Assembly (NCBI RefSeq): GCF_014850975.1 | Contig: NZ_JACXST010000001.1 | Span: 1,550,001-1,614,000 of the forward strand | Source: Methylomonas fluvii | Lineage (GTDB): Bacteria > Pseudomonadota > Gammaproteobacteria > Methylococcales > Methylomonadaceae | Reading direction: 5' to 3' | Length of the DNA stretch: 64,000 nt | Notes under the pieces: model-generated | Database searches by the model: none | The model's input: only the letters and a program-made list of their open reading frames with translations | What the model was told of the DNA's origin: nothing | Part shown: piece after piece, positions 1-64,000 of the stretch | Layout: every line of letters begins with the position of its first letter | Position numbering within the stretch: the first letter of the stretch is position 1 | Program-made: the position numbers and the translations under genes

Positions 1-367
1 AGTAACGCAGGTTTTTGCCCAATGGAATCGGCTTGCCGCCTTCTATGCCGGCGAACAATGCCGAAGTCGGCGACGTCAGCACGCATTGGCCGGCGCGGGT
101 TTCCAATTGCTTGGCTAGGCCCTTGCCGCCCATCGCGTAAATCATGATGGCGACACCGGGGCGTCCGTCGGGCGTTTCGTTCGGGCTCAACACCCGTTCG
201 ATACCCGCCTCGCAACCGCAAGCAATTACAGAGGTCGCGAAGCCGGTCATGGCCTGAGCGGAAATCATCGCCCATTTTTCATTCTGAGCGGTGATGATAG
301 CCCGCGTTGCCTTCATCGGAAAGGCTTCCGCAAAGGTTTTGTCTATGGTTACGCCATTAATAATCAT
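1..367 (-). CDS. fhcD: Formylmethanofuran:H4MPT formyltransferase, N-terminal part (cut by window edge)
   Basis: Partial gene; the 122 N-terminal residues are visible and the rest lies before base 1. The product (Ftr/FhcD) moves a formyl group between tetrahydromethanopterin and methanofuran in the oxidation of formaldehyde to formate. The translation starts MIINGVTIDKTFAEAFPMKA and contains MTGFATSVIACGCEAGIER and a conserved ETPDGRPGVA stretch, typical of the family. Its ATG (367-365) overlaps the fhcA stop as ATGA, so the two are translationally coupled. In methylotrophs fhcC usually follows, which would lie outside the window. Confidence 0.95.
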   Translation of the reverse strand, partial: MIINGVTIDKTFAEAFPMKATRAIITAQNEKWAMISAQAMTGFATSVIACGCEAGIERVLSPNETPDGRPGVAIMIYAMGGKGLAKQLETRAGQCVLTSPTSALFAGIEGGKPIPLGKNLRY

Positions 368-2028
368 GCTGCACCTCGCAACGGATGTGCCGTCAAACTG
401 CCGCGCCCGTCTTCGCTAATTTCGTCGTCGCTGATTTTAAAGTTGCCGAGTTTCATGGTCAGGTATTTGTCGAAATAAGGTTTGAGGTCTTTTTCGATGG
501 ATAAATCGTAGTCCGGTTTGACGATGTGGGTGGTGCCCCAGGTGACTTTCACCACTTCGCCGTCTTTGACGACCAGTTCGCCGTCCTTGAATACATAATC
601 CGGTTTGGTGAACATGGTCTGACGGTCCGGGTTTTCGGTGTAGACAGTGATGTCGGCGAAATTGCCGGCACTCAAAGCGCCGCGGTCTTTCAAGCCGATG
701 ATGCGGGCGGCGCCGGCGCGGGTCATGATGGCGATTTCGTTTAGCGTGTATTCGCGCTCGATCGAGGCCAGCGTGGTCATTTTCTGTGCTTCTGGATGGA
801 TGGTCGCCAGCATGTCGTTACGGAAGCTCCGGTCCATCAGCAAGCGGATCAAATGCGGATAGCTGGTGAAAGGCGCGCCGTTGGGGTGGTCGGTGGTCAG
901 GAAGATACGCCAGGGGTCTTCGACCAGCAGGAAAATTTCCAGACCGATGGCCCATTGCAAGGCGTTGACGAAGTTCTGATCCTTGTATTTGAACGGCACC
1001 ACGCCGCAGCCGGCGTCGCATTCGATATCCATGCATACCCATTTATTGGGGCTGGCGAAGCGATGGTTGGCGTGCTGGCGCATGTTGTCGCCGGAGGCGG
1101 TGACGGTTTGGCCGAACAGGATTTGACCGACGTCGGCGGTGATATTTGGATTACTGTTGATCGCCTCGGCGATTTGCGCGGCGCCAGAGGAGAATTTGAA
1201 ATCGCCTTCTTTACCGTAGCTATGGAACTGAATATGCGTCAAGTGCATTGGCAAACCGTCAATACCTTTGATGGTATTTAAGGTGGTTTCCAGATTGCCC
1301 GGTACACCCAAGTTGCAGCCATGCACATGTAAAGGATGAGTGATGCCGAGTTCTTGCACCGCTTTAGCTAAGGTTTGCAAGATTTGACGGGGCGTGACAT
1401 CGTAATGGCTGTTTTTCTCGTCCAGATCCAGCTTGCGCTGGTTGAATTTGAACGCATTGATGCCGCCGGCATTGACCACCTTGATGCCGATGCCTTTGGC
1501 GGCATTCAGCGTCCAGGCCACGTAATCATTGATGGCTTTTTGATCTTTGTTGGCGGTCATCATGCGCAGTAGAAAATCGTCGCTGCCTAGCATCACGTAG
1601 CCGCCTTTGTCCACAATCGGCGTATCGCCCATTTCCATATGTGCTTGGCGAGCGTTGATCGGCAAAACCGCCGGTTCGAAGCAGGCGGTGTAGCCCATTT
1701 CTGCGTAGCGGTAGCCTGCTACATAAGTACTGGGCATCGCGTGACCGTTACCGGAACGGGTAATCGATGTGCGGTGCACCGGGTCCTGGCGATGGTCTTC
1801 CGGCAACAGGGTGCGGGCGATATTGCCTTTGCCGCCGCCGATATGGGTGTGCATGTCGATCGCGCCGGACATGACCACTTTGCCGCGCAAATCGTATTCT
1901 TTATCAACCGGTCTGCCGTCTTTTGGCACATCGATAATGCGGCCGTCCTGCACGTAAATGTCTTGCTGTTGTCCGTCGATGCCGCTGGCCGGATCGTAAA
2001 CGGTTCCACCTGTAAGTTTTATCAGCAT
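364..2028 (-). CDS. fhcA: Formyltransferase/hydrolase complex subunit A (formylmethanofuran hydrolase)
   Basis: A 554-residue amidohydrolase-fold protein, the FwdA/FmdA homologue of methylotrophs. In the Fhc complex it hydrolyses formylmethanofuran to formate. Metal-site motifs are present: HTH at residues 60-62, the lysine-bearing GIKVVNAGG near 181-189 (candidate for the carbamylated lysine, K183 or K178), HVHG at 234-237 and TTDHPNG with Asp379. The gene lies 10 bases after fhcB and overlaps fhcD by 4 bases, giving the order fhcB-fhcA-fhcD on the minus strand. Length and motifs fit an intact enzyme. Confidence 0.95.
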   Translation of the reverse strand: MLIKLTGGTVYDPASGIDGQQQDIYVQDGRIIDVPKDGRPVDKEYDLRGKVVMSGAIDMHTHIGGGKGNIARTLLPEDHRQDPVHRTSITRSGNGHAMPSTYVAGYRYAEMGYTACFEPAVLPINARQAHMEMGDTPIVDKGGYVMLGSDDFLLRMMTANKDQKAINDYVAWTLNAAKGIGIKVVNAGGINAFKFNQRKLDLDEKNSHYDVTPRQILQTLAKAVQELGITHPLHVHGCNLGVPGNLETTLNTIKGIDGLPMHLTHIQFHSYGKEGDFKFSSGAAQIAEAINSNPNITADVGQILFGQTVTASGDNMRQHANHRFASPNKWVCMDIECDAGCGVVPFKYKDQNFVNALQWAIGLEIFLLVEDPWRIFLTTDHPNGAPFTSYPHLIRLLMDRSFRNDMLATIHPEAQKMTTLASIEREYTLNEIAIMTRAGAARIIGLKDRGALSAGNFADITVYTENPDRQTMFTKPDYVFKDGELVVKDGEVVKVTWGTTHIVKPDYDLSIEKDLKPYFDKYLTMKLGNFKISDDEISEDGRGSLTAHPLRGAA

Positions 2029-2038
2029 GTGTTTGATC

Positions 2039-3298
2039 CTAAAGTGCTTGTTCGATAGCGGTCAGGACTTCGGCGGTACTGGGCAGGCCGGAGTCGCGCA
2101 ATTTTTTCAGCCGGATCGCCACCACGTTATCCAGGCGGTAGGCATGGCCGGAGTGGTCGATGCCGGGCGTGCCAACGGGAATAAACACATCCGGTTCTTT
2201 CTCAAATTTCATGCCGGAGCGACCGATGACGATGGTCGGTAAGTCGGTTTTTGGGGGCTGTGCGCTGCTGTTAAACGCCTGAACCCAGACCAAAACATCG
2301 GCTTCGCGGCTATTTAGCAGCGCTTGCGTGTCGTAGAGGTAGGGATCGTACTCGGGGTAACCACGGGCAAAATTGACGCGCGCCGGGTAGCCGGTGGTCC
2401 AGCCGCAGACTTGGTTGGCGGTTTGGTCACCTTCCTTGCCGCCCAACGGAAAACCGGAACAGCGGGTGCCTAATTGGTTCAGGTCTTTAACGATATTACA
2501 CAGCGTTTGCACGGTCAGCTCGGCTTGATCGAATGCCAATGCCGCCGCGCCCCAGAGAATGACGCCGTAGTGTGCGGCCTTCAGTTTGTCGGCGATAAGC
2601 TGTAGTTCGCTAATGGCAATGCCGGCGACGCTTTGTACGTGTAGCAAGTGGCCTTTAACCAGGGCCGACAAGGCGGCAGTCACATCCGGTAAGTCGGCAT
2701 CAGCACAAGGTAGTACGCGGGCTTTTTGGCCGGTCGGAGAAGTTGAAGCGTTTCCTGACGGTGCTTTACCCAGATAAATAATTTCCCGGTTGGCAGTGCT
2801 GTCGAGGAACATGGCTTCCTCATTCCACAAATACTTCTCGAAAAAGCGCGGGGCAAAGGCTTCCAGATCGGTGCCGACTACCAGTAATAAATCGCAACGG
2901 TTTTTCAGTTCGGCTAATGTGGTATTCATCCAGCCGGAGTCCTGCAAAGCCAGTAAATTGCGGCGTGCGTTATTAAAATTCATGTTATCGACCACTGCGC
3001 CGCTCTTGTCGGCTAAAGCCAGCAGGGCGCGCATGCCGTTAACATCGGTCGCGCAGCCGCCTATCACAGGCTGATGGGTGTTTCGTAACAATTCCGCTGC
3101 TTTAGTGGCCGCCGCTTCCAAACTTGCTGCCTGCCCGGCAATGCGCGGCGAGGTGTCCGCTATAGCCTGTTCGAATGCCGGTGTATTAACCGAGCAACCG
3201 TTTGCGGTCACTTTCAAGGTTGTGCCGTCCACCTGTATGCTCAGGTCGTCGGTACCAATGCCGCAAAACGGGCTGGGTACCTCGGTTATTTCAGTCAT
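2039..3298 (-). CDS. fhcB: Formyltransferase/hydrolase complex subunit B
   Basis: A 419-residue FwdB/FmdB-like subunit. I chose the ATG at 3298 (MTEITEVPSPFCGIG); an in-frame upstream extension to 3406 would run into the preceding gene. In methanogens this subunit carries molybdopterin or tungstopterin and an N-terminal 4Fe-4S site. Here only one cysteine (C12, in PFCGIGTDD) remains where the multi-cysteine motif would be. That agrees with the established view that the bacterial Fhc complex is a hydrolase without the redox centre. It forms one transcription unit with the dehydratase upstream and fhcA downstream. Confidence 0.93.
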   Translation of the reverse strand: MTEITEVPSPFCGIGTDDLSIQVDGTTLKVTANGCSVNTPAFEQAIADTSPRIAGQAASLEAAATKAAELLRNTHQPVIGGCATDVNGMRALLALADKSGAVVDNMNFNNARRNLLALQDSGWMNTTLAELKNRCDLLLVVGTDLEAFAPRFFEKYLWNEEAMFLDSTANREIIYLGKAPSGNASTSPTGQKARVLPCADADLPDVTAALSALVKGHLLHVQSVAGIAISELQLIADKLKAAHYGVILWGAAALAFDQAELTVQTLCNIVKDLNQLGTRCSGFPLGGKEGDQTANQVCGWTTGYPARVNFARGYPEYDPYLYDTQALLNSREADVLVWVQAFNSSAQPPKTDLPTIVIGRSGMKFEKEPDVFIPVGTPGIDHSGHAYRLDNVVAIRLKKLRDSGLPSTAEVLTAIEQAL

Positions 3299-3308
3299 GG
3301 AAAAGTCC

Positions 3309-3686
3309 TCAATCTTTTTTAATATATTTGAATCGTGGATCGTCGGGCGTGCCTTCCAGGATGCCTGCGGAGGTTTCCGCTGCATCCCACAGCAACACGT
3401 CTTCAATTTTTTTGGCTAGTAGAAAATCTTTATCAGTGATGCCTTTTGCCGAATGCGTGACTAGCTTGACGATCACGAATGCATAGGAAACAGTTAAATC
3501 CGGGTGGTGCCAGGCTTTTTCCGCCAAGTGGCCGACCGTGTTGACCACCATTAAAGTCGCTTTCCAACCGCTGGTCTTGATTTTACGGCGGATCCAGCCA
3601 TTCTCGTAATACCAGTGCGGCAATTCCTGCGTTAAACGCTCGGCGATTTCGGTCTCGCTATAGACCTTGGCGGTATCGTGCGACAT
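3309..3686 (-). CDS. phhB: Pterin-4a-carbinolamine dehydratase
   Basis: A 125-residue PCD/DCoH family protein. The signature is visible: HHP at residues 60-62 and L-x-T-H at 75-78 followed by KGIT and an Asp (VTHSAKGITDKD). Family members dehydrate 4a-hydroxy-tetrahydropterins. The gene sits 10 bases upstream of fhcB and reads the same way. No phenylalanine hydroxylase gene is visible nearby, so a role in maintaining or making the methanopterin cofactor of this operon is more likely than phenylalanine catabolism. That link is an inference from position. Confidence 0.85.
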   Translation of the reverse strand: MSHDTAKVYSETEIAERLTQELPHWYYENGWIRRKIKTSGWKATLMVVNTVGHLAEKAWHHPDLTVSYAFVIVKLVTHSAKGITDKDFLLAKKIEDVLLWDAAETSAGILEGTPDDPRFKYIKKD

Positions 3687-3837
3687 CGTTTATCCCCCGG
3701 GATTGAAGTGACTCGGCATTCTATCGCACAGTTTAGTCGGTGTCTTTACGGTGTACAGGTGTTTGGCTGGATTTCAGCGCCAATTGTCGGCAACTGGAGG
3801 GGGCTTTTTTTAACAGGCTTGCTTAGGCGGGTTGAGG

Positions 3838-3861
3838 GAATGCCTCGGCGCAGAGGCATTC
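3838..3861 (-). terminator. Hairpin downstream of sspB
   Basis: A perfect 9-bp inverted repeat (GAATGCCTC / GAGGCATTC) with a 6-base loop, beginning 17 bases past the sspB stop. There is no run of T immediately after it on the minus strand, so it may stop transcription weakly or only protect the mRNA end. Confidence 0.4.
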
Positions 3862-3878
3862 ATCTCGGCATGCGTTTG

Positions 3879-4262
3879 CTATTTAACCACTCTTAATTGC
3901 GGTTTTTGCGGAGGTTTGGGTTCTGTCGGTGTCGGCGGGGCTTCGTCCTCATTCTCTTCCGGGTCGAAAATCATACCCTTGCCGTTCTCCTTGGCATAGA
4001 TGGCCAACACCGCTTTGCACGGCGTGATAATGCGCATGGGTTTGCCGGAAAATCGGGCGTTGAATTGGATTTCTTCATTGCCCAGCACCAAGCCTTGAAT
4101 GGCTTCCGGGCGCATATTCAGCACGATTCGACCGTCCTCCACGAAGTCGCCCGGCAGCGTTACGCCAGGGTAGTCGGCATTGACTAACAGATGGGGGGTC
4201 AGGCTGTTGTCGACGATCCATTCGTAGATGGAGCGAATCAGATAGGGTTTAAGTGGGGTCAT
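3879..4262 (-). CDS. sspB: ClpXP protease specificity-enhancing factor SspB
   Basis: A 127-residue adaptor that binds ssrA-tagged and some other substrates and delivers them to ClpXP. The N-terminal substrate-binding domain (YLIRSIYEWI, LNMRPEAI, FNARFSGKP) occupies about residues 5-95. A flexible acidic and proline-rich linker follows, ending in LRVVK, the typical ClpX-docking tail. Its ATG overlaps the sspA stop by 4 bases (ATGA), the usual sspA-sspB operon. Confidence 0.95.
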   Translation of the reverse strand: MTPLKPYLIRSIYEWIVDNSLTPHLLVNADYPGVTLPGDFVEDGRIVLNMRPEAIQGLVLGNEEIQFNARFSGKPMRIITPCKAVLAIYAKENGKGMIFDPEENEDEAPPTPTEPKPPQKPQLRVVK

Positions 4263-4897
4263 TTGCTTGGGGCTTGCATCATGTCTTTTTCTTCGCGGCT
4301 CAGGCTTTCTTGAAAAGCCCGTCTGGAGAAAAGTCGGTTGGCGTAGGCAGTGATGCCTTTGCCTAGGCCGGCAATATCAATGCCGATGCTTGGTAGTCGC
4401 CACAAGAATGGCGCCATCGCACAATCGATCAGAGAATACTCCTCGCTCATAAAATATGGCGAGGCTTCAAATACCGGCGCGGCAGCCATCAAACTTTCGC
4501 GGAGCTGCTTTTTTGCTTTGGCGGCTTTTTTGTCACCGTTGACCAGAACGTCATCCAGTAGCGGATACCACTCCTGGTCGATGCGTTTTATCAGCATCCG
4601 GGCGTTGGCGCGGGAGACCGGGTCCATTTGATGCAAGGCGGGGTGAGGGAAGCGTTCATCCAGATATTCCATGATGATGCGGGCGTCGTACAGCACTAAG
4701 TCGCGTTCTACGAAAGTCGGGGCATTACCGTTGGGGTTCAGTTCCAGCAGATCTTCCGGTGGGTCATTCGGGTCGAAAAACTCAACTTCCGCAGGCACGC
4801 CTTTTTCGTAAACAACTAGCCTAGCGCAGTGGCTCATTATGCAGGCTGGCGATGAAAAAAGAGTCATTGCGGATTTTCGGCTGGTGATGTTTGCCAC
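4259..4897 (-). CDS. sspA: Stringent starvation protein A (glutathione-S-transferase fold)
   Basis: A 212-residue RNA-polymerase-associated protein with a thioredoxin-like N-terminal domain (about residues 9-85, with LNPNGNAPTFVERDLVLYDARII) and an all-helical GST C-terminal domain. SspA acts as a transcription regulator in stationary phase and acid stress in related bacteria. The Met1 start is kept although an internal ATG exists at residue 11, because the leader is similar in length to related proteins. It forms an operon with sspB. Confidence 0.93.
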   Translation of the reverse strand: MANITSRKSAMTLFSSPACIMSHCARLVVYEKGVPAEVEFFDPNDPPEDLLELNPNGNAPTFVERDLVLYDARIIMEYLDERFPHPALHQMDPVSRANARMLIKRIDQEWYPLLDDVLVNGDKKAAKAKKQLRESLMAAAPVFEASPYFMSEEYSLIDCAMAPFLWRLPSIGIDIAGLGKGITAYANRLFSRRAFQESLSREEKDMMQAPSK

Positions 4898-5041
4898 GAA
4901 GTGAACCTCTTTGAGTAACAGGATTTAAACCGGGGCAGATTGTAGCATGGATGTTGGGGCTTTTGGGGGCGATGCCGGACGCATACGCCCGTTGAAAATA
5001 ACGGGCTGCACTCGGCTATTTTAAACGGCTTGCCGCACTAT

Positions 5042-5683
5042 TTAGCCTAGTTTTACGATGATGTCTTCCAGTACATTCGCGGTGGCATGAACCTTGTCGG
5101 CGGCATTGGACAAATGCCGGTAAAGTTCGCGTTGTTTAAACATATTCAAGTAGTCTTCGCCTTGGAATAAATCGGCGATGGCCTTGCGGTATATCTTCTC
5201 GACGCGGCGCTCCGAATGGCGGGCGGCAAAGGCGTGTTGTTCGGCCTCGGCGGGGTGCTTGCCCAATACCGCAAAGCCGCGCTCCAGCGCTTTGATGCCC
5301 ACTTGCAACTCGATGACCATCGCTTGCGAATGGCTGTCGGGGTTCAGTTCGAGGGCTTCCATCTCGTTATAGGTGCTTTTGCAATAGGTGACGATGCTGT
5401 CCATGGAGGCGATGGCGCGATAAATGTCTTCCCGATCAATCGGCGTGGCAAACGAGCTGTTAAGTTCGTGCAGATTGTGCATGCGGATCCGGTCGGCTTC
5501 GTGCTCGTCTTCTTTCAGCATCTTGCCGGCTTCGACTGATTCGCTGGCCATGAAACGAACCAGGTTATCGACGGTGACGCAGACCTGCTGGCACTGTTGG
5601 TGCAGCAATAGATAAAAGTCGGCGGTTTTCGGGAATATTCTCTGAAACAGCCGCGAGGCCAGTGAAAGCTTGGGGGATGACAT
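5042..5683 (-). CDS. DUF47 / PhoU-like phosphate transport accessory protein
   Basis: A 213-residue all-helical protein of the DUF47 family (TIGR00153), distantly related to PhoU. It starts MSSPKLSLASRLFQRIFPKT and keeps the helical repeats with acidic patches such as EDEHEADRIR. Genes of this family nearly always sit beside low-affinity phosphate transporters, and here it follows the Pit gene after 14 bases. A role in controlling phosphate uptake is inferred from family and position. Confidence 0.88.
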   Translation of the reverse strand: MSSPKLSLASRLFQRIFPKTADFYLLLHQQCQQVCVTVDNLVRFMASESVEAGKMLKEDEHEADRIRMHNLHELNSSFATPIDREDIYRAIASMDSIVTYCKSTYNEMEALELNPDSHSQAMVIELQVGIKALERGFAVLGKHPAEAEQHAFAARHSERRVEKIYRKAIADLFQGEDYLNMFKQRELYRHLSNAADKVHATANVLEDIIVKLG

Positions 5684-5697
5684 GAAGATTGCAGCGG

Positions 5698-6732
5698 CTA
5701 TTTAAGGAAGTAGTCGAATATCAGAAAACTAATGCAGGCGATCATGGCAGAGCCGGGGATGGTGATCAGCCAGGTTCGTAAAATTTCCAAGGCTTTTCCC
5801 CAGCGCACCGCTCTTGGGCGATCAGAGGCGCCAATACCCATGATGGCCGATGCCACTACATGCGTCGTGGACACCGGGGCGCCGAGTAGTGAGCTGCCGA
5901 AAATAGTCAGGCATGCGCTCAGTTGTGCGTTTAGCGCGTGGATTGGGCGAATTTTATAGATGGCAAAACCCAAGGTCCGCACAATGCGCCAGCCGCCGGT
6001 CAGCACGCCGGCGGTCATCGCGCAGGCGCAAAACAGCATCACCCAGCCCGGCACTTTAAAGCTGTCGATTTCTCCGCTAAGCAACAAAATCAAGGTCAAC
6101 ACGCCCATGCTTTTTTGTGCGTCGTTGGCGCCGTGCGAAAAGGCCAGTGCGGCGGCGGTCAGCCACTGGGCGTTACGAAGTTGGCGATTAATACTTGGCG
6201 ATGCGGACCGCAATAAGAACATCGTTAGTCGCTGAATGACAAAGCCCACCAGAAAGCCCAGGACAGGCGAGAGCAATAAAGCCAGTAGAATTTTGCTGAA
6301 GCCATGTATTCCGCCGTCGCTTAAAGCGTTGAATCCCCAGTCTATGGGGTCGCTGCCTATGCCGATTAGCGTGGCGCCGATCAAACCGCCCATCAGCGCG
6401 TGTGAGGAAGATGACGGTAAGCCGCGCCACCAGGTAAACAAATTCCAGAATACTGCGGCGAAAAGCCCGGAGACTACGATTAACAGCGCATCCGCTTTGG
6501 GAATGGCGGATAGATCCAGCAGGGTGCCGACTGTATTGGCGACGGCGGTTCCGCCCAGCAGCGGCCCCAGGAATTCGAAGATTGCCACCACCAAAACCGC
6601 CTGCACCGGCGTCATCGCGCGCGAGGCGATGACGCTGGCAATGATATTGGAGGCATCATGAAAACCGTTGGTGTAATCAAATACCAGTACAATGATGATC
6701 GCAACACCGATAAACGGAACCAATGCCTCCAA
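5698..6732 (-). CDS. pit: PiT-family low-affinity inorganic phosphate transporter
   Basis: A 344-residue integral membrane protein with about ten hydrophobic segments. The duplicated PiT signature is present: FDYTNGFHDASNIIA near residues 23-37 and FSHGANDAQKSMGV in the second half. The duplicated GAPVSTTHV / LPSSSSHAL motifs are also visible. It moves phosphate together with protons or divalent-metal-phosphate complexes across the inner membrane. It is co-transcribed with the downstream DUF47 gene. Confidence 0.93.
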   Translation of the reverse strand: MEALVPFIGVAIIIVLVFDYTNGFHDASNIIASVIASRAMTPVQAVLVVAIFEFLGPLLGGTAVANTVGTLLDLSAIPKADALLIVVSGLFAAVFWNLFTWWRGLPSSSSHALMGGLIGATLIGIGSDPIDWGFNALSDGGIHGFSKILLALLLSPVLGFLVGFVIQRLTMFLLRSASPSINRQLRNAQWLTAAALAFSHGANDAQKSMGVLTLILLLSGEIDSFKVPGWVMLFCACAMTAGVLTGGWRIVRTLGFAIYKIRPIHALNAQLSACLTIFGSSLLGAPVSTTHVVASAIMGIGASDRPRAVRWGKALEILRTWLITIPGSAMIACISFLIFDYFLK

Positions 6733-6754
6733 AATGGTGACGGCTTAACGCGGA

Positions 6755-7147
6755 TTAATTGACGACGTTATGCCCGCGCTGTCTCAGGCAGTTGCGATAG
6801 GCATTTTTGTAGCGGTCGTTGGTTTGTATGCCTTGCTGAGCGCCGCCGCCGATACCGCCGGCCGCCGCACCAATGGCTGCGCCGGTGCCGGGGTTGCCGA
6901 CTACCGCGCCAATGGCCGCGCCGCCTGCAGCGCCTATCAAGCCGCCGACCGCTGCGCCGGTCGCAGTGTCTTTAACAGTGCTGGCCGACTGCGAAGCCAG
7001 TTGTTCGCATTCCTGCATGTCTTGATTCAAACGGAACGCATTGGGATCGTTATAGGTGTCCACGGTGGGAGTCCAGCCGGTGGTGGTGGCGCAACCCGCA
7101 ACTAGCAAGCTGGTTGCTAAAATCGATTTAAGCGGTAATTTATGCAT
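6755..7147 (-). CDS. Glycine-zipper lipoprotein
   Basis: A 130-residue small lipoprotein. The N-terminus is a lipoprotein signal with lipobox LLVAGC (Cys19). Residues about 62-105 are a glycine zipper (GAAVGGLIGAAGGAAIGAVV and onward), a membrane-inserting pattern seen in SlyB/YMGG-type outer-membrane proteins. The tail has two further cysteine/arginine motifs (YRNCLRQRGH). It lies 22 bases downstream of the last plus-strand-independent signal for pit and could be transcribed ahead of it. The exact function is unknown. Confidence 0.8.
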   Translation of the reverse strand: MHKLPLKSILATSLLVAGCATTTGWTPTVDTYNDPNAFRLNQDMQECEQLASQSASTVKDTATGAAVGGLIGAAGGAAIGAVVGNPGTGAAIGAAAGGIGGGAQQGIQTNDRYKNAYRNCLRQRGHNVVN

Positions 7148-7235
7148 GACAAGTCTCCTTCAATAATGCTGAATGCATTGTTAGTGTTCCAGAGAGTAGT
7201 CCATTTTGCACTGTTTTGGAAATTTACAAGTCAAA

Positions 7236-7264
7236 TTGACACTGGCAAGCCTGTCACGTATGAT
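7236..7264 (+). promoter_or_regulatory. Sigma-70 promoter of rpmH
   Basis: A perfect -35 box TTGACA (7236-7241), a 17-base spacer and the -10 box TATGAT (7259-7264), one base off consensus. It lies 44 bases before the rpmH start, as expected for the strong promoter of this ribosomal operon. Confidence 0.8.
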
Positions 7265-7308
7265 TCGCAGCCTTTTTTATCCGTTTTTATCACCAAAGGC
7301 AGTAGCAC

Positions 7309-7443
7309 ATGAAAAGAACTTATCAACCCAGCAAACTTAAACGCGCTAGAACTCACGGCTTTCGTGCCAGAATGGCTACTGTGGGCGGTCGCAGAGTGAT
7401 CAATGCGCGCAGAGCTAAAGGCCGCGCATCGCTGACGGTTTAA
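7309..7443 (+). CDS. rpmH: 50S ribosomal protein L34
   Basis: A 44-residue, highly basic protein (starts [18 protein letters not shown], ends [10 protein letters not shown]) that matches L34 along its whole length. It is the first gene of the rpmH-rnpA-yidD-yidC-mnmE block. In many gammaproteobacteria dnaA lies just upstream, but here the upstream neighbour is the divergent lipoprotein gene, so the replication origin is not evident at this spot. Confidence 0.98.
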
Positions 7444-7812
7444 TTGTCGGCGGAAGATTTCGGCTTTCCCGATCAGTATCGGCTAGGGACGCCCGCTGAG
7501 TATAAAAAAGTATTTACCAATCCCGTAAAGTCCACAGATAAATATTTTACGGTGTTGGCGACGAACAATATCCTGCCGCATCCGCGGCTGGGTTTGGCCA
7601 TCGCAAAAAAAACTATAAAAAAAGCAGTCGCACGGAACCGCATAAAAAGGGCTGTCAGGGAAAGTTTTAGATTACAGCGTCAACATATCGTCAGCATTGA
7701 TATTGTTGTTTTGGCACGAGGCGATGCAGCAAATGCAGCCTCGCCCATATTGAGGAAGTCATTGGAAAGGCATTGGCATAAACTGGTAGATCGATGCGAT
7801 TCCTGCTCATAA
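7444..7812 (+). CDS. rnpA: Ribonuclease P protein component
   Basis: A 122-residue basic protein. The RnpA signature [16 protein letters not shown] is in the middle, and the N-terminal half is a substrate-binding beta sheet. It partners the RNA subunit in removing 5' leaders from pre-tRNAs. The proposed start is a TTG immediately after the rpmH stop, so translation is probably coupled. A start slightly downstream cannot be excluded, but no internal ATG precedes the conserved region. It overlaps yidD by 19 bases. Confidence 0.95.
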
Positions 7813-8018
7813 CCCTGATCAAGGTTTACAAATACTTCATAAGTCCTTTGCTGGGACCCAGATGTCGTTTTTATCCCAGCTGTTCAAGTTATGGCTTAGA
7901 GGCAATCCAGATTCATGGTGCTTTCAAAGGCTCTTACCTCACGCTTCGACGATTATTGAAATGCCATCCGTTTCACGAGGGTGGCATCGATCCTGTTCCG
8001 GAAAAATTGAGTAAATAA
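7794..8018 (+). CDS. yidD: Membrane protein insertion efficiency factor YidD
   Basis: A 74-residue protein with an N-terminal amphipathic/hydrophobic helix ([20 protein letters not shown]). The three-cysteine family motif follows ([18 protein letters not shown], then [14 protein letters not shown]). YidD assists the YidC/Sec insertion machinery at the inner membrane. It overlaps rnpA and lies 2 bases before yidC. Confidence 0.95.
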
Positions 8019-8020
8019 CA

Positions 8021-9727
8021 ATGGATAACATAAGATTTGTACTTGTCATGGCGATGTTGATGATCTCCTATATGTTGTGGGAGTCATGGCAGATTGATTA
8101 CGGTCCCAAGCCGCAGGCCATCATCTCCGACAAGCCCATTGTAGCCGGCGATGTCGGAGCTGTGGCTAATGTGGACCCCGCCCAGCCGGGCACACAACAA
8201 ACCGCCGGTCAGGCTGCTGCCGCGCAAGTGGCTGCCGACAAAGTCGTCAAAGTCAAAACCGATGTATTCGCATTGGAAATCGATACCGAAGGCGGTACGT
8301 TACGCAACCTGGATTTGTTGCAATATCCGCACGAGAAAGAAAATTCCGCAGTTAGCGCAGCTTACGCCTTGATTGGCATGCAAGCGCCGGCGAAAGATTT
8401 GTCGCCGATTCGCCTGTTCGATAGCAGCCCGGAAAAAATGTTTTTAGCGCAAACCGGTCTGGTAGCCGGTCAAAACTCCGCTGCGGCTCCCGATCATCAT
8501 GCGGTATTCACAGCCGAGCAAACCTCTTACGAATTGGCCGACGGCCAAGAGCAAATCAGCATCCCGTTAACGTGGACTAATCAGCAAGGTTTGAAAGTCA
8601 CCAAAACCTTTACGTTCAAACGCGGCAGCTATTTGGTGCAAGTCGAGCAAAAAGTCGCTAACCAAACCGCCAACCCTTGGGTAGGCAAACAATACGACCA
8701 ACTGTTACGGGTCGAACACAGCGATAAAAGCAATAACAACTTCATCAGAACTTACTCCGGTGGCGTGGTTTACACCGAGAAAGACAAGTACAAGAAAGTT
8801 AAATACGAAGATATGGCGGACGACACTTTAAACGTGGTCAGCCAAGGCGGTTGGAGTGCGTTTATCCAGCATTACTTCGCCGCTGCCTGGATTCCGCCTG
8901 CGGATCAGGAAAACCATTTCTACACCAAAGCCCTGAACGATGCCCGCTATGTGATCGGTTCTTACTCGCCGGATGTCAGCGTGCCGGCCAACAGCGAAGC
9001 GGTGCTTAAATCGCAATTGTTTGTCGGTCCTAAAATCCAGCCGATCATGGAGGCTGTGGCCCCTGGTTTGGAATTGACAGTCGATTACAGCTGGCTGACA
9101 GTGGTCGCTAAGCCGATCTACTGGTTGTTGAACCAAATCTACGGCTATGTCGAAAACTGGGGTGTGGCGATTTTGGGTGTCACCCTGTGCATCAAATTGC
9201 TGTTCTTCAAGTTGTCGAAAGCCAGCTTCCAGTCCATGGCAAAAATGCGCAAAATCCAACCGCGCCTGAAAGAACTGCAAGAGCGTTATGGTGATGATCG
9301 CCAGAAGTTTAACGTCGAAATGATGGCGATGTACAAAAAGGAAAAGGTCAACCCCTTGGGCGGCTGTTTGCCGATCATGGTGCAGATCCCGGTCTTCATC
9401 TCGCTGTATTGGGTGCTGATCGAAACCGTGGAATTGCGTCAGGCTGAATTTGCCTTGTGGATTCACGATCTATCCGCGCAAGACCCGTTCTATTTGCTGC
9501 CGATCCTGTACGGTATCACGATGAAGATTCAGCAAAGCTTGAATCCGGCGCCTATCGATCCGCTGCAAGCACAGGTGATGAAAATGTTCCCTATCGTTTT
9601 CACTGTGTTCTTCCTGTTCTTTCCGTCCGGTTTGGTACTGTACTGGATTTGCAACAACAGCTTGTCGATCATCCAACAGTGGTACATCACCAAGCACGTG
9701 CTTGCTGAAGACAATCACGCCCACTAA
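8021..9727 (+). CDS. yidC: Membrane protein insertase YidC
   Basis: A 568-residue gammaproteobacterial-type YidC. It has an N-terminal membrane anchor (residues 5-22), a large periplasmic beta-sandwich domain (about 60-350) and a conserved C-terminal five-helix insertase core. The core contains a cytoplasmic loop (ARMRKIQPRLKELQE-like region) and NPLGGCLPIMVQIPVF. It inserts and folds inner-membrane proteins with or without SecYEG. It is the fourth gene of the rpmH block. Confidence 0.97.
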   Translation: MDNIRFVLVMAMLMISYMLWESWQIDYGPKPQAIISDKPIVAGDVGAVANVDPAQPGTQQTAGQAAAAQVAADKVVKVKTDVFALEIDTEGGTLRNLDLLQYPHEKENSAVSAAYALIGMQAPAKDLSPIRLFDSSPEKMFLAQTGLVAGQNSAAAPDHHAVFTAEQTSYELADGQEQISIPLTWTNQQGLKVTKTFTFKRGSYLVQVEQKVANQTANPWVGKQYDQLLRVEHSDKSNNNFIRTYSGGVVYTEKDKYKKVKYEDMADDTLNVVSQGGWSAFIQHYFAAAWIPPADQENHFYTKALNDARYVIGSYSPDVSVPANSEAVLKSQLFVGPKIQPIMEAVAPGLELTVDYSWLTVVAKPIYWLLNQIYGYVENWGVAILGVTLCIKLLFFKLSKASFQSMAKMRKIQPRLKELQERYGDDRQKFNVEMMAMYKKEKVNPLGGCLPIMVQIPVFISLYWVLIETVELRQAEFALWIHDLSAQDPFYLLPILYGITMKIQQSLNPAPIDPLQAQVMKMFPIVFTVFFLFFPSGLVLYWICNNSLSIIQQWYITKHVLAEDNHAH

Positions 9728-9732
9728 ATACC

Positions 9733-11073
9733 ATGCTGGATGGCGACACCATAGCCGCCATTGCCACGCCGCCCGGTAACGGCGGCGTTGGCGTCATTCG
9801 CATCTCCGGGCCGTCCGCGCCCGGAGTCGCGCAAAGCCTCACCGGCAAAACCCTACCCAAACCCCGCTACGCCCAATTTGCCCATTTCCTTGATGCAGAC
9901 GGCCGAGTAATCGACAGCGGCTTGCTGCTGCATTTTGCCGCACCAGCTTCATTCACCGGCGAACAGGTTATCGAACTGCAAGGCCACGGCGGCAGTGTGG
10001 TGCTGGATATGCTGCTGCGGCGGGTGTTGGCATTGGGCGCGCGTTTGGCTAACCCTGGTGAATTCAGCCAGCGAGCTTTTCTAAATAACAAAATCGATCT
10101 GGCGCAAGCCGAGGCGATAGCCGATCTGATCAGCAGCGGTACCGAACAAGCGGTGCGCTCCGCCCAGCAATCCATGCAGGGCGTGTTTTCCGAACAAATC
10201 AACGAACTGATAGACGAGTTGATCGAACTGCGGGTGTTTATCGAAGCGGCCATCGATTTTGTTGATGAAGAAATCGACTTCCTCGGTGACGGCGTGGTGG
10301 CGGGGCGCATAGCACGCTTGCAAACTAAGCTAGGCGAAATTTGCAAAACCGCCCAGCAAGGCCGGCTGTTACACGACGGTATGACCGTGGTATTGGCCGG
10401 TAAACCCAATGCCGGTAAATCCAGTTTGCTAAATGCCCTGGCCGGCCACGATGCAGCGATTGTCACCGACATTGCCGGCACCACCCGCGATGTGTTACGC
10501 GAACGCATCCAACTCGATGGCATGCCCTTGCACGTCATCGACACCGCTGGCTTACACGACAGCGACAATCCAGTGGAACAGGAAGGCATCCGCCGTGCTC
10601 GCCAGGAAATCGCCAAGGCCGACCGTATTTTATTGTTGATAGACAGCACCGACCCGGACAGTGCCAGCCTGGACGCCAGTCTGCCTGCCAATATCGCCAT
10701 TACCAAAGTTTTCAATAAAATTGATTTGGTCGGCGGTCAAGCTAAAGTCTTGGAAACCCCTCAAGGTACGGAAATCCATCTATCCATCAAACACCGGCTG
10801 GGCCTGGATTTGCTGCGTCACCACCTGAAACAAAGCATGGGTTTTACGGAAAGTGCGGATAACGTATTTGTCGCCAGAACCCGCCATATCCAGGCCTTGC
10901 AACTGGCTGCGCGCGCCGTGGACCGTGCCGCCGAGCAATTGCTGCATCAAGCTCACGAACTGGTCGCGGAAGAGTTGCGCCAGGCGCAAACCAGCTTATC
11001 CGCCATCACCGGCGAATTTACCTCCGACGATCTACTAGGCGAGATTTTCTCCAGTTTTTGCATTGGTAAATAG
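9733..11073 (+). CDS. mnmE: tRNA uridine-5-carboxymethylaminomethyl modification GTPase
   Basis: A 446-residue GTPase that, with MnmG, modifies U34 of certain tRNAs. The N-terminal folate-binding domain covers about residues 1-115. The Ras-like G domain sits inside the helical domain, with the P-loop GKPNAGKSS near residue 220, the switch GTTRD and DTAGL. The protein ends in the invariant CIGK, whose cysteine is essential in the family. It closes the conserved rpmH-mnmE block. Confidence 0.97.
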   Translation: MLDGDTIAAIATPPGNGGVGVIRISGPSAPGVAQSLTGKTLPKPRYAQFAHFLDADGRVIDSGLLLHFAAPASFTGEQVIELQGHGGSVVLDMLLRRVLALGARLANPGEFSQRAFLNNKIDLAQAEAIADLISSGTEQAVRSAQQSMQGVFSEQINELIDELIELRVFIEAAIDFVDEEIDFLGDGVVAGRIARLQTKLGEICKTAQQGRLLHDGMTVVLAGKPNAGKSSLLNALAGHDAAIVTDIAGTTRDVLRERIQLDGMPLHVIDTAGLHDSDNPVEQEGIRRARQEIAKADRILLLIDSTDPDSASLDASLPANIAITKVFNKIDLVGGQAKVLETPQGTEIHLSIKHRLGLDLLRHHLKQSMGFTESADNVFVARTRHIQALQLAARAVDRAAEQLLHQAHELVAEELRQAQTSLSAITGEFTSDDLLGEIFSSFCIGK

Positions 11074-11128
11074 CCGTCGCTAGCACGCAACAAAGCGCGG
11101 CCTGCCCGCCAATCGAAACCAGGAATCC

Positions 11129-12583
11129 ATGTTCGAACAAGCCTTCAAAAACATCGACGACATCCTGCGCAAGGAAGCCGGTTGCGCCAGCGAATTGGAC
11201 TACACCGAGCAAACCTCCTGGCTGCTGTTTTTAAAATACCTGGACGGCTTGGAGCAAGACAAAGCCATGGAAGAGGAACTGGAAGGTCTTGGCTACCGCT
11301 ATATTCTCGACCAACCTTACCGCTGGGAAAGCTGGGCCGCACCGAAAACCGCCGACGGCAAGCTCGATCACAACACCGCGCTGACTGGCGACGACTTGCG
11401 CGACTTTGTCGACCGCAAACTATTCCCTTATCTGCACGCCTTCAAGCAACGCGCCAGCGGTCCCAACACGCTGGAATACAAGATCGGCGAAATCTTCGGC
11501 GAGATCAAAAACAAAATCCACAGCGGCTACAACTTGCGCGAAATCATCGACCACATCGACGAGCTGCGCTTTCGTTCGCAAACCGAAAAACACGAACTGT
11601 CCCACCTCTACGAAGCCAAGATCAAAAACATGGGCAACGCCGGGCGCAACGGCGGCGAATACTACACGCCCCGGCCGCTGATTCGGGCGATTGTCAAAGT
11701 TACGCAGCCCAAAATTGGCGAACGCATCTACGATGGTGCGGTCGGTTCGGCGGGCTTTTTATGCGAAGCCTACGATTATCTGACCAGCCAAGGCTCTCTG
11801 ACCACCGCCGATTTGCAAACCCTGCAAACCAAAACTTTTTACGGCAAGGAAAAGAAATCGCTGGCCTACGTCATCGCGATCATGAACATGATCCTGCACG
11901 GCATCGAAGCGCCCAACATCGTCCACACCAACACCCTTTCAGAAAACCTGGCCGACATTCAGGACAAAGACCGCGTCGATGTGATCCTGGCTAATCCGCC
12001 GTTTGGGGGCAAGGAGCGTAAGGAAGTCCAGCAAAATTTTGCCATCCGCACCGGCGAAACCGCCTTTCTGTTCTTACAGCACTTCATCAAAATGCTCAAA
12101 GCCGGTGGTCGGGCTGGCGTGGTGATCAAAAACACCTTTTTGTCCAACACCGACAACGCCTCGGTGTCTTTACGCAAGCTGCTACTGGAAAGCTGCAACC
12201 TGCACACCGTGCTCGACTGCCCCGGCGGTACCTTCCAGGGCGCGGGCGTCAAAACCGTGGTGCTGTTCTTCGAAAAAGGCGCGCCGACTCGCAAGGTCTG
12301 GTACTACCAACTCGACCCCGGCCGCAATATGGGCAAAACCAATCCGCTCAACGACGCAGACCTGGCCGAATTCGTCGAACTGCAACAAACCCAGGCTGAT
12401 TCGCCCAAAAGCTGGACAATGGACGTTTCCAGCATCGACACAACTACTTACGACCTGTCGGTGAAAAATCCCAACGGCGTTGAAGCCGTCACCCATCGCA
12501 GTCCGCAGGACATCATGGACGAGATAGCGGCACTGGATAAAGAGAGTGCGTTAGTATTGGACAAAATTCGGAGGTTATTATGA
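11129..12583 (+). CDS. hsdM: Type I restriction-modification methyltransferase subunit
   Basis: A 484-residue N6-adenine methyltransferase. The N-terminal HsdM helical domain (residues 1-140, with TEQTSWLLFLKYLDGLE) precedes the catalytic domain. The SAM-binding motif region GAVGSAGFLCEAYDY lies near residue 205 and the catalytic NPPF (VILANPPFGG) near residue 288. It is the first gene of a gene-overlapping operon that continues with a HEPN-MNT pair, hsdS, a MazE/MazF-like pair and hsdR. Its last 24 codons have a second diverged copy just upstream of hsdS (13343-13417). Confidence 0.95.
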   Translation: MFEQAFKNIDDILRKEAGCASELDYTEQTSWLLFLKYLDGLEQDKAMEEELEGLGYRYILDQPYRWESWAAPKTADGKLDHNTALTGDDLRDFVDRKLFPYLHAFKQRASGPNTLEYKIGEIFGEIKNKIHSGYNLREIIDHIDELRFRSQTEKHELSHLYEAKIKNMGNAGRNGGEYYTPRPLIRAIVKVTQPKIGERIYDGAVGSAGFLCEAYDYLTSQGSLTTADLQTLQTKTFYGKEKKSLAYVIAIMNMILHGIEAPNIVHTNTLSENLADIQDKDRVDVILANPPFGGKERKEVQQNFAIRTGETAFLFLQHFIKMLKAGGRAGVVIKNTFLSNTDNASVSLRKLLLESCNLHTVLDCPGGTFQGAGVKTVVLFFEKGAPTRKVWYYQLDPGRNMGKTNPLNDADLAEFVELQQTQADSPKSWTMDVSSIDTTTYDLSVKNPNGVEAVTHRSPQDIMDEIAALDKESALVLDKIRRLL

Positions 12584-13005
12584 ATCAGCACAATCTGGAC
12601 ATTCGTTGGCAACAGCGTTTTGCCAATTTCCAACGGGCGTTTTTACTGCTGCGCGAAGCGATGGAAAGCAATTTGTCTGAACTTAGTCAGTTGGAGAAAG
12701 AAGGTGTTATTCAGCGCTTTGAATACACCTTTGAACTGGCCTGGAAGGTGTTGAAAGACAAAATGGAAAACGATGGCCTGGTATTGGACCAAGTGTCGCC
12801 CAAAGCGGTCGTCAAGCAAGCCTATGCCTCAAAATATATCGATAGCCCCGAAACTTGGCTACGCATGATCGGTGACCGTAACTTGATGAGCCACACCTAC
12901 GATTTCGTCAAATTCGAAGCAGTGATCCAGTCGATCGCCAGCGACTATCTGCCGATGTTGCAAGACTGGTATCTGGGCTTGCTGGACGAACTCAACAACA
13001 CATGA
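12580..13005 (+). CDS. HEPN-family toxin / nucleotidyltransferase-substrate protein (HI0074/HepT type)
   Basis: A 141-residue all-helical HEPN protein. Residues 100-107 (RNLMSHTY) match the RX4HXY motif of HepT-type RNases: R100, H105 and Y107. In characterised HepT-MntA pairs the HEPN protein is the toxin and the tyrosine is adenylylated by the partner. Its ATG overlaps the hsdM stop (ATGA), and its stop overlaps the next start. The position between hsdM and hsdS suggests it entered the operon later. Activity is inferred only from the motif. Confidence 0.87.
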   Translation: MNQHNLDIRWQQRFANFQRAFLLLREAMESNLSELSQLEKEGVIQRFEYTFELAWKVLKDKMENDGLVLDQVSPKAVVKQAYASKYIDSPETWLRMIGDRNLMSHTYDFVKFEAVIQSIASDYLPMLQDWYLGLLDELNNT

Positions 13006-13331
13006 TCAACAGCGGCCTGACCCCAGATCAATTAGCGCTGCTGGTGCGAGTGTTCCAACAGCATCCGCAAATTGACTGCGTCAAACTCTACGGTTCCCGC
13101 GCCAAAGGTACGTTTCAGCCGCGCAGTGACGTGGACCTAGTGGCGTTTGGCGACGGCATCGATCGTTTTTTGCTTGCCGACATCCTGCTGGACTTGGAAG
13201 ACTCGGCTTTGCCCTATCAGGTTGACTTGCAAAATTATCACGAGCTGAAAAACCGTGCATTGATTGACCATATCGACCGGGTGGGAGTGGTTTTGTACCA
13301 AAGACAAAAGGACGAGGAAAAATGTTCATGA
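13002..13331 (+). CDS. MNT-type nucleotidyltransferase antitoxin
   Basis: A 109-residue minimal nucleotidyltransferase. The fold's GSX10DXD signature is intact (G31-S32, D43, D45, within GSRAKGTFQPRSDVDLVAFG). A third acidic position (QVDLQNY) follows. Proteins of this type pair with HEPN toxins and in known cases neutralise them by adenylylating the conserved tyrosine. It overlaps the HEPN gene by 4 bases. Confidence 0.88.
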   Translation: MINSGLTPDQLALLVRVFQQHPQIDCVKLYGSRAKGTFQPRSDVDLVAFGDGIDRFLLADILLDLEDSALPYQVDLQNYHELKNRALIDHIDRVGVVLYQRQKDEEKCS

Positions 13332-13417
13332 CACGGCGGCTGGACATCATGGACGAGATTGCCGCGTTGGATGCTGAGAGTGCTGAGGTGTTGGAACGGA
13401 TTCGGGGGCTGCTGTGA
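13328..13417 (+). pseudogene. Second copy of the hsdM C-terminal tail (29 codons)
   Basis: A short open frame starting with an ATG that overlaps the antitoxin stop. From codon 6 it encodes DIMDEIAALDAESAEVLERI and on to a TGA. Those residues match the last 24 residues of HsdM (DIMDEIAALDKESALVLDKI). By my hand count about 54 of 75 aligned bases are identical, including the stop. The TGA overlaps the GTG start of hsdS. It is most simply the ancestral end of hsdM, left behind when the HEPN-MNT pair was inserted with its own hsdM tail. It might still serve to couple translation into hsdS. Confidence 0.75.
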
Positions 13418-14583
13418 AGGAGGGTTGGCAACAAAGTGTGATTGGTAGCTACTGTGAGGTTATTGCTGGCCAGTCACCAGAAGGTAAATATTACAACGCT
13501 GACGGCAATGGAATGGCCTTCTATCAGGGCAAAAAGGACTTTGGCGACAAGTTCATTGAAGCGCCCACCACATGGACAACTAAATCGACAAAGATTGCTC
13601 GTAAAGGCGACATTCTTATGTCGGTTCGTGCGCCGGTTGGACCAGTCAACTTCTCCACGGAAGAAATTTGCATAGGTCGTGGGTTGGCTGCAATCCGTAG
13701 AAACGATCAACTAGATGCGGAGTTTCTCTACTATCAGTTGTTACATTTACAACGTGAAATTGCCGGGAAAGAAGGCGCTGTCTTTGCCTCAATTAATAAA
13801 TCCGAAATTGCAGCCTTACCTATTGTAATTGGGCCTCTCCCCGAACAACACCGCATCGTCGCCATCCTCGACGAAGCGTTTGACGGCATCGCCACCGCCA
13901 AAGCCAACGCCGAACGGAACCTGCAAAACGCGCGGGCTTTGTTTGAGAGTCATTTGCAGGCGGTGTTTAGTCAGCGGAGTGAAGGATGGGAGGCGCGTCG
14001 CCTCGGTGAGGTTTTTTGCATCGGATCAAGCAAGCGCATTCTGGAAGCGGAATGGACTGCTACCGGAGTTCCGTTTTATGGAGGGAAAGAGATTGTCAAA
14101 CTTGCAAAATTTGGGACTGTGATCAGTAATGCATATATCTCCGAAGAGAAATATCAGGACTACGCTTCAAAGTACGACATGCCACAACAGGGAGACATAC
14201 TGATTACAGCAAGGGGAACGATCGGCGTGGGATATGTCGTAAAAGAAGGCGACAAGTTCTATTACAAGGACGGCAACATTATCTCGATGAGGGAGAAAAC
14301 ACCTACCAATCCGCACTTCATTTTGTATGCCTTTAGATCGAATGCAATTGCTGATCAGCTCGAAGAGCTGAATGGAGCGACTGTTAGACATCTACCAATC
14401 GAAAAGGCAAAAGAACTTGTTTTGAGAATGCCGGGGTTTGTTGAGCAAAATACTGTTGTAGAGAAAATCCGAGAAATTGAATCCGAAACCCAGCGTCTAG
14501 AATCCCTCTACCAACAAAAACTCGCCGCTCTCGACGAATTGAAAAAATCCCTGCTGCACCAAGCCTTCAGCGGCAATCTGTAA
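13414..14583 (+). CDS. hsdS: Type I restriction specificity subunit
   Basis: A 389-residue HsdS with two target-recognition domains. TRD1 is at about residues 3-140, followed by a conserved helical spacer (LPEQHRIVAILDEAFDGIATA). TRD2 is at about 195-330, followed by a second coiled spacer (ESETQRLESLYQQKLAALDEL). The C-terminal LLHQAFSGNL is typical of the family. It defines the two half-sites recognised by the complex. The start is GTG and overlaps the stop of the short hsdM-tail copy. The TRD segments are more AT-rich than the spacers, as is common for exchanged TRDs. Confidence 0.93.
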   Translation: MKEGWQQSVIGSYCEVIAGQSPEGKYYNADGNGMAFYQGKKDFGDKFIEAPTTWTTKSTKIARKGDILMSVRAPVGPVNFSTEEICIGRGLAAIRRNDQLDAEFLYYQLLHLQREIAGKEGAVFASINKSEIAALPIVIGPLPEQHRIVAILDEAFDGIATAKANAERNLQNARALFESHLQAVFSQRSEGWEARRLGEVFCIGSSKRILEAEWTATGVPFYGGKEIVKLAKFGTVISNAYISEEKYQDYASKYDMPQQGDILITARGTIGVGYVVKEGDKFYYKDGNIISMREKTPTNPHFILYAFRSNAIADQLEELNGATVRHLPIEKAKELVLRMPGFVEQNTVVEKIREIESETQRLESLYQQKLAALDELKKSLLHQAFSGNL

Positions 14584-14596
14584 GCGCAAATACAGG

Positions 14597-14638
14597 TTGC
14601 ATGTAACAAGGCTGGGCGACTATGATGTTTCATGTAAC
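14597..14638 (+). promoter_or_regulatory. Possible promoter/operator of the MazE/MazF-like pair
   Basis: In the 74-base gap after hsdS there is a -35-like TTGCAT (14597-14602), an 18-base spacer and the -10 box TATGAT (14621-14626). Two direct copies of CATGTAAC (14600-14607 and 14631-14638), 31 bases apart, bracket the -10 box. Repeats placed like this are typical of antitoxin autoregulation. The call rests on pattern only. Confidence 0.4.
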
Positions 14639-14657
14639 GTTAATCCAGGAGTTCGCC

Positions 14658-14870
14658 ATGCGCTCAGCCACCTCAGCACGGGTTCAGAAACATCGCATCG
14701 CTCTGCGCGAAGCCGGTTTGCGACCGCTGCAAATTTGGGTGCCGGACACCCGCCGCGAAGGCTTCGCCGAGGAGTGCCGGCGGCAGTCCTTATCGATACA
14801 AAATGATGCTGCCGAACAAGATGCCTTGAACTGGCTGGAGACAGTCGCCGACCGCGACGGCTGGCAGTGA
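14658..14870 (+). CDS. MazE-family antitoxin (DUF3018 type)
   Basis: A 70-residue protein starting MRSATSARVQKHRIALREAG, with the family motif RPLQIWVPDTRREGFAEECRRQ. The start was chosen for its Shine-Dalgarno AGGAG, 6 bases upstream; an in-frame ATG at 14622 lacks one. It is placed directly before the MazF-like gene with a GTGA overlap, the usual antitoxin-toxin order. The first half probably binds DNA and the acidic tail the toxin, by analogy. Confidence 0.85.
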   Translation: MRSATSARVQKHRIALREAGLRPLQIWVPDTRREGFAEECRRQSLSIQNDAAEQDALNWLETVADRDGWQ

Positions 14871-15190
14871 GGCGCGGCGATTTGGTGACGGTGGCCTTAC
14901 AGGGTGATCTGGGCAAACCGCGCCCGGCACTGTTGATTCAATCCGATCTGTTTGACGCACATCCGTCGGTAACGATTTTACCGATCACCAGCGAACTGCG
15001 CGATGCGCCGTTGTTTCGGATTGCCGTGGCCGCAAACGAGCGCACCGGCTTGAGCCTGGCCTCACAAATCATGGTGGACAAACCGCAATCGGTAGCGCGA
15101 AACAAAATTGGCGGGGTGATCGGCCGAGTCGATGATGAAACCCTGTTGGCGGTCAATCGGGCGCTGGCGGTGTTTCTTGGCTTTGCGTAA
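14867..15190 (+). CDS. MazF/PemK-family endoribonuclease toxin
   Basis: A 107-residue protein with the MazF fold pattern. It begins RRGDLVTVALQGDLGKPRPALLIQS, then has TILPITSEL and LASQIMVDKPQSVARNKIGGVIGRVD. The GKPRPALL loop and a downstream threonine/serine row are characteristic of mRNA interferases. The start is GTG, overlapping the antitoxin stop. It lies between hsdS and hsdR, 9 bases before hsdR. Confidence 0.87.
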   Translation: MRRGDLVTVALQGDLGKPRPALLIQSDLFDAHPSVTILPITSELRDAPLFRIAVAANERTGLSLASQIMVDKPQSVARNKIGGVIGRVDDETLLAVNRALAVFLGFA

Positions 15191-15199
15191 AGGATAGCC

Positions 15200-17704
15200 A
15201 TGAACGAAGCCGAAACCCGCGCCGAATACATTGACCCTGCTTTAGCTCAGGCCGGTTGGGGTGTGGTGGAAGGCAGCCGGATTCGTCGCGAGTATTCCAT
15301 CACGTTGGGTCGGCTGGAAGGTCATGGCAAGCGCGGCAAAGCGCTGACCGCCGATTATGTTCTGGAATACCGCAACACCAAGTTGGCGGTAGTCGAAGCT
15401 AAAGCCTGGGATAAAGCGCTGACCGAAGGCGTTGGACAGGCCAAGGATTATGCGCAGAAGTTGGCGATTCGTTTCAGCTACGCCAGTAACGGCCAAGGTG
15501 TATACGCCATCGACATGCACACCGGCGTGGAAGGCGAACGGAGCGAGTTTCCGTCGCCAGACGAATTGTGGAATGCGACCTTTGCGCGGCAAAACGCTTG
15601 GCGCGACCGTTTTGCCGCAGTGCCGTTCGAAGATAGGGGCGGTTACTTTCAGGGACGCTACTACCAGGACATTGCCATCGACAAGGTATTGGCGGCGATA
15701 GCGGAAGGCAAAGACCGGGTGTTGCTGACGCTGGCCACCGGTACCGGTAAAACCTTTATTGCGTTTCAATTGGCGTGGAAGCTATTCCACAGTCGCTGGA
15801 ACCTGAACGATTGGCGCTTCGACGCACTCAGCGCGAACGGTCAGCCCAGTCGTCGGCCGCGCATCTTGTTTCTGGCGGACCGCAATATCCTCGCCGACCA
15901 GGGGTACAACGCCTTTTCCGCGTTTCCGGAAGATGCCTTGGTACGGATTGCCCCCGACGAGATTCGTAAAAAGGGCAAGGTGCCGAAGAACGGCAATATC
16001 TTTTTCACCATTTTTCAGACCTTCATATCCGGGCCGGTCAGCCCAACCGTTCGCCCTGAGCCAGTCGAAGGGCAAACTTTATCCGTTCATGGTTCGACAA
16101 GCTCACCACGAACGGATGCGGAATTGATGCAGTACAAACGTAATTTCTACTTCGGCGAATACCCACCCGACTTTTTCGACTTCATCGTCATCGACGAATG
16201 CCATCGCGGCGGCGCCAACGACGAAAGCAACTGGCGCGGGATTCTGGATTACTTTTCGCCCGCCGTGCAGCTGGGTTTGACCGCAACCCCGAAACGTAAG
16301 GACAACGTTGACACCTACGCTTACTTTGGCGAACCGGTGTTTATCTACTCGCTGAAAGACGGCATCAACGACGGTTACCTGACGCCGTTTCGCGTCAAGC
16401 AGATTGCCACTACCTTGGACGATTATGTCTTCACCACCGACGACACCGTGGTCGAAGGTGAAATCGAAATGGGCAAACGCTACGAAGAAAAAGACTTCAA
16501 CAAAATCATCGAAATCCGCGAGCGCGAGAAAAAGCGCGTCGAAATCTTTCTGGCCCAGATCAATCCGCGCGAAAAGACCCTGGTGTTTTGCGCCAACCAA
16601 CAGCATGCCTTGCTGATCCGGGATTTGATCAACGAATTAAAAACCGTCAACGATCCGAATTATTGTCACCGGGTCACCGCCAACGACGGCGCCTTGGGCG
16701 AACAATGGCTACGGGATTTTCAGGATAACGAAAAATCCATTCCTACCATTCTCACGACCTCGCAAAAGCTGTCGACCGGCGTCGATGCCCGCAACGTGCG
16801 TAACATTGTGTTGCTGCGCCCGGTCAATTCCATGATCGAATTCAAGCAGATCATAGGTCGCGGTACCCGGCTGTACGACGGCAAGGATTATTTCACCATC
16901 TACGACTTCGTGCGCGCCCACCACCATTTTAGCGATCCGGAATGGGACGGTGAGCCGCTGGAGCCGGAAGCTTGTATAAAATGCGGCAGTTATCCGTGCC
17001 AATGCGAAAAGCCCATTCCCCAGCCTTGTAAAACCTGTGGCCAACAACCTTGCCAGTGCCCGCAACCGCCCTGTGAGAGGTGTGGCGAAACGCCTTGTGT
17101 TTGCCGTCAGAAAAACAAAACCAAAGTGAAGTTAGCCGATGGTAAAGAGCGGGCCATTCAACACATGCTGGTCACCAGCTTCTGGCACCCGGATGGCACG
17201 CCGATGTCGGCAGCTCAGTTCCTGGAAGCCCTATTCGGCAAACTGCCAGAGTTTTTCAGAGACGAAGACGAATTGCGTGGGCTGTGGAGCGAGCCGGACA
17301 CTCGCAAGAAATTGTTGGAAGGCTTGGCGGAAAACGGTTTTGGCAAGGATCAACTGGTGGAAATGCAGAAAATCATCGCCGCGGAAAACAGCGATTTGTT
17401 CGACGTGCTGGCTTTCGTAGCGTATGCCTTGACGCCCATCAGCCGAGAGCACCGCGCCGATACGGCCAAAGTCGAAATCGGCCGGCATTTTAATTACCGG
17501 CAGCAGGCGTTTCTGGATTTTGTGTTGGGCCACTATGTTAGTGTGGGGGTCGATGAGTTGGACCAAGCCAATTTAAAGCAATTGTTGAAGCTTAAATATC
17601 AAAATTCCATCGCCGATGCGGTAGCGGATTTGGGTAAGCCCGAGCAGATAGGCCAGGTGTTCAGCGGTTTTCAGAAGTTTTTGTATCGGCAGGCGGTGGG
17701 CTGA
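15200..17704 (+). CDS. hsdR: Type I restriction endonuclease/translocase subunit
   Basis: An 834-residue EcoEI-type HsdR. The nuclease domain is N-terminal (ADYVLEY...VVEAKAW near residues 52-75). The SF2 helicase follows, with Walker A ATGTGKT near 182 and DECHRGG near 333, then a second RecA domain with GRGTRLYDG. Two oddities stand out. A 69-base palindromic repeat is inserted in frame between Walker A and the DEAH-type box. Three tandem cysteine motifs of the form C-x2-C-x4-C-x-C (CIKCGSYPCQC, CKTCGQQPCQC, CERCGETPCVC) lie near residues 593-636 and could bind metal. The frame is otherwise intact. Confidence 0.93.
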   Translation: MNEAETRAEYIDPALAQAGWGVVEGSRIRREYSITLGRLEGHGKRGKALTADYVLEYRNTKLAVVEAKAWDKALTEGVGQAKDYAQKLAIRFSYASNGQGVYAIDMHTGVEGERSEFPSPDELWNATFARQNAWRDRFAAVPFEDRGGYFQGRYYQDIAIDKVLAAIAEGKDRVLLTLATGTGKTFIAFQLAWKLFHSRWNLNDWRFDALSANGQPSRRPRILFLADRNILADQGYNAFSAFPEDALVRIAPDEIRKKGKVPKNGNIFFTIFQTFISGPVSPTVRPEPVEGQTLSVHGSTSSPRTDAELMQYKRNFYFGEYPPDFFDFIVIDECHRGGANDESNWRGILDYFSPAVQLGLTATPKRKDNVDTYAYFGEPVFIYSLKDGINDGYLTPFRVKQIATTLDDYVFTTDDTVVEGEIEMGKRYEEKDFNKIIEIREREKKRVEIFLAQINPREKTLVFCANQQHALLIRDLINELKTVNDPNYCHRVTANDGALGEQWLRDFQDNEKSIPTILTTSQKLSTGVDARNVRNIVLLRPVNSMIEFKQIIGRGTRLYDGKDYFTIYDFVRAHHHFSDPEWDGEPLEPEACIKCGSYPCQCEKPIPQPCKTCGQQPCQCPQPPCERCGETPCVCRQKNKTKVKLADGKERAIQHMLVTSFWHPDGTPMSAAQFLEALFGKLPEFFRDEDELRGLWSEPDTRKKLLEGLAENGFGKDQLVEMQKIIAAENSDLFDVLAFVAYALTPISREHRADTAKVEIGRHFNYRQQAFLDFVLGHYVSVGVDELDQANLKQLLKLKYQNSIADAVADLGKPEQIGQVFSGFQKFLYRQAVG
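16047..16115 (+). repeat. Palindromic dispersed repeat inside hsdR (encodes RPEPVEG)
   Basis: A 69-base imperfect inverted repeat starting CCGTTCGCCCTGAG and ending CTCACCACGAACGG. It resembles the dispersed repeats that add RPEPVEG-like peptides to proteins in many proteobacteria. Its length is a multiple of three, so the hsdR frame is kept. A second copy in the other orientation lies at 17786-17857. Confidence 0.8.
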
Positions 17705-17785
17705 GCATTGTCGGCAAAATGTGTATGGTTCGTCATCCGCGCTCAGGTGGCGAATCCATATAGCCACCAATACCGCTAAGTTAAG

Positions 17786-17857
17786 CCGTTCGTGGTGAGT
17801 CGTGAGCTTGACGAATGATCGAACCATTCGCCCTTCGACCATACTCAGGACGAACGG
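17786..17857 (-). repeat. Second copy of the palindromic repeat, downstream of hsdR
   Basis: A 72-base copy whose reverse complement begins CCGTTCGTCCTGAG and ends CTCACCACGAACGG, so its two ends match the copy inside hsdR. It lies in the 206-base gap between hsdR and the next gene. No gene is evident in that gap, and the repeat's inverted halves could fold as an mRNA 3' hairpin. Confidence 0.75.
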
Positions 17858-17910
17858 TTAGTTTCTTGAGTTAACAGCCGGGTTAATAGCGCGGTTTGGC
17901 CCAGCGCAAA

Positions 17911-18306
17911 TTAATCGATTTGCTCCAATACCACCGGCTTGGCGCTAAATACCTCGGCAACCAATTCCAATTGCGCGGCAAATAGCGGCAGGGTCGGGAT
18001 TTTCCAGGCTTTGCCGGTGAATTTGGCCAGGATGTTGTTCAACCAAAGTCTGTCGGAGCTGGCGTGGTGAATGATGAAACGGTAGGACTCGCCGTCGTTG
18101 AATACCGCAAAATCTTCCAAAGTCACTTCTATGGTGTGTTCCTCGCCGTAAAGCCGGGTCTGCACGTAGACTTTGCGGGCATCGAGATCGAAGTTGAACT
18201 GGGTCAACTCCGCGATGCCTTTCATGATGATATTCGCCCCCCAAATAATCAGCGCGTTGGGCGTTAATTTGATAACAAAACGGATCAAGCTGGATTTAAA
18301 ACTCAT
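17911..18306 (-). CDS. Conserved-looking protein of unknown function
   Basis: A 131-residue protein I do not recognise. It starts MSFKSSLIRFVIKLTPN, has no clear signal peptide, and reads as alternating beta strands (KVYVQTRLYGEEHTIEVTLEDFAVF) with a helical end. It lies alone on the minus strand between the hsd operon's repeat and the nitroreductase gene. Codon use is like its neighbours, which supports it being real. Confidence 0.6.
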   Translation of the reverse strand: MSFKSSLIRFVIKLTPNALIIWGANIIMKGIAELTQFNFDLDARKVYVQTRLYGEEHTIEVTLEDFAVFNDGESYRFIIHHASSDRLWLNNILAKFTGKAWKIPTLPLFAAQLELVAEVFSAKPVVLEQID

Positions 18307-18417
18307 GGCGGGCCTTTAGTGGTTGGCTGGGATAAAGTCATGATTTTAAACATTGTTGGTGGGATTGTTTCGTAAATATTTCAACGATTGTCACAGCGGT
18401 GCCAAACCTCAGGCGAA

Positions 18418-20025
18418 TCAGGCGCTGGCGGCCGACTCGCTCAAATGCGCATACGCCGGAAAGGTTTGCAGCCGGCTGTCGTCCAGCGGTTCGCCGATGG
18501 TAAAGTGATACAGGCTTTGCCAGTCGTTATCTTTTAAACCCAACACACCGTGTACGGCATCGTCAAAGAAGCAGCCGATGCCGGTGCCGCGCACGCCGGC
18601 GGCTTCCGCTTCCAGGTACAAAATCTGTCCCAGCAGGCCGCTTTCCCAGAATAGCCGACGATAGCGCCAGGCTTCGGCTGCTAAATTCTCGGCAAAGCGC
18701 GCCAACATCCCCAGGCTAAAAGCGCTGTCGCTGGCGATGGGTTGGTGGCAGGACAGGGTTTTTGCGGCTTGCCTGACGCTGCCGGCCGTCAGCCGATAAA
18801 ATTCGAACGGTGCTTCCACCGTTTGCCATGAGTAGTCGGCGGCACAAAGCGGCTTTAATTCCGCCGCCGCATCTCCCGTGCGCGGCAGTACGTATAAGCC
18901 CGGTTCCAGGCCGGCTACCCGATGTACGAATAGCACGATATTGACTTGCGCCGGCCAATTCCAGGCAGTAAACGGCGGTTTGGCGTTGGGCAGCAACGCG
19001 GCCAACATCCGGTGGAAATCGGCCAAGGGCAACTCCGGCGATTTGCCGTTAAAGTGTTGCGCGCTGCGGCGTTGGCGAATCAATGCGCTGGCAGGCAGGT
19101 TGTGGCTGGGCGTTGGTAAATTCAGGCTCGGCAGCGTTAAACGTTCAGCAATTGTAGTTGGCTTGATGGCCTGGGCGGAGACTTCGTCGATAATCGGCCA
19201 GCGGTAAAAATGCCTGCCGCTCAAGCGCTCGGCTTTCCCGAACCATTCGGCCCTTTGGCTAAGGGTTGCTAGATGTGCGGTGGAAAACTCGCCGCCCGCC
19301 GCTTGGCTGGCATGTAGCCGGCAGAATAAATCCGGCGCTTCGTGTTCCGTGGCGACAAAGTCGTCGCTGCGGTCCAGTCCCAGCCAGGCGGCGATGTCGG
19401 CGTCGGCGGTTTCGCCGAGCAATTCAATCGACCAACCTAAGCAGGTAGCGGCGTAACTCAAGGCCGCCAGAGCATGGCCGATGTCGTGCTGGCAGTAGCG
19501 AAAAGCGCGCTCGCCGTATTTCCAGGCTTCCCGCCAATGAATGGAGGAAAGGCCAATATAAACCTCCTTAGCCGCCGCATCCGCAGTAAACCGGCCGCGG
19601 CGCTCCAGATGATGATCGTGACTGACGTAGTGATAGACGCCGGGTGGCAATAACTCCTGATCGGTACAAAGCACATAAGCTTCGGTGGGATGCAAATTGC
19701 CGCTGGACGGATTGCAACGCAAAGCCCAGCGGTCCGGGCCAAACTGCTTCCAGGCGGACAAGCCGAACGATAATTCCAATAGCAGACCGAGATTGGCCAG
19801 GCTTAACGGCTGCGGCTGTATCCGGTCCGGTTTGTCCAAGTCCGCGAACAAACAACTAAGCTCGGCGCCAGGTGGCGGCAGTTTCACCGCTTCACAGCCG
19901 CTAAAACGCCGAAACGGATTGGGCTGATCGTCCCAATCCAATGACTCCGGGCCTTTGGCGTAGGAGTTTAATTGGTGTTTGGTGCGGTTGTGGTAGCTAA
20001 TGACAGCGTCTGCAGGGTTGTTCAT
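18418..20025 (-). CDS. SagB/ThcOx-type double nitroreductase
   Basis: A 535-residue FMN-dependent nitroreductase-fold protein with two related halves. The first half has RWALRCNPSSGNLHPTEAYVL, typical of SagB/ThcOx dehydrogenases. The second starts ALIRQRRSAQHFNG and ends with a DDAVHGVLG/WQSLYHFTIG segment. The ATG at 20025 is preferred because AGAGAG stands 5 bases before it; a longer frame starts at 20043. Relatives oxidise azolines in peptide natural products, but many act alone with unknown substrates. No precursor peptide or cyclodehydratase gene is visible nearby. Confidence 0.82.
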   Translation of the reverse strand: MNNPADAVISYHNRTKHQLNSYAKGPESLDWDDQPNPFRRFSGCEAVKLPPPGAELSCLFADLDKPDRIQPQPLSLANLGLLLELSFGLSAWKQFGPDRWALRCNPSSGNLHPTEAYVLCTDQELLPPGVYHYVSHDHHLERRGRFTADAAAKEVYIGLSSIHWREAWKYGERAFRYCQHDIGHALAALSYAATCLGWSIELLGETADADIAAWLGLDRSDDFVATEHEAPDLFCRLHASQAAGGEFSTAHLATLSQRAEWFGKAERLSGRHFYRWPIIDEVSAQAIKPTTIAERLTLPSLNLPTPSHNLPASALIRQRRSAQHFNGKSPELPLADFHRMLAALLPNAKPPFTAWNWPAQVNIVLFVHRVAGLEPGLYVLPRTGDAAAELKPLCAADYSWQTVEAPFEFYRLTAGSVRQAAKTLSCHQPIASDSAFSLGMLARFAENLAAEAWRYRRLFWESGLLGQILYLEAEAAGVRGTGIGCFFDDAVHGVLGLKDNDWQSLYHFTIGEPLDDSRLQTFPAYAHLSESAASA

Positions 20026-20451
20026 TGGGTTCTCTCTATACATTCAATGCTGTGTGGATGGAGCTGAGTATTTTCTGAAGATTGACAATGTTCAGCATGT
20101 TTCGTGCCTGATTCCCCGCGTTTAAATGGGCTGCCGTTCGGTGGTTTAAAGCCTTAGTCACGCAAAAGAATTATTCGCTTTCTGCAAGCTAAGCACGTGT
20201 TGGTGGATATCCACTATATGACCATCTGAGGCTCCGCTAATTAACATAGTTTCGATAGTAAGGGATGGCTGTTGTCGCTGGAAAATTTTATAAGGCCCTG
20301 CTTTTTATAGGTATTTTTTGGGTGGTCTTTTTTTTGCTTTCGTTGGGTTCGATAGTTAAGCAAGCATCCAGCTTGTGCTTTGGTCTGGATGGAGTGCTTG
20401 GCAGACATCACTATTTTATTCAGCGTAGTTAAAAGGTTCGGGAGCGTCGCA
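20026..20451. other. Intergenic region without a supported gene
   Basis: The 426 bases between the divergently transcribed nitroreductase and PepSY genes must carry both promoters. The second half is T-rich. I see no clear Fur box, riboswitch or small ORF with a good ribosome-binding site. The PepSY gene has GGGAG about 8 bases before its ATG. Confidence 0.5.
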
Positions 20452-21690
20452 ATGTCCACAAGTTATCCTTTTGTGTCGGAACAAAAATTGTCCGACAAAT
20501 TAGTTTCGGGGGCCTTTCTTGGCAATTTCAAAACCGCTTTCAAGAAAATCACTCTGCGCAAGTGTCTGCTGAAATTGCATTTATATATTTCCCTGTGGTT
20601 GGGTACGTTAATTGTGATTGCCGGGCTTACCGGCAGTCTTCTGGTTTACGAGCATACTTTGGATAAGTGGCTCAATGCCGACATGATGAGCGTGGCCGTT
20701 GGCGAACGCTGGTTACCCATTGCGGATTTAGTGGCAATCGCGAACCGCGTCTCGCCCATTCCAGAGCCACCCTCCCATCTACAGATGCCGGAGGACCCGA
20801 GTGAAGCGCTCATCGTGCGTTATCAAGCGGCCGCAATGCCTGGCCACAAAGGCCACAATCATCACTTTCACGAAGTCATGGTGAATCCGTACTCCGGTCA
20901 GGTGCTTGGCGACCGGGATAGAAACGACGCCTTGATGACATTTATTTTACGTCTGCATTTCAGCCTTTTGGCGGGTGATTTCGGTAAACTGGTTATGGGG
21001 ATTACCTCCTTGCTGACCTTGGTATTGACGGTTACCGGCATCTATTTGTGGTGGCCGAAACTTGGCAAAATCAAGCAGGCTTTGCTGATTAAACGTAACG
21101 CCAGCGCCACGCGCTTTAATTTCGATCTACATAAAACCACCGGTATTTATACGGCTATAGTCATGTTGGCAGTGGCCTTCTCCGGGGTATATTTCAATCT
21201 CCCGCAGTTCTTTAAACCGGCGGTTAATTTTTTCTCACCTCTCGAAGAAATGCCGCGCGGCATCAAATCAACAGCAAATGGCGGCACGGTAATTCAACCG
21301 GAGATAGTCAAGGCCAATATTCAAGCCACGTATCCAGGGATTCAGATTCAACGGATTTTCCTACCTGTCGGTGAGCGCGGCAGTTATATGATCTCTGCTC
21401 GGCAGTCCGACGAACTGCGCAGCAAAGGTTCCACCAGCTTTTGGGTGGATCAATACGACGGCGCGATTTTGGCGGTGCGCGATCCGAAAAAATTCAACGC
21501 CGGCAACGCTTTTATCAATTTGCAACTGCCTTTGCATAACGGCGAGATTCTCGGTACCCCAGGGCGTATCGCTGTACTGGTAGCGGGTTTTGCGCCGTTA
21601 GTGATGATGGTCACCGGCCTGATCCATTGGTTGAAAAAGCGTAAAGCTAATCGTGCCCGTCGAGCCAGTTTGAAAGCCGCCGCTATCTAA
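20452..21690 (+). CDS. PepSY-associated transmembrane protein (iron-uptake type)
   Basis: A 412-residue membrane protein of the PepSY_TM family. Four hydrophobic segments are visible: LHLYISLWLGTLIVIAGLTG near the N-terminus, two in the middle (LVMGITSLLTLVLTVTGIYLWWP and the segment after FDLHKTTGIYTA), and one before the basic C-terminus. Such proteins often accompany TonB-dependent siderophore receptors and some reduce ferric-siderophores. The next gene, 114 bases on, is such a receptor. I chose the ATG at 20452 for its Shine-Dalgarno sequence. Confidence 0.85.
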   Translation: MSTSYPFVSEQKLSDKLVSGAFLGNFKTAFKKITLRKCLLKLHLYISLWLGTLIVIAGLTGSLLVYEHTLDKWLNADMMSVAVGERWLPIADLVAIANRVSPIPEPPSHLQMPEDPSEALIVRYQAAAMPGHKGHNHHFHEVMVNPYSGQVLGDRDRNDALMTFILRLHFSLLAGDFGKLVMGITSLLTLVLTVTGIYLWWPKLGKIKQALLIKRNASATRFNFDLHKTTGIYTAIVMLAVAFSGVYFNLPQFFKPAVNFFSPLEEMPRGIKSTANGGTVIQPEIVKANIQATYPGIQIQRIFLPVGERGSYMISARQSDELRSKGSTSFWVDQYDGAILAVRDPKKFNAGNAFINLQLPLHNGEILGTPGRIAVLVAGFAPLVMMVTGLIHWLKKRKANRARRASLKAAAI

Positions 21691-21722
21691 CGTTTTTCCC
21701 ACGATGACCAACTAACAAACTC

Positions 21723-21740
21723 CGGCGCATGCCTGCGCCG
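21723..21740 (+). terminator. Intercistronic hairpin between PepSY gene and receptor gene
   Basis: A 7-bp stem (CGGCGCA / TGCGCCG) with a 4-base loop. No T-run follows directly. It may damp or process the transcript between the two genes rather than end it. Confidence 0.35.
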
Positions 21741-21803
21741 TTGAGGCGCTTTTGTGCTCAATCCCGACCCTTCCGTAAACTTTAAAGGACTTTGAGGTTA
21801 TCG

Positions 21804-23885
21804 ATGTTATCTACTCGTGCCACCACCAAAAACATTGCTGTGCTATTACCTTTGATCATGCCTTTGAATTTGGCCGCTGTGGAAAAAGCGCCAGATGAGC
21901 TAGATGAAATGGTGATTACCGCAACCAAAACCGAACGCAGTATTCGCGATGTATCCGCTACGGTAACAGTGATCGATAGAGAGCGTATCGAAAAATCCAA
22001 CGCGACAACCGTCGATCAATTGCTCAAGGGAGTGCCGGGTGTGTATGCCAGCCGCATGGATGCCTCGTCTCCCAATCGGATTGCCCAGACGTATACCAGA
22101 GGTCTACCGGGCAATGGCCGCACCTTGGTATTGATCGACGATGTGCCTATGAATGTGTCCTACGACAGTCAGGTGGATTGGTCGCAACTTGGCACTATTG
22201 ACGTGGATCGGGTGGAAATTGTCAGAGGCGCCGGTTCGGCTCTTTACGGCAACCATGCGATGGGCGGCGTAATAAACGTTATTTCTAAAGCGATTACGCC
22301 CGGCGTGAAAGGCAAAGTGGATAGCGAATACGGCAGTATGGAAACAATCCGTGAAGCAGGTATCGTCTCTTACGGCGGCGAGCACAGCGGCGGTTCGGTA
22401 TCGACCAGTTATTTGGAAAGCGACGGCTATAACATGTGGCGCCCCGATACGAGTGTGGCTTCCATTCCCTTATCGCAACGCGATGAAACCGGCACGCGTA
22501 AAACCAATGTAGGCGCCAAATTTAAGCACGAATTTGATGCCTCTAATCTGCTGGATCTGAGTTTTTCCTATTTGAGCGACGTTGCAACAGGCTTATATCG
22601 AATTCCTGATTATATAGCCCAAGATAGAGAGCAATACCTGGGGTCGGCACGTTATCGCTATTTGGGGGAGAGTTCTGAAGCCACGGTAGTCTTATACAGC
22701 CGTATTGGCCGAATGGATGCCGATAGCGCAAACGCTGCAAATGCAACCAGTCCGGATGTGGCCCGCCCCGGCACGATGGCCGCCAGTCTGATTTCCTATC
22801 GCGGCGATTTTGACGATATGGAAGCCGGTATTCGCGCTCAATATAGCCATTACTTAGGTAGTCATCACAAATTGACGGTGGGCGGACAACATTCAGACAG
22901 TCAAATGACCATGATTAACCAGTTTCCTGCGGAACGTGGCAGAGAGCAGCTTGTTGAGGGCGGCATTCAACTGAGCGGCATATTTTTGCAAGACGAAATC
23001 AATTATGGACCCTTGAACGTAAGCTTGGCCGGGCGTTGGGATTTGTGGCAGACAGATGGCCAATTCAGAGATACCAAAACCAGTTTCCCTGGGCAAGGCC
23101 AATGGGGTAATCATGCGGAGGACTCGTTTTCGCCTAAGGGTGGGTTTTCGTACAAGCTCACCGATGATTTAGTGCTGCGCGGATCTATAGGTCAGTCGTT
23201 TAACACCCCGGATGTTTCTCAGCTCTACGGCAATAGCAGGCGAGGTGGGACGACCGTGGCTTACGGTAACCCGTACTTGACTCCCGAAAAAGCCGTTTCC
23301 GGCGATATTGGCTTGGATTACTACTTTGGCCGGCAGGGATATATCAAAACCACGATCTATAACACGACTGCGGAGGATTTTATCGCCACAGTGCAACGAA
23401 GCGGCGCGACGGTCGGAACCACCGACAAAATTAATATCGGCGCCATTCGGGCTGAGGGTGTTGAGGTTGAAGGGATGTGGAAGCTAGGCGATTTCCTGAC
23501 TTTGTACGCGAGTTATACCAAGAACGATTCGATTGTCACCAAGCACGACAGGAATCCTAATTTGATCGGCAAGCAGCTTACCAATGTGCCGCAAGATCAA
23601 GGTAGTTTGCGGGCTGATTTTAGTCTGCCATACGGCTTTTCGGTTTTCGGTGCTTTTAATTACGTCGGCGACCGATACTCTACCGAAACCAATTTACCTA
23701 GCGCACCGGGCGGCTCTGCCGTGTATAAAAGCTATGCAACCTATGATTTAGGAGTGGCCAAGACCCTGGTTAAGGATGTTACCGCCCGGATGACCTTCAT
23801 GAATATCGGTAACGACAAGTATGAAGGTATCGGCTATATCGCGCCGGGCGCCACCATCACCGGCGGTATCAGCGCCAAGTTTTAA
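21804..23885 (+). CDS. TonB-dependent outer-membrane receptor
   Basis: A 693-residue receptor. After a signal peptide (ending near LNLAAVEK) there is a TonB-box-like DEMVITATKTERS. The plug domain follows (VDQLLKGVPGVYASRMD, RVEIVRGAGSALYGNHAMGG), then a 22-strand beta barrel ending in an aromatic residue (AKF). It lacks the N-terminal signalling (STN) domain of the two other receptors in this window. It likely imports a ferric siderophore or heme-type compound together with the PepSY protein upstream. GAGG stands 7 bases before the ATG at 21804. Confidence 0.92.
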   Translation: MLSTRATTKNIAVLLPLIMPLNLAAVEKAPDELDEMVITATKTERSIRDVSATVTVIDRERIEKSNATTVDQLLKGVPGVYASRMDASSPNRIAQTYTRGLPGNGRTLVLIDDVPMNVSYDSQVDWSQLGTIDVDRVEIVRGAGSALYGNHAMGGVINVISKAITPGVKGKVDSEYGSMETIREAGIVSYGGEHSGGSVSTSYLESDGYNMWRPDTSVASIPLSQRDETGTRKTNVGAKFKHEFDASNLLDLSFSYLSDVATGLYRIPDYIAQDREQYLGSARYRYLGESSEATVVLYSRIGRMDADSANAANATSPDVARPGTMAASLISYRGDFDDMEAGIRAQYSHYLGSHHKLTVGGQHSDSQMTMINQFPAERGREQLVEGGIQLSGIFLQDEINYGPLNVSLAGRWDLWQTDGQFRDTKTSFPGQGQWGNHAEDSFSPKGGFSYKLTDDLVLRGSIGQSFNTPDVSQLYGNSRRGGTTVAYGNPYLTPEKAVSGDIGLDYYFGRQGYIKTTIYNTTAEDFIATVQRSGATVGTTDKINIGAIRAEGVEVEGMWKLGDFLTLYASYTKNDSIVTKHDRNPNLIGKQLTNVPQDQGSLRADFSLPYGFSVFGAFNYVGDRYSTETNLPSAPGGSAVYKSYATYDLGVAKTLVKDVTARMTFMNIGNDKYEGIGYIAPGATITGGISAKF

Positions 23886-23938
23886 AGTTGAACCGGCGCG
23901 AATAGGTTGCCGGGCGATTTTATAAGGGCGAAATGGGG

Positions 23939-24208
23939 TTAATGGGTAAGCAACTCTTTTTCTGGAACCACCAAATCCTCGGTCCAGCAACCTATTGGCC
24001 GGCCCAGATTCAGATCCTGGTCTTCGAAGCGGACTAAAAAGACCGTAAGCCCGGGATCTTCCTCGACATGGCCTTTCATCACGATCACGCCACGGGCGCC
24101 TTCTTGCGCCAGCACTTCGCCTTCCTCGCTGTCCGGCATACTGCCATCGTCAACAATCGTATGCGCGGCGTACACCACGTCGCCCAAATCCAAATCTTCT
24201 ACGTTCAT
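23939..24208 (-). CDS. Small NifZ-domain protein
   Basis: An 89-residue acidic protein. The stretch from GDVVYAAHTIVDDGSMPDSE through GARGVIVMKG and VFLVRFEDQ to a Trp-Thr-Glu-Asp end follows the NifZ-domain pattern (G-x-V, N/D-DG-x-x-P, G, V-x-F, final E-L/D-L). That pattern is much clearer in nifZ at 33104. It diverges from iscA-nifU and shares its control region, with a NifA-type site 22 bases from its start. AGGAG lies 6 bases before the ATG. Assignment as NifZ-like is from the pattern only. Confidence 0.65.
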   Translation of the reverse strand: MNVEDLDLGDVVYAAHTIVDDGSMPDSEEGEVLAQEGARGVIVMKGHVEEDPGLTVFLVRFEDQDLNLGRPIGCWTEDLVVPEKELLTH

Positions 24209-24229
24209 GCTGTGCTCCTGTGAGAGGTT

Positions 24230-24245
24230 TGTCGTAAAGCCGACA
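24230..24245. promoter_or_regulatory. NifA upstream activating site (TGT-N10-ACA)
   Basis: A perfect TGT-N10-ACA, part of a longer palindrome (TTTGTCG/CGACAAA). It lies 98 bases upstream of the -24 element at 24342-24356, a normal distance for NifA-driven sigma-54 promoters. It also sits close to the divergent nifZ-like gene. Confidence 0.7.
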
Positions 24246-24341
24246 AAAACCCCGGGTTTGTTGTGAAACGGCGTGCCGATTAAGGGTGGCCTGCTGCCTT
24301 TGCTTGAGTAATTTCAGCGTCTTAGCTGAAATTTTCGCGTA

Positions 24342-24357
24342 TGGCATGCTGGTTGCT
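24342..24357 (+). promoter_or_regulatory. Sigma-54 (-24/-12) promoter of iscA-nifU-nifS
   Basis: The sequence TGGCATGCTGGTTGCT matches the RpoN consensus TGGCACG-N4-TTGCW with one change. GG (24343-24344) and GC (24355-24356) are separated by exactly 10 bases. It lies about 48 bases before the iscA start. With the NifA site upstream it predicts induction under nitrogen-fixing conditions. Confidence 0.75.
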
Positions 24358-24404
24358 TTATCTGTTTACAAAATCAATGCCAAACCCGTTCAGGAGACTT
24401 AAAG

Positions 24405-24761
24405 ATGATTACATTAACCGAAAGCGCCATCCAAGCCGTGGGTCGTTTTATCAGCAGTTCCGACAAGCCGACCGGTGGGCTGCGCATCGAAGTGACCGAT
24501 GGCGGTTGCTCTGGTCTGTCTTATGGGATGAAGTTGGAAGCCAAAGAAAATCAAGACGACACCGTCATCGATTGTGGCGCCGTCAAAGTGTTTGTCGATC
24601 CGTTGAGCCTGCCCAGTTTGGACGGCATGTCCATCGATTTTGTTGATAGCCTGGAAGGTTCCGGCTTCAAATTTACCAATCCCAACGCGGTTAAAAGCTG
24701 TGCCTGCGGATCATCGTTTACCACCGGCGAGAGCGGCGGTTCACCAAAAACCTGTTCTTAA
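24405..24761 (+). CDS. iscA: Nif-specific A-type iron-sulfur carrier (IscA/HesB family)
   Basis: A 118-residue A-type carrier. The three conserved cysteines are C35 (DGGCSGLSY) and C99 and C101 (SCACGSSF). It binds iron or a 2Fe-2S/4Fe-4S cluster and passes it to target proteins; in Azotobacter the copy before nifU is called IscA-nif. The C-terminal tail after the CxC is longer than usual (SSFTTGESGG...CS). It leads the iscA-nifU-nifS operon. Confidence 0.92.
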   Translation: MITLTESAIQAVGRFISSSDKPTGGLRIEVTDGGCSGLSYGMKLEAKENQDDTVIDCGAVKVFVDPLSLPSLDGMSIDFVDSLEGSGFKFTNPNAVKSCACGSSFTTGESGGSPKTCS

Positions 24762-24779
24762 GCATTCGAGGAAATAGCT

Positions 24780-25691
24780 ATGTGGGATTATTCAGATAAA
24801 GTAAAAGATCACTTCTTCAACCCCAAAAATGCCGGCGCGGTGGCGGGGGCCAATGCGATTGGCGAAGTGGGTTCCATCAGTTGCGGCGACGCGTTGCGTT
24901 TGACATTGAAAGTCAACGACGACACTGAAGTGATCGAAGATGCCGGTTTCCAAACCTTCGGCTGCGGTTCGGCGATTGCCTCGTCTTCGGTATTGACCGA
25001 AATCATTAAAGGCCTGACTTTAGACGAAGCCTTAAAAGTCACTAATCAGGACATCGCCGCCGAATTGGACGGCCTGCCACCCGAAAAAATGCACTGCTCG
25101 GTGATGGGCCGGGAAGCCTTGCAAGCGGCGGTCGCTAACTATCGTGGCGAAGAATGGAAAGACGATCACGAAGAAGGTGCGTTGGTCTGCAAATGCTTTG
25201 CCATTGATGCCGTGATGATCGAAGAAATGGTTTGGGCTAACAAACTGCGCACCGTTGAAGACGTCACCAACTACACCAAAGCCGGCGGCGGTTGCGCGGC
25301 CTGCCACGAAGACATCGAAGCAATCTTGGAAAAGGTCTTGAAAGAGCGCGGCGAGACTTTCGATCCGAATGCGGCACCCGTTGCCAAACCCGAGCCTGTG
25401 GTTGCCAAAGGACCGCTGACCAATCTGCAACGCATCAAGAAAATTGAAGAAGTGATCATGTCCTTCCGGCCGCAATTGATGGCCGACGGCGGTGACGTCG
25501 AGTTGGTGGAAGTGGTCGATAAAACCGCTTACGTCAACATGACCGGCGCTTGCAACGGTTGCCAAATGTCGGCGATGACCATTGCCGGCATTCAGCAACG
25601 CTTGATGGAAGTGATGGGCGAATTCATTAAAGTCGTGCCGGCCTCGCAAATGCCGAAACTGGTCACGATAGAGGAGGCCAGTCATGCCTGA
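24780..25691 (+). CDS. nifU: NifU iron-sulfur cluster scaffold
   Basis: A 303-residue three-domain NifU. The N-terminal IscU-like scaffold has C35, C62 and C106. The central 2Fe-2S domain has C137, C139, C172 and C175. The C-terminal NifU domain has the C258-x2-C261 pair (GACNGCQ). These positions coincide with those known for the Azotobacter vinelandii protein. It receives sulfur from NifS and builds clusters for nitrogenase components. It overlaps nifS by 8 bases. Confidence 0.97.
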
Positions 25692-26898
25692 TATTTATCT
25701 GGATAACAACGCGACCACCAAGGTGGACAGCGCGGTGGTCGATGTAATGATCCCGTATTTTACCGAGTTCTTTGGTAATCCATCGTCTATCCATCGTTTC
25801 GCCGACGGCGTGGCCAAGGCCATTAAAAAGGCCCGTTCGCAGGTGCAAGAGTTGATTGGTGCCGAGCACGACTCCGAGATTATTTTCACATCCTGCGGCA
25901 CGGAATCCGATTCAACGGCGATCTTGTCGGCGATCAAGGCTCAGCCCAATCGTAAGGAAATCATCACCACCTCGGTGGAACATCCGGCAATTTTGGCTTT
26001 GTGCGAAAACCTGGAGAAAGAAGGCTACACCATTCACCGCATGCCGGTGGACAAATGCGGCCGCTTGAATCTGGAAGCATACAAAAACCTGTTATCGGAA
26101 GAAGTGGCAATCGTGTCGGTGATGTGGGCGAATAACGAAACCGGCACCATCTTTCCGGTGGTGGAAATGGCCGAAATGGCCAACGCCGCGGGCGTGATGT
26201 TTCATACCGATGCCGTGCAGGCAGTCGGCAAGATCCCGATGATGTTGCAAGACACCAAGATCGATATGTTGTCGATTTCCGGCCACAAATTGCACGCACC
26301 GAAAGGTATCGGTGTGTTGTACTTAAAGCGTGGCACACGTTTTCGTCCACTATTGCGCGGTGGGCATCAAGAGCGCGGCCGCCGAGCCGGTACTGAAAAT
26401 ACTGCATCCATTGTTGGTTTGGGTAAAGCCTGCGAACTGGCGATGGAGCACATGGAATACGAAAACGTGCAGGTCAAAGCGATGCGCGATCGTCTGGAGC
26501 AAGGCATCGTTGCCGCCGTGCCGCACTGCTTTATCACCGGTGATTTAAACAACCGCTTGCCCAATACCACCGACATTGCGTTCGAGTATATCGAGGGCGA
26601 AGCGATTTTGATGCTGTTGAATAAAGCCGGTATCGCGGCTTCCAGCGGTTCGGCGTGTACCTCGGGTTCTCTGGAGCCTTCGCACGTGATGCGGGCCATG
26701 GACATTCCGTACACCGCCGCGCACGGCACCATCCGCTTTTCCTTCTCGCGCTACAACACCATGAGCGAAGTCGACGAAGTACTGAAAGTGATGCCCAGCA
26801 TCGTGGCTACTTTGCGGAAACTGTCGCCGTATTGGGACAGCATCAACAACGAACCGGTTGCTGATCCGGAACAGGCTTTCCAGCCCACTTATGCTTGA
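25684..26898 (+). CDS. nifS: NifS cysteine desulfurase
   Basis: A 404-residue PLP-dependent desulfurase. The PLP lysine is K202 ([12 protein letters not shown]) and the active-site cysteine is C325 (SGSACTSGS), the same numbers as in Azotobacter NifS. It also has the conserved DNNATT near the N-terminus. It supplies sulfane sulfur to NifU for nitrogenase cluster assembly. Its start overlaps the end of nifU. Confidence 0.97.
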
Positions 26899-27025
26899 TT
26901 GAGCGCATCAATTGGTCGGGTTTGCTCTGGTGATCAATCATGCCAGGCGCAATCCGGCCAGTTTGGTTTTGAGTCAACGCCGCATAATGCGGTATTGACA
27001 CCAATAAATTTCACTGAGGATTGTT

Positions 27026-27286
27026 ATGGCTGAAACGCTTGCTGATTTACGCGCGGTATTGTCCAAAATGGAAGCCGCATTGAGTTCCATCACCGAATTC
27101 AACGCGGAAGTGCTGGAGTTTGTTGATGTCCACTATTCGAATTTGCTGAATGATCAAAAAGTCGTTCAGGTTTTCAAGAATGTCGGCGACGCCGAGGATG
27201 AACTGCAAAGACAACTGAATTTTCTGCGCTCACGTTTGACCGCCGGCATAGCAGAATTTAAAGCGGTTTGTGAAGCGGAAAGTTGA
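27026..27286 (+). CDS. Small helical protein downstream of nifS, unknown function
   Basis: An 86-residue, all-alpha, acidic protein (starts MAETLADLRAVLSKME; heptad-like leucines). It has no cysteine except one near the C-terminus, no signal peptide and no recognised domain. GAGGA stands 6 bases before its ATG, and a clear terminator lies about 140 bases after its stop. It is 127 bases from nifS and probably part of, or just after, that transcript. A nif role is only suggested by position. Confidence 0.6.
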   Translation: MAETLADLRAVLSKMEAALSSITEFNAEVLEFVDVHYSNLLNDQKVVQVFKNVGDAEDELQRQLNFLRSRLTAGIAEFKAVCEAES

Positions 27287-27423
27287 AGGCTGTAAGCCAG
27301 CAACTGGGGTTAAATCGGTAGCGAAGACCTGGTTAGCCCCAAGCCTTCAGAAAATTGAGATGGTTCTGAGCCATTTATTGCATTGAAGGGCATCCAATGC
27401 TTAAGCCCCTATCACAGAACCAA

Positions 27424-27449
27424 AAAAGGCGGTTGTTCAACCGCCTTTT
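27424..27449. terminator. Bidirectional intrinsic terminator
   Basis: AAAAGGCGGTT / AACCGCCTTTT palindrome: an 11-bp stem with a 4-base loop, flanked by A-runs on one side and T-runs on the other. It works in both directions and separates the nifS-side transcript (plus) from the PEP-CTERM gene (minus). Confidence 0.8.
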
Positions 27450-27473
27450 CTGTATTTTGGCAGAGCAGTTTGC

Positions 27474-28100
27474 TCAAACCTTCCTGGTTTTTCTGGTAAG
27501 GCCCAAACCAACCAACGCACTGCCGAAAAGCCATACCGCACCGGGCACAGGCACAGCGGCAACATTGAAGTTGATATTGTTAATACCGTTGTTCCAATCG
27601 GTGCCCAGAATAATTCTGACCGAATGAGCAGTAACGCCAGGGGTGAAAGTATGAGGTGCGTCGCCGGGTACCGCATAAGGTGCATAATCGACAAAGATGT
27701 TGGCAGGGTTGGTACCATCAACAACTCTCAAGTCGCTGGCATTGCGAGTGAAATTTCCCGGTCCAGGATACGCAGCAACGTCGAAGCTTTCCAAGGTGAC
27801 GCCCTGATTCGGATTGATTGCCGTCAGCGTAATGCTTAAAAGCAGACCTGATGTATGAGCAAACGCCGCCGAGTTTAAAGTAGCGTAACCGGCATTCCAC
27901 AATAGAGCATCGTTATAAGCCGTTGTGCCGTTGAGGTTCAGGCTGGAATAGGATACCGCCACGTCAGCGGTAGAACCGTAACCTGCTGGAACCGGGGCGT
28001 AGTTGTCGAACGGCTGTAGCGCATCGAAGTTAATCGTCGCGGCTTGCGCGTTGAATGCGGCAGTAATCAGTATTAACGGATAAAGCTTTTTGGATAACAT
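27474..28100 (-). CDS. PEP-CTERM sorting-domain protein
   Basis: A 208-residue exported protein. It has a signal peptide (MLSKKLYPLILITAAFNAQAA), a beta-rich middle and a C-terminal sorting tail VPVPGAVWLFGSALVGLGL followed by RKTRKV. Such tails are processed by the exosortase/EpsH system and anchor proteins at the cell surface or in matrix. The start at 28100 is preferred over 28154 because AAGGGG lies 7 bases upstream and the signal peptide begins there. The role of the middle domain is unknown. Confidence 0.85.
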   Translation of the reverse strand: MLSKKLYPLILITAAFNAQAATINFDALQPFDNYAPVPAGYGSTADVAVSYSSLNLNGTTAYNDALLWNAGYATLNSAAFAHTSGLLLSITLTAINPNQGVTLESFDVAAYPGPGNFTRNASDLRVVDGTNPANIFVDYAPYAVPGDAPHTFTPGVTAHSVRIILGTDWNNGINNINFNVAAVPVPGAVWLFGSALVGLGLTRKTRKV

Positions 28101-28533
28101 CGGCGACCCCTTCAAACGGCGTAAAAATACGCCTATCAATTGACAGAAACTCAAGAACGGTAAGCGCTGTTCCTGATTTTGAGATTATGAGCAAAATACG
28201 TTCCATTTTATACGCTGTTTGTTTTTTATATTAATTTCAATAGGTTGAGCGAATAATTGTTGAGCGGTATTAGGATGAGGCCATTTGAAACATCGAGTGA
28301 TGTAAAAAATGCCGACATCGGCAGTGCGCAAGCGCAGACATCAGGTTCGATATACCCAAGTCTATTAGAGGATGTTTCGCGCAACCGCAACTGCCAGGCC
28401 AGCCTTTTTTACTGCTGCCAGCCCAGCCGGCAAATCCGGAAACAAGCAAATGCCAGTCGGAATCGGTACGGCCGCCGGCAAACAAAACAGGTGAAAACAG
28501 CCGAGGTACTGGCCGCTCTCACCGAGCAATGAC
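28101..28533. other. Intergenic region without a supported gene
   Basis: The 433 bases between the PEP-CTERM gene and the GDSL gene, both on the minus strand. It is AT-rich next to the PEP-CTERM gene, where a promoter is expected. Open frames of up to 91 codons exist on both strands, but none has a good ribosome-binding site or a recognisable product, so I do not call them. Confidence 0.5.
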
Positions 28534-29511
28534 TTAAGCCGGACGGCGTTTGGCGAAAAGCAACCCCATCAGGCCACTAACCAAGAATACGATGGAACCA
28601 GGCAGCGGCACTTGGCTGACTACTGCGTCGGCAAAAAGCGCATGCACTTGGGTAGTGGGATGGAAACCGTCCCAAAATACCCGGCTGTCCGGATCGGAAC
28701 AAACGTCAGGCAAGCTGACGCAGGCTTCCGTGCTATTGGTAAAGCCATAAGCGGTTGGATTTTGGACCACAGCGGTAAAAAAATTATACGCATCGAATTC
28801 CACAATTTGAGTAGTGGGCGACAACAAGGACAGTGCGTCGAGTCGGTTGGTTAGTTCCTGGTTGAATGTCAATGAATAATCCTGTGCCGCCACTATCAGG
28901 CTTGCCGGCAGAGATTGCGCGAACGGGGTGATGCTCAAGTCCGGCAAATTCGGCACCACGATATGTTGTGCGCCGTAGCCGATTAGCGCGCCGACATAGT
29001 TGGCAATATTTGTCGCTGCTGACGTCGCCGAGTTACCCGTCAAAAAGTCGTTGGCCCCACCCCAGACAAAAAACAGCGAATCCAGGGTTACCGCCGCAGT
29101 GAATTGCGCTGAAAACAAACCGAATTGTTGCGCCATACCTGGGGCAAGTAATGCGCCTTGGCTGGTTTGGCTGCCGCCATCGCCCTCATTGCCTATTCCC
29201 GTCGTCGATCCGGCTACCGCGAAATTAAAAAAATTGCCGGCATTAGCACCACCCGAAAGCACTGAGTTGGCTATATATTCTGCGGCTGTCGGGCCGTTGC
29301 TGATGCGGCCCTGGTAATAAGGTGGACAGGGATGGTCAGAATCGCATTTTCCGCCCAGGTTAAAGGCGCTCAGTACCGAGGAGACGCTGGCTCCGCTGTC
29401 GGAGAGGCTGTCGCCGAATACGAATAAATTTGAAAAAGCTGTCGCACCAACTTGGCTGCTTGCCAGGAGCGACGCGAAAAATAGTGCAATTGAATAGGGC
29501 GTTTTTGTCAT
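28534..29511 (-). CDS. SGNH/GDSL lipase-esterase with PEP-CTERM-like tail
   Basis: A 325-residue secreted hydrolase. After the signal peptide comes the GDSL block (FVFGDSLSDSG, the catalytic serine). Then come the SGNH blocks GRISNGPTAAEYI (Gly), FFVWGGANDFL (Asn) and FWDGFHPTTQVH (Asp-His). The C-terminus is VPLPGSIVFLVSGLMGLLFAKRRPA, a PEP-CTERM-type tail. It probably cleaves esters at the cell surface; the substrate is unknown. It lies between the nif blocks but is transcribed away from nifV. Confidence 0.9.
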   Translation of the reverse strand: MTKTPYSIALFFASLLASSQVGATAFSNLFVFGDSLSDSGASVSSVLSAFNLGGKCDSDHPCPPYYQGRISNGPTAAEYIANSVLSGGANAGNFFNFAVAGSTTGIGNEGDGGSQTSQGALLAPGMAQQFGLFSAQFTAAVTLDSLFFVWGGANDFLTGNSATSAATNIANYVGALIGYGAQHIVVPNLPDLSITPFAQSLPASLIVAAQDYSLTFNQELTNRLDALSLLSPTTQIVEFDAYNFFTAVVQNPTAYGFTNSTEACVSLPDVCSDPDSRVFWDGFHPTTQVHALFADAVVSQVPLPGSIVFLVSGLMGLLFAKRRPA

Positions 29512-29789
29512 GTTTGTCTCCGGTAGTTATCTGTCAATCGGTGAGATGGACGCGTTCGTGTATAAACAACAGCATTGCCGAAGCGCATATTGTCAGCATG
29601 CGGCGGCAAGATCCGGATGCCGGCGGATTAGTGCGGATCGAGACATCGGGAGCGGTCTCAATCAACGGTACCGAATTTAGACCCTATCACCTTAACTCAG
29701 GCGGGCCGTTCTCGGCAACTGCCAACAGTTTGCCGGCGGTGCCGATTTTTTATACGCTCACAGCCCAGTTTGCAGTCACGATGATAAAT

Positions 29790-29805
29790 TGTCGTGTTTG
29801 CGACA
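29790..29805. promoter_or_regulatory. NifA upstream activating site (TGT-N10-ACA)
   Basis: A perfect TGT-N10-ACA inside a longer palindrome (AATTGTCG / CGACAATT). It lies 85 bases upstream of the sigma-54 promoter at 29888-29904, in the 463-base gap between the GDSL gene and nifV. The rest of that gap shows no other feature I can support. Confidence 0.75.
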
Positions 29806-29887
29806 ATTCGTCTTGCTCTTCCGAGCTTGTCTTGTCGACATCCTGCCAATACCTTCGCTCAAGCCATAATTCTTCAAGCTTTTTCAG

Positions 29888-29904
29888 TTGGCAAGTCTTT
29901 TGCA
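29888..29904 (+). promoter_or_regulatory. Sigma-54 (-24/-12) promoter of the nifV operon
   Basis: TTGGCAAGTCTTTTGCA fits YTGGCACG-N4-TTGCW with one mismatch. GG (29890-29891) and GC (29902-29903) are exactly 10 bases apart. It lies about 70 bases before the nifV start. Confidence 0.8.
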
Positions 29905-29974
29905 TTACTCCTATCGAAGGCGTTATTCACGCTCCGGTTTTCAAACATTTAATTTTGCGACTCAAGGTTTAACC

Positions 29975-31099
29975 ATGAAAAGCAACTCCCGCACCATCAT
30001 TATCGACGACACCACGCTCCGCGACGGCGAACAATCGGCCGGGGTAGTGTTTTCGCTGGCGGAAAAGTTGGCGATTGCTGAGCAGTTGTCCGCGCTGGGT
30101 GTGCCGGAGTTGGAGATTGGCATCCCGGCCATGGGCGCACAGGAACGGGACGAAATCAAAGCCATTGCTGCGTTAAAACTGCCCAGTAATTTATTGGTGT
30201 GGTCCAGGATGCGCGATGACGATTTGCAGCATTCTCTGGGTTTGGGCGTTACCAGTATCGATTTGTCCATTTCCGCCTCCGACCAACACATTCAGCACAA
30301 ACTCAAACAAAGCCGGGCCTGGGTGTTGGCTACCATCGAGCGTTGTGTGAAAACTGCGGTCGATGCCGGTATGCGGGTATGCGTAGGCGCCGAGGATGCT
30401 TCCCGCGCCGACAGCGACTTTCTGACGCAAATGGCGGAAGCCGCACAAGCCGCCGGGGCGTGCCGGATTCGCTTTGCCGATACGGTCGGCATCATGGAGC
30501 CGTTCGGCGTATTCGAAGCGATACGCAAGCTGCGCGCCGTCACCGATATGGACATAGAAATGCACGCCCATGATGATCTGGGCTTGGCCACTGCCAACAC
30601 ACTGGCTGCAGCATTTGCTGGCGCGACTCACGTCAATACCACCGTCAACGGTTTAGGCGAACGGGCTGGCAACGCCGCTTTGGAAGAAGTGGTGGTGGGC
30701 TTGAAGCAGCTGTACGGATTCGAAACCGGAGTGGACTTGCGCAACTTCCCCGCTTTGTCCCGTCAAGTGGCGACGGCTTCCGGCGACACGATAGGCAGCC
30801 GCAAAAGTTTGATAGGCCGCGATGTGTTCAGCCACGAAGCTGGCATTCACGTCGACGGTTTGCTGAAAGATCCTAACAATTATCAAGGTGTCGACCCTGC
30901 CTTGGTCGGCCGTAGCCACCAACTGGTACTGGGTAAGCATTCCGGCAGTCAAGGTGTGGTGCACGCCTACAAACAACTGGGCATCCAGATCAACCGCTGG
31001 CAGGCTGGCCGCCTGCTGCCGCTGATTCGCGAGTTTGTCAGTTTGCACAAACGCGCACCGCAATCGACCGATTTGAATCAATTTTTACACAGCCTATAG
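29975..31099 (+). CDS. nifV: Homocitrate synthase
   Basis: A 374-residue DRE-TIM metallolyase. The N-terminal IIIDDTTLRDGEQSAG and the metal-binding HAHDDLGLATAN are the two family signatures. It condenses acetyl-CoA and 2-oxoglutarate to homocitrate, the organic ligand of the nitrogenase cofactor. The ATG at 29975 is preferred; an in-frame upstream extension would include the sigma-54 promoter. Isopropylmalate synthase is a relative, but the nif context settles the call. Confidence 0.95.
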   Translation: MKSNSRTIIIDDTTLRDGEQSAGVVFSLAEKLAIAEQLSALGVPELEIGIPAMGAQERDEIKAIAALKLPSNLLVWSRMRDDDLQHSLGLGVTSIDLSISASDQHIQHKLKQSRAWVLATIERCVKTAVDAGMRVCVGAEDASRADSDFLTQMAEAAQAAGACRIRFADTVGIMEPFGVFEAIRKLRAVTDMDIEMHAHDDLGLATANTLAAAFAGATHVNTTVNGLGERAGNAALEEVVVGLKQLYGFETGVDLRNFPALSRQVATASGDTIGSRKSLIGRDVFSHEAGIHVDGLLKDPNNYQGVDPALVGRSHQLVLGKHSGSQGVVHAYKQLGIQINRWQAGRLLPLIREFVSLHKRAPQSTDLNQFLHSL

Positions 31100-31110
31100 C
31101 GAGGTGTCAG

Positions 31111-31278
31111 ATGAGTAGCAATCGTCAAAAACCAGCCGTGCCCAGCACCGCCAAAGTGGACGTACCGCAGCAAACTGTGGCGCAGCACGAACTGCCAGAT
31201 GACCGTTACCCTGGTTCTTTTTTCCGGGTGCCCGGCGTGCCCATGCCCGGTAAAACCACCTGGAGCTTGGCAAAATGA
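31111..31278 (+). CDS. 55-residue ORF between nifV and cysE, unknown function
   Basis: A small gene: [20 protein letters not shown] onward, ending in a Gly/Pro-rich [20 protein letters not shown] tail. GAGGTG stands 4-5 bases before the ATG. It starts 12 bases after nifV and its TGA overlaps the cysE start as ATGA, so the spacing is exactly that of a translated operon member. No cysteines, no membrane segment. The N-terminal half looks disordered. I do not recognise a family. Confidence 0.7.
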
Positions 31279-32051
31279 TGTTCTTCTCGCCGTCGCGTCC
31301 CAGCGTTGCAGCCGGACTCTGGCAAGACTGGCGCGACGATGTGGCCTGTGTGTTTGCCCGGGATCCGGCAGCGCGCGGCTTACCGGAAGTGTTACTGGCT
31401 TATCCGGGGGTGCATGCGGTGCTGCTGCATCGGGTTACCAACCGCTTATGGCACGCCGATTGGAAATTGACCGCGCGCTTACTGGCGGCTTTTGCCCGCT
31501 GGCTGACTAATGTTGATATTCATCCGGGCGCGACGATAGGCAAACGCTTTTTTATCGATCACGGTGCAGGCGTGGTGATCGGCGAAACCGCCGAGATCGG
31601 TAACGACGTGACGATGTACCACGGCGTGACGCTGGGCGGTACCACCTGGAACAAGGAAAAACGCCATCCGACGCTGGGCAATAACGTGTTGATCGGTGCC
31701 GGTGCCAAGATCCTCGGCGCGATCAATCTGGGCGATAACGTGCGAGTCGGTGCCAATTCCGTGGTGATCAAAGATGTGCCGCCCTGCTGCACCGTCATCG
31801 GTATTCCCGGCCGGATTATCCAGCAGAAAGGCATAAAAATTCAGGATCCACGCGGTATTGATCTGGACCACCATTTAGTGCCGGACCCGGTGGGCAAAGC
31901 GCTGAGCTGTTTGGTGGAGCGTCTGGACGAGTTGGAAAGTAATCAAAAACGCTTTGTGGTCGCGGAAGAAACCTGCGGCAGCTGCGAAGCGGAAGGCGTC
32001 TGCCACGGCGAAGACGTGGTGGTACTGAAGCAAGCAGCGGGTGGCAAGTAA
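31275..32051 (+). CDS. cysE: Nif-linked serine O-acetyltransferase
   Basis: A 258-residue left-handed beta-helix acyltransferase. Hexapeptide repeats run through [28 protein letters not shown] to [17 protein letters not shown], with the catalytic DHG and HGVTLGGT motifs. It makes O-acetylserine and so increases cysteine supply, which NifS uses as sulfur source. A cysE copy in this position is typical of Azotobacter-like nif operons. The C-terminal tail has four cysteines ([11 protein letters not shown] and another), unusual for housekeeping CysE. Confidence 0.93.
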
Positions 32052-32590
32052 TGGAAATGGATCTATTGCAATTTGATGCCAAGGACCTGTATTACGAGAA
32101 AGCCGATAGCCAGGAAGTGGAGGATTTAATCCAGTATGCCTCGGAGTTGTATGCCAGCGGCGAAGCGGAACTGCCGCTATTACAAGCGTATTTGCGAGCG
32201 CCGGAATCCTTGAATGTACTGGTGTCGCTGAATCGATTCTATTACTACCAGCATCGTTTACCGGAGGCGTTATTGATCTCCGAAAGGGCCTTGAGCCTGA
32301 TCCGGCCCGGTATCGATTTTCCGGAAGATTGGCGGCAGCTGGAAAGAACGCATATCAGCGAAGCGCCGAAAGATGCGCTGACGCGAATCAGACTGTATTT
32401 GTTCACGTTGAAATCTATCGGCTTTTTGAACATGCGCTTGGAAAACCTGGAACTGAGCAAGGCGATTTTCGAAAAGTTGGTGTCCCTGGATGATAAGGAC
32501 AGGATAGGCGCGCAGGGGCTTTTGGAGCTGGTTGTGCGCCGGCAAGAGGCGGCGGAAGGTATTTTTCGCATGCCGCAAGCTTTCGGGTAG
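32051..32590 (+). CDS. Helical-repeat (TPR-like) protein of the nif operon
   Basis: A 179-residue protein made of paired helices (LLQAYLRAPESLNVLVSLNRFYYYQHRLPEALLISERAL..., KSIGFLNMRLENLELSKAIFEKL), as in tetratricopeptide repeats. Start and cysE stop overlap as TAATG. A protein of this kind stands between cysE and nifW in Azotobacter-like clusters. Its biochemical role is not established; a protein-protein contact role in nitrogenase maturation is a reasonable guess. Confidence 0.7.
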   Translation: MEMDLLQFDAKDLYYEKADSQEVEDLIQYASELYASGEAELPLLQAYLRAPESLNVLVSLNRFYYYQHRLPEALLISERALSLIRPGIDFPEDWRQLERTHISEAPKDALTRIRLYLFTLKSIGFLNMRLENLELSKAIFEKLVSLDDKDRIGAQGLLELVVRRQEAAEGIFRMPQAFG

Positions 32591-32664
32591 GCATCGCCCA
32601 ACAACTGGATGCCCACGATAAGTGATGTTTGTTGTTCCGCGCTATTAACCTAAAGGTGATCGCC

Positions 32665-32787
32665 ATGATGAAGAAACAAAAATCCGATCCATTTTTGGCC
32701 CAAACAGCTGTGATGCTGGTGGTTTTATTAGTGGTGTACGCATTGGGAGAACAACCTGCCAATCTTGATCACCTGATGATGAGGTAA
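32665..32787 (+). CDS. 40-residue single-span membrane protein upstream of nifW
   Basis: A very small gene: MMKKQKSDPFLAQTAVMLVV then LLVVYALGEQ and a short polar tail. It is one membrane helix (about residues 11-27) preceded by a basic N-terminus. AAAGGTG stands about 7 bases before the ATG. It ends TAA 5 bases before the nifW start, in the same operon. It has no match I know of, but the spacing, ribosome-binding site and helix composition argue it is expressed. Confidence 0.6.
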   Translation: MMKKQKSDPFLAQTAVMLVVLLVVYALGEQPANLDHLMMR

Positions 32788-32792
32788 TGACG

Positions 32793-33107
32793 ATGAGTTT
32801 AGAAGAAGATATGGAAGAGCTGGAAGCCGCGGAAGACTTTCTGCGGTATTTCGAGCTGGAATACGATACGACCGTCGTCCACGTCAACCGGCTACATATC
32901 CTGCAGCGCTTCCACAATTATCTGAGTCAGGCCGGCGATAGCATGCCGGAAGATGAAGATGCGCAACGGGAAGTCTACAAAAAGCTGTTGCATCGCGCTT
33001 ACAGCGACTTCGTGGACTCCGATGCGCAGACCGAAAAAGTATTTAAGGTCTTTAAGATGATGGAACCGCAAACCGTGTTTGTTTCGCTGGGTGACATAAA
33101 AACATGA
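32793..33107 (+). CDS. nifW: Nitrogenase-stabilizing/protective protein NifW
   Basis: A 104-residue acidic protein with the NifW signature EDFLRYFELEYDTTVVHVNRLHILQRFHNYL. NifW binds the MoFe protein and is thought to protect it from oxygen and to help P-cluster maturation. I chose the second ATG (32793) because GAGG at 32781 is then 8 bases away; the ATG at 32787 would leave 2. It overlaps nifZ by 4 bases (ATGA). Confidence 0.93.
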   Translation: MSLEEDMEELEAAEDFLRYFELEYDTTVVHVNRLHILQRFHNYLSQAGDSMPEDEDAQREVYKKLLHRAYSDFVDSDAQTEKVFKVFKMMEPQTVFVSLGDIKT

Positions 33108-33580
33108 TAGAAGAACGTTACGACGAAGAGCGCTTCGAATTCGGCGAACGGGTCAGGCTGACGCGTAACGTTCGCAACGATGGCACCTATCCGGGCATGG
33201 ATGTCGGCGACTTTTTGCTGCGCCGAGGCAGTGTCGGCAATGTCATCGAAGTCGGCACCTTCCTGCAAGACCAAGTGATTTACACCGTGCATTTTCTGGA
33301 TGCCGGGCGCATGGTCGGGTGCCGGGCCGAAGAATTGATCTCTGCCGATGCGCCTTGGAATCCAAGCCGTTTCGAGTTCCGCGACCAGGTGGTGTGTACG
33401 ATAGACATCCCCACCCAAGAGGGTAGCTACCCTGCCGGTACCCAAGGCGAAATCTTGAAAGTGCTGCGGGACAGCAATCCCGTGCTCTACCACGTGCGAT
33501 TCCCGGGTAAAACCATGCAAGTGCCGGAAAGCGTATTGGAGCCGGCAGACCCATCCACCTTTAAAGAACCGGAGGCATAA
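33104..33580 (+). CDS. nifZ: NifZ with two NifZ-type domains
   Basis: A 158-residue protein made of two related beta-rich modules. The first has FGERVRLTRNVRNDGTYPG, RRGSVGNVIEVG and VHFLDAGRMVGCRAEELI, the NifZ core. The second has FRDQVVCTIDIPTQEGSYPAG and ends VPESVLE. NifZ helps form the second P-cluster of the MoFe protein. It overlaps nifW by 4 bases and is followed 1 base later by nifM. Confidence 0.93.
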   Translation: MIEERYDEERFEFGERVRLTRNVRNDGTYPGMDVGDFLLRRGSVGNVIEVGTFLQDQVIYTVHFLDAGRMVGCRAEELISADAPWNPSRFEFRDQVVCTIDIPTQEGSYPAGTQGEILKVLRDSNPVLYHVRFPGKTMQVPESVLEPADPSTFKEPEA

Positions 33581-33581
33581 C

Positions 33582-34433
33582 GTGAGTCAGACTTCGATAG
33601 AGCCTTATACCCTGTTACGGGCAGCTTTGAGCCTATTCCAGAAGGCACCGGCCGAATTGGAGCAACTGCAATTGCGCCAGGTGGAAGTGCAGGCTAAAAA
33701 TGAATACGAGATCGAAGGCCGGGTATTGAGTTCGTCTGAAGCGACCGGTGTGGTGATTTCCGACACGGAATTGGATAGGGCCTTCAAGGAAGTACGCGGC
33801 CGCTTTGAAGACGAAGAGGCATTTTTAGCAGCGTTGAGCGCCAACGATTTAGATATTGATAAACTCAAAGCCGCCTTGTATCGGCAGTGCAAAGTGGATG
33901 CGGTGATGGATAGAGTGGCGGCCCGTGCCCCTAAGGTCAACGAGGTGGAAATTGGGATTTTCTACCACTCGCACCCGGAAAAATTTCATAAACCCGAAAC
34001 GCGCCAGGCCAGACATATCTTGATCAGTATCAATCCGGATTACCCGGACAATACCCGCGAGGCAGCTTGGCGGCGGATTAACGAGGTTCTTGGCACCTTG
34101 AAACGCAAGCCGCATAAATTTACCGATCTGGCGCTGAAATATTCGGAATGCCCAACGGCGGTACAGGGCGGCGAAGTGGGTACGGTCGCCAAAGGCACCT
34201 TGTTTCCGGAACTGGATGCGGTATTGTTTAGTTTGAAAGAAGACGCCATCAGCGATGTGGTAGAAACTGAGATGGGCTTCCATGTGATTCAATGCATGAA
34301 GATCATTCACGCCGAAACCATGTCCTTGAAAAAAGCGACCCCGAAGATTCAGCAGATCATGCAGGATCGTTACCGCAGAAATTGCCAGCGCACTTGGCTG
34401 GCCAGTCTGCCCGCAGTCAACAGGAGTGCCTAA
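33582..34433 (+). CDS. nifM: NifM, peptidyl-prolyl isomerase for the Fe protein
   Basis: A 283-residue protein. The N-terminal chaperone-like helical region covers about residues 1-125. A parvulin domain follows (RQARHILISINPDYPDNTREA, GGEVGTVAKGTLFPELDAVLF, TEMGFHVIQCMKI). NifM is needed to mature the nitrogenase Fe protein. The start is GTG, 1 base after nifZ. Confidence 0.92.
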   Translation: MSQTSIEPYTLLRAALSLFQKAPAELEQLQLRQVEVQAKNEYEIEGRVLSSSEATGVVISDTELDRAFKEVRGRFEDEEAFLAALSANDLDIDKLKAALYRQCKVDAVMDRVAARAPKVNEVEIGIFYHSHPEKFHKPETRQARHILISINPDYPDNTREAAWRRINEVLGTLKRKPHKFTDLALKYSECPTAVQGGEVGTVAKGTLFPELDAVLFSLKEDAISDVVETEMGFHVIQCMKIIHAETMSLKKATPKIQQIMQDRYRRNCQRTWLASLPAVNRSA

Positions 34434-34434
34434 C

Positions 34435-35736
34435 ATGGTAAAAGAACCCAAACATTGTTCGTTTTGCGGTATCGAAGCATCGGCGGCCGTGCCGATGATT
34501 GCCGGCACGGAAGGCTACATCTGCGAAGCTTGCGTGATGTTGGCCAGCCAGGTGGTATCCAGCTGGGGCAAGAAAAAAGAATTAGCCGATATGCAAGGCC
34601 CCTTGCCCAAGCCGGCGGAAATGAAAGCCATGCTCGATCAGTATGTGATCGGCCAGGACTTGGCTAAGGAAATCTTGTCGGTAGCGGTGTATAACCACTA
34701 TAAACGCTTGAAAAACGTTAGTCGTAAAACCGGCGGTTTGGGCGAGTCCGATGATAGTGTGGAAATCGGTAAATCCAATATATTGATGATAGGCCCCTCT
34801 GGCACCGGCAAAACCTTGCTGGCTAGCACGCTGGCAAAAATCGTCGGCGTACCGTTTGCCGTTGCTGATGCGACGACCTTGACCCAGGCCGGTTACGTCG
34901 GTGACGACGTGGAAAATATCCTGGTGCGCTTGCTGGATGTAGCCGACGGCCAGATCAGCAGAGCCGAATGGGGCATGGTGTATATCGATGAAGTGGACAA
35001 GATTGCCCGCAGCCCGGAACAAGCTTTCGGTACTCGCGACGTGTCCGGCGAGGGCGTGCAGCAAGCCTTGCTAAGGCTGGTGGAAGGCTCTCAAGTTAAA
35101 GTTTCTGCCAAGGGCCGGCGCAAGGATCACAGCGGCAACGACTCGGTGATGATCGATACCAGCAATATTTTGTTTATTGCCGGCGGCGCGTTTCCGGGCT
35201 TGGAAAAGCACGTGGAAAAACGTTTGTTGCCGCCGAAAACCGCTATCGGTTTTCATGCCGAAGTCAGCAACCCGGACGACAAACCGACGCTGGAAGCGAT
35301 GTTGAATGCCACGCAGCCGGACGACTTGAAACGCTTCGGCTTGATCCCGGAATTTATCGGCCGTTTCCCCGTGTTGGCGCCGTTAGAGCCGTTGGATGTG
35401 GATGCCTTGATCCAAGTCTTGACCGAACCGAAAAACGCTTTGGTCAAACAATACCAACATCTGTTTGCCTTCGATGATGTCGAGTTGGAGTTCACTCAGG
35501 ATGCCTTGGTGGAAATCGCCGAAAAAGCCATTGCCCGCAACACCGGTGCCCGAGGCCTACGCGGCATCATGGAGCACGTACTGCGCCGCACCATGTTCGA
35601 TTTACCCTCCAGGCCGGACGTCGAGCGCTGCATCGTGAATGCCGAGGTGATACGCGGCGAAGCGGAAATTGAAGTGGTGCCGCGCGACAAACCCACAGAC
35701 GGTGACGGTTTGAAACGGTTATCGGGTGGGGAGTGA
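34435..35736 (+). CDS. clpX: ClpX-type unfoldase within the nif operon
   Basis: A 433-residue AAA+ protein. The N-terminal zinc finger has C8, C11, C30 and C33. Walker A is [11 protein letters not shown] and Walker [12 protein letters not shown], followed by the sensor/arginine regions and the [10 protein letters not shown] motif. AGGAG lies 8 bases before this ATG; the alternative GTG at 34426 has none. No clpP accompanies it. The position matches the second clpX of Azotobacter nif clusters, thought to control turnover of nitrogenase factors. The housekeeping clpX must be elsewhere. Confidence 0.92.
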
Positions 35737-35743
35737 GTTTGGC

Positions 35744-35772
35744 GGCTGGGCTGCGCAAGCCGCAGCCCAGCC
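35744..35772 (+). terminator. Strong hairpin between clpX and the Grx-BolA gene
   Basis: A perfect 12-bp GC-rich stem (GGCTGGGCTGCG / CGCAGCCCAGCC) with a 5-base loop, 8 bases after the clpX stop. There is no T-run directly after it, so it may attenuate or stabilise the transcript rather than terminate fully, separating the clpX part from grx-nifF. Confidence 0.55.
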
Positions 35773-35810
35773 CTGGCATTGAAAAGTTTTAGTTAATCGA
35801 GAAACCTACT

Positions 35811-36428
35811 ATGAGCGTTAAAGAAAAAATCTTGCAACAACTTGCCGAAAATCCGGTGATTATTTACATGAAAGGCGTACCAAGCGCTCCGGAATGCGGT
35901 TTTTCCGCGAAGACTGTCGGCATCTTGAACGAAACCAAGATCCCTTACGCTTATGTCAACGTCTTACAATCGCCGTTCATCCGCGAAAAGCTGCCGTCCA
36001 TTTCCAAATGGCCTACCTTCCCGCAAGTGTTCATTAACGGTGAACTGATCGGCGGTGCCGACATCGTCGAATCCATGTACAAGGACGGCACCCTGTTACC
36101 ACTATTGCAAGCGACCGTTCAGCCCGCCGAGAGCGCGGACGCCAGTCAAACCATTACCCATTCCGAAGTGGAAGCCTTGATTCTGGCGGCCTATCCGGGG
36201 GCCACTATCGGCATCGAGGGTGCCGGTTGCGATTTAAACATCACCGTGGTCAGCGAATTGTTCGCCGATCAACCCATGATCAAACAACATCAAGGCGTCA
36301 TGGCTACATTGAGCGCGCCGTTGGCGTCCGGCCGTTTGCATGCCGTCACGCTAAAGACCCATACGCCCGAAGCCTGGGCCGCCCAACAACCGGCGGCAAA
36401 TCCGGGCTTGCTACAAATTCAAATCTGA
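35811..36428 (+). CDS. Monothiol glutaredoxin fused to a BolA domain
   Basis: A 205-residue fusion. Residues 1-107 are a CGFS monothiol glutaredoxin (C29-G30-F31-S32; conserved WPTFPQVFINGELIGGADI). Residues about 118-195 form a BolA domain (HSEVEALILAAYPGATI, IKQHQGVMATLSAPLASGRLHAVTLKT). CGFS glutaredoxins and BolA proteins form a shared 2Fe-2S complex, so a fusion is functionally sensible. Between clpX and nifF it is likely a nif-dedicated cluster carrier. Confidence 0.88.
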   Translation: MSVKEKILQQLAENPVIIYMKGVPSAPECGFSAKTVGILNETKIPYAYVNVLQSPFIREKLPSISKWPTFPQVFINGELIGGADIVESMYKDGTLLPLLQATVQPAESADASQTITHSEVEALILAAYPGATIGIEGAGCDLNITVVSELFADQPMIKQHQGVMATLSAPLASGRLHAVTLKTHTPEAWAAQQPAANPGLLQIQI

Positions 36429-36452
36429 TCTAGTTAACAAGGAGACAATACT

Positions 36453-36983
36453 ATGGCAAAAGTAGGCATTTTTTTTGGTACCGATACCGGCAACACGCGT
36501 AAAGTCGCCAAGACCATTGCGACGAAATTGGGTGATGCGGCCGACAAACCGGTCAATATCAACAAAGCCTCCGTGGACGATTTGTTGGCTTACGACGTCT
36601 TGATTGTCGGTTCGCCCACTTACGGCGAAGGAGAACTGCCGGGCATGAGCGCCGGACACGACAACGAGAGCTGGGAAGAATTTCTGCCCACGTTGGCGGG
36701 TGCCGATTTCTCCGGCAAAACCGTCGCGATCTACGGTCTAGGTGACCAGGAAGGCTATCCCGGCAATTTCGTCGATGCCTTGGGCTTTTTATATGACGCC
36801 TTTGCCGACGCCGGTGCCACCATCATCGGCATGACCAGCAGCGAAGGTTACACTTTTAAAAAGTCCAAAGCCTTGCTGGGCGACCAATTTGTCGGTTTGG
36901 CATTGGATGAGGATAACCAGAAAGAGCTGAGCGAAGGTAGGCTCAGCGCTTGGCTGGATTCTATTTCCTCCGCCTGGGCTTGA
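36453..36983 (+). CDS. nifF: Nitrogenase-type flavodoxin
   Basis: A 176-residue long-chain flavodoxin. The FMN phosphate loop is FFGTDTGNTRKVAKTI, and the aromatic FMN-stacking loops are SPTYGEGELPG and GLGDQEGYPGNFVDALG. It carries electrons to the nitrogenase Fe protein. AAGGAGA precedes its start. It is the last clearly nif gene of the operon. Confidence 0.93.
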   Translation: MAKVGIFFGTDTGNTRKVAKTIATKLGDAADKPVNINKASVDDLLAYDVLIVGSPTYGEGELPGMSAGHDNESWEEFLPTLAGADFSGKTVAIYGLGDQEGYPGNFVDALGFLYDAFADAGATIIGMTSSEGYTFKKSKALLGDQFVGLALDEDNQKELSEGRLSAWLDSISSAWA

Positions 36984-36993
36984 TAGGCTAGCC

Positions 36994-37434
36994 ATGATCG
37001 AAGAAGCGGCTGTCGTTACCCGCGTTAGCGATGGCCGCACCTGGATCAAAAGTCTGCAAAGTAATGCCTGCAGCGGCTGTTTGCAACAACCGTCCTGCGG
37101 CACCGCTACGCTGGCAAAAGTGCTCCCTAAACGCGAGTTTCCAGTCGATTGCGACATAAACCTGCAAGCCGGCGATCATGTGATGGTGGAGATAGACGAC
37201 AGCCAACTGTTGCTCACGTCGCTATTACTCTATCTGGTGCCGTTGATTTTCATGCTGCTTGGGGTGGGCATGGCCGAAGCCTGGCTACCCGAACCGTTTA
37301 ATAGTGGTTACTTACCCGAAGTGGCGTTAAGCACATTGCTGGCCGGCTTTTGGTTGATAAACCGCTGTCAAAATCTGCTACTGCTCCATCTTTGTTTTAA
37401 GCCGCAAATCGTCAAGAAACTCGGTAATGATTGA
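36994..37434 (+). CDS. rseC: RseC/SoxR-reducing-system family membrane protein
   Basis: A 146-residue protein with the RseC cysteine pattern C-x2-C-x5-C (NACSGCLQQPSCG) near residues 27-36. Two membrane segments follow (LLLTSLLLYLVPLIFMLLGVG and LSTLLAGFWLI). Family members sit with Rnf-type electron-transport genes or with sigma-E regulators. After nifF it may belong to nitrogenase electron supply. That role is inferred from position. Confidence 0.85.
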   Translation: MIEEAAVVTRVSDGRTWIKSLQSNACSGCLQQPSCGTATLAKVLPKREFPVDCDINLQAGDHVMVEIDDSQLLLTSLLLYLVPLIFMLLGVGMAEAWLPEPFNSGYLPEVALSTLLAGFWLINRCQNLLLLHLCFKPQIVKKLGND

Positions 37435-38301
37435 GTTTTCGCGTGTTGATGCGCATGCCGATACAAGATCAGCAAGATGTTGAGTGCCATGTTATCCGCC
37501 AACGGTGGACGACTGCACGTCTAGTCATTAGCCGCAATGGAATTGGGCCTTTGTAGCCTTGATGCAGCGCTAGCGGAATCGGCGTTGGCTTTGCCTGTCA
37601 TCAAGTTAAGACCGGCAATTGAAGGGTGTTGGCCTGCGAAACCTCGATTCCATCGAGGCTACTTGCTGGCCGATTCCGGGAATCGGAATTTCATTGACTG
37701 CTTTCCGGCGATGTGTCTGAAGAGAAGACGGTCGCCAGACGACCCTTAGGCGACATTCAGATTTTCCAGTTTCTTTAAAGTGAATTCGTAAAGCGGACAT
37801 TCATTTTTCTTAGGGTTTGTCGGCCTTCGAGTGGCGACAAAGTATCGATCGGACTAAACCGTTCAGACGGCACGTTCTTATAGCGAAATCTTCGACCAAG
37901 GCGGGTGTTATCCTTCCAGGCAACAAACTCTGTTTGCGATTGACAGCAAGGTATTTCACTTAATTTTTCATAAAAAATAGGGCATTTAACGCATTTTTCT
38001 TTTGTGACTTTGCCTCATCGATCCAATTCACGTTGATGTTTTACCAGAAAATATCACATCTACTATTACCTAACTAATTGTAAATAAATGCTTTGTTTCA
38101 ATGAGGCGCTTTGAACAAATACCGACCCACTTAAATTGGAATATTTATTGCTCATTTTAACGGTTATTTGCTAAAAACTTAACCCCCCCAGAGAACACAA
38201 AATCAGCAATCTTTAGGATGAAGTGAGGCAACCACAACTATGATCAAAAGTCTGCATGGAGCTTTAAAAGTAGATCTTTCAATGATGAATAGGAGTTATT
38301 A
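37435..38301. other. 867-base intergenic region with stacked hairpins and AT-rich leader
   Basis: No convincing gene. The first half holds three close hairpins: CCTCGAT/ATCGAGG (37642-37658), CCGATTC/GAATCGG (37670-37686) and GGTCG/CGACC (37730-37744). The second half (about 37950-38200) is AT-rich and then leads into the fecI gene, so it likely holds that promoter. I saw no clear Fur box. Two open frames of 60-70 codons exist but lack good ribosome-binding sites. Confidence 0.5.
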
Positions 38302-38805
38302 ATGGCAACGGAATTGCTGACTAATGAAGCCTTGTCCCAACTTTATCGAGAGCATCATTCTTGGCTACTAAGCTGGCTGGACAAGCGCGTGCAATGTCGC
38401 TTGCAAGCCGAAGATCATGCGCAGGACACATTTGTGCGGGTAATGGCATCGGGTCGCACACCGGATCTAAACGAACCCAGACCCTATCTCGCCACCATCG
38501 CAAAAAACTTACTGATAAACCACTGGCGTCGAGCCACCATTGAACAAGTGTACCTGGAACGCCTCTCGGCGCTTCCTGAAGCCACTTCGTTGTCAATGGA
38601 AGAAAATGCCATTATTCTGGAAACCCTGCAAGAAATTGATGAATTGCTTAATCGACTACCTGAAAAAGCACGTAAAGCATTTTTTATGTCTCAGATCGAT
38701 GGGCTTACCTATGTTGAAATTGCCGAAAAACTGGGCGTCAGTGACCGCATGGTCAGAAAGTACATGGTACAAGCCATGGTGTTGTGTCTGAGCGTGGAGT
38801 TCTAA
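38302..38805 (+). CDS. ECF sigma factor, FecI-like
   Basis: A 167-residue sigma-70-family ECF factor. Region 2 (LYREHHSWLLSWLDKRV..QAEDHAQDTFVRVM) and region 4 (LPEKARKAFFMSQIDGLTYVEIAEKLGVSDRMVRKYM) are both complete. FecI-type factors switch on a TonB-dependent receptor when a signal passes from the receptor through FecR. Its partners follow at once: FecR at 38812 and an STN-domain receptor at 40013. AGGAG lies 7 bases before the ATG. Confidence 0.92.
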   Translation: MATELLTNEALSQLYREHHSWLLSWLDKRVQCRLQAEDHAQDTFVRVMASGRTPDLNEPRPYLATIAKNLLINHWRRATIEQVYLERLSALPEATSLSMEENAIILETLQEIDELLNRLPEKARKAFFMSQIDGLTYVEIAEKLGVSDRMVRKYMVQAMVLCLSVEF

Positions 38806-38811
38806 CAGCAC

Positions 38812-39786
38812 ATGCCTTCCGGAGATCGGCAAAAAATTCATCCTCGCGTCGTGGCCGAGGCTGCTGAATGGTTTATGGTCCTAAGTTCTGGCAGCGTTCG
38901 CCCAGAGGAAACCGCCCAGTGGCAAGCTTGGTTAGCGTTGCACCCGGACCATCAAATGGCTTGGGCCAGAGTCGAGTTTTATTCCGGCAAACTCAAATCA
39001 CTCCCGCCGCAAGCCGCTTTCGCAACAACCGCAGCATTAAATGCCCCCAATCTCAATCGAAGACGCATGCTGTTGAGCATGGCCATGTTTGGCCTCGCAG
39101 GCATGTCGGGTTGGCAGATTTCTCGCGGCCGCTACTGGCAGGAATGGTTGGCCGATCAACATACAGCACTCGGCGAAAGCAAAATCATCACCCTAACCGA
39201 TGGTTCCACCGTGGTTCTGGATAGCGGCAGCGCGCTTAACGTCGACTTCTCGGTTAATTTCCGCCGGCTGCAACTGGTTAAAGGGGAAATTTACATCGAA
39301 ACAGCGCCTGATACCGTTGGCTGGAAACGGCCGTTTGTCGTGGATACGCCGGAAGGCCGGGTTCTAGCACTTGGAACTCGCTTTAGTGTGAGCCAACAAG
39401 AAAACCGTACACAGGTGACTGTGTTTCAAGATGCTGTAGAAATTCAGCCAACCGACACAACTTCCGCCAAACAAACCCTGCGCGCCGGCCAACAAGCTCA
39501 GTTTGCGGCTAACCACATTGAGTCGATCTACCAACACAACCAGGATAGACCGGCTTGGACGCAAGGCTTTATTGTTGCCGATGACTTGCCACTTAGCGAG
39601 TTCTTGCTGCAACTAAGCCGTTACCGGCCAAGCTATATCACCTGCGCTCCCGAGATAGCTGATTTACGGATCATCGGCTCCTATCCACTGAAAGATACCG
39701 ACAAAATTCTTGCGTTTCTTGAGGCCAACCTGCCCGTCAAACTCTCACACCCGTTACCGTTCTGGGTTAAAGTCCTGCCGCGTTAA
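38812..39786 (+). CDS. FecR-type anti-sigma regulator
   Basis: A 324-residue protein. An N-terminal sigma-binding DUF4880 segment (VAEAAEWFMVLSSGSVRPEE...HQMAWARVEFY) precedes one membrane helix (MLLSMAMFGLAGMSGWQI). The FecR periplasmic domain follows (SKIITLTDGSTVVLDSGSALNVDF), with a C-terminal STN-like segment. It senses the state of the receptor and controls the FecI factor 6 bases upstream. Confidence 0.92.
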   Translation: MPSGDRQKIHPRVVAEAAEWFMVLSSGSVRPEETAQWQAWLALHPDHQMAWARVEFYSGKLKSLPPQAAFATTAALNAPNLNRRRMLLSMAMFGLAGMSGWQISRGRYWQEWLADQHTALGESKIITLTDGSTVVLDSGSALNVDFSVNFRRLQLVKGEIYIETAPDTVGWKRPFVVDTPEGRVLALGTRFSVSQQENRTQVTVFQDAVEIQPTDTTSAKQTLRAGQQAQFAANHIESIYQHNQDRPAWTQGFIVADDLPLSEFLLQLSRYRPSYITCAPEIADLRIIGSYPLKDTDKILAFLEANLPVKLSHPLPFWVKVLPR

Positions 39787-40012
39787 TCGAGCTTTTTGTC
39801 AGTCGCAGACCAGTGACTATTGTTGAGTTTGTGCGTTTTGAAATGCTTGCATTCGCATTCTAATCAGCCACAGAGTCTGATTTACCCAAAAATATTCTTT
39901 TTTAAAAACAATTAGTTAAAAAATTTATTAAATTTTCTACAATTTGCAGTTCCGGTTTTTTCCTCCTCGTTTGTATTAGCTAATGAAAACACCACACATG
40001 GAGAAAAAACCG

Positions 40013-42526
40013 ATGTCAAACACACACCGCCGCTGCAATCCGGGTTCTCAGCCATCCCGATTGAGCCAAGCCATACAGGGAATTCTATTGGCTTCAGCGC
40101 TGACCGCTTCAGTCGCAGCCCATGGAGAAGAAACTACCAACAGGAAGAGCTACCACATCAGCGGCGGCTCCTTGGGACATGCCCTTAGCCAGTTTGCGCG
40201 TGATGCCGGCATCCTGTTTACCGGGGAATCGACATTGACCGACGGCAAAACCAGCAAGGGCTTGGATGGCGAATACACCGTCGAAGAAGGCTTTCGAAAG
40301 CTCCTCGCGGGAACGGGTTTGACCTATACCATCACGAGCGACAATGCGGTAGCGATCAGGGTTGCGGAAACGGGAAGTGACGCGGCTTCGGCTTTGCCGG
40401 CGGTGAAGGTTGTTGGGCAGGTAGTAGATGTGAACGATCCTTACAATACGGCTTACAACCGGACTGAATCTTCGACTGCCACTAAAACCGACACCCCGAT
40501 TATGGAGACGCCGATGTCCATTCAGGTGGTGCCCCGAGCAGTGATGCAGGATCAACAAACTACTAGAGTAAAAGACGCGCTTGAGAATGTCAGCGGTGTG
40601 CGTTCCAACACAACGCTGGGTTATGGAACTGGCTTTATTATTCGGGGATTTCGCAATCAGAGAGTGTTTCGAAACGGTCTTGTTGCTAACGGCATTTCGA
40701 TAGGAGGCGCTACTGAGCTCGACACCGCTAATCTGCAAAACGTTGAAGTACTTAAAGGGCCTGCGGCCATGCTATTTGGCCGGATAGAACCGGGTGGCCT
40801 TATCAACGTGAATACCAAACGTGGGGAAAAATCATCACGTTATTCGGTGGAACAACGTTTCGGTTCCTATGACTTTTACCGCACCGAATGGGATGCAACC
40901 GGCTCTCTTACCGACGACCAGTCATTAACTTATCGCTTTTCCGGTAGCAATCAAAATAATAATTCATTCAGGGACTTCAATTTTAATGATCGTGTCTCTG
41001 CCTACTCCTCTCTCACTTGGCGGCCCAGCGATGCAACTGAAATGTCTTTGGATGTCGAAGGCTTGGATCAGGATTTTCAAGTTGATCGCGGCTTGTTTGC
41101 GATAGGAGACAGGCCTGCACCAGTTCCTGTCGAACGTTCATATATTGATCCAAACGACCCGGTAGATACGTTATCGAATATCAATTTGGGATTCAATTTA
41201 ACCCACGCCTTTAACGATGATTGGTCATTACATCATCGTTTTTTAGCTACCCATAACCAGAGTTCTGATATTTCCGTCAAACCGGCTAATGCTTTCACCG
41301 TGCAGCAATTCTTGAATCCAAGCCAAGGGAATCGCACTTATCTACGCAATATATTTTCCCAAACAGTGAAATCTCAAACGTACACGACCAATTTGGATTT
41401 AACTGGAAATATTAATTTCTTGGGCACTCAACATCAACCTCTAGTCGGCTTCGATTATTTAAGATCGACGGGCAGTTATTTAACTCGAGGTAATTTTGTG
41501 AATCCGATCAATGGCTTGGGTATTGACATATACAACCCGGTATATGGCATTGATCCTTCGTTCTATGACACCGCTTTAGCAACGCCATTTCCTGCCGGGC
41601 TTAATCATTCGTATATGAGGGATGAATGGTATGGTGTGTACTTTCAGGACCATATAACCCTTTGGGATTCCGTTCATTTGATTGGCGGCGGTCGCTACGA
41701 TTGGGCGACAACCGGTCGGGGTAGAGATGCTACGTTTAGCGCTGCGGAAGCCGTATTACCTGAGCGAAATGATGAAGGCTTCAGCCCACGGGTGGGCGTT
41801 TTATATCAACCCGTATCATGGATGAGCATTTACGGTAACTGGACGACGTCTTTTGGGGCCAATAACGGAGTTACAGCTACCGGGTCGACAATCGCCCCAG
41901 AGATTGGCGAGCAGTACGAAGCGGGTTTAAAAACTGAATTATTCGACCGGCGTTTGACGACTACCTTGGCTTACTATCATTTAGCCAAGGAAAATATAAT
42001 GACCCGCGACCTAAATAGTCCTGATCCTTCTGCCAGAGCGGCGATCGGCCAAGCACGCAGCCAAGGCATCGAATTGGATATGATAGGCCAAATTACTGAT
42101 GGTCTTAGCTTGATCGGAAACTATGCGTATACCGATGCACGTATTACCAAAGACTATTCCGGTCTTCAGGGGAATAAAATGAATAACGTGCCCGAGCATT
42201 CCGGAAGCATGTGGTTAAAGTACGAGATTCAAAATTATGAGCAGTTAAAAGGTTGGAGTGCCGGACTCGGGATGTTTGCCTCAGGACAAAGACAAGGCGA
42301 CGACGCTAATACTTTTGCTTTGCCCGGTTACGCCCGGTTAGATGCGTTTGCCGCGTATCGTCACGATTTCAAGGATACACGTCTTACAGCGCAGTTAAAT
42401 ATCCGCAACCTGTTGGATAAAACTTATTACGAGTCGACCGATCCTTTTCAAAATGCACCACCGCGCGTCGGCATTTATCCGGGTGCACCTTTGACGGCCA
42501 TCGGTTCCATACGCTTGGAATTTTAA
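40013..42526 (+). CDS. TonB-dependent siderophore receptor with STN signalling domain
   Basis: An 837-residue FpvA/FecA-like transducer. It has a long signal peptide, an STN domain (SYHISGGSLGHALSQFARDA through GLTYTITSDNAVAIRV, about residues 45-115), then a TonB-box-like SALPAVKVVGQ. A plug (SGVRSNTTLGYGTGFIIRGFRNQ) and beta barrel follow, ending in EF. With the FecI/FecR pair upstream it forms a complete surface-signalling unit for a ferric siderophore. The start at 40013 has GGAG 9 bases before it; upstream in-frame ATGs do not. Confidence 0.93.
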   Translation: MSNTHRRCNPGSQPSRLSQAIQGILLASALTASVAAHGEETTNRKSYHISGGSLGHALSQFARDAGILFTGESTLTDGKTSKGLDGEYTVEEGFRKLLAGTGLTYTITSDNAVAIRVAETGSDAASALPAVKVVGQVVDVNDPYNTAYNRTESSTATKTDTPIMETPMSIQVVPRAVMQDQQTTRVKDALENVSGVRSNTTLGYGTGFIIRGFRNQRVFRNGLVANGISIGGATELDTANLQNVEVLKGPAAMLFGRIEPGGLINVNTKRGEKSSRYSVEQRFGSYDFYRTEWDATGSLTDDQSLTYRFSGSNQNNNSFRDFNFNDRVSAYSSLTWRPSDATEMSLDVEGLDQDFQVDRGLFAIGDRPAPVPVERSYIDPNDPVDTLSNINLGFNLTHAFNDDWSLHHRFLATHNQSSDISVKPANAFTVQQFLNPSQGNRTYLRNIFSQTVKSQTYTTNLDLTGNINFLGTQHQPLVGFDYLRSTGSYLTRGNFVNPINGLGIDIYNPVYGIDPSFYDTALATPFPAGLNHSYMRDEWYGVYFQDHITLWDSVHLIGGGRYDWATTGRGRDATFSAAEAVLPERNDEGFSPRVGVLYQPVSWMSIYGNWTTSFGANNGVTATGSTIAPEIGEQYEAGLKTELFDRRLTTTLAYYHLAKENIMTRDLNSPDPSARAAIGQARSQGIELDMIGQITDGLSLIGNYAYTDARITKDYSGLQGNKMNNVPEHSGSMWLKYEIQNYEQLKGWSAGLGMFASGQRQGDDANTFALPGYARLDAFAAYRHDFKDTRLTAQLNIRNLLDKTYYESTDPFQNAPPRVGIYPGAPLTAIGSIRLEF

Positions 42527-42569
42527 TCGGCCACATTAGGCTTTATGGTTTCCCTAATGTTGTTCAGTA

Positions 42570-42600
42570 GCACGGGTTAGCTAACAGCGATAACCCGTGC
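42570..42600 (+). terminator. Hairpin downstream of the receptor gene
   Basis: A perfect 10-bp stem (GCACGGGTTA / TAACCCGTGC) with an 11-base loop, about 44 bases after the receptor stop. No T-run follows, so it may be a weak or factor-dependent stop, or a processing point before the PepSY gene. Confidence 0.45.
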
Positions 42601-42654
42601 ACTGAGCTGCTTAGGTGGTGGCGATCTAACCTATTTAATATTCCACAAAATCGC

Positions 42655-43884
42655 ATGCTTGAAGCATCTACACATCTATTCAATATAGTCTGGCCCAGTC
42701 ACTTGTTTTCACGAAAAAACTTCCGCAAGCTCTGGCTAAACCTGCATTTGATCCTAGCGCTGACGGTTGGCTTCGAATTTGTCATTCTGGGGCTGACCGG
42801 CTCCTGTAATGTGTTTTATTACGAACTTAATGAATTGTTTTTGCCTCCCTTGCCTGCCGCCAGCCAACCACAACCGCGTAGCTTGGACAGTATCATGCAA
42901 ACCGTTAAAGCCTCGCATCCCCAGAGAACCGGCGGTTGGAGTATGGTTTTACCGGGTTATCAGAGCGATTATGTCTGGGTGAAATATCCAAAACCTGAAG
43001 AAACCAAAGATGAGCTGTATGGGCCATTGGAAATCCTGGTCGATCCGTATAGCGGAACAATCGTTGCGGAACATTTTTGGGGGCGGACAGTGATTAGCTT
43101 GGTTTACGAAGTGCATGCCGCTTTAGTGACCGGAAAAATAAGTGCCGAGATTGGAAAAATAGGCTTTAAGGTAGTGTGTTTTTTCGGTGTTTTCCTGTTT
43201 GTCTCCTGTCTGTCGGGGCTTTATCTGTGGTGGCCACGCGGCGGAAAATTCAAACAAGCTTTGACGGTCAAACTGCATTCCAGCCCGCAACGGTTTTATT
43301 TTGACCTGCACAAAACCATTGGCTTTTACAGTTCACTGTTGTTATTGGTGATTGCTTTTACCGGCTTTGCGTTTGGCTACAAGGACGCCATCAAGCCGTT
43401 GGTCAACTATTTTTCTGCTGTTAAAGCAGATCATTTAAAAAACCCCGGGCTTAAATCGACGGCACTGGATTTAAGCCCGGCTATTTCAATCGCACAAGCG
43501 ATAGTTATCGCCGATCAGGTTTTCCCTCATGCGGAACTGCGCGGATTAGATACACCGGACGGCAAAGAAGGTGTTTACATGGTTGCCAAACGGCAAGCGG
43601 ACGAAGCGTACCGCCAAAGTCCGCGCAGCAAAGTTTGGATAGACCAATACAGCGGCAAGGTGCTAGCTGTCCAGGACCCAAGGCGGTTTACGGCAGGCGA
43701 GACATTTTTAAACCTACTATGGTCTTTGCACGATGGCGAATTCCTAGGTTTTCCTGGTCGTGTTCTATGGTTTACGGTTGGCTTTGCACCGTTGGCTTTA
43801 TACATCACAGGCATTTTACGCTGGCTGCAAAAGCGCCGCGCTGCAGCAATGAAGCTAGCCAAACAAGCATCGACCTGTAACTAG
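42655..43884 (+). CDS. PepSY-associated transmembrane protein
   Basis: A 409-residue PepSY_TM protein, similar in plan to the one at 20452. The first membrane helix is LHLILALTVGFEFVILGLTG. A second (VVCFFGVFLFVSCLSGLYLWWP) is followed by FDLHKTIGFYSSLLLLVIAF, and a last helix lies before the basic tail RWLQKRRA. It probably acts on the siderophore or iron delivered by the receptor just upstream, for example by reducing it. That function is an inference from family and location. Confidence 0.85.
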   Translation: MLEASTHLFNIVWPSHLFSRKNFRKLWLNLHLILALTVGFEFVILGLTGSCNVFYYELNELFLPPLPAASQPQPRSLDSIMQTVKASHPQRTGGWSMVLPGYQSDYVWVKYPKPEETKDELYGPLEILVDPYSGTIVAEHFWGRTVISLVYEVHAALVTGKISAEIGKIGFKVVCFFGVFLFVSCLSGLYLWWPRGGKFKQALTVKLHSSPQRFYFDLHKTIGFYSSLLLLVIAFTGFAFGYKDAIKPLVNYFSAVKADHLKNPGLKSTALDLSPAISIAQAIVIADQVFPHAELRGLDTPDGKEGVYMVAKRQADEAYRQSPRSKVWIDQYSGKVLAVQDPRRFTAGETFLNLLWSLHDGEFLGFPGRVLWFTVGFAPLALYITGILRWLQKRRAAAMKLAKQASTCN

Positions 43885-44023
43885 TGATGAGTATCCCTGT
43901 GACTACCTTTACCCAAAGGACATAGCAAACTCCACAATCGCTGTCTCAGTCTGACCGCCTGCACATCTTTCTGGCCGGAGCCAATCCATCATAATCACTA
44001 AGAACAATGAAGGAGGCGCTTGT

Positions 44024-44335
44024 ATGCGCAAAAACAATAAAAAAGCGCAACTTGAACCACCATTCGTCGTGCCTGCTGAAAAGGCCTCCGAAGTGTTTCC
44101 GGCCGTGCGTTACTTTCAGGTTCACTTTGAATATCTGCACGAGCAGATTCAGTTAATTCTGAGCAATCAGGAGTCGCTCCAGCAGCAACTGAAACAGCTA
44201 GACAGTCGCTTGCCACGAACCGCCAACGGCCTGCGCCTGAATGCACAAGGCAAAAGCCCGCTTGAGCGCCTGACTGCGGAACATGCAGTGCAGGACAATG
44301 AAGCGCCGGGGCTTAATCTGACCGGTGGGCGGTGA
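44024..44335 (+). CDS. Small coiled-coil protein, unknown function
   Basis: A 103-residue protein with a basic N-terminus, a helical centre (YLHEQIQLILSNQESLQQQLKQLD, likely coiled coil) and a polar tail. No signal peptide or known domain. GGAGG stands about 11 bases upstream. Its stop overlaps the ATG of the tonB pseudogene (ATGA), so it belonged to the same transcription unit. It seems intact while the three genes after it are broken. Confidence 0.55.
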   Translation: MRKNNKKAQLEPPFVVPAEKASEVFPAVRYFQVHFEYLHEQIQLILSNQESLQQQLKQLDSRLPRTANGLRLNAQGKSPLERLTAEHAVQDNEAPGLNLTGGR

Positions 44336-45139
44336 ACTTGGGTATGTGGTATTCGATCACTCAAACAACGAGTCTGTTTGCGATCCCGCGTTCGTTTATG
44401 CAAACGGCGCAAGGCTTGCCGGATCCGAATCATTTTTTGGTGTTGACACCGATGCCCGGTAACCGCTATCGGCGTTCAGTAGCCGTGACGTCTGCAGTAT
44501 TGGTCGCCGCCTTGCTGCACGGCGGCTTGTTGTTCTGGTATGTCAGCCGTCCCGGCACCGCTGGCGTTTTCAGCCGCAGCACCGTTGCCGATGATCGCCA
44601 TGGAGTTGTCGGCACCGCCGTCGCCAGTGGTCAATCAACCGATTGCACCACCTCAGCCACCGAAACCCGTCGTGCCGCCCAAGCCGGATAAGCCCAAGGC
44701 TAAACCGAAACCGAAGCCGAAACCCTCGGAACGGCTGGTCAAGCAGGTTGAAGAGCGTAAAACCGTCGAACCGGAACCGGTCGCACCGGCGATGCCTGCT
44801 GCGGCTGCGCCGCAGGCGTTAAATCACAACGCTTTGGCCGCACCGCGCAATGACACCTATGTGCCGGCGGACAGCAATGCCGCGTATTTGAACAACCCCA
44901 AACCGGAATATCCCATGATTGCCCGACAGCGCCATTGGCAAGGGACGGTGTTGCTGCGGGTGTATGTCGGGGCCGATGGCAAAGCCTTGTAAGTCAACCT
45001 GCAACGTTCCAGCAATCACGACACGCTGGATGAATCCGCGCTGGAGGCAGTGAAGCAATGGCGCTTCGTGCCGGCTAAGCGTGGCGATACGCCTGAGCCC
45101 TGCTGGGTGACGGTGCCGATTGTGTTTGAACTGGATTGA
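44332..45139 (+). pseudogene. tonB: tonB energy-transducer pseudogene (frameshift and stop)
   Basis: The parts of a TonB can be read but not in one frame. Frame A holds the membrane anchor (RRSVAVTSAVLVAALLHGG) and ends in nonsense. Frame B, from about 44540, continues with APLPMIAMELSAPPSPVV, the Pro/Lys linker (KPKAKPKPKPKPSERL) and the C-terminal start YPMIARQRHWQGTVLLRVYV. A TAA at 44990-44992 then interrupts it. The same frame goes on with NLQRSSNHDTLDESALEAV and WVTVPIVFELD to a TGA at 45137. So it carries at least one frameshift (44540-44573) and one nonsense change. Confidence 0.88.
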
Positions 45140-45286
45140 TGAACCTCCCCCAAGAGGTGTTATAGGCCAGCCCACCTACCGGGCAGGGTTCGACAAGGAG
45201 GTTGAGCCTGGATTACGGATGATCCGGGCGGACGACAGGGATGCACGAACGATGATTTTGATTGAAAAACAATAAACGAGAACGCT

Positions 45287-45996
45287 ATGGGACATATCTT
45301 TCACTTTTCCGAAACCGCCATCGTCGATGGCACCTTATGCCTGTTGGGCTGCTTTTCTCTGGTCACCTGGAGCGTGATTCTGCTCAAGGCCGGTGAGCTG
45401 TTGTGGCATCGTTACCGCTTGCGCACCCTAATGCCGCACATCAATCTCAATGAATTGCTGCACGCAGGTTTCACGAGCCACAGTCTGGAAGATAAGCTAT
45501 TGAATACCCCGACTGGACGTTTGTGGCAAATTGGCCAGCAAACCTACGATGCGGCGCGGCCGCAAACCCAAAAGACGCTGCATCACTCGGCCGCTTGGCA
45601 TGAACTGATCGAACGCAGTTTGCGCCAGCAATTGTAAAAGGAACGGGCGGTGTTTGATTCGGGGCTCGGCTGGCTAGCCAGTATTGGCACCACTGCGCCG
45701 TTTGTCGGCTTGTTCGGTACGGTGTGGGCATCATGCATGCCTTGAAAGACACCAGCGCCCAAGGCAATGCCAGTCTGGAAGTGGTGGTCGGACCGATTGG
45801 TGAAGCGCTAATCGCCACGGCGGTCGGTCTGGCCGTGGCGATTCCTTCAGTGATTGCATACAACTTTTTCCTGAGGCAAAACCGCAAACTGCTGGCTCAA
45901 CTGGAACACTTCGCCACCGATTTCCTGCGTGCCTGCATTCAAAACGATCTCAACCAAACCACATCGGGAGTCGACCATGTCCATGCATCTGTCTAA
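45287..45996 (+). pseudogene. exbB: exbB pseudogene (stop and one-base deletion)
   Basis: The first 116 codons encode the ExbB start (FHFSETAIVDGTLCLLGCFS, WHELIERSLRQQL) and end at TAA 45635-45637. The same frame continues as KERAVFDSGLGWLASIGTTAPFVGLFGTVW, the most conserved part of ExbB. It then shifts at about 45725: adding one G to the G-run there restores GIMHALKDTSAQGNASLEVV and the rest, to TAA at 45994. ExbB is the proton-channel partner of TonB; this copy cannot give a full protein. Confidence 0.88.
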
Positions 45997-46389
45997 TGAA
46001 GACGAGGGCGGCGAACTGAGCGAAATCAACGTCACACCGTTGGTGGATGTGATGCTGGTACTGCTGATCGTGTTCATCGTCACCGCGCCACTATTGACCC
46101 AAGTGGTCAAGGTCAAACTGCCGAAAACCGAACAGACCGAGCCAACACCGGACAAACACGTTGCCATCCTCGCCGTCACTGCCAGCGGTGAGGCCATGCT
46201 GGACGACAAAGCCGTGCCCTTAACCAGCCTGGAAGCCGAACTCAAAGCCCTGCAGGAGCGCGATCCCGAGATCAGCGTGCAACTGCAGGCTCTGACAAAG
46301 CCGCCATCTTCGAATCGGTTGTCAAAGTGATGGCCAGCGCCCAGCGCTCGGGGATTGTCAAATTGTCGTTTGTGACGGTGGAGCAGTAA
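45977..46389 (+). pseudogene. exbD: exbD pseudogene (late frameshift)
   Basis: The start is a normal ExbD (GELSEINVTPLVDVMLVLLI with the key membrane Asp, then VVKVKLPKTE). At about 46289 the frame is lost: after ISVQLQA the open frame reads unrelated LTKPPSSNRLSK and stops at 46330. One added base restores SDKAAIFESVVKVMASAQRS and onward to TAA 46387-46389, the proper family ending. The truncated form would lack about 30 C-terminal residues. Confidence 0.85.
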
Positions 46390-46620
46390 AGGAAACACGA
46401 ATGGCAGCTTTAGAGCAAAGCCAAAAATTATTCGGTTCATGGGAACGACTGCTTGTGGCCGTTTGGTTGAGGTCGCCAACGGTCGCTTTTTAGCCCTCCA
46501 GTTCCCAGAATCTGGATTCGGCTAACTGGCCGGTTTGGAGAAACGCGACTGATCGCAAGAGGTAGATTTCGACAATCCGTTACCGGAATGGGCGGCAGAC
46601 TTTTCACGGCCAGACCATCT
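46390..46620. other. Gap after exbD, no supported gene
   Basis: A 30-codon frame starts at 46401 (MAALEQSQKLFGSWERLLVA) after GGAAA, then stops. It could be the head of another decayed gene of the same transcription unit. A later in-frame stretch (about 46562-46640) looks protein-like but is broken upstream by a stop. Nothing here can be identified. Confidence 0.35.
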
Positions 46621-47550
46621 CTATTCCGGCAGACAAAGCTGCCATGTAGGCTTCAGGCGTGTAAACATTTCCATTCCCTTGAGCTCGTGTTGCAAGATTT
46701 GCCAGCGGACCAGATCAAACGAATCCCGATACAAACACGCAACCCAATCAGCCAGTTGCACGGCGGCATAGGTCTCGGTATCGTTGGTGTTGCAGACAGA
46801 AAGACCGGCGCTGTGTTGGTAGCCCGCGATAACGGTAGTCTCATCATAACCCCACCGATGGAGTGCAAGCGCAGCCAATCCGGTATGAAACGTCGCATCT
46901 TCGGGCAAACTCGCTTCGGCAACCGAGGCCACAGGGTTAAGTGCGGCCGGCAGCTCGGAAAAATGCATGTCGGCAAACAAGGTTTGCACGTGCGCGGCAA
47001 GCTCGGGGGTATTTGCCGCATGCCAGAAATTGAAGACCACGCTTTGCCGTGGCTGAATAGCCTCCGTGACGCCATGGTATGAATCGGCATGCAGCAAAAA
47101 GCCAAAGGCTTTGTTGTACTTCGGATTGACACGAAAAACCGCGTTACTCTCCGGCGAGGCGAATAATTCCAGCACCCCGCCATGCTCGGGTTGCCATTGC
47201 TTATTCAGTTGCACAACCAGCCGGGCAATCTCATAACCCACCAGCGGCCGGTCACTGTGTATGCCAATCACTTGTCCAGGCTGCATGCGTTGCGCCGTGA
47301 CTAGCAGACGATTCGTCAGCGGCAATCCGGTAATTTCGCGCATTCTAGCCAGCACTTCGGTTTGAAATGCCACTGGAATATGCTCAGTAACGTCTCTAAG
47401 CGAACACTGGTAAAATGCCCCATCCCGATGCTGCCACTCAGCATCCAGCAAAAATAAACGCTCAAGCGCCGCGCACTGCTCCTGGGAAAAGGCCGAATTG
47501 TCGTAAAAAAACGGGAACGGGCTATCGTGCTGAATGGGCTGCGCAAGCAA
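46621..47550 (-). CDS. 2OG-Fe(II) oxygenase with extra C-terminal helical domain
   Basis: A 309-residue protein. The iron ligands of the dioxygenase core are visible: H98-x-D100 (IGIHSDRPLVG) and H159 (YHGVTEA), with R168 as the likely 2-oxoglutarate contact. Residues about 205-309 form a separate helical domain (LAALALHRWGYDETTVIAGYQHSAG, VQLADWVACLYRDSFDLVRW) that resembles HD-like folds, but I cannot name it. The substrate is unknown. Family members hydroxylate peptides or metabolites. It is convergent with the broken exbD. Confidence 0.8.
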   Translation of the reverse strand: MLAQPIQHDSPFPFFYDNSAFSQEQCAALERLFLLDAEWQHRDGAFYQCSLRDVTEHIPVAFQTEVLARMREITGLPLTNRLLVTAQRMQPGQVIGIHSDRPLVGYEIARLVVQLNKQWQPEHGGVLELFASPESNAVFRVNPKYNKAFGFLLHADSYHGVTEAIQPRQSVVFNFWHAANTPELAAHVQTLFADMHFSELPAALNPVASVAEASLPEDATFHTGLAALALHRWGYDETTVIAGYQHSAGLSVCNTNDTETYAAVQLADWVACLYRDSFDLVRWQILQHELKGMEMFTRLKPTWQLCLPE

Positions 47551-47678
47551 CGGCTAATTTCCTATTTGAAAGACATGAGAACAGTGTTTTGCTGGAAGCA
47601 ATCGAGGTGACGCACAGCATGTTTGTGTTGCCAAAATGACAAGCAGAGGCATTACACTGATGCGGTTTGGGAGTCAGT

Positions 47679-48989
47679 TTACTGCTTTGGATACACCTGC
47701 ACCCACTCGATGCGCGGGCCGTTCATTTCCTTGACGACGATTTCAAAATCGTTGAAGGCGATACGTTCGCCGGCGTCCGGGATGTCGCGCAATTGCGCCA
47801 GGATCATGCCACCCACCGAATCCACATCATCCAGATCCAGTTCTTCGTTTTCCACGTCGATGCCCAGAATCCGTTCCAGCGAGAAAATCGGCAAGCTGCC
47901 TTTACCCAGCAAGCTACCGTCGTCCTGGCGGGTCCAGTCGCTTTCGGTTTTCCGAAATTCGTCGCGGATTTCGCCGACCATGGCCGACAGCAAATTGTCC
48001 AGGGTGATAAAGCCGTGCGGCTTGTGGCCTTTCTGGCCGATGACCGCAAAGTGCGGTGAGCCTTGGGTAAAGCGGCGGAATAATTCCAGCGCCGGCATAT
48101 GCGCGGAGATATGTTGAATCGGCCGTAAATAGGGTTCCAAATCGTCGATTTGCTGGCCGTGTTGTTGCGCCAAAAATAAGTCTTTTAAGTGGATAACGCC
48201 CAACACGTCGATGCCGTTGCCATCGAAATACGGGTAGCGGCTGAAGCAGCTTTTATACACCGTATCCAACATTTCTTGCTGAGATTGGCCTTGATATAGC
48301 GCGGTGATTTCGTGGATGGGTCGCATTAAATCCGACACTTCCAGCTTGCCGAAATCCAGAGCTTTAGCCAGCACGTTGCATTCGTCGCTGGTCAGATTTT
48401 CACCGGCCCGGCTGGAGCGCAAAATCAGTTTCAATTCGTCGTTGGAATAATGGCTGTCTTGATTGTGGCTGTTGCTCAAGCCGGCTATGCGTAGCACCAG
48501 ATTGGCGCTGCCGTTTAACAACCAAATCGCCGGATACATCAACCAATACATCGCATACAGCGGTCCGGCGCTCCATAAACCTATGCCTTCCGGATTACGG
48601 ATCGCCAGTGATTTGGGCGCTTGTTCGCCCACCACGATATGCAGAAAGGAGATGGTGCAAAATGCAAAGCCAAACGAAATATTGTGAATGATTTCCGGAG
48701 AGGTGATTTCGGCTTTGGCAAACAGTGGAACTAACAGGTCGGCGAAAGCCGGTTCGCCGATCCAGCCCAAGCCCAGGGAAGCCAGGGTAATGCCGAGCTG
48801 GCAAGCGGATAAGTAGGCATCGAGTTGTCTGTGTACTTTGGCTAGTATCCTGCCTCGCCAACCTTCGGTTTGTTCAATGGCTTTAATCCGGGTTTGCCGC
48901 AATTTAACCAAACTGAACTCGACTGCGACAAAGAAGCCGTTGAGACATACCAGCAGCAAGGCGCAGGCGACCAGGACAAGATTACTCAT
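47679..48989 (-). CDS. HlyC/CorC-family CNNM/CBS membrane protein
   Basis: A 436-residue protein with a CNNM membrane domain (about residues 1-190: LVALALLLVCLNGFFVAVEFSLVKLRQTRI-like start; the ATG at 48989). A pair of CBS domains (about 205-330) and a C-terminal CorC/HlyC transporter-associated domain follow. Relatives take part in magnesium or cobalt efflux and membrane homeostasis. Called hemolysin in many databases, but the ion-transport role is better supported. Confidence 0.88.
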   Translation of the reverse strand: MSNLVLVACALLLVCLNGFFVAVEFSLVKLRQTRIKAIEQTEGWRGRILAKVHRQLDAYLSACQLGITLASLGLGWIGEPAFADLLVPLFAKAEITSPEIIHNISFGFAFCTISFLHIVVGEQAPKSLAIRNPEGIGLWSAGPLYAMYWLMYPAIWLLNGSANLVLRIAGLSNSHNQDSHYSNDELKLILRSSRAGENLTSDECNVLAKALDFGKLEVSDLMRPIHEITALYQGQSQQEMLDTVYKSCFSRYPYFDGNGIDVLGVIHLKDLFLAQQHGQQIDDLEPYLRPIQHISAHMPALELFRRFTQGSPHFAVIGQKGHKPHGFITLDNLLSAMVGEIRDEFRKTESDWTRQDDGSLLGKGSLPIFSLERILGIDVENEELDLDDVDSVGGMILAQLRDIPDAGERIAFNDFEIVVKEMNGPRIEWVQVYPKQ

Positions 48990-49078
48990 AGATGAAGCAT
49001 TGATTACAGCGGAAACAGCATTATACCGGTAATCCGCGTCTTTGCTTGTTACGTGATGTTGCTAAACTCAGACCGTGC

Positions 49079-49876
49079 TTATTCGGGCGGGCCGGGCAGG
49101 CGTTCAACATTGGCGGCCATATGCGTTGGATATAGCGCCGGGCCGAATTGGGTAAAGATTGCCACATCTGCCGCATCGTGGCCGTAAGCGACGATGACCC
49201 GCCCGCCGCAAGGCTCGGCTTGGGTGGGATCGAAGGTGTACCAGCGTCCGTCCACATAAGCCTCGAACCAGGCGTGAAAATCCATGGGCTGTAAACCATA
49301 TAAATAACCGACCACCATCCGTGCCGGAATGCATAAAGCCCGGCACAAGGCGATGCCCAAATGCGCCAGTTCGCGGCACACGCCTTCCCCGGCCAGATTG
49401 GTTTCAACCGCGGAGAGCTGGAAATGCGGCGAATCCGGATTGAAGCGGATATTCTCGCGCAGCCAGCGGTGCAGCATGGCGACTTGGTCATAGCCGGGGA
49501 TGGCGTCAGCGACGATGTCCTGGGCCAGTTCGATAAACCGGTCGGATTCGCAATAGCGGGTTGGCGTCAAATAGGTCAGCACGCTATCCGGCAAGTGTTG
49601 TACTTCCGTGAACGGTGCGCCCGGGCAGACATCGATATGCTCATGGGTATGTATATGGGCGCTGGTGCGCACGGCAAACTCACCGGGTGGGGCAATCAGG
49701 CGCTGACAGAGATTGCCGTAGTAGTCGGTAAATTCGAAGACCGGCACCGTCGGTGTCAAGGTGTACGACTCCCGCGCTACCCATTGATTTGCGCCGCTAC
49801 GCGGCCGCAGCATCAAAATAAAAGGGGTGTCGATGCTGACATCGAAGGTTATTTCGCAACTCGTGCGCAACCACAT
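49079..49876 (-). CDS. Transglutaminase-like cysteine protease-fold protein
   Basis: A 265-residue protein with an N-terminal bacterial transglutaminase domain of beta strands and the transglutaminase core. The Cys-His-Asp triad is visible as C167 ([12 protein letters not shown]), H201 (FHAWFEAY) and D216 (FDPTQAEP). Members are thought to act as proteases or peptide-bond remodelling enzymes in the cytoplasm. It is followed by a GH17 gene on the same strand. Confidence 0.87.
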
Positions 49877-49974
49877 ATGAGGGTCCTTGTGTTGATTACC
49901 GAAAAATCAGCCTTGGGGCACGCGCGACAGGCGCGTTGCCGGAACCAGCCGCTTGAGCTACTTGGTATTACGGG

Positions 49975-51675
49975 TTAAATCTTGGCTTTGCCTGAGCGGA
50001 GAGGCCAGAACGGGATCGACAGCACCAGTATACACAGCAACCAAGCGACGAGTTGCTGATTGTAAAGCGTATATCCCAGCGCCACCGGCAAGCCTTCACT
50101 AAAGCTGGGATGCGCTTGGATGAAATCGTAGGCGGCCATGAACTCGTGCGTTTCACCTATCACCACGGCGAATGTGCCGGCGCTTAAAAAATACGCCAGC
50201 AAGCGGTCGCGTGGCGTTTGCGAATCCCCGCCGGACAGGCTATCAAAGCAGAGCATCTGCCGGCAAAAGCGCCGCTGGGCCAGGCATAGGCAGACGATCA
50301 AACCGCAGACGCCAAGGGCCGGAATCGCGAATTGTTCGACTGGAAAGCTTAGATACCGGCCGTTGATCGCCAGACTGTAAGTTTTATACAGCGCCAGAAT
50401 CCCGAAAAATAGATAGACGCTTCTCAAACGATGGGCTAGGGTCGGCGCTGCGGATTGCTCGGCTAAAATCGCATAACTGCGTTGTAGCAGCAAAGCGCCC
50501 AACACGCTGTTGGCGGCGATAATCAAGAGGGTGTAAACCTGTTGCCAGAGGCTGTAGCTGGTAAACCACGCAAAACTCGCCAGCGTGACTAGGCAAACGC
50601 CACACGCTTGGGCCAACGTCAAAAAGACCAGCTGGCGGGGCCACGATAGCTGGGCCAATTTTTTAAAGTAGGCCGCTACCAACAACAGCCATAAACCCGT
50701 CGCCCAGGCAAAATGCGCTAGCCAGTCCGGGTTTTCGTACACCGGGCCGGTCAGCGGAAACACCGGTTCGCGGTCGATAGTCAGCAAGCCCCAGTTGGCG
50801 CCGACCACGCCTTCGTTATGGCTTTTCCAGGGTTGGTTAAACGCTTCGACGATGTTGTAGTCCAAACCGTGCCGGTTGACGACCTCGATCAGACTGCGGA
50901 TGAAGCGGGTTTCATTGACTACGCTGGGCACGGCTTGGCCACGCTGGCGGCCGGCGGCCGGCCAGCCGGATTCCCCGATTAGAATCGGTTTGTTCAGGCC
51001 CATGCTGTGGGCTTTGGCTTCGATTTGTTGGACGATTTTCTCCACATGTCCGGCCGCGTCTTCAATCGCTACCGGCTCGTCTTCCCAATAGGGCAGAATG
51101 TGTACGGTAATAAAGTCCACTTCCTGCATCAGTTGCGGATATTTCAAGTAGATAGACCAGACATCGGCATACGACACCGGCTGTTTCACCGCCTGTTTAA
51201 CCTGGCGGATATAACTTATCAGCGTGTCTACATCCATGTCTTTGCGCAGCAGCACTTCGTTGCCCACCAGCACCCGCTTGATCACGTCCGGATGGGCGTT
51301 CACCGCTTCGATCAGCGCGGCGATTTCCTTTTTGTTACTGGCATGCCCATCGCCGAGCCAGCCGCCTTGAATCATTTCCACCCCGTGTTTACGGGCAAAT
51401 TCGGGTGTCGGCTGCATACCGCCCAGTATCGAGTAGGTGCGGATGGTATGGGTTTTATCGGCAATCAAACCCAGGTCGGCGTCGATATGCTCGGGCAACG
51501 GAAACTTTTCTTCAATTGGGCTAAACCCCTCGCGATAAGGAGCAAACGACAAACTGCGCAATTTACCCGAAGGCACATCGACACCGGCGTCCTGGGGGCG
51601 ATTCAGGCTCCAGGCGATAGCGCCGTGAACGGCAAAGATGAACATGAGGCAGAACAGCAGTTTGGTGGGGCGCAT
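49975..51675 (-). CDS. Membrane-anchored GH17 family glucanase
   Basis: A 566-residue protein. The N-terminal half is a periplasmic glycoside hydrolase 17 domain, with acid/base E140 (LVGNEVLL) and nucleophile E235 (LIGESGWPAAG). The C-terminal half (about 310-560) has eight or so hydrophobic helices, probably membrane spans. GH17 enzymes cleave or transfer beta-1,3-glucan, and such membrane fusions occur in gammaproteobacteria, perhaps acting on osmoregulated periplasmic glucans or an exopolysaccharide. Confidence 0.87.
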   Translation of the reverse strand: MRPTKLLFCLMFIFAVHGAIAWSLNRPQDAGVDVPSGKLRSLSFAPYREGFSPIEEKFPLPEHIDADLGLIADKTHTIRTYSILGGMQPTPEFARKHGVEMIQGGWLGDGHASNKKEIAALIEAVNAHPDVIKRVLVGNEVLLRKDMDVDTLISYIRQVKQAVKQPVSYADVWSIYLKYPQLMQEVDFITVHILPYWEDEPVAIEDAAGHVEKIVQQIEAKAHSMGLNKPILIGESGWPAAGRQRGQAVPSVVNETRFIRSLIEVVNRHGLDYNIVEAFNQPWKSHNEGVVGANWGLLTIDREPVFPLTGPVYENPDWLAHFAWATGLWLLLVAAYFKKLAQLSWPRQLVFLTLAQACGVCLVTLASFAWFTSYSLWQQVYTLLIIAANSVLGALLLQRSYAILAEQSAAPTLAHRLRSVYLFFGILALYKTYSLAINGRYLSFPVEQFAIPALGVCGLIVCLCLAQRRFCRQMLCFDSLSGGDSQTPRDRLLAYFLSAGTFAVVIGETHEFMAAYDFIQAHPSFSEGLPVALGYTLYNQQLVAWLLCILVLSIPFWPLRSGKAKI

Positions 51676-52006
51676 GACAGGGGATGGTTAATCTGAGTGA
51701 ATAAATACGTGGGTTGCGACGATTATACAGGCTTGGCGCGCGCTAAAAATCAAAGTCGCTGAGTCTGGCGGCGATTCTCGATAAAACTATGTTATCTGCC
51801 GGTCATGCCGAGCGTGATTTGCCACATTCCCGGTTGGCCTGCAACTGAAGGTGCTAATCAGGGAGGCACGCCGGGTGGGGCCTGCCGGCCATATTCGCCT
51901 TTGGTTCGATAATTGCAGACGCTCTGACGCGGCTGCACGGTAAGGCTTTGGTGGGGTGCCGGTCGGCTGCTGTTTTTGATTGAAGCTTTGGATATTTCCG
52001 ATACGC
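51676..52006. other. Intergenic region before the second FecI gene
   Basis: About 330 bases between divergent genes. It must hold promoters for both sides. I find no clear -35/-10 pair, Fur box or repeat I can stand behind. Confidence 0.45.
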
Positions 52007-52525
52007 ATGAGTGCACAGCCAATGACCGATATTTCCGCGTTCTGGACCGAGTCCTTGGCTGATGAGTTATTGCGCTTTTTAACCGGGCGCTTGAAATGCC
52101 CGGACATTGCCGCCGAATTAACCCATGACACCTACCTGGGACTGCGGCAAATAGCCGAGAAAACGCCGCCGGATAATACGCGGGCCATGGCGTTTCGGAT
52201 TGCGATCAATCTGACCATCGATCATCAGCGCAAAACCATGGTCAGGGACCGTTACGGTGCCGACGAAGATTTTGATGCGCTGGCTGAAACCATTCCCGGC
52301 AACGCCGCACCACCGGAACAGGTGTTGATCGGCCAACAACGTTTGGCCGCGTTGCAGCATGCGCTGGGCGAGTTGCCGCAAGCCTGTCGCACTGTGTTTT
52401 TACTGCATGGGGTCGATGGCCTGACCTACACCCAAATCGCCGAACGTTTGGGGATTTCCAAGTCCCAGGTCAATAAGCTGCTGGCCCAAGCCATGGCGCA
52501 TTGCGCGCGGCAACTGGCCGATTAA
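52007..52525 (+). CDS. ECF sigma factor, FecI-like
   Basis: A 172-residue ECF factor. Region 2 (LLRFLTGRLKCPDIAAELTHDTYLGL, FRIAINLTIDHQRK) and region 4 (LPQACRTVFLLHGVDGLTYTQIAERLGISKSQVNKLL) are complete. Start not certain: ATG at 52007 or 52022, neither with a strong ribosome-binding site. FecR and an STN receptor follow, so this is a second surface-signalling unit in the window. Confidence 0.9.
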   Translation: MSAQPMTDISAFWTESLADELLRFLTGRLKCPDIAAELTHDTYLGLRQIAEKTPPDNTRAMAFRIAINLTIDHQRKTMVRDRYGADEDFDALAETIPGNAAPPEQVLIGQQRLAALQHALGELPQACRTVFLLHGVDGLTYTQIAERLGISKSQVNKLLAQAMAHCARQLAD

Positions 52526-52662
52526 ACAAAAAGCCCGCATTATTTTTCCGCAACCCACTTCATACCGATGCCGTTGACTCCCGCCGCTTGCCCTTCTTGG
52601 TATGATCGCTTCCGCGCCTCGCACGTCTTTATCAATAACAGCCTTGCATAATGGGAGATTGC

Positions 52663-53814
52663 ATGCCAGCGCCGTCCGATAAATCCGCTCACACCAGTCT
52701 GCAAGATCAGGCCATCGCCTGGTTGGTTTGTCTGCGAGACGACAGATTGAGCGATGCGGAACTCGAAGCGTTCGCCGATTGGTTGAGCCGCGACCCCTTG
52801 CATGCCGAGGCATTTACCGAGGCTGAGGCTTTGTTCAGCGATATGGTGTTGGTAGGCAGTTTGTCCTGCGCGAACGAATCGCCGCAACCCGCATCTCAAC
52901 ACGCGTCGGCGGAAAAAAATCGTGTCGCTAGCCGGATTAATTCGGCCAGCGGCAATGATCGCTCCGGCGCAGTGGGGACTCCGGCTCCTTTGCCGGATTC
53001 CCGGTTTTCCGGGAATGATGCTTACAGGGAATTCAAGAGCCAGGCCCATAAACCAGCCAGCCGCCTGTCGTCGGCCAGGCCGCGCCGTCCCTGGTTTACG
53101 GCCGGGCTGGCCGTCGCGGCGATGTGGCTGCTGGCGATGGGGCTGATCATGCCGCAACAAGCGCGCTTATTTAGCGATTATTTAAGCGACTACCGCACGC
53201 AAACCGGCGAAATTCGCGAGATTCAACTTAGCGACGGCAGCCGATTGCTGATGAACACCAATAGCGCGGTTTCGGTAGCGTTCACCGCCGCGGCCAAGCG
53301 TATCGTTTTGCATCACGGTCAGGTGCAGTTTACGGTGGCAAAGGATAGCCGCCGGCCCTTCGACGTCGTGGCGGACGATTTGACGGTCCGCGCCTTGGGT
53401 ACCGTGTTTGACGTGTATAAAACCGCGGCCGGGCATACCGAGGTGACCGTCCAGGAGCATGCCGTAGCGGTCAGCGCGGCGGGTCGGGACAGCGACGTTA
53501 CCGTCGCCCAGGGGCAGGGCTTGGTCTATCAACCCGGCCTGCCGCTGCCAGCCCTGCGGGCCGTGGGTGCAGAACAATCCGCTTGGCAGCAACATCGCCT
53601 AGTGATCAATGATAGACCTTTAGTCGAATTGATCAGCGAGTTGGAGCGTTATCGATACGGACGGATATTTCTGGCCGATACCGCACTTAAAAATCTGCGG
53701 GTAACCGGGGTGTTTTCTCTAGATACGCCCGATGAGGCGCTGTCCTCGGTGCGCAAAGCGCTGGCTTTGCAAGAAACCCACATCGGTCCCTGGTGGGTGC
53801 TGCTGCATCGCTGA
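52663..53814 (+). CDS. FecR-type anti-sigma regulator with a repeat-derived insert
   Basis: A 383-residue FecR. It has an N-terminal DUF4880 (QAIAWLVCLRDDRLSDAELEAFADWL), one membrane helix (LAVAAMWLLAMGLIM) and a FecR domain (IREIQLSDGSRLLMNTNSAVSVAF). A C-terminal STN-like end follows. Between the first two parts, residues about 108-120 (PDSRFSGNDA) are encoded by a palindromic repeat (52997-53016), making the linker much longer than in the first FecR. The start at 52663 has GGGAG 6 bases upstream. Confidence 0.9.
   Translation: MPAPSDKSAHTSLQDQAIAWLVCLRDDRLSDAELEAFADWLSRDPLHAEAFTEAEALFSDMVLVGSLSCANESPQPASQHASAEKNRVASRINSASGNDRSGAVGTPAPLPDSRFSGNDAYREFKSQAHKPASRLSSARPRRPWFTAGLAVAAMWLLAMGLIMPQQARLFSDYLSDYRTQTGEIREIQLSDGSRLLMNTNSAVSVAFTAAAKRIVLHHGQVQFTVAKDSRRPFDVVADDLTVRALGTVFDVYKTAAGHTEVTVQEHAVAVSAAGRDSDVTVAQGQGLVYQPGLPLPALRAVGAEQSAWQQHRLVINDRPLVELISELERYRYGRIFLADTALKNLRVTGVFSLDTPDEALSSVRKALALQETHIGPWWVLLHR
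52997..53016 (+). repeat. Palindromic repeat (ATTCCCGG-TTTT-CCGGGAAT) inside fecR
   Basis: An 8-bp stem with a 4-base loop, the core of a widespread dispersed element that reads GGATTCCCG...CGGGAATGA. It is translated as PDSRFSGNDA within the FecR linker. Two more cores lie at 58765 and 61515 in the opposite orientation. Confidence 0.75.
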
Positions 53815-54108
53815 TTTTTTGGGTGCTGTAAGCCACTCCCTGCATCGCGCGCATGCCAAAAACGGTTTGGCCCATATTGCTCCAAAAATTCAGTCCACAG
53901 GCTCAAGACTTCAACTGTTGTCCCTCATTTACCCGCGTTCAAGCAAAAGCCGTCATTCCGCCGGAAACTTCCTCAGTCGCCCAGCGCATTCAGCGTGTGC
54001 GGATGACTGGCCGCCTGCGATTTTTTCATGCGGTTTTGATGGGATGGTGACGATTTTTTGCAAATCAGGAAATTTTTTGTGATCGATTTTTGTGCTGAAA
54101 CGACTTCT

Positions 54109-56679
54109 ATGTTGAGAAACATTATTTTTCGAACAGGACGGATCTTGAAAGCACGGATTAACGATTTTCGCTATCAGCTTGCAGTCGGCGTATGGCATCG
54201 GCCAGCCGTATATCTTTGCTATGCGCTGAACGGCAACCGTGTCGGCGTCGATACCTGGGTGTTGATCGGGCTGGTGGCGGCCGGCGGACAATTGAACAGC
54301 AGCCAGGCGGTCGCCGCGGAAGTGGTCCGCCACTTCAATATCGGCGGCCAGTCCTTAAATAACGCGTTGATTCAATTTGCCGCGCAAGCCGAGTTGGAAT
54401 TGATTTTTTCAGCAGACCTGTTGCGTGAGCTCGCCAGTCCCGAGCTGCGCGGCGACATGTCGGCAGAGCAGGCATTGACACATTTGTTGCATGGCAGCGG
54501 TTTTACTTACCGTTTTATCGATACCGATACGGTGACCTTGGAGCGCAGCCCGGAGGCAACAGAGCTGTCTAACCTGCCACCGCCCGTTACCTTGGATGCC
54601 ATGACCGTCGTGGGCTTGAAAACAGGGGAGGCCGGAGCGGAAATCGCCACCGAGCGGATGCTTGACGAGGCGCGGACCTATGCCGTCAGCCATATTGCCA
54701 GCGCTACTGGAACGGACACGCCAATCAAGCAAATTCCGCAGTCGGTGCATGCGCTTAAACGCCCTTTGTTAGACGATCAGCAAACCATCAATCTCAGCGA
54801 GTCGTTGCTCAACGTCAGTGGCGTGGTGCCGCGTAACGTTCTCTATAGCCCGGTGATCGAAGGTACCTTGATTCGTGGCTTTCGTTCCGAGCAACTGATA
54901 GACGGCTTTACCCAGTACTACAACCCCGGTGACCGGGAAAGCACGATCAATATCGACAGAATAGAGGTGCTGAAGGGTTCAAACGCCTTGCTTTACAGCG
55001 GCGGTTCAGGTTCGCCGGTGGGTGGGGTGGTGAATCTGCTTTCCAAATTGCCGCAGGCCAAAGCCTTCGGCGAAGCGGGTTTTAGAATCGGCAGCCACAG
55101 CTTTTATCAGCCGTTTTTCGATGTCAATCAACCGCTAAACGCCAATATTTTGTTGCGCATGACGGGTGAATATACCAACGCCAGACACGACATCGACATA
55201 ATCGAAACTCAGCGTTTCAACCTTAATCCGGCCCTGACGCTGACCGATAACGAGCAAACCCGTTTGACGATCCAAGCCAAACTGTCGCGCTGGCAGCAGC
55301 CGGAGTATCAGGGTTTGCCCGCCACCGGCAGCATTGCCGGCGATTTTGCTACCCGGCCCGACCTGTTCGTGGGGCCGGACAATTTGCCCGATAGCCATTC
55401 GGATGCCGATGCGCTGTGGGCTACGCTGGACCGGCAGCTCACTGGGAGTTGGCGCGTAAATCTGAAGGCGCGCTATGCGCAGGCTAAATTCGACGAGAAA
55501 ATTCAGACGCTGTTCGGTAGCGATGGCCTGATCGCGGACCGGCCCTTGCTGCCGGCATCGAACTGGGCCTTGGTGAACGCCGAATTGTTTCAACAACAGC
55601 ATGAACGCAGCGTATTGGGCAATTTGCAGGGCAAATTTAAGCTGGGTCCCAGCGAAAACAATCTGCTGTTGGGCGCGGACTACAGCCGTTTGCAAGATGC
55701 CGGCTTTATCGAGGGCAATTTTGGCGCCTTGGGTTTGGGCGTCGGTACGGTCGATCTGCGGGCGCCGCTATTTGCCACCCCTTACGATGTGCCGGGGCCA
55801 GGCCAGGAAAATCAGTTCATCGAAAACATCACTTATGGCGCTTACCTGCAGTGGCAAAGTACGCTGTACCGGCGATTGCATTGGCTGTCCGGTCTTAGGT
55901 TGGGCAAGGTTGGTATCGATTTTAATAATGCGCAAACCGGGATACACGCTAAAACCGATACGCTGAAATGGCTGCCGCGACTCGGCGGCGTGATTGATCT
56001 GAACGACGAGGTTTCCTGGTTTGTTTCCTACAGCGAAGGCATGCGCGGCCAACCGTTTGTCAATTTCGTCGATACGCCGGCGCCGGAATTGTCGAATCAT
56101 CTTGAAACCGGCCTGAAATTCAAAGTTAGCAACCAATTCAGCGGCCAACTGGCGCTGTACCAAATCGAGCGTAGCCAGGTGGCGGTCACCGACAGTAGCG
56201 ATTTCCTGCGGCGTTCGGTCGCGGCCGGCCGGCAACGCTCGCGCGGCGTTGAAATGGATTTGCTCTGGCAACCGGTCGAGGGCTTCAGCGTGCTAGCGAA
56301 CTATGCGCATACCGACGCCCGCTTCATGGACGACAAAGCCGGGGTGGCTGCCGGCAATCGTTTAGCCCAAGTCCCGGAAGATGCCGGGCGGCTCTGGGCG
56401 CATTACCGTTTTCAGCAGGACGCGCTGCAAGGCTTTAGCGTGGGTTTCGGCGTTTATGCTCGGGCCGGCGCGTATTTGTCCAATAACAATCGCTTCAAAA
56501 CCGCCGGCTACCACAGCTTCGACGCGGCGTTGGCTTACGAAACCGGGCGCTTCAAATGGGCGGCCACGGTCAAGAATCTCAGCGATGAGGATTATTTTCA
56601 GCCCTACGGCTATTTCGAGGGCCGGGTGGCGCCGGCAGCCGGCCGCGCCGGGTTTCTGAGTTTTTCAATCAAGTACTGA
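54109..56679 (+). CDS. TonB-dependent siderophore receptor with STN domain
   Basis: An 856-residue transducer receptor. It has a long N-terminal export region and an STN domain (FNIGGQSLNNALIQFAAQAELELIF through GSGFTYRFIDTDTVTLER). A TonB-box-like TLDAMTVVGL, the plug (IDRIEVLKGSNALLYSGGSGSP) and a beta barrel ending in KY follow. It pairs with the FecI/FecR genes upstream. The start is uncertain (ATG 54109 assumed; a TTG at 54058 gives 17 more residues). Confidence 0.9.
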   Translation: MLRNIIFRTGRILKARINDFRYQLAVGVWHRPAVYLCYALNGNRVGVDTWVLIGLVAAGGQLNSSQAVAAEVVRHFNIGGQSLNNALIQFAAQAELELIFSADLLRELASPELRGDMSAEQALTHLLHGSGFTYRFIDTDTVTLERSPEATELSNLPPPVTLDAMTVVGLKTGEAGAEIATERMLDEARTYAVSHIASATGTDTPIKQIPQSVHALKRPLLDDQQTINLSESLLNVSGVVPRNVLYSPVIEGTLIRGFRSEQLIDGFTQYYNPGDRESTINIDRIEVLKGSNALLYSGGSGSPVGGVVNLLSKLPQAKAFGEAGFRIGSHSFYQPFFDVNQPLNANILLRMTGEYTNARHDIDIIETQRFNLNPALTLTDNEQTRLTIQAKLSRWQQPEYQGLPATGSIAGDFATRPDLFVGPDNLPDSHSDADALWATLDRQLTGSWRVNLKARYAQAKFDEKIQTLFGSDGLIADRPLLPASNWALVNAELFQQQHERSVLGNLQGKFKLGPSENNLLLGADYSRLQDAGFIEGNFGALGLGVGTVDLRAPLFATPYDVPGPGQENQFIENITYGAYLQWQSTLYRRLHWLSGLRLGKVGIDFNNAQTGIHAKTDTLKWLPRLGGVIDLNDEVSWFVSYSEGMRGQPFVNFVDTPAPELSNHLETGLKFKVSNQFSGQLALYQIERSQVAVTDSSDFLRRSVAAGRQRSRGVEMDLLWQPVEGFSVLANYAHTDARFMDDKAGVAAGNRLAQVPEDAGRLWAHYRFQQDALQGFSVGFGVYARAGAYLSNNNRFKTAGYHSFDAALAYETGRFKWAATVKNLSDEDYFQPYGYFEGRVAPAAGRAGFLSFSIKY

Positions 56680-56751
56680 TGCCGTCGTTAACTATTTGCC
56701 ACAGGAGTTTTTCAGGAGCACCTCACTCAGGGATTTAGAGTGATGTCGTAA

Positions 56752-56833
56752 GGACCGCGACAAACATGCCACATCCGCCGCGAGACGGAGCCGGAAAGCC
56801 ACGGGTCTTGGAGATTAAGACAGCCGGGTTACC
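56752..56833 (+). promoter_or_regulatory. Probable c-di-GMP-I (GEMM) riboswitch
   Basis: The untranslated leader of the following PEP-CTERM gene. It has GCGACAAACATGCC, a short hairpin (CCGCC/GACGG region), then GGAAAGCCACGGGTCTT and a closing CAGCCGGGTTACC. The AAAGCCACGGGTC and CCGGGTTACC parts fit the GEMM-I core (tetraloop receptor and P1 side). One arm is degenerate compared with the consensus, so ligand binding is not assured. Position, about 80 bases before an ATG of a surface-protein gene, is typical. Confidence 0.6.
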
Positions 56834-56910
56834 TGCAAGTCAAAGCCCTTAAATATTCGGCTTGGCGATTTGCAGATTAACTTTAACCGTAATTTATTAA
56901 GGAATAAAAA

Positions 56911-57699
56911 ATGACAATCTTGCACTACAACCGCACTCAATTGCTAAGCGCCGGCTTGCTCGCCTTCAGCGCATTGACCGCCGTTTTGGCGCCTGCAACA
57001 GCCAGCGCTGCACAAGTTAGCGGCGATGCCACCATTACCATCAACAATGCCGCTTTTGCGGCGGCATCGGTCAATGTCGGCAGTGGGTATCCGAATGGCT
57101 GGATTGTCGCGAAACATTGGGGCGCCAGCGATAATTTACTGGGTATCACCGGTGCGACCGCTGGCGGAACCGCGCTATCGGCAAGCGCCAGCACAGCGAT
57201 GTCATTTGCGGTTAACGCCAACACTACAACCAACAGCTATCCGGCTGCCGGTCCGTACGGCCGTACCGAACAAGCCACGACGATGGACGCCGGCAATACC
57301 TCGGTCGGTCAAATTGGTCTAAGCGGCGCCTGGTTGTTGACCAGCCAAGGCGGCAGCGGCATTTTGACGCCCTATGACTTTAGCCTGGTAAAAACTGCCG
57401 GCATCTGGAATATAAAAACCTTCGACACCGGTTTTGGTACTCAAAACTTCTTGAAGCTGACCAACGTCTCCGAGTCGCTGAGCAGCAATGGTGAATTACT
57501 ACTAAGCGGCGACTTGCAATGGACCGGTTTGTGGGCCGGTTTGGTTGGCGCCAATACCAATGCCGTGGTCGGTACTTTTAGTCTGGCTCCCAGTACGGCG
57601 CCATCGGCGGTACCGGTGCCGGCGGCGGTCTGGATGTTCGGCAGCGGTCTGCTGGGCTTGCTGGGTACAAGTCGCAGAAAAGCCTTGGTCGCAGCTTAA
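56911..57699 (+). CDS. PEP-CTERM sorting-domain protein
   Basis: A 262-residue secreted protein. It has a signal peptide (LLSAGLLAFSALTAVLAPATASAA), a beta-rich central region without a known domain and the sorting tail VPVPAAVWMFGSGLLGLLG followed by RRKA. It is probably exported and anchored by the exosortase system. It is the first gene after the putative riboswitch. Confidence 0.85.
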   Translation: MTILHYNRTQLLSAGLLAFSALTAVLAPATASAAQVSGDATITINNAAFAAASVNVGSGYPNGWIVAKHWGASDNLLGITGATAGGTALSASASTAMSFAVNANTTTNSYPAAGPYGRTEQATTMDAGNTSVGQIGLSGAWLLTSQGGSGILTPYDFSLVKTAGIWNIKTFDTGFGTQNFLKLTNVSESLSSNGELLLSGDLQWTGLWAGLVGANTNAVVGTFSLAPSTAPSAVPVPAAVWMFGSGLLGLLGTSRRKALVAA

Positions 57700-57854
57700 C
57701 TCACAAAGTGGGCTTGGGGCGGTCGCCAAGATTCGCTTCGGACCCGGACTTTCGGCAATAAATCCCTCTTCGTGCCCGCATGCCGCCGACTACGGCCGCT
57801 TGCGTATTCAGGCAGGGAGAGGGCTTATTCTGGCCATCCGCTGATAGGGATTTT

Positions 57855-58697
57855 ATGAAGATCAACAAAAACTGTGGCTATCCCGCTTTGGTCGTGCGGG
57901 CGATGCTAGCCATCGGTCTGGGAATGGCCTCAGCAAGCGCTGAGGCCACGCTATTGAATGCGCCTTCCGGCGGTACGTTTACGATGAGTCTGGACCGCAA
58001 TGCGCTGGCGCCTTACGCCGGCGGTTATTTTCTGTCGACGTTCTGGGGCGCGGCGGCATCAACTGCCGGCAATCCGGCCAATACCGGCGACCATTTGCTT
58101 AGCCAGCTCAACAGCACCGAGATTTCCGGGCTTAATCAGGTGTTCGAATTGACGGCTATCGGTAACGATCCTAGCCCGCAAGCTAGCCAGCGTCACGTTA
58201 AAGCCACATCAGCCGATTTTGCCATCGATACCATCACGCTGGCCGGCGTGGTCGGGGCGCAAGTGGGCATGACCGGCGTGCAGGGGTTTTATGCGCCGAA
58301 CTGGCCGCCCAGCGGGGCCGGCTTGGTCAACGGCGATTTTTCGGTGCGTTACGATGCCGACCGGCAAACCTTGGGACGCACCGGCTGGTACCTAGCCAAT
58401 AACATTTATTTCACGATGGCTGTGTACGACCTAAACAATCTAAGCCTGAATTTTACCGATGCCCAAAACTGGCAGCTGAGTGGCGATTTATTAATGTCGC
58501 CGGAAAACGCCGGCATGTTGCAAGGCGTGCAATTGATAGATGTCGGTAATTTCTGCTTGGGCACCGGCACCTATGCCGGTTGCGGACAGGTATCGGCGGT
58601 GCCGCTACCCGCTGCGGTCTGGCTATTCGCTAGCGGCTTATTGGGTTTTATCGGCATAGGCCGTAGGCCATATCTTTCAAGGAGTGTGACATTATGA
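57855..58697 (+). CDS. PEP-CTERM sorting-domain protein
   Basis: A 280-residue secreted protein starting MKINKNCGYPALVVRAMLAI. The mature part has no known domain, and the tail is VPLPAAVWLFASGLLGFIG followed by GRRP. The central pattern (WGAAAS, LTAIGNDPS) partly recalls the previous gene, so the two may be distant paralogues. Its stop overlaps the next start as ATGA. The in-frame ATG at 57780 is rejected because it has no signal peptide behind it. Confidence 0.83.
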   Translation: MKINKNCGYPALVVRAMLAIGLGMASASAEATLLNAPSGGTFTMSLDRNALAPYAGGYFLSTFWGAAASTAGNPANTGDHLLSQLNSTEISGLNQVFELTAIGNDPSPQASQRHVKATSADFAIDTITLAGVVGAQVGMTGVQGFYAPNWPPSGAGLVNGDFSVRYDADRQTLGRTGWYLANNIYFTMAVYDLNNLSLNFTDAQNWQLSGDLLMSPENAGMLQGVQLIDVGNFCLGTGTYAGCGQVSAVPLPAAVWLFASGLLGFIGIGRRPYLSRSVTL

Positions 58698-59656
58698 AAA
58701 TCAATAATCAGCTATCATCCGGCTGGCTGTTTGCCGCGACACTATTCATTTCCCTGGCTTCTTCATTCCCGCGCAGGCGGGAATCCACTACAGCCGCGCG
58801 GCAGCGACGCAATTTAGGCGCCGGGCTAATAGTAGCGGTTTGCGGTATTTTGCTGTCCGGCCATGTCCACGCCGCCACAGTCAGCGGCGGTGCGCTGGTC
58901 CTTAACCTAAACCGCGATGTATTAATCGCCAGCGTCGATGTGAATGACTATCCGGACACGCCCACCGCGGACTTTCCGATTTGCTGCCGGCCTTCTATTT
59001 ATCTGGAGGAGTTTTACGACGCTTCGGCCGCATCGAAAACGTTTGTAGAGTTGCGGGACGGCAATACTCCGGATTTATACGATACGGTGGCCGATGAAAT
59101 TCCGGCAACCGGATTGCAATTTAGCGTCAACGGGGTGAATCCGATAGTCAATCCGGGCGGGCGGCAGAACAGAAATACCACTTTCGCGTTCGAGCCCGGC
59201 AATTTGTTCGGCACTGCCAGCGGCAGTATCGGTCTGGGCGGCGTGATGCGTTTTCGAGTAGACGTCGATCCTCCGACCAATAGAGTGTTGTTGGGCGACA
59301 TGAGCTTGGAATACGATCCGGCTCTTGAAGCGGCGACGCCGGGGCGTTCCGGTTGGGTGATTAACAATCACATCGGTTTCGATGCGGTCGGTTTTGAGTT
59401 GTTTGATGTCACCACCGCAATAGTCGGGAATACGTTAAGCCTCAACGGCAATCTGGGTTTAGGCTGGGGCTTCGATCATCTGGGGGCTCGCGACGCCCGC
59501 TTGCGTGATACGCGCATCGGTACTTTCAGCTTCCAAACCACCGTGGTGTCGGGAGAAACGCCGGCGGCCGTACCGGTGCCGATGACGGTATGGCTATTTG
59601 CCAGTGGCTTGGCTGGACTGGTTCTGAATGGTCGTTCTAAAAGAGAGATCGTCTGA
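58694..59656 (+). CDS. PEP-CTERM sorting-domain protein with repeat-derived peptide
   Basis: A 320-residue protein with a secretory start (SGWLFAATLFISLASSF). Next comes a short basic stretch SFPRRRESTTAARQRR that comes from the palindromic repeat at 58765, then a second hydrophobic stretch (LIVAVCGILLSGHVHA). That second stretch may be the real signal peptide. The tail is VPVPMTVWLFASGLAGLV followed by GRSKRE. It overlaps the gene before and the one after (TGATG). Confidence 0.8.
   Translation: MKINNQLSSGWLFAATLFISLASSFPRRRESTTAARQRRNLGAGLIVAVCGILLSGHVHAATVSGGALVLNLNRDVLIASVDVNDYPDTPTADFPICCRPSIYLEEFYDASAASKTFVELRDGNTPDLYDTVADEIPATGLQFSVNGVNPIVNPGGRQNRNTTFAFEPGNLFGTASGSIGLGGVMRFRVDVDPPTNRVLLGDMSLEYDPALEAATPGRSGWVINNHIGFDAVGFELFDVTTAIVGNTLSLNGNLGLGWGFDHLGARDARLRDTRIGTFSFQTTVVSGETPAAVPVPMTVWLFASGLAGLVLNGRSKREIV
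58765..58784 (-). repeat. Palindromic repeat (ATTCCCGC-GCAG-GCGGGAAT) inside a PEP-CTERM gene
   Basis: An 8-bp stem with a 4-base loop, same family as those at 52997 and 61515. It is translated as part of FPRRRES within the N-terminal region of the host protein. Confidence 0.75.
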
Positions 59657-61446
59657 TGAAACAGGATGAAGTTGCAGGATTGACTCGGCCCCTAACTGCC
59701 GTTCGCCCCGAGCTTGGCGAATGGCGTACACCCTTTTTCCGTAACGTCAGGCTGGTAAAAATCGCGGCAGGCTTAGGACTCGGTTTGACATTGACGACAG
59801 CCGCGCAGGCAGGGCCTTCCCCGGTAATAAGCTTTGGACAGTATCGTAGTCATCAGGTCAATGTCGATGCCGGCGGGCAAAACATCGCCGGCGACAAAGG
59901 CAACGAGCCGACGCTGGCCTTGAATCCGCTAAATCCCGCCAATATTGTCGTGGGCTGGCGTAAGTTCGATTCACCGCCTACGGCCGTCAAACACGGCGGC
60001 TATGCTTACAGCTTTGACGGCGGTGTAAGTTGGGGTACCGGCATGCTGCCGGCCTTACCGCTGCAAACCCGCACCGACCCGGTGTTGGAGGTCGATGCCC
60101 TGGGCAATTTCTATTACCAGTCTTTGGCGGTATCGGATAGCACTTCGGTGTTTAAATCTGGCGACGGCGGCGTGACTTGGTCGGAACCCGTGTATCAGTT
60201 TAAAGGCGACAAGAATTGGCTGGCTATCGATAAAACCGGCGGTCCCAGCGACGGGCATATTTACAGCACCTGGCGGCGGCCGGCCGACAGCAACCCCGAT
60301 CCAAATTATGTGCCCAAATATTTCATCCGTTCCACGGACGGCGGTGTCAGCTATCAAGAACCGGATGCGGCATTACCGGTAGCAAACTTTGGTTTTGGCC
60401 GGCTGGCTATTGGCGCGGAAGGCGAGGTCTATTTGTTTGGCGTGGATGAAACGATTTTGTCCGTCAATGCTTTAGGTATAGTGCGTAGCGGGCATTATTT
60501 CCTGAAGTCGGTTGATGCCAAAGACCCCAATGTTTCGCCTGGCTTTAGTGCGCAAAAAGTCGATATGGGCGGCCACAGCATGATGTTTTTGTCGCCGAGT
60601 TTGCAGTTGCCCAACCCCCTGGGCGGCGACGGCGATGTGCAAATTGCCGCCGATCAATCGGCCGGGCCGTTGCGCGGCAATATTTACTTGCTGGCGCATG
60701 TCACGCCCTACACTTGGCAAACCGGCGACGATCCGCAGGATATTCATTTCGTGCGCAGCAGTGATGGCGGCGCTACCTGGTCTGCACCGGTGCGGGTGAA
60801 TGACGATCCGCCCGCGGCCCATGCTTACCAATGGTTCCCGATGCTGGGCGTGGCGGCCAATTCCCGCCTCGACGCGGTGTGGTACGACACCCGCAACGGC
60901 AGCGGCAGCGCGCCGTACCGCTATTCCCAGCTTTACTACGCCTACTCTTGGGACGGCGGCGTAACCTGGAGCAAAAACCAGGCGGTCACGCCGGTGTTCA
61001 ATACCCATCTGCCGTATAACATTGTGAACGGCGAAGAGCGGCAAAGCGACAAAATGGGCGATTACACGCAGTTAGTCTCCGACCCCAACGGCGCGCACAT
61101 CGCTTACACCGCCACCTACAACGGCGAACAGGATGTGTATTACCTGAATGTGTTTCCGGACTGTAACAACAATGCCAAATCGGATGTGCTGGATATTCAA
61201 AACCGGGTCAGCGGCGATACCAATTTGAATCATCTGCCTGACAGCTGTGAGAGCATCAGCATAAAAGGTGATCTTGACGGCGATCACGATGTCGATCAAC
61301 TGGATTTGAACCTGGTCATTGCGGCGCGCAACAGACCGGCTACCGGCGTTGATGATCCCCGCGATCTGGATAAAAACGGCGTGATCAATGCGTTGGATGT
61401 GCGCAAGCTGACTTTGCTGTGTACGCGGTCGCGCTGTGCGGTGTAA
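59656..61446 (+). CDS. BNR-repeat (sialidase-like) protein with C-terminal dockerin-like repeats
   Basis: A 596-residue protein. The leader is about 35 residues before a signal-like stretch (IAAGLGLGLTLTTAAQA). Residues about 60-500 carry BNR/Asp-box repeats (SFDGGVSW, SGDGGVTW, STDGGVSY, SSDGGATW, SWDGGVTW), a six-bladed propeller as in sialidases. The C-terminus has calcium-type loops, including DLDGDHDVDQLDLNLVIAAR and DLDKNGVINALDVRKLTLL, a dockerin-like pair. No PEP-CTERM tail. The catalytic activity is unproved. Confidence 0.82.
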   Translation: MKQDEVAGLTRPLTAVRPELGEWRTPFFRNVRLVKIAAGLGLGLTLTTAAQAGPSPVISFGQYRSHQVNVDAGGQNIAGDKGNEPTLALNPLNPANIVVGWRKFDSPPTAVKHGGYAYSFDGGVSWGTGMLPALPLQTRTDPVLEVDALGNFYYQSLAVSDSTSVFKSGDGGVTWSEPVYQFKGDKNWLAIDKTGGPSDGHIYSTWRRPADSNPDPNYVPKYFIRSTDGGVSYQEPDAALPVANFGFGRLAIGAEGEVYLFGVDETILSVNALGIVRSGHYFLKSVDAKDPNVSPGFSAQKVDMGGHSMMFLSPSLQLPNPLGGDGDVQIAADQSAGPLRGNIYLLAHVTPYTWQTGDDPQDIHFVRSSDGGATWSAPVRVNDDPPAAHAYQWFPMLGVAANSRLDAVWYDTRNGSGSAPYRYSQLYYAYSWDGGVTWSKNQAVTPVFNTHLPYNIVNGEERQSDKMGDYTQLVSDPNGAHIAYTATYNGEQDVYYLNVFPDCNNNAKSDVLDIQNRVSGDTNLNHLPDSCESISIKGDLDGDHDVDQLDLNLVIAARNRPATGVDDPRDLDKNGVINALDVRKLTLLCTRSRCAV

Positions 61447-61514
61447 CCAGACCGGTGCCAATCGGTCAGCAATCGATACCCTCAGCTGATTATACGAACC
61501 GAAAATATATCGTC

Positions 61515-61534
61515 ATTCCCGCGAATGCGGGAAT
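61515..61534 (-). repeat. Palindromic repeat (ATTCCCGC-GAAT-GCGGGAAT) upstream of the cohesin-like gene
   Basis: Third core of the same family, lying about 30 bases before the cohesin-like gene's ATG. It may fold in the leader mRNA. Confidence 0.7.
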
Positions 61535-61563
61535 CCAGGATGCCGAATATAGGATTAACAACG

Positions 61564-62145
61564 ATGATTAACCAACTCAAAGCCGGTCTGGCCGGCATAG
61601 CTTTATACGCGGCCAGCGGCGTTGCCGATGCTGCCCTTGATTTACGTTTTGCGCCGCTTAGCCAAACCGCCGATGCCGTTGAAATCGGTTTAAACATTTC
61701 CGGTTTGGGCGACGATGCGTTAGCAACCTATGATTTTAATATTCAGTTCGACCCAACACATTTGGCCTTCGCCGGCGTGGCTTTCCGCGACCCGCTGTTG
61801 GGTGACGAACTGGATGTGTTTGACTTGGGTGGAAACAGTGTCGCCGCCGAGTTGCTGGCTCCGGGTGTGCTGAACCTATTCGAGTCGTCCTTGGACGATG
61901 CGGCGGATTTACAAACCCTGCAAGCCGATAACTTTACGCTGGCGATCATCCGCTTCAATGTGCTGAGCGGTGGTAGCAGTGAGCTTGATTTACTGATTAA
62001 CGGATTGGCGGATGCTGGGGGTAACGCCTTGTCGGCAAACGCAGCGCCGCTTAATATCAACACAGTGGCCGCCGTGCCGTTACCGGGGATGGTTTGGCCG
62101 CTGATTGGTGGATTTTGGGTGGTTTTGAGGGGGCGTAAGGTTTAG
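61564..62145 (+). CDS. Cohesin-like protein with PEP-CTERM-like tail
   Basis: A 193-residue secreted protein. It has a signal peptide (LKAGLAGIALYAASGVADA) and a cohesin-like beta sandwich. The pattern is VEIGLNISGLGDDALATYDFNIQFDPTHLAFAGVAF, then FNVLSG and LNINTVAAV. The end VPLPGMVWPLIGGFWVVLRGRKV is PEP-CTERM-like. Cohesins bind dockerins, and the gene just before encodes a dockerin-like end. ATG at 61564 is used; a longer frame from 61525 would start inside the repeat. Confidence 0.75.
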   Translation: MINQLKAGLAGIALYAASGVADAALDLRFAPLSQTADAVEIGLNISGLGDDALATYDFNIQFDPTHLAFAGVAFRDPLLGDELDVFDLGGNSVAAELLAPGVLNLFESSLDDAADLQTLQADNFTLAIIRFNVLSGGSSELDLLINGLADAGGNALSANAAPLNINTVAAVPLPGMVWPLIGGFWVVLRGRKV

Positions 62146-62303
62146 TCAATGTAGCCGGGAGAAGCAAAGCGTAATTCAGAGTGCAACTTTGGGAATAATC
62201 CGAATTTCGTTGCGCTTGATTGGGTCTAGTTGCTAAGCATGTGTTCGGGTTATATTCGGAAACTTTATAATCATTTGTTAAGCATCTTAAGTAAAATTCG
62301 AAT

Positions 62304-63299
62304 ATGGCGAAAAAGAAAAAGCGAATCGAAATCCCTCCTGAGGTCGCAGCGCAGGTTTTGTTCAGCTCAGACCGCACGTGCTGCGTCTGCAGGACAAAGG
62401 GCAAGCCTGTGCAGATTCACCACATAGACGATAATCCATCGCACAATGTCGAACAAAACCTGTCGGTGTTGTGTTTTGATTGCCATCGGGAAACTCAGAT
62501 TCGTGGAGGTTTTGATCGAAAGCTCGATGCCAATCAAGTTATTCTCTACAGAAACGATTGGATAAGAACCATTGCCGCGAGCAGAGCGACATCTGAAGTA
62601 AATCGTGAACTCGATCAAGATGGTGATGCCCTTGACATAGAACTCATTACCAGCATCGCGGAAATCTACCGAGAGAATGAGCAATTCGAACTCCTTGCAG
62701 TTCATTACAACGCAATAGGTAATGTAGAGTTACGTGACAAGTATGTTGAGCTCGCGCTCAATGATGCCCCCTCAGATGATTCAATCTTCTATCTGCGAGC
62801 CACAATTCAGGGACGACCTGACCTCATTCCCCAGTCAGTCGTAGATCGTCATCTCGCAACTTACGTTGATAGAGAAAATGCTGAACAGCACGCGCGCGCA
62901 CTATTTGCTATTGAGCGCCGCCTTGATGCTGCGGTTGAGTATATAAGAGGAGTTAATCAGTCTTTGCAGGAAGGAAATTGGTTCTCCGCTGCATACTACC
63001 TACGCGAGTTTAATGAAGGACAACTGGTTGATGAGCTCCTAATTGCGGCATACCGGAAGGCATCTGACGAGGGAAGCCTCTGGTGGCAAGTTCGAGCATT
63101 GCAGGAGCTTGGCTGGGAGTCAGAACTCAAGGAGCTTATCCTCAGCAAGAAAGAGGACATCACTTCTTCAAAAGATGTTCTGCTATTGGAACTGCTTGCC
63201 GAGTCAGAAGGAGATATTGATAAAGCTAGAGCCTTTCGCAAGGAAATGGCTAGAAATTTAATGAGTTGGCAGGCTGAGGAAGAGGACAAAGATGCCTAA
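62304..63299 (+). CDS. HNH-type nuclease-like protein with helical-repeat C-terminus
   Basis: A 331-residue protein. The N-terminus has an HNH/zinc motif: C26/C27-x-C29 (TCCVC), H39-H40 (VQIHHIDDN) and LCFDCH (C57, C60, H61). Residues about 95-331 are helical and repeat-like (EQFELLAVHYNAIGNVELRDKYVELALND...), resembling TPR-type scaffolds. It is AT-richer than its neighbours. The HNH motif suggests DNA cleavage; whether it belongs to a defence system cannot be decided from the window. Confidence 0.75.
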   Translation: MAKKKKRIEIPPEVAAQVLFSSDRTCCVCRTKGKPVQIHHIDDNPSHNVEQNLSVLCFDCHRETQIRGGFDRKLDANQVILYRNDWIRTIAASRATSEVNRELDQDGDALDIELITSIAEIYRENEQFELLAVHYNAIGNVELRDKYVELALNDAPSDDSIFYLRATIQGRPDLIPQSVVDRHLATYVDRENAEQHARALFAIERRLDAAVEYIRGVNQSLQEGNWFSAAYYLREFNEGQLVDELLIAAYRKASDEGSLWWQVRALQELGWESELKELILSKKEDITSSKDVLLLELLAESEGDIDKARAFRKEMARNLMSWQAEEEDKDA

Positions 63300-63499
63300 C
63301 CTCGCGTTCGGCGGGACTGCCGCGAAGCAGCCCTGTAGGTCAGGGTGCGCGTCAGCGTTCCCTGGCATATCCAAAGCTGGTATTGCAATGTCACATAACC
63401 GCTTACGCGGCAACTGGACCTACGGCTACGATTCGCACGAAACTCGAAAGCCGCAACCCAGTTGGCATCAAGCGTGAAATTTTGTTCCGGGAGGTTTAA

Positions 63500-63775
63500 A
63501 TCAGTTTCATACGGCTGTTGCACCTAGCAGGTGCCATTTTTGCGGTCTCTTTGGGCGTCGGCTTATGGAAGTATTGGACATCAATCTGCAACGAAGCGTG
63601 TGCGCCGGGGCGGTCGGTAATGATGATTTTGCTGAGCTTCCTGCTGCCGGCCGCGGCATATTGGATGCTGCTGGTCTGGACGGCGGCACGGCCCAGGCCT
63701 GTTGCCCGCGTTATTGCCGCTGTTTTGACGTTAGCCAGTCTGATGGCGGCGATTTGGCTAAGCTTGTTTGACTGA
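63500..63775 (+). CDS. Small membrane protein, unknown function
   Basis: About 85-91 residues with three hydrophobic stretches (LAGAIFAVSLGVGLW, MMILLSFLLPAAAYWMLLVW, VIAAVLTLASLMAAIWLSL). The exact start is unclear: the first common start codon in frame is TTG at 63518. A strong GGGAGG at 63489-63494 would instead best serve an ATC at 63500. The gene is convergent with the UbiH-family gene at the window edge. Confidence 0.6.
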   Translation: MSFIRLLHLAGAIFAVSLGVGLWKYWTSICNEACAPGRSVMMILLSFLLPAAAYWMLLVWTAARPRPVARVIAAVLTLASLMAAIWLSLFD

Positions 63776-63792
63776 GACTGTGCGGTTCCGGT

Positions 63793-64000
63793 TTATTCCC
63801 GATCACCCAACTTAGGCAATCTATCCGCTAAACCCATCGCATGCCGCGTCAGTAGTTTTTTCGCAAACGGCAGGTGATCCAGCATGGTCAAGCCGGCGTT
63901 GCGGACCGCGGCCAGCGGCAGATTGTCGTTGGAGAACAGCTTCACCACGCTATTGGTAAAGCCTATGGTTTTGCCATGATCTTGTTGGCGTTGCCGGCTG
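63793..64000 (-). CDS. UbiH/UbiF-family FAD-dependent hydroxylase, C-terminal end (cut by window edge)
   Basis: The last 68 codons, read on the minus strand, to a TAA at 63795-63793. The translation has TIGFTNSVVKLFSN, AAVRNAGLTMLDHLPFAKK and LLTRHAMGLADRLP. This is the usual end of the UbiH/UbiF/VisC hydroxylases that act in ubiquinone synthesis. Which member it is cannot be told from the tail. Confidence 0.75.
   Translation of the reverse strand, partial: SRQRQQDHGKTIGFTNSVVKLFSNDNLPLAAVRNAGLTMLDHLPFAKKLLTRHAMGLADRLPKLGDRE

Follow-up and report, generated by a model that had tools for sequence, protein, structure and literature searches.

The type I restriction-modification (R-M) operon described here, which is of the EcoAI kind and comes from Methylomonas fluvii, carries two toxin-antitoxin (TA) pairs. 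HEPN-MNT could guard the restriction enzyme and MazEF could be a swappable stabiliser, a combined reading that we judge evenly balanced between right and wrong. The first-pass annotation of the window (the whole stretch of 64,000 nucleotides that was analysed) had left addiction and a joint abortive response side by side. For HEPN-MNT, the joint response is now favoured by the recurrence of the pair in one gap of related operons and by fusions of MNT to HsdS or HsdR.

Organisation of the operon

The order hsdM, HEPN, MNT, hsdS, mazE, mazF and hsdR on a single strand (+) between 11129 and 17704, as first annotated, was borne out by the open reading frames (ORFs) and profile matches. A full EcoAI/FtnUII-like type I R-M set is present, comprising the adenine methyltransferase subunit hsdM (11129..12583, 484 aa; PF02384 (N6_Mtase) 1.4e-62; PADLOC MTase_I 1.6e-162), the specificity subunit hsdS (13414..14583, 389 aa, GTG start; PF01420 5.8e-31) and the motor-nuclease subunit hsdR (15200..17704, 834 aa), which scored 795 bits against the EcoAI/FtnUII family profile NF046051 (cut-off 550). 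The frame of this putative nuclease is open, with an in-frame insertion at approximately 16045..16117 (+), which was delimited by alignment with relatives and which we take to be REP-like; insertions were aligned at the matching place in L120, L121 and L128, and none in L124 or L125.

The first pair consists of HEPN (12580..13005, 141 aa; PF08780 3e-37; TIGR01987), a candidate toxin of the HI0074/PF08780 type, and the nucleotidyltransferase MNT (13002..13331, 109 aa; PF18765 1.1e-15; PF01909 4.1e-7, 30.7 bits with a cut-off of 21), its candidate antitoxin. The RX4HXY motif of HEPN and the GSX10DXD motif of MNT are both intact, as had been noticed. A Class I HepT/MntA pair is described as a HEPN of PF01934 or PF08780 with RX4HXY and a PF01909 MNT with GSX10DXD (PMC7641770, available text), and the window has a PF08780 HEPN with the first motif adjoining a PF01909 MNT with the second. 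The window MNT scored 41 bits against the NCBIfam MntA equivalog, whose cut-off is 60, and it is therefore named the MNT of a HI0074-type pair, not MntA proper. The nearest solved chains are the 8xdj HEPN (1.5e-19) and the 8xeh MNT (4.5e-16), and the nearest solved structure to the pair is the Legionella HEPN-MNT pair. By family and motif, HEPN is a predicted ribonuclease, placing a putative RNA-cutting gene inside an hsd operon in the style of PrrC. The second pair has a MazF/PemK-like toxin (14867..15190, 107 aa, GTG start; PF02452 6e-22) with a MazE-like antitoxin directly upstream (14658..14870, 70 aa; PF11455 3e-29 for the longer ORF), the arrangement that defines MazEF/PemIK. The longest mazE ORF starts at 14622, and ATG 14658 is most likely the true start from comparison with L162.

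The close packing first reported was also seen, with 4-base overlaps at hsdM/HEPN and HEPN/MNT (both ATGA) and at mazE/mazF, and 9 nt between mazF and hsdR; MNT and hsdS are 82 nt apart, and hsdS and mazE 74 nt with the start at 14658. In the search for a promoter or terminator belonging to either pair, four promoter-like sites were found against a shuffled mean of 4.5, and 14 terminator-like sites against 10.9, both within one standard deviation, and the Rfam scan gave no match at the gathering threshold.

The C-terminal tail of hsdM recurs, in diverged form, in the gap between MNT and hsdS (repeat D1). The hsdM 3' end at 12505-12584 is repeated at 13339-13418 with 57 of 79 nt identical, within a 29-codon open frame (13328..13417, +) whose ends overlap the stop codon of MNT (ATGA) and the GTG start of hsdS (GTGA), with pN of 0.155 and pS of 0.765 between the copies. 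Among 36 operons scanned whose first gap is at least 150 nt, two had clear further copies. In L149, a 20-codon tail-like frame sits in the MNT-hsdS gap, as it does in the window, and resembles the tail of a different hsdM more closely than that of its own hsdM, and L159 has an exact 26-nt copy of its own hsdM end between GIY-YIG and HEPN. That the window and one relative both carry such a remnant before hsdS suggests that hsdM-HEPN-MNT may move as a block.

HEPN-MNT in related operons

Chance occurrence without conservation in relatives, which the first-pass annotation had named as evidence against its reading, does not describe HEPN-MNT. The gap between hsdM and hsdS contains HEPN/MNT in 23 of the 67 operons where it is visible, namely 18/35 in the sample of the same taxonomic order and 5/32 in the class and phylum samples, which favours a guard. 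These 67 come from 74 operons, seven being dropped where the contig or operon ended at the gap; regions L157 and L158 and the close contig-edge matches G094 and G134 stand outside the 74. Presence of the pair on the hsdM tree requires 13 changes, of which at least seven are forced by the starred branches, again in favour of a guard, and the pair in the hsdM-hsdS gap stems from several lineages. The motif was found in 20 of 22 HEPN and in 20 of 22 MNT proteins, and dN/dS was 0.06-0.20 across ten gene comparisons, by which the pair is under purifying selection; both results likewise favour a guard.

Several observations count against a guard role. The pair is absent from 44 of the 67 operons, and 40 divergent type I loci from the same order gave no HEPN or MNT match in the stretch examined; these loci were hand-picked from weaker matches, and several were short or had no hsdR downstream. 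The MNTs of L136 and L137 deviate from the motif and the HEPN of L126 is broken by Ns. On the pair tree, relatives of the pair stand alone in 17 of the 50 rows (in L240, no hsd gene was seen beside it), and the nearest relatives of the window pair are of both stand-alone and operon kinds, on trees that are quick searches with weak nodes.

Fusion of MNT to restriction subunits

Single open frames joining MNT to an Hsd subunit were found as 14 ORFs in 13 genomes, 11 with HsdS and three with HsdR, with HEPN directly upstream of the fused frames; five lie within the related operons and nine in other operons. In two genome searches, 8/110 and 4/35 MNT matches fell in frames longer than 350 aa, and all 12 were fused to a restriction subunit (nine MNT::HsdS, three MNT::HsdR), supporting a guard, with four of the 12 already known before these searches and one being the source of the query itself. 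Pfam confirmed all ten frames submitted, nine fused ORFs and one HsdM::HEPN. With four long-branch rows removed from the pair tree, fusion requires seven changes, at least six of them forced, and by this measure it arose repeatedly; in six fused operons hsdM is merely 25-27% identical to that of the window. Both results speak for a guard.

Evidence on the other side is that the window MNT is unfused, that the HEPN of L153, where MNT is fused, has lost its motif histidine, and that L120, L123, L153 and L159 still have a potential start codon where hsdS formerly began and may make HsdS alone. The sole HsdM::HEPN frame, in L121, also counts against it: the hsdM tail before it is altered, and the joined frame may stem from a frameshift or an error in the sequence. 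TA genes within hsd operons are already known; for MNT-HsdS or MNT-HsdR fusions, the literature searches made here turned up no report.

MazEF and mobility of the operon

For the second pair, the same test of conservation goes partly against the first-pass reading. In a search of 251 genomes of the order, 18 of 19 MazF matches had neither hsdS nor hsdR in the flank examined, the 19th being the window's own, and as MazF matches are mostly without hsd genes, stabilisation or chance insertion suffices for this pair; one operon outside the order does share the double layout. In relatives, many other genes for toxins or defence occupy the gap between hsdS and hsdR. MazEF looks opportunistic in this operon, and from these comparisons it is likely a swappable stabiliser. 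The view that two pairs in one hsd operon are unusual finds no support in this family. Among the 12 HEPN/MNT operons in which both gaps could be seen in full, four have an antitoxin-toxin pair in the second gap (in one of the four, DUF2281-YoeB, the antitoxin match is weak), and another four have Fic, PIN or DUF4160-DUF2442 there.

Homology to the empty site of L270 stops at 11076 and restarts at 17913, giving an inserted segment of 11077..17912. The empty site is kept in seven relatives, where mnmE lies 25-27 bp from the downstream gene, and by this comparison the operon entered as a single unit beside mnmE. Relatives of hsdM were found on plasmids in 17 records, one of which has Phd/YefM-PIN annotated between hsdS and hsdR, and no confirmed relative of the window HEPN was found on viral contigs. 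In a mosaic test, hsdM identity to L120 drops from about 90% to 57% at the 3' end, a weak signal because this end varies in all relatives.

These features suit pure addiction, in which both pairs merely stabilise a mobile hsd operon by stopping cells that lose it, without any sensing of restriction failure. Seven relatives lack the insert, hsdM relatives lie on plasmids, one second-gap cargo can replace another, and most relatives of MazEF are found elsewhere. However, pure addiction explains neither why MNT has repeatedly become fused to HsdS or HsdR nor why HEPN-MNT prefers one gap, and we consider it rather unlikely as a full account.

Gap content and flanks

Toxin, TA and defence families abound among the gap ORFs of related operons. 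No TA family was among the 25 commonest of 156 Pfam families matched in the 150 of 367 flank ORFs scanned, a scope in which single TA genes may be missed. When all 367 were compared with the gap ORFs by blastp, four had matches, apart from one 13-residue match. Gap ORFs of at least 80 aa lie on the hsd strand in 54/57 and 71/77 cases and flank ORFs in 192/299, in favour of a guard, by a count that used the first slot assignment, with some MNT::HsdS frames taken as hsdS. Because the gaps are enriched in these families and the scanned flanks are not, the gap cargo is more than chance.

It is improbable that hsd gaps simply tolerate insertions and that translational coupling recruits whatever arrives. 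BRO-N, DUF1016, GIY-YIG, Y1 transposase and unnamed ORFs do occur in the gaps, insertion scars are present, and 32 of 67 first gaps are shorter than 60 bp, so that cargo is not needed. Against neutral cargo, however, stand the enrichment relative to the flanks, the purifying selection on HEPN-MNT and the choice of a restriction subunit as fusion partner in all 12 long frames.

Proposed role of HEPN-MNT

MNT is reported to put AMP on the tyrosine of the HEPN RX4HXY motif, silencing the ribonuclease (PMC7641770, PMC11586414, available text). In the proposed guard, MNT would act close to, or on, the HsdM/HsdS/HsdR complex, and HEPN would be kept modified while the complex is produced and intact. 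Should the enzyme be lost or degraded, or should a phage anti-restriction protein block it, unmodified HEPN would accumulate and could cleave RNA, halting both cell and phage by analogy with PrrC for EcoprrI. In the window, the unfused MNT could be coupled to the enzyme through shared translation and perhaps also contacts, and MazEF would penalise loss of the operon through ordinary addiction. As the AMP modification is covalent, loss of MNT would not immediately release existing HEPN, which is a point against this mechanism.

Still less probable than neutral cargo is a regulatory role, in which MNT, with HEPN as substrate-binding partner, nucleotidylates Hsd subunits to tune restriction, for although fusion would bring the transferase onto the enzyme and the HI0074 family is named substrate-binding subunit (TIGR01987), the RNase motif persists in most HEPNs and the authors of the nearest solved pair present it as a toxin with its antitoxin (PMC11586414, available text).

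More tentatively than for this operon, HEPN-MNT may be a built-in guard module of type I restriction enzymes across several Hsd families, with MNT as an extra domain or subunit of the HsdS/HsdR complex that would keep HEPN modified only as long as the enzyme is intact, so that any phage protein disabling restriction would trigger the toxin. If MNT does belong to type I restriction enzymes, the trigger would be restriction failure, which is directly testable; AMP transfer would join the known means of guarding R-M systems, beside PrrC, and would explain how phage anti-restriction proteins can backfire.

Comparison with known systems

TA homologues also lie inside a type I R-M locus in the pneumococcal SpnIV locus, where tvrAT (phd-doc) consists of different genes and is reported to act mainly by suppressing excision via the recombinase gene; tests gave no evidence of addiction, which its authors do not rule out, a result that weighs against a guard (PMC6265443, available text). 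The Class I HepT/MntA (PMC7641770) and Legionella HEPN-MNT (PMC11586414) pairs share domains and motifs with the window pair. As far as the available texts describe them, they are free, whereas the window pair lies inside a type I R-M operon, with HEPN preceding MNT, and its relatives include pairs fused into such operons.

R-M-linked HEPN clades have been proposed as a second line upon R-M failure, and occasional fusions of PF08780/DUF86 HEPN to methylase domains are listed (PMC3710099, available text). The terms 'HsdS', 'TRD' and 'specificity subunit' are absent from the main text of that paper, and MNT::HsdS fusions are therefore not described there under those names.

The guard reading draws on two precedents. 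In the E. coli RptR-RMS-DarTG2-M48 island, a TA pair is likewise embedded between hsdS and hsdR; unlike the window, it has one pair, of another TA type, and a dedicated repressor, and its available text describes no fusion to Hsd subunits of the sort seen in the window's relatives (PMC12255303). In PrrC-EcoprrI (type IC), the gene of an RNA-cutting toxin is embedded in the hsd operon, and the R-M complex holds PrrC until anti-restriction releases it (PMC3874165, PMC12707154, PMC2610378, available text). PrrC is an ABC-HEPN protein without MNT (PMC3710099, available text), whereas the window has separate HEPN and MNT genes together with a second pair.

Results

The first-pass annotation had described a type I restriction operon with two toxin-antitoxin (TA) pairs built into it, all on one strand, and both the gene order and the strand were borne out: hsdM (11129-12583, +), a HEPN gene of the HI0074/PF08780 type (12580-13005, +), MNT (13002-13331, +), hsdS (13414-14583, +), MazE-like (14658-14870, +) and MazF-like (14867-15190, +) genes, and hsdR (15200-17704, +). 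RX4HXY is present in HEPN and GSX10DXD in MNT, the motifs that define Class I HEPN/MNT pairs in PMC7641770. HsdR carries an in-frame REP-like insertion (16045-16117); insertions lie at the same place in the related loci L120, L121 and L128, and none in L124 and L125. Contigs C1, C2 and C3 of this genome carry other HSDR_N matches, at four additional places (L001-L005).

In 7 of the 25 other genomes of the genus having the gene downstream of the operon, mnmE (95-97% identical) ends 25-27 bp from that gene; it was not found within the stretch examined (up to 1.5 kb) in the remaining 18. In the window, 6.8 kb including the whole operon lies between the two, with homology breaking at 11076 and 17913, and by this alignment the operon is one inserted unit relative to the empty site. 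The 3' side of mnmE (window 11073-17913) varies within the genus, being empty in seven genomes, filled in the window and occupied by another neighbour in L276. Plasmid-borne relatives of hsdM were found in 17 records (E<=1e-100), and the annotated order on Methylomagnum ishizawai pRS11DPr4 is hsdM-hsdS-Phd/YefM-PIN-hsdR.

Searches with hsdM covered 251 genomes of the order, 369 of the class and 398 of the phylum (overlapping sets) and led to 74 operons. A HEPN search with one query gave 54 named loci, and in 11 of these a close hsdM (60-84% identical) lay immediately upstream. The hsdM-hsdS interval (gap 1) was visible in 67 operons; it was shorter than 60 bp in 32 and held HEPN and/or MNT in 23 (18/35 in the order, 5/32 elsewhere). 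Other gap-1 cargo included DUF1016, GIY-YIG, BRO-N and RhuM, and repeats similar to that in HsdR lie inside the GIY-YIG ORFs of some relatives. The hsdS-hsdR interval (gap 2) was at least 250 bp in 37 operons (49 had both gaps visible). Its cargo, with most ORFs named via one representative per cluster, comprised Fic, PIN, Phd-PIN, UPF0175-DUF3368, HicA beside a HicB-like ORF, an Unstab_antitox-ParE pair, YoeB, two kinds of MazEF, RhuM, an AAA_13 ATPase, Abi_2, HipBA (on the opposite strand), Schlafen/AlbA and others. Both gaps could be seen in full in 12 HEPN/MNT operons; in these, gap 2 held an antitoxin-toxin pair in L135, L146, L153 and L162, Fic in L120 and L121, PIN in L132, DUF4160-DUF2442 in L137, a DUF2442 ORF in L126, ABC, RhuM and BRO-N genes in L172, an unnamed ORF in L159 and nothing in L123. 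HEPN-MNT occurred together with PF11455-type MazEF in the window and L162, whose HEPN-MNT is of a different lineage (39%/44% identical). Across 150 gap ORFs, Pfam gave PF08780 (21), Polbeta (10), Fic (9), BRO-N (8), DUF1016 (7), RhuM (5) and PIN_3 (5); no TA family was found among the 25 commonest Pfam families of the flanks (150 of 367 flank ORFs scanned).

On the hsdM tree (74 rows, 67 labelled including the window), HEPN/MNT presence required 13 changes, of which starred branches force at least 7. Shuffled labels required a mean of 19, and 0/500 shuffles were as low as 13, so the trait is clustered yet repeatedly gained or lost. The tree of 50 joined HEPN-MNT pairs (33 in hsd operons, 17 standalone) gave 9 changes of context and 9 of fusion, the latter falling to 7 (at least 6 forced) without four long-branch rows. 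In ten gene comparisons dN/dS was 0.06-0.20; silent sites were saturated in 14 others. Window-type MazF was present in 19/251 order genomes, and in the flank examined neither hsdS nor hsdR was found beside any except the window's own.

A single open MNT-hsdS frame was found in L120, L123, L153, L159 and L186. With the MNT part of L159 as query, frames longer than 350 aa made up 8/110 matches (251 genomes) and 4/35 (303 genomes); all 12 were fused (9 MNT::HsdS, 3 MNT::HsdR) with HEPN directly upstream. Adding L186 and the second fusion of L239 brings the total to 14 in 13 genomes; the pair of L238 is identical to that of L239. Pfam confirmed 10/10 frames submitted (seven Polbeta+Methylase_S, two Polbeta+HsdR of EcoR124 type, one N6_Mtase+PF08780 in L121), and the five remaining fusions were identified by tblastn. 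Methionine is absent at the joint in L235, L236, L245, L247 and L186. The hsdM of L236, L237, L238, L239, L246 and L247 is 25-27% identical to that of the window; the stretches of L235 and L245 end before hsdM. The divergent operon in L237 (1-10000) has two HEPN-MNT pairs in succession, the second MNT fused to HsdS, and L239 (1562-9582) has both MNT::HsdS and MNT::HsdR ORFs, each with a HEPN gene ahead. The PADLOC Specificity_I model PDLC03138 matches both window MNT (5-88) and HsdS (304-439), as expected if MNT-HsdS fusions went into the model.

In the window, the 3' end of hsdM recurs in diverged form between MNT and hsdS. This second copy is a 29-codon frame (13328-13417) that overlaps the stop of MNT at one end and the start of hsdS at the other, and its overlap with hsdS resembles the four-base hsdM/hsdS overlap of cargo-free relatives (L124). 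Differences between the two copies are mainly silent (pN 0.155, pS 0.765), a pattern expected of two hsdM alleles and not of a gene and its decaying duplicate. L149 has the same arrangement, its small frame being nearer another hsdM's tail than its own. In L159 an extra GIY-YIG gene is followed by a 26-nt stretch identical to the end of that locus's own hsdM. In these three loci, tail remnants mark the junctions of inserted cargo. In L154 (3063-3266) an antitoxin-like ORF is joined to the start of hsdS; most of hsdS is missing, as is part of hsdR, and this is a decayed operon still holding HEPN-MNT.

Discussion

From these remnants, we infer that recombination in the hsdM tail can bring in hsdM-HEPN-MNT as one block, with the old tail left behind as a leader of hsdS. 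In the window and L149 the remnant is an open frame with coupling to hsdS, and it is perhaps such a leader or an HsdM-tail peptide.

TA genes within type I operons (PMC12255303, PMC6265443) and HEPN genes tied to restriction-modification (PMC3710099) have already been published. Our literature search, which covered MNT fusions, HEPN-MNT with restriction-modification and TA pairs in hsd operons, found no description, largely at the level of titles and abstracts, of MNT-HsdS/HsdR fusions or the double-pair layout.

That the antitoxin has been fused to HsdS or HsdR more than once, and in dissimilar Hsd families, is an argument for MNT working at the restriction enzyme. MazEF is most likely only a stabiliser. 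HEPN would be the toxic partner, freed in a release step, and the unfused MNT of the window might likewise contact the enzyme. The closest solved chains to the window HEPN and MNT are those of Legionella HEPN and MNT. Given the repeated MNT fusions and the precedent of PrrC, the HEPN-MNT pair is most likely a guard of the restriction enzyme, with the toxin, like PrrC, probably kept in check by the enzyme that it accompanies.
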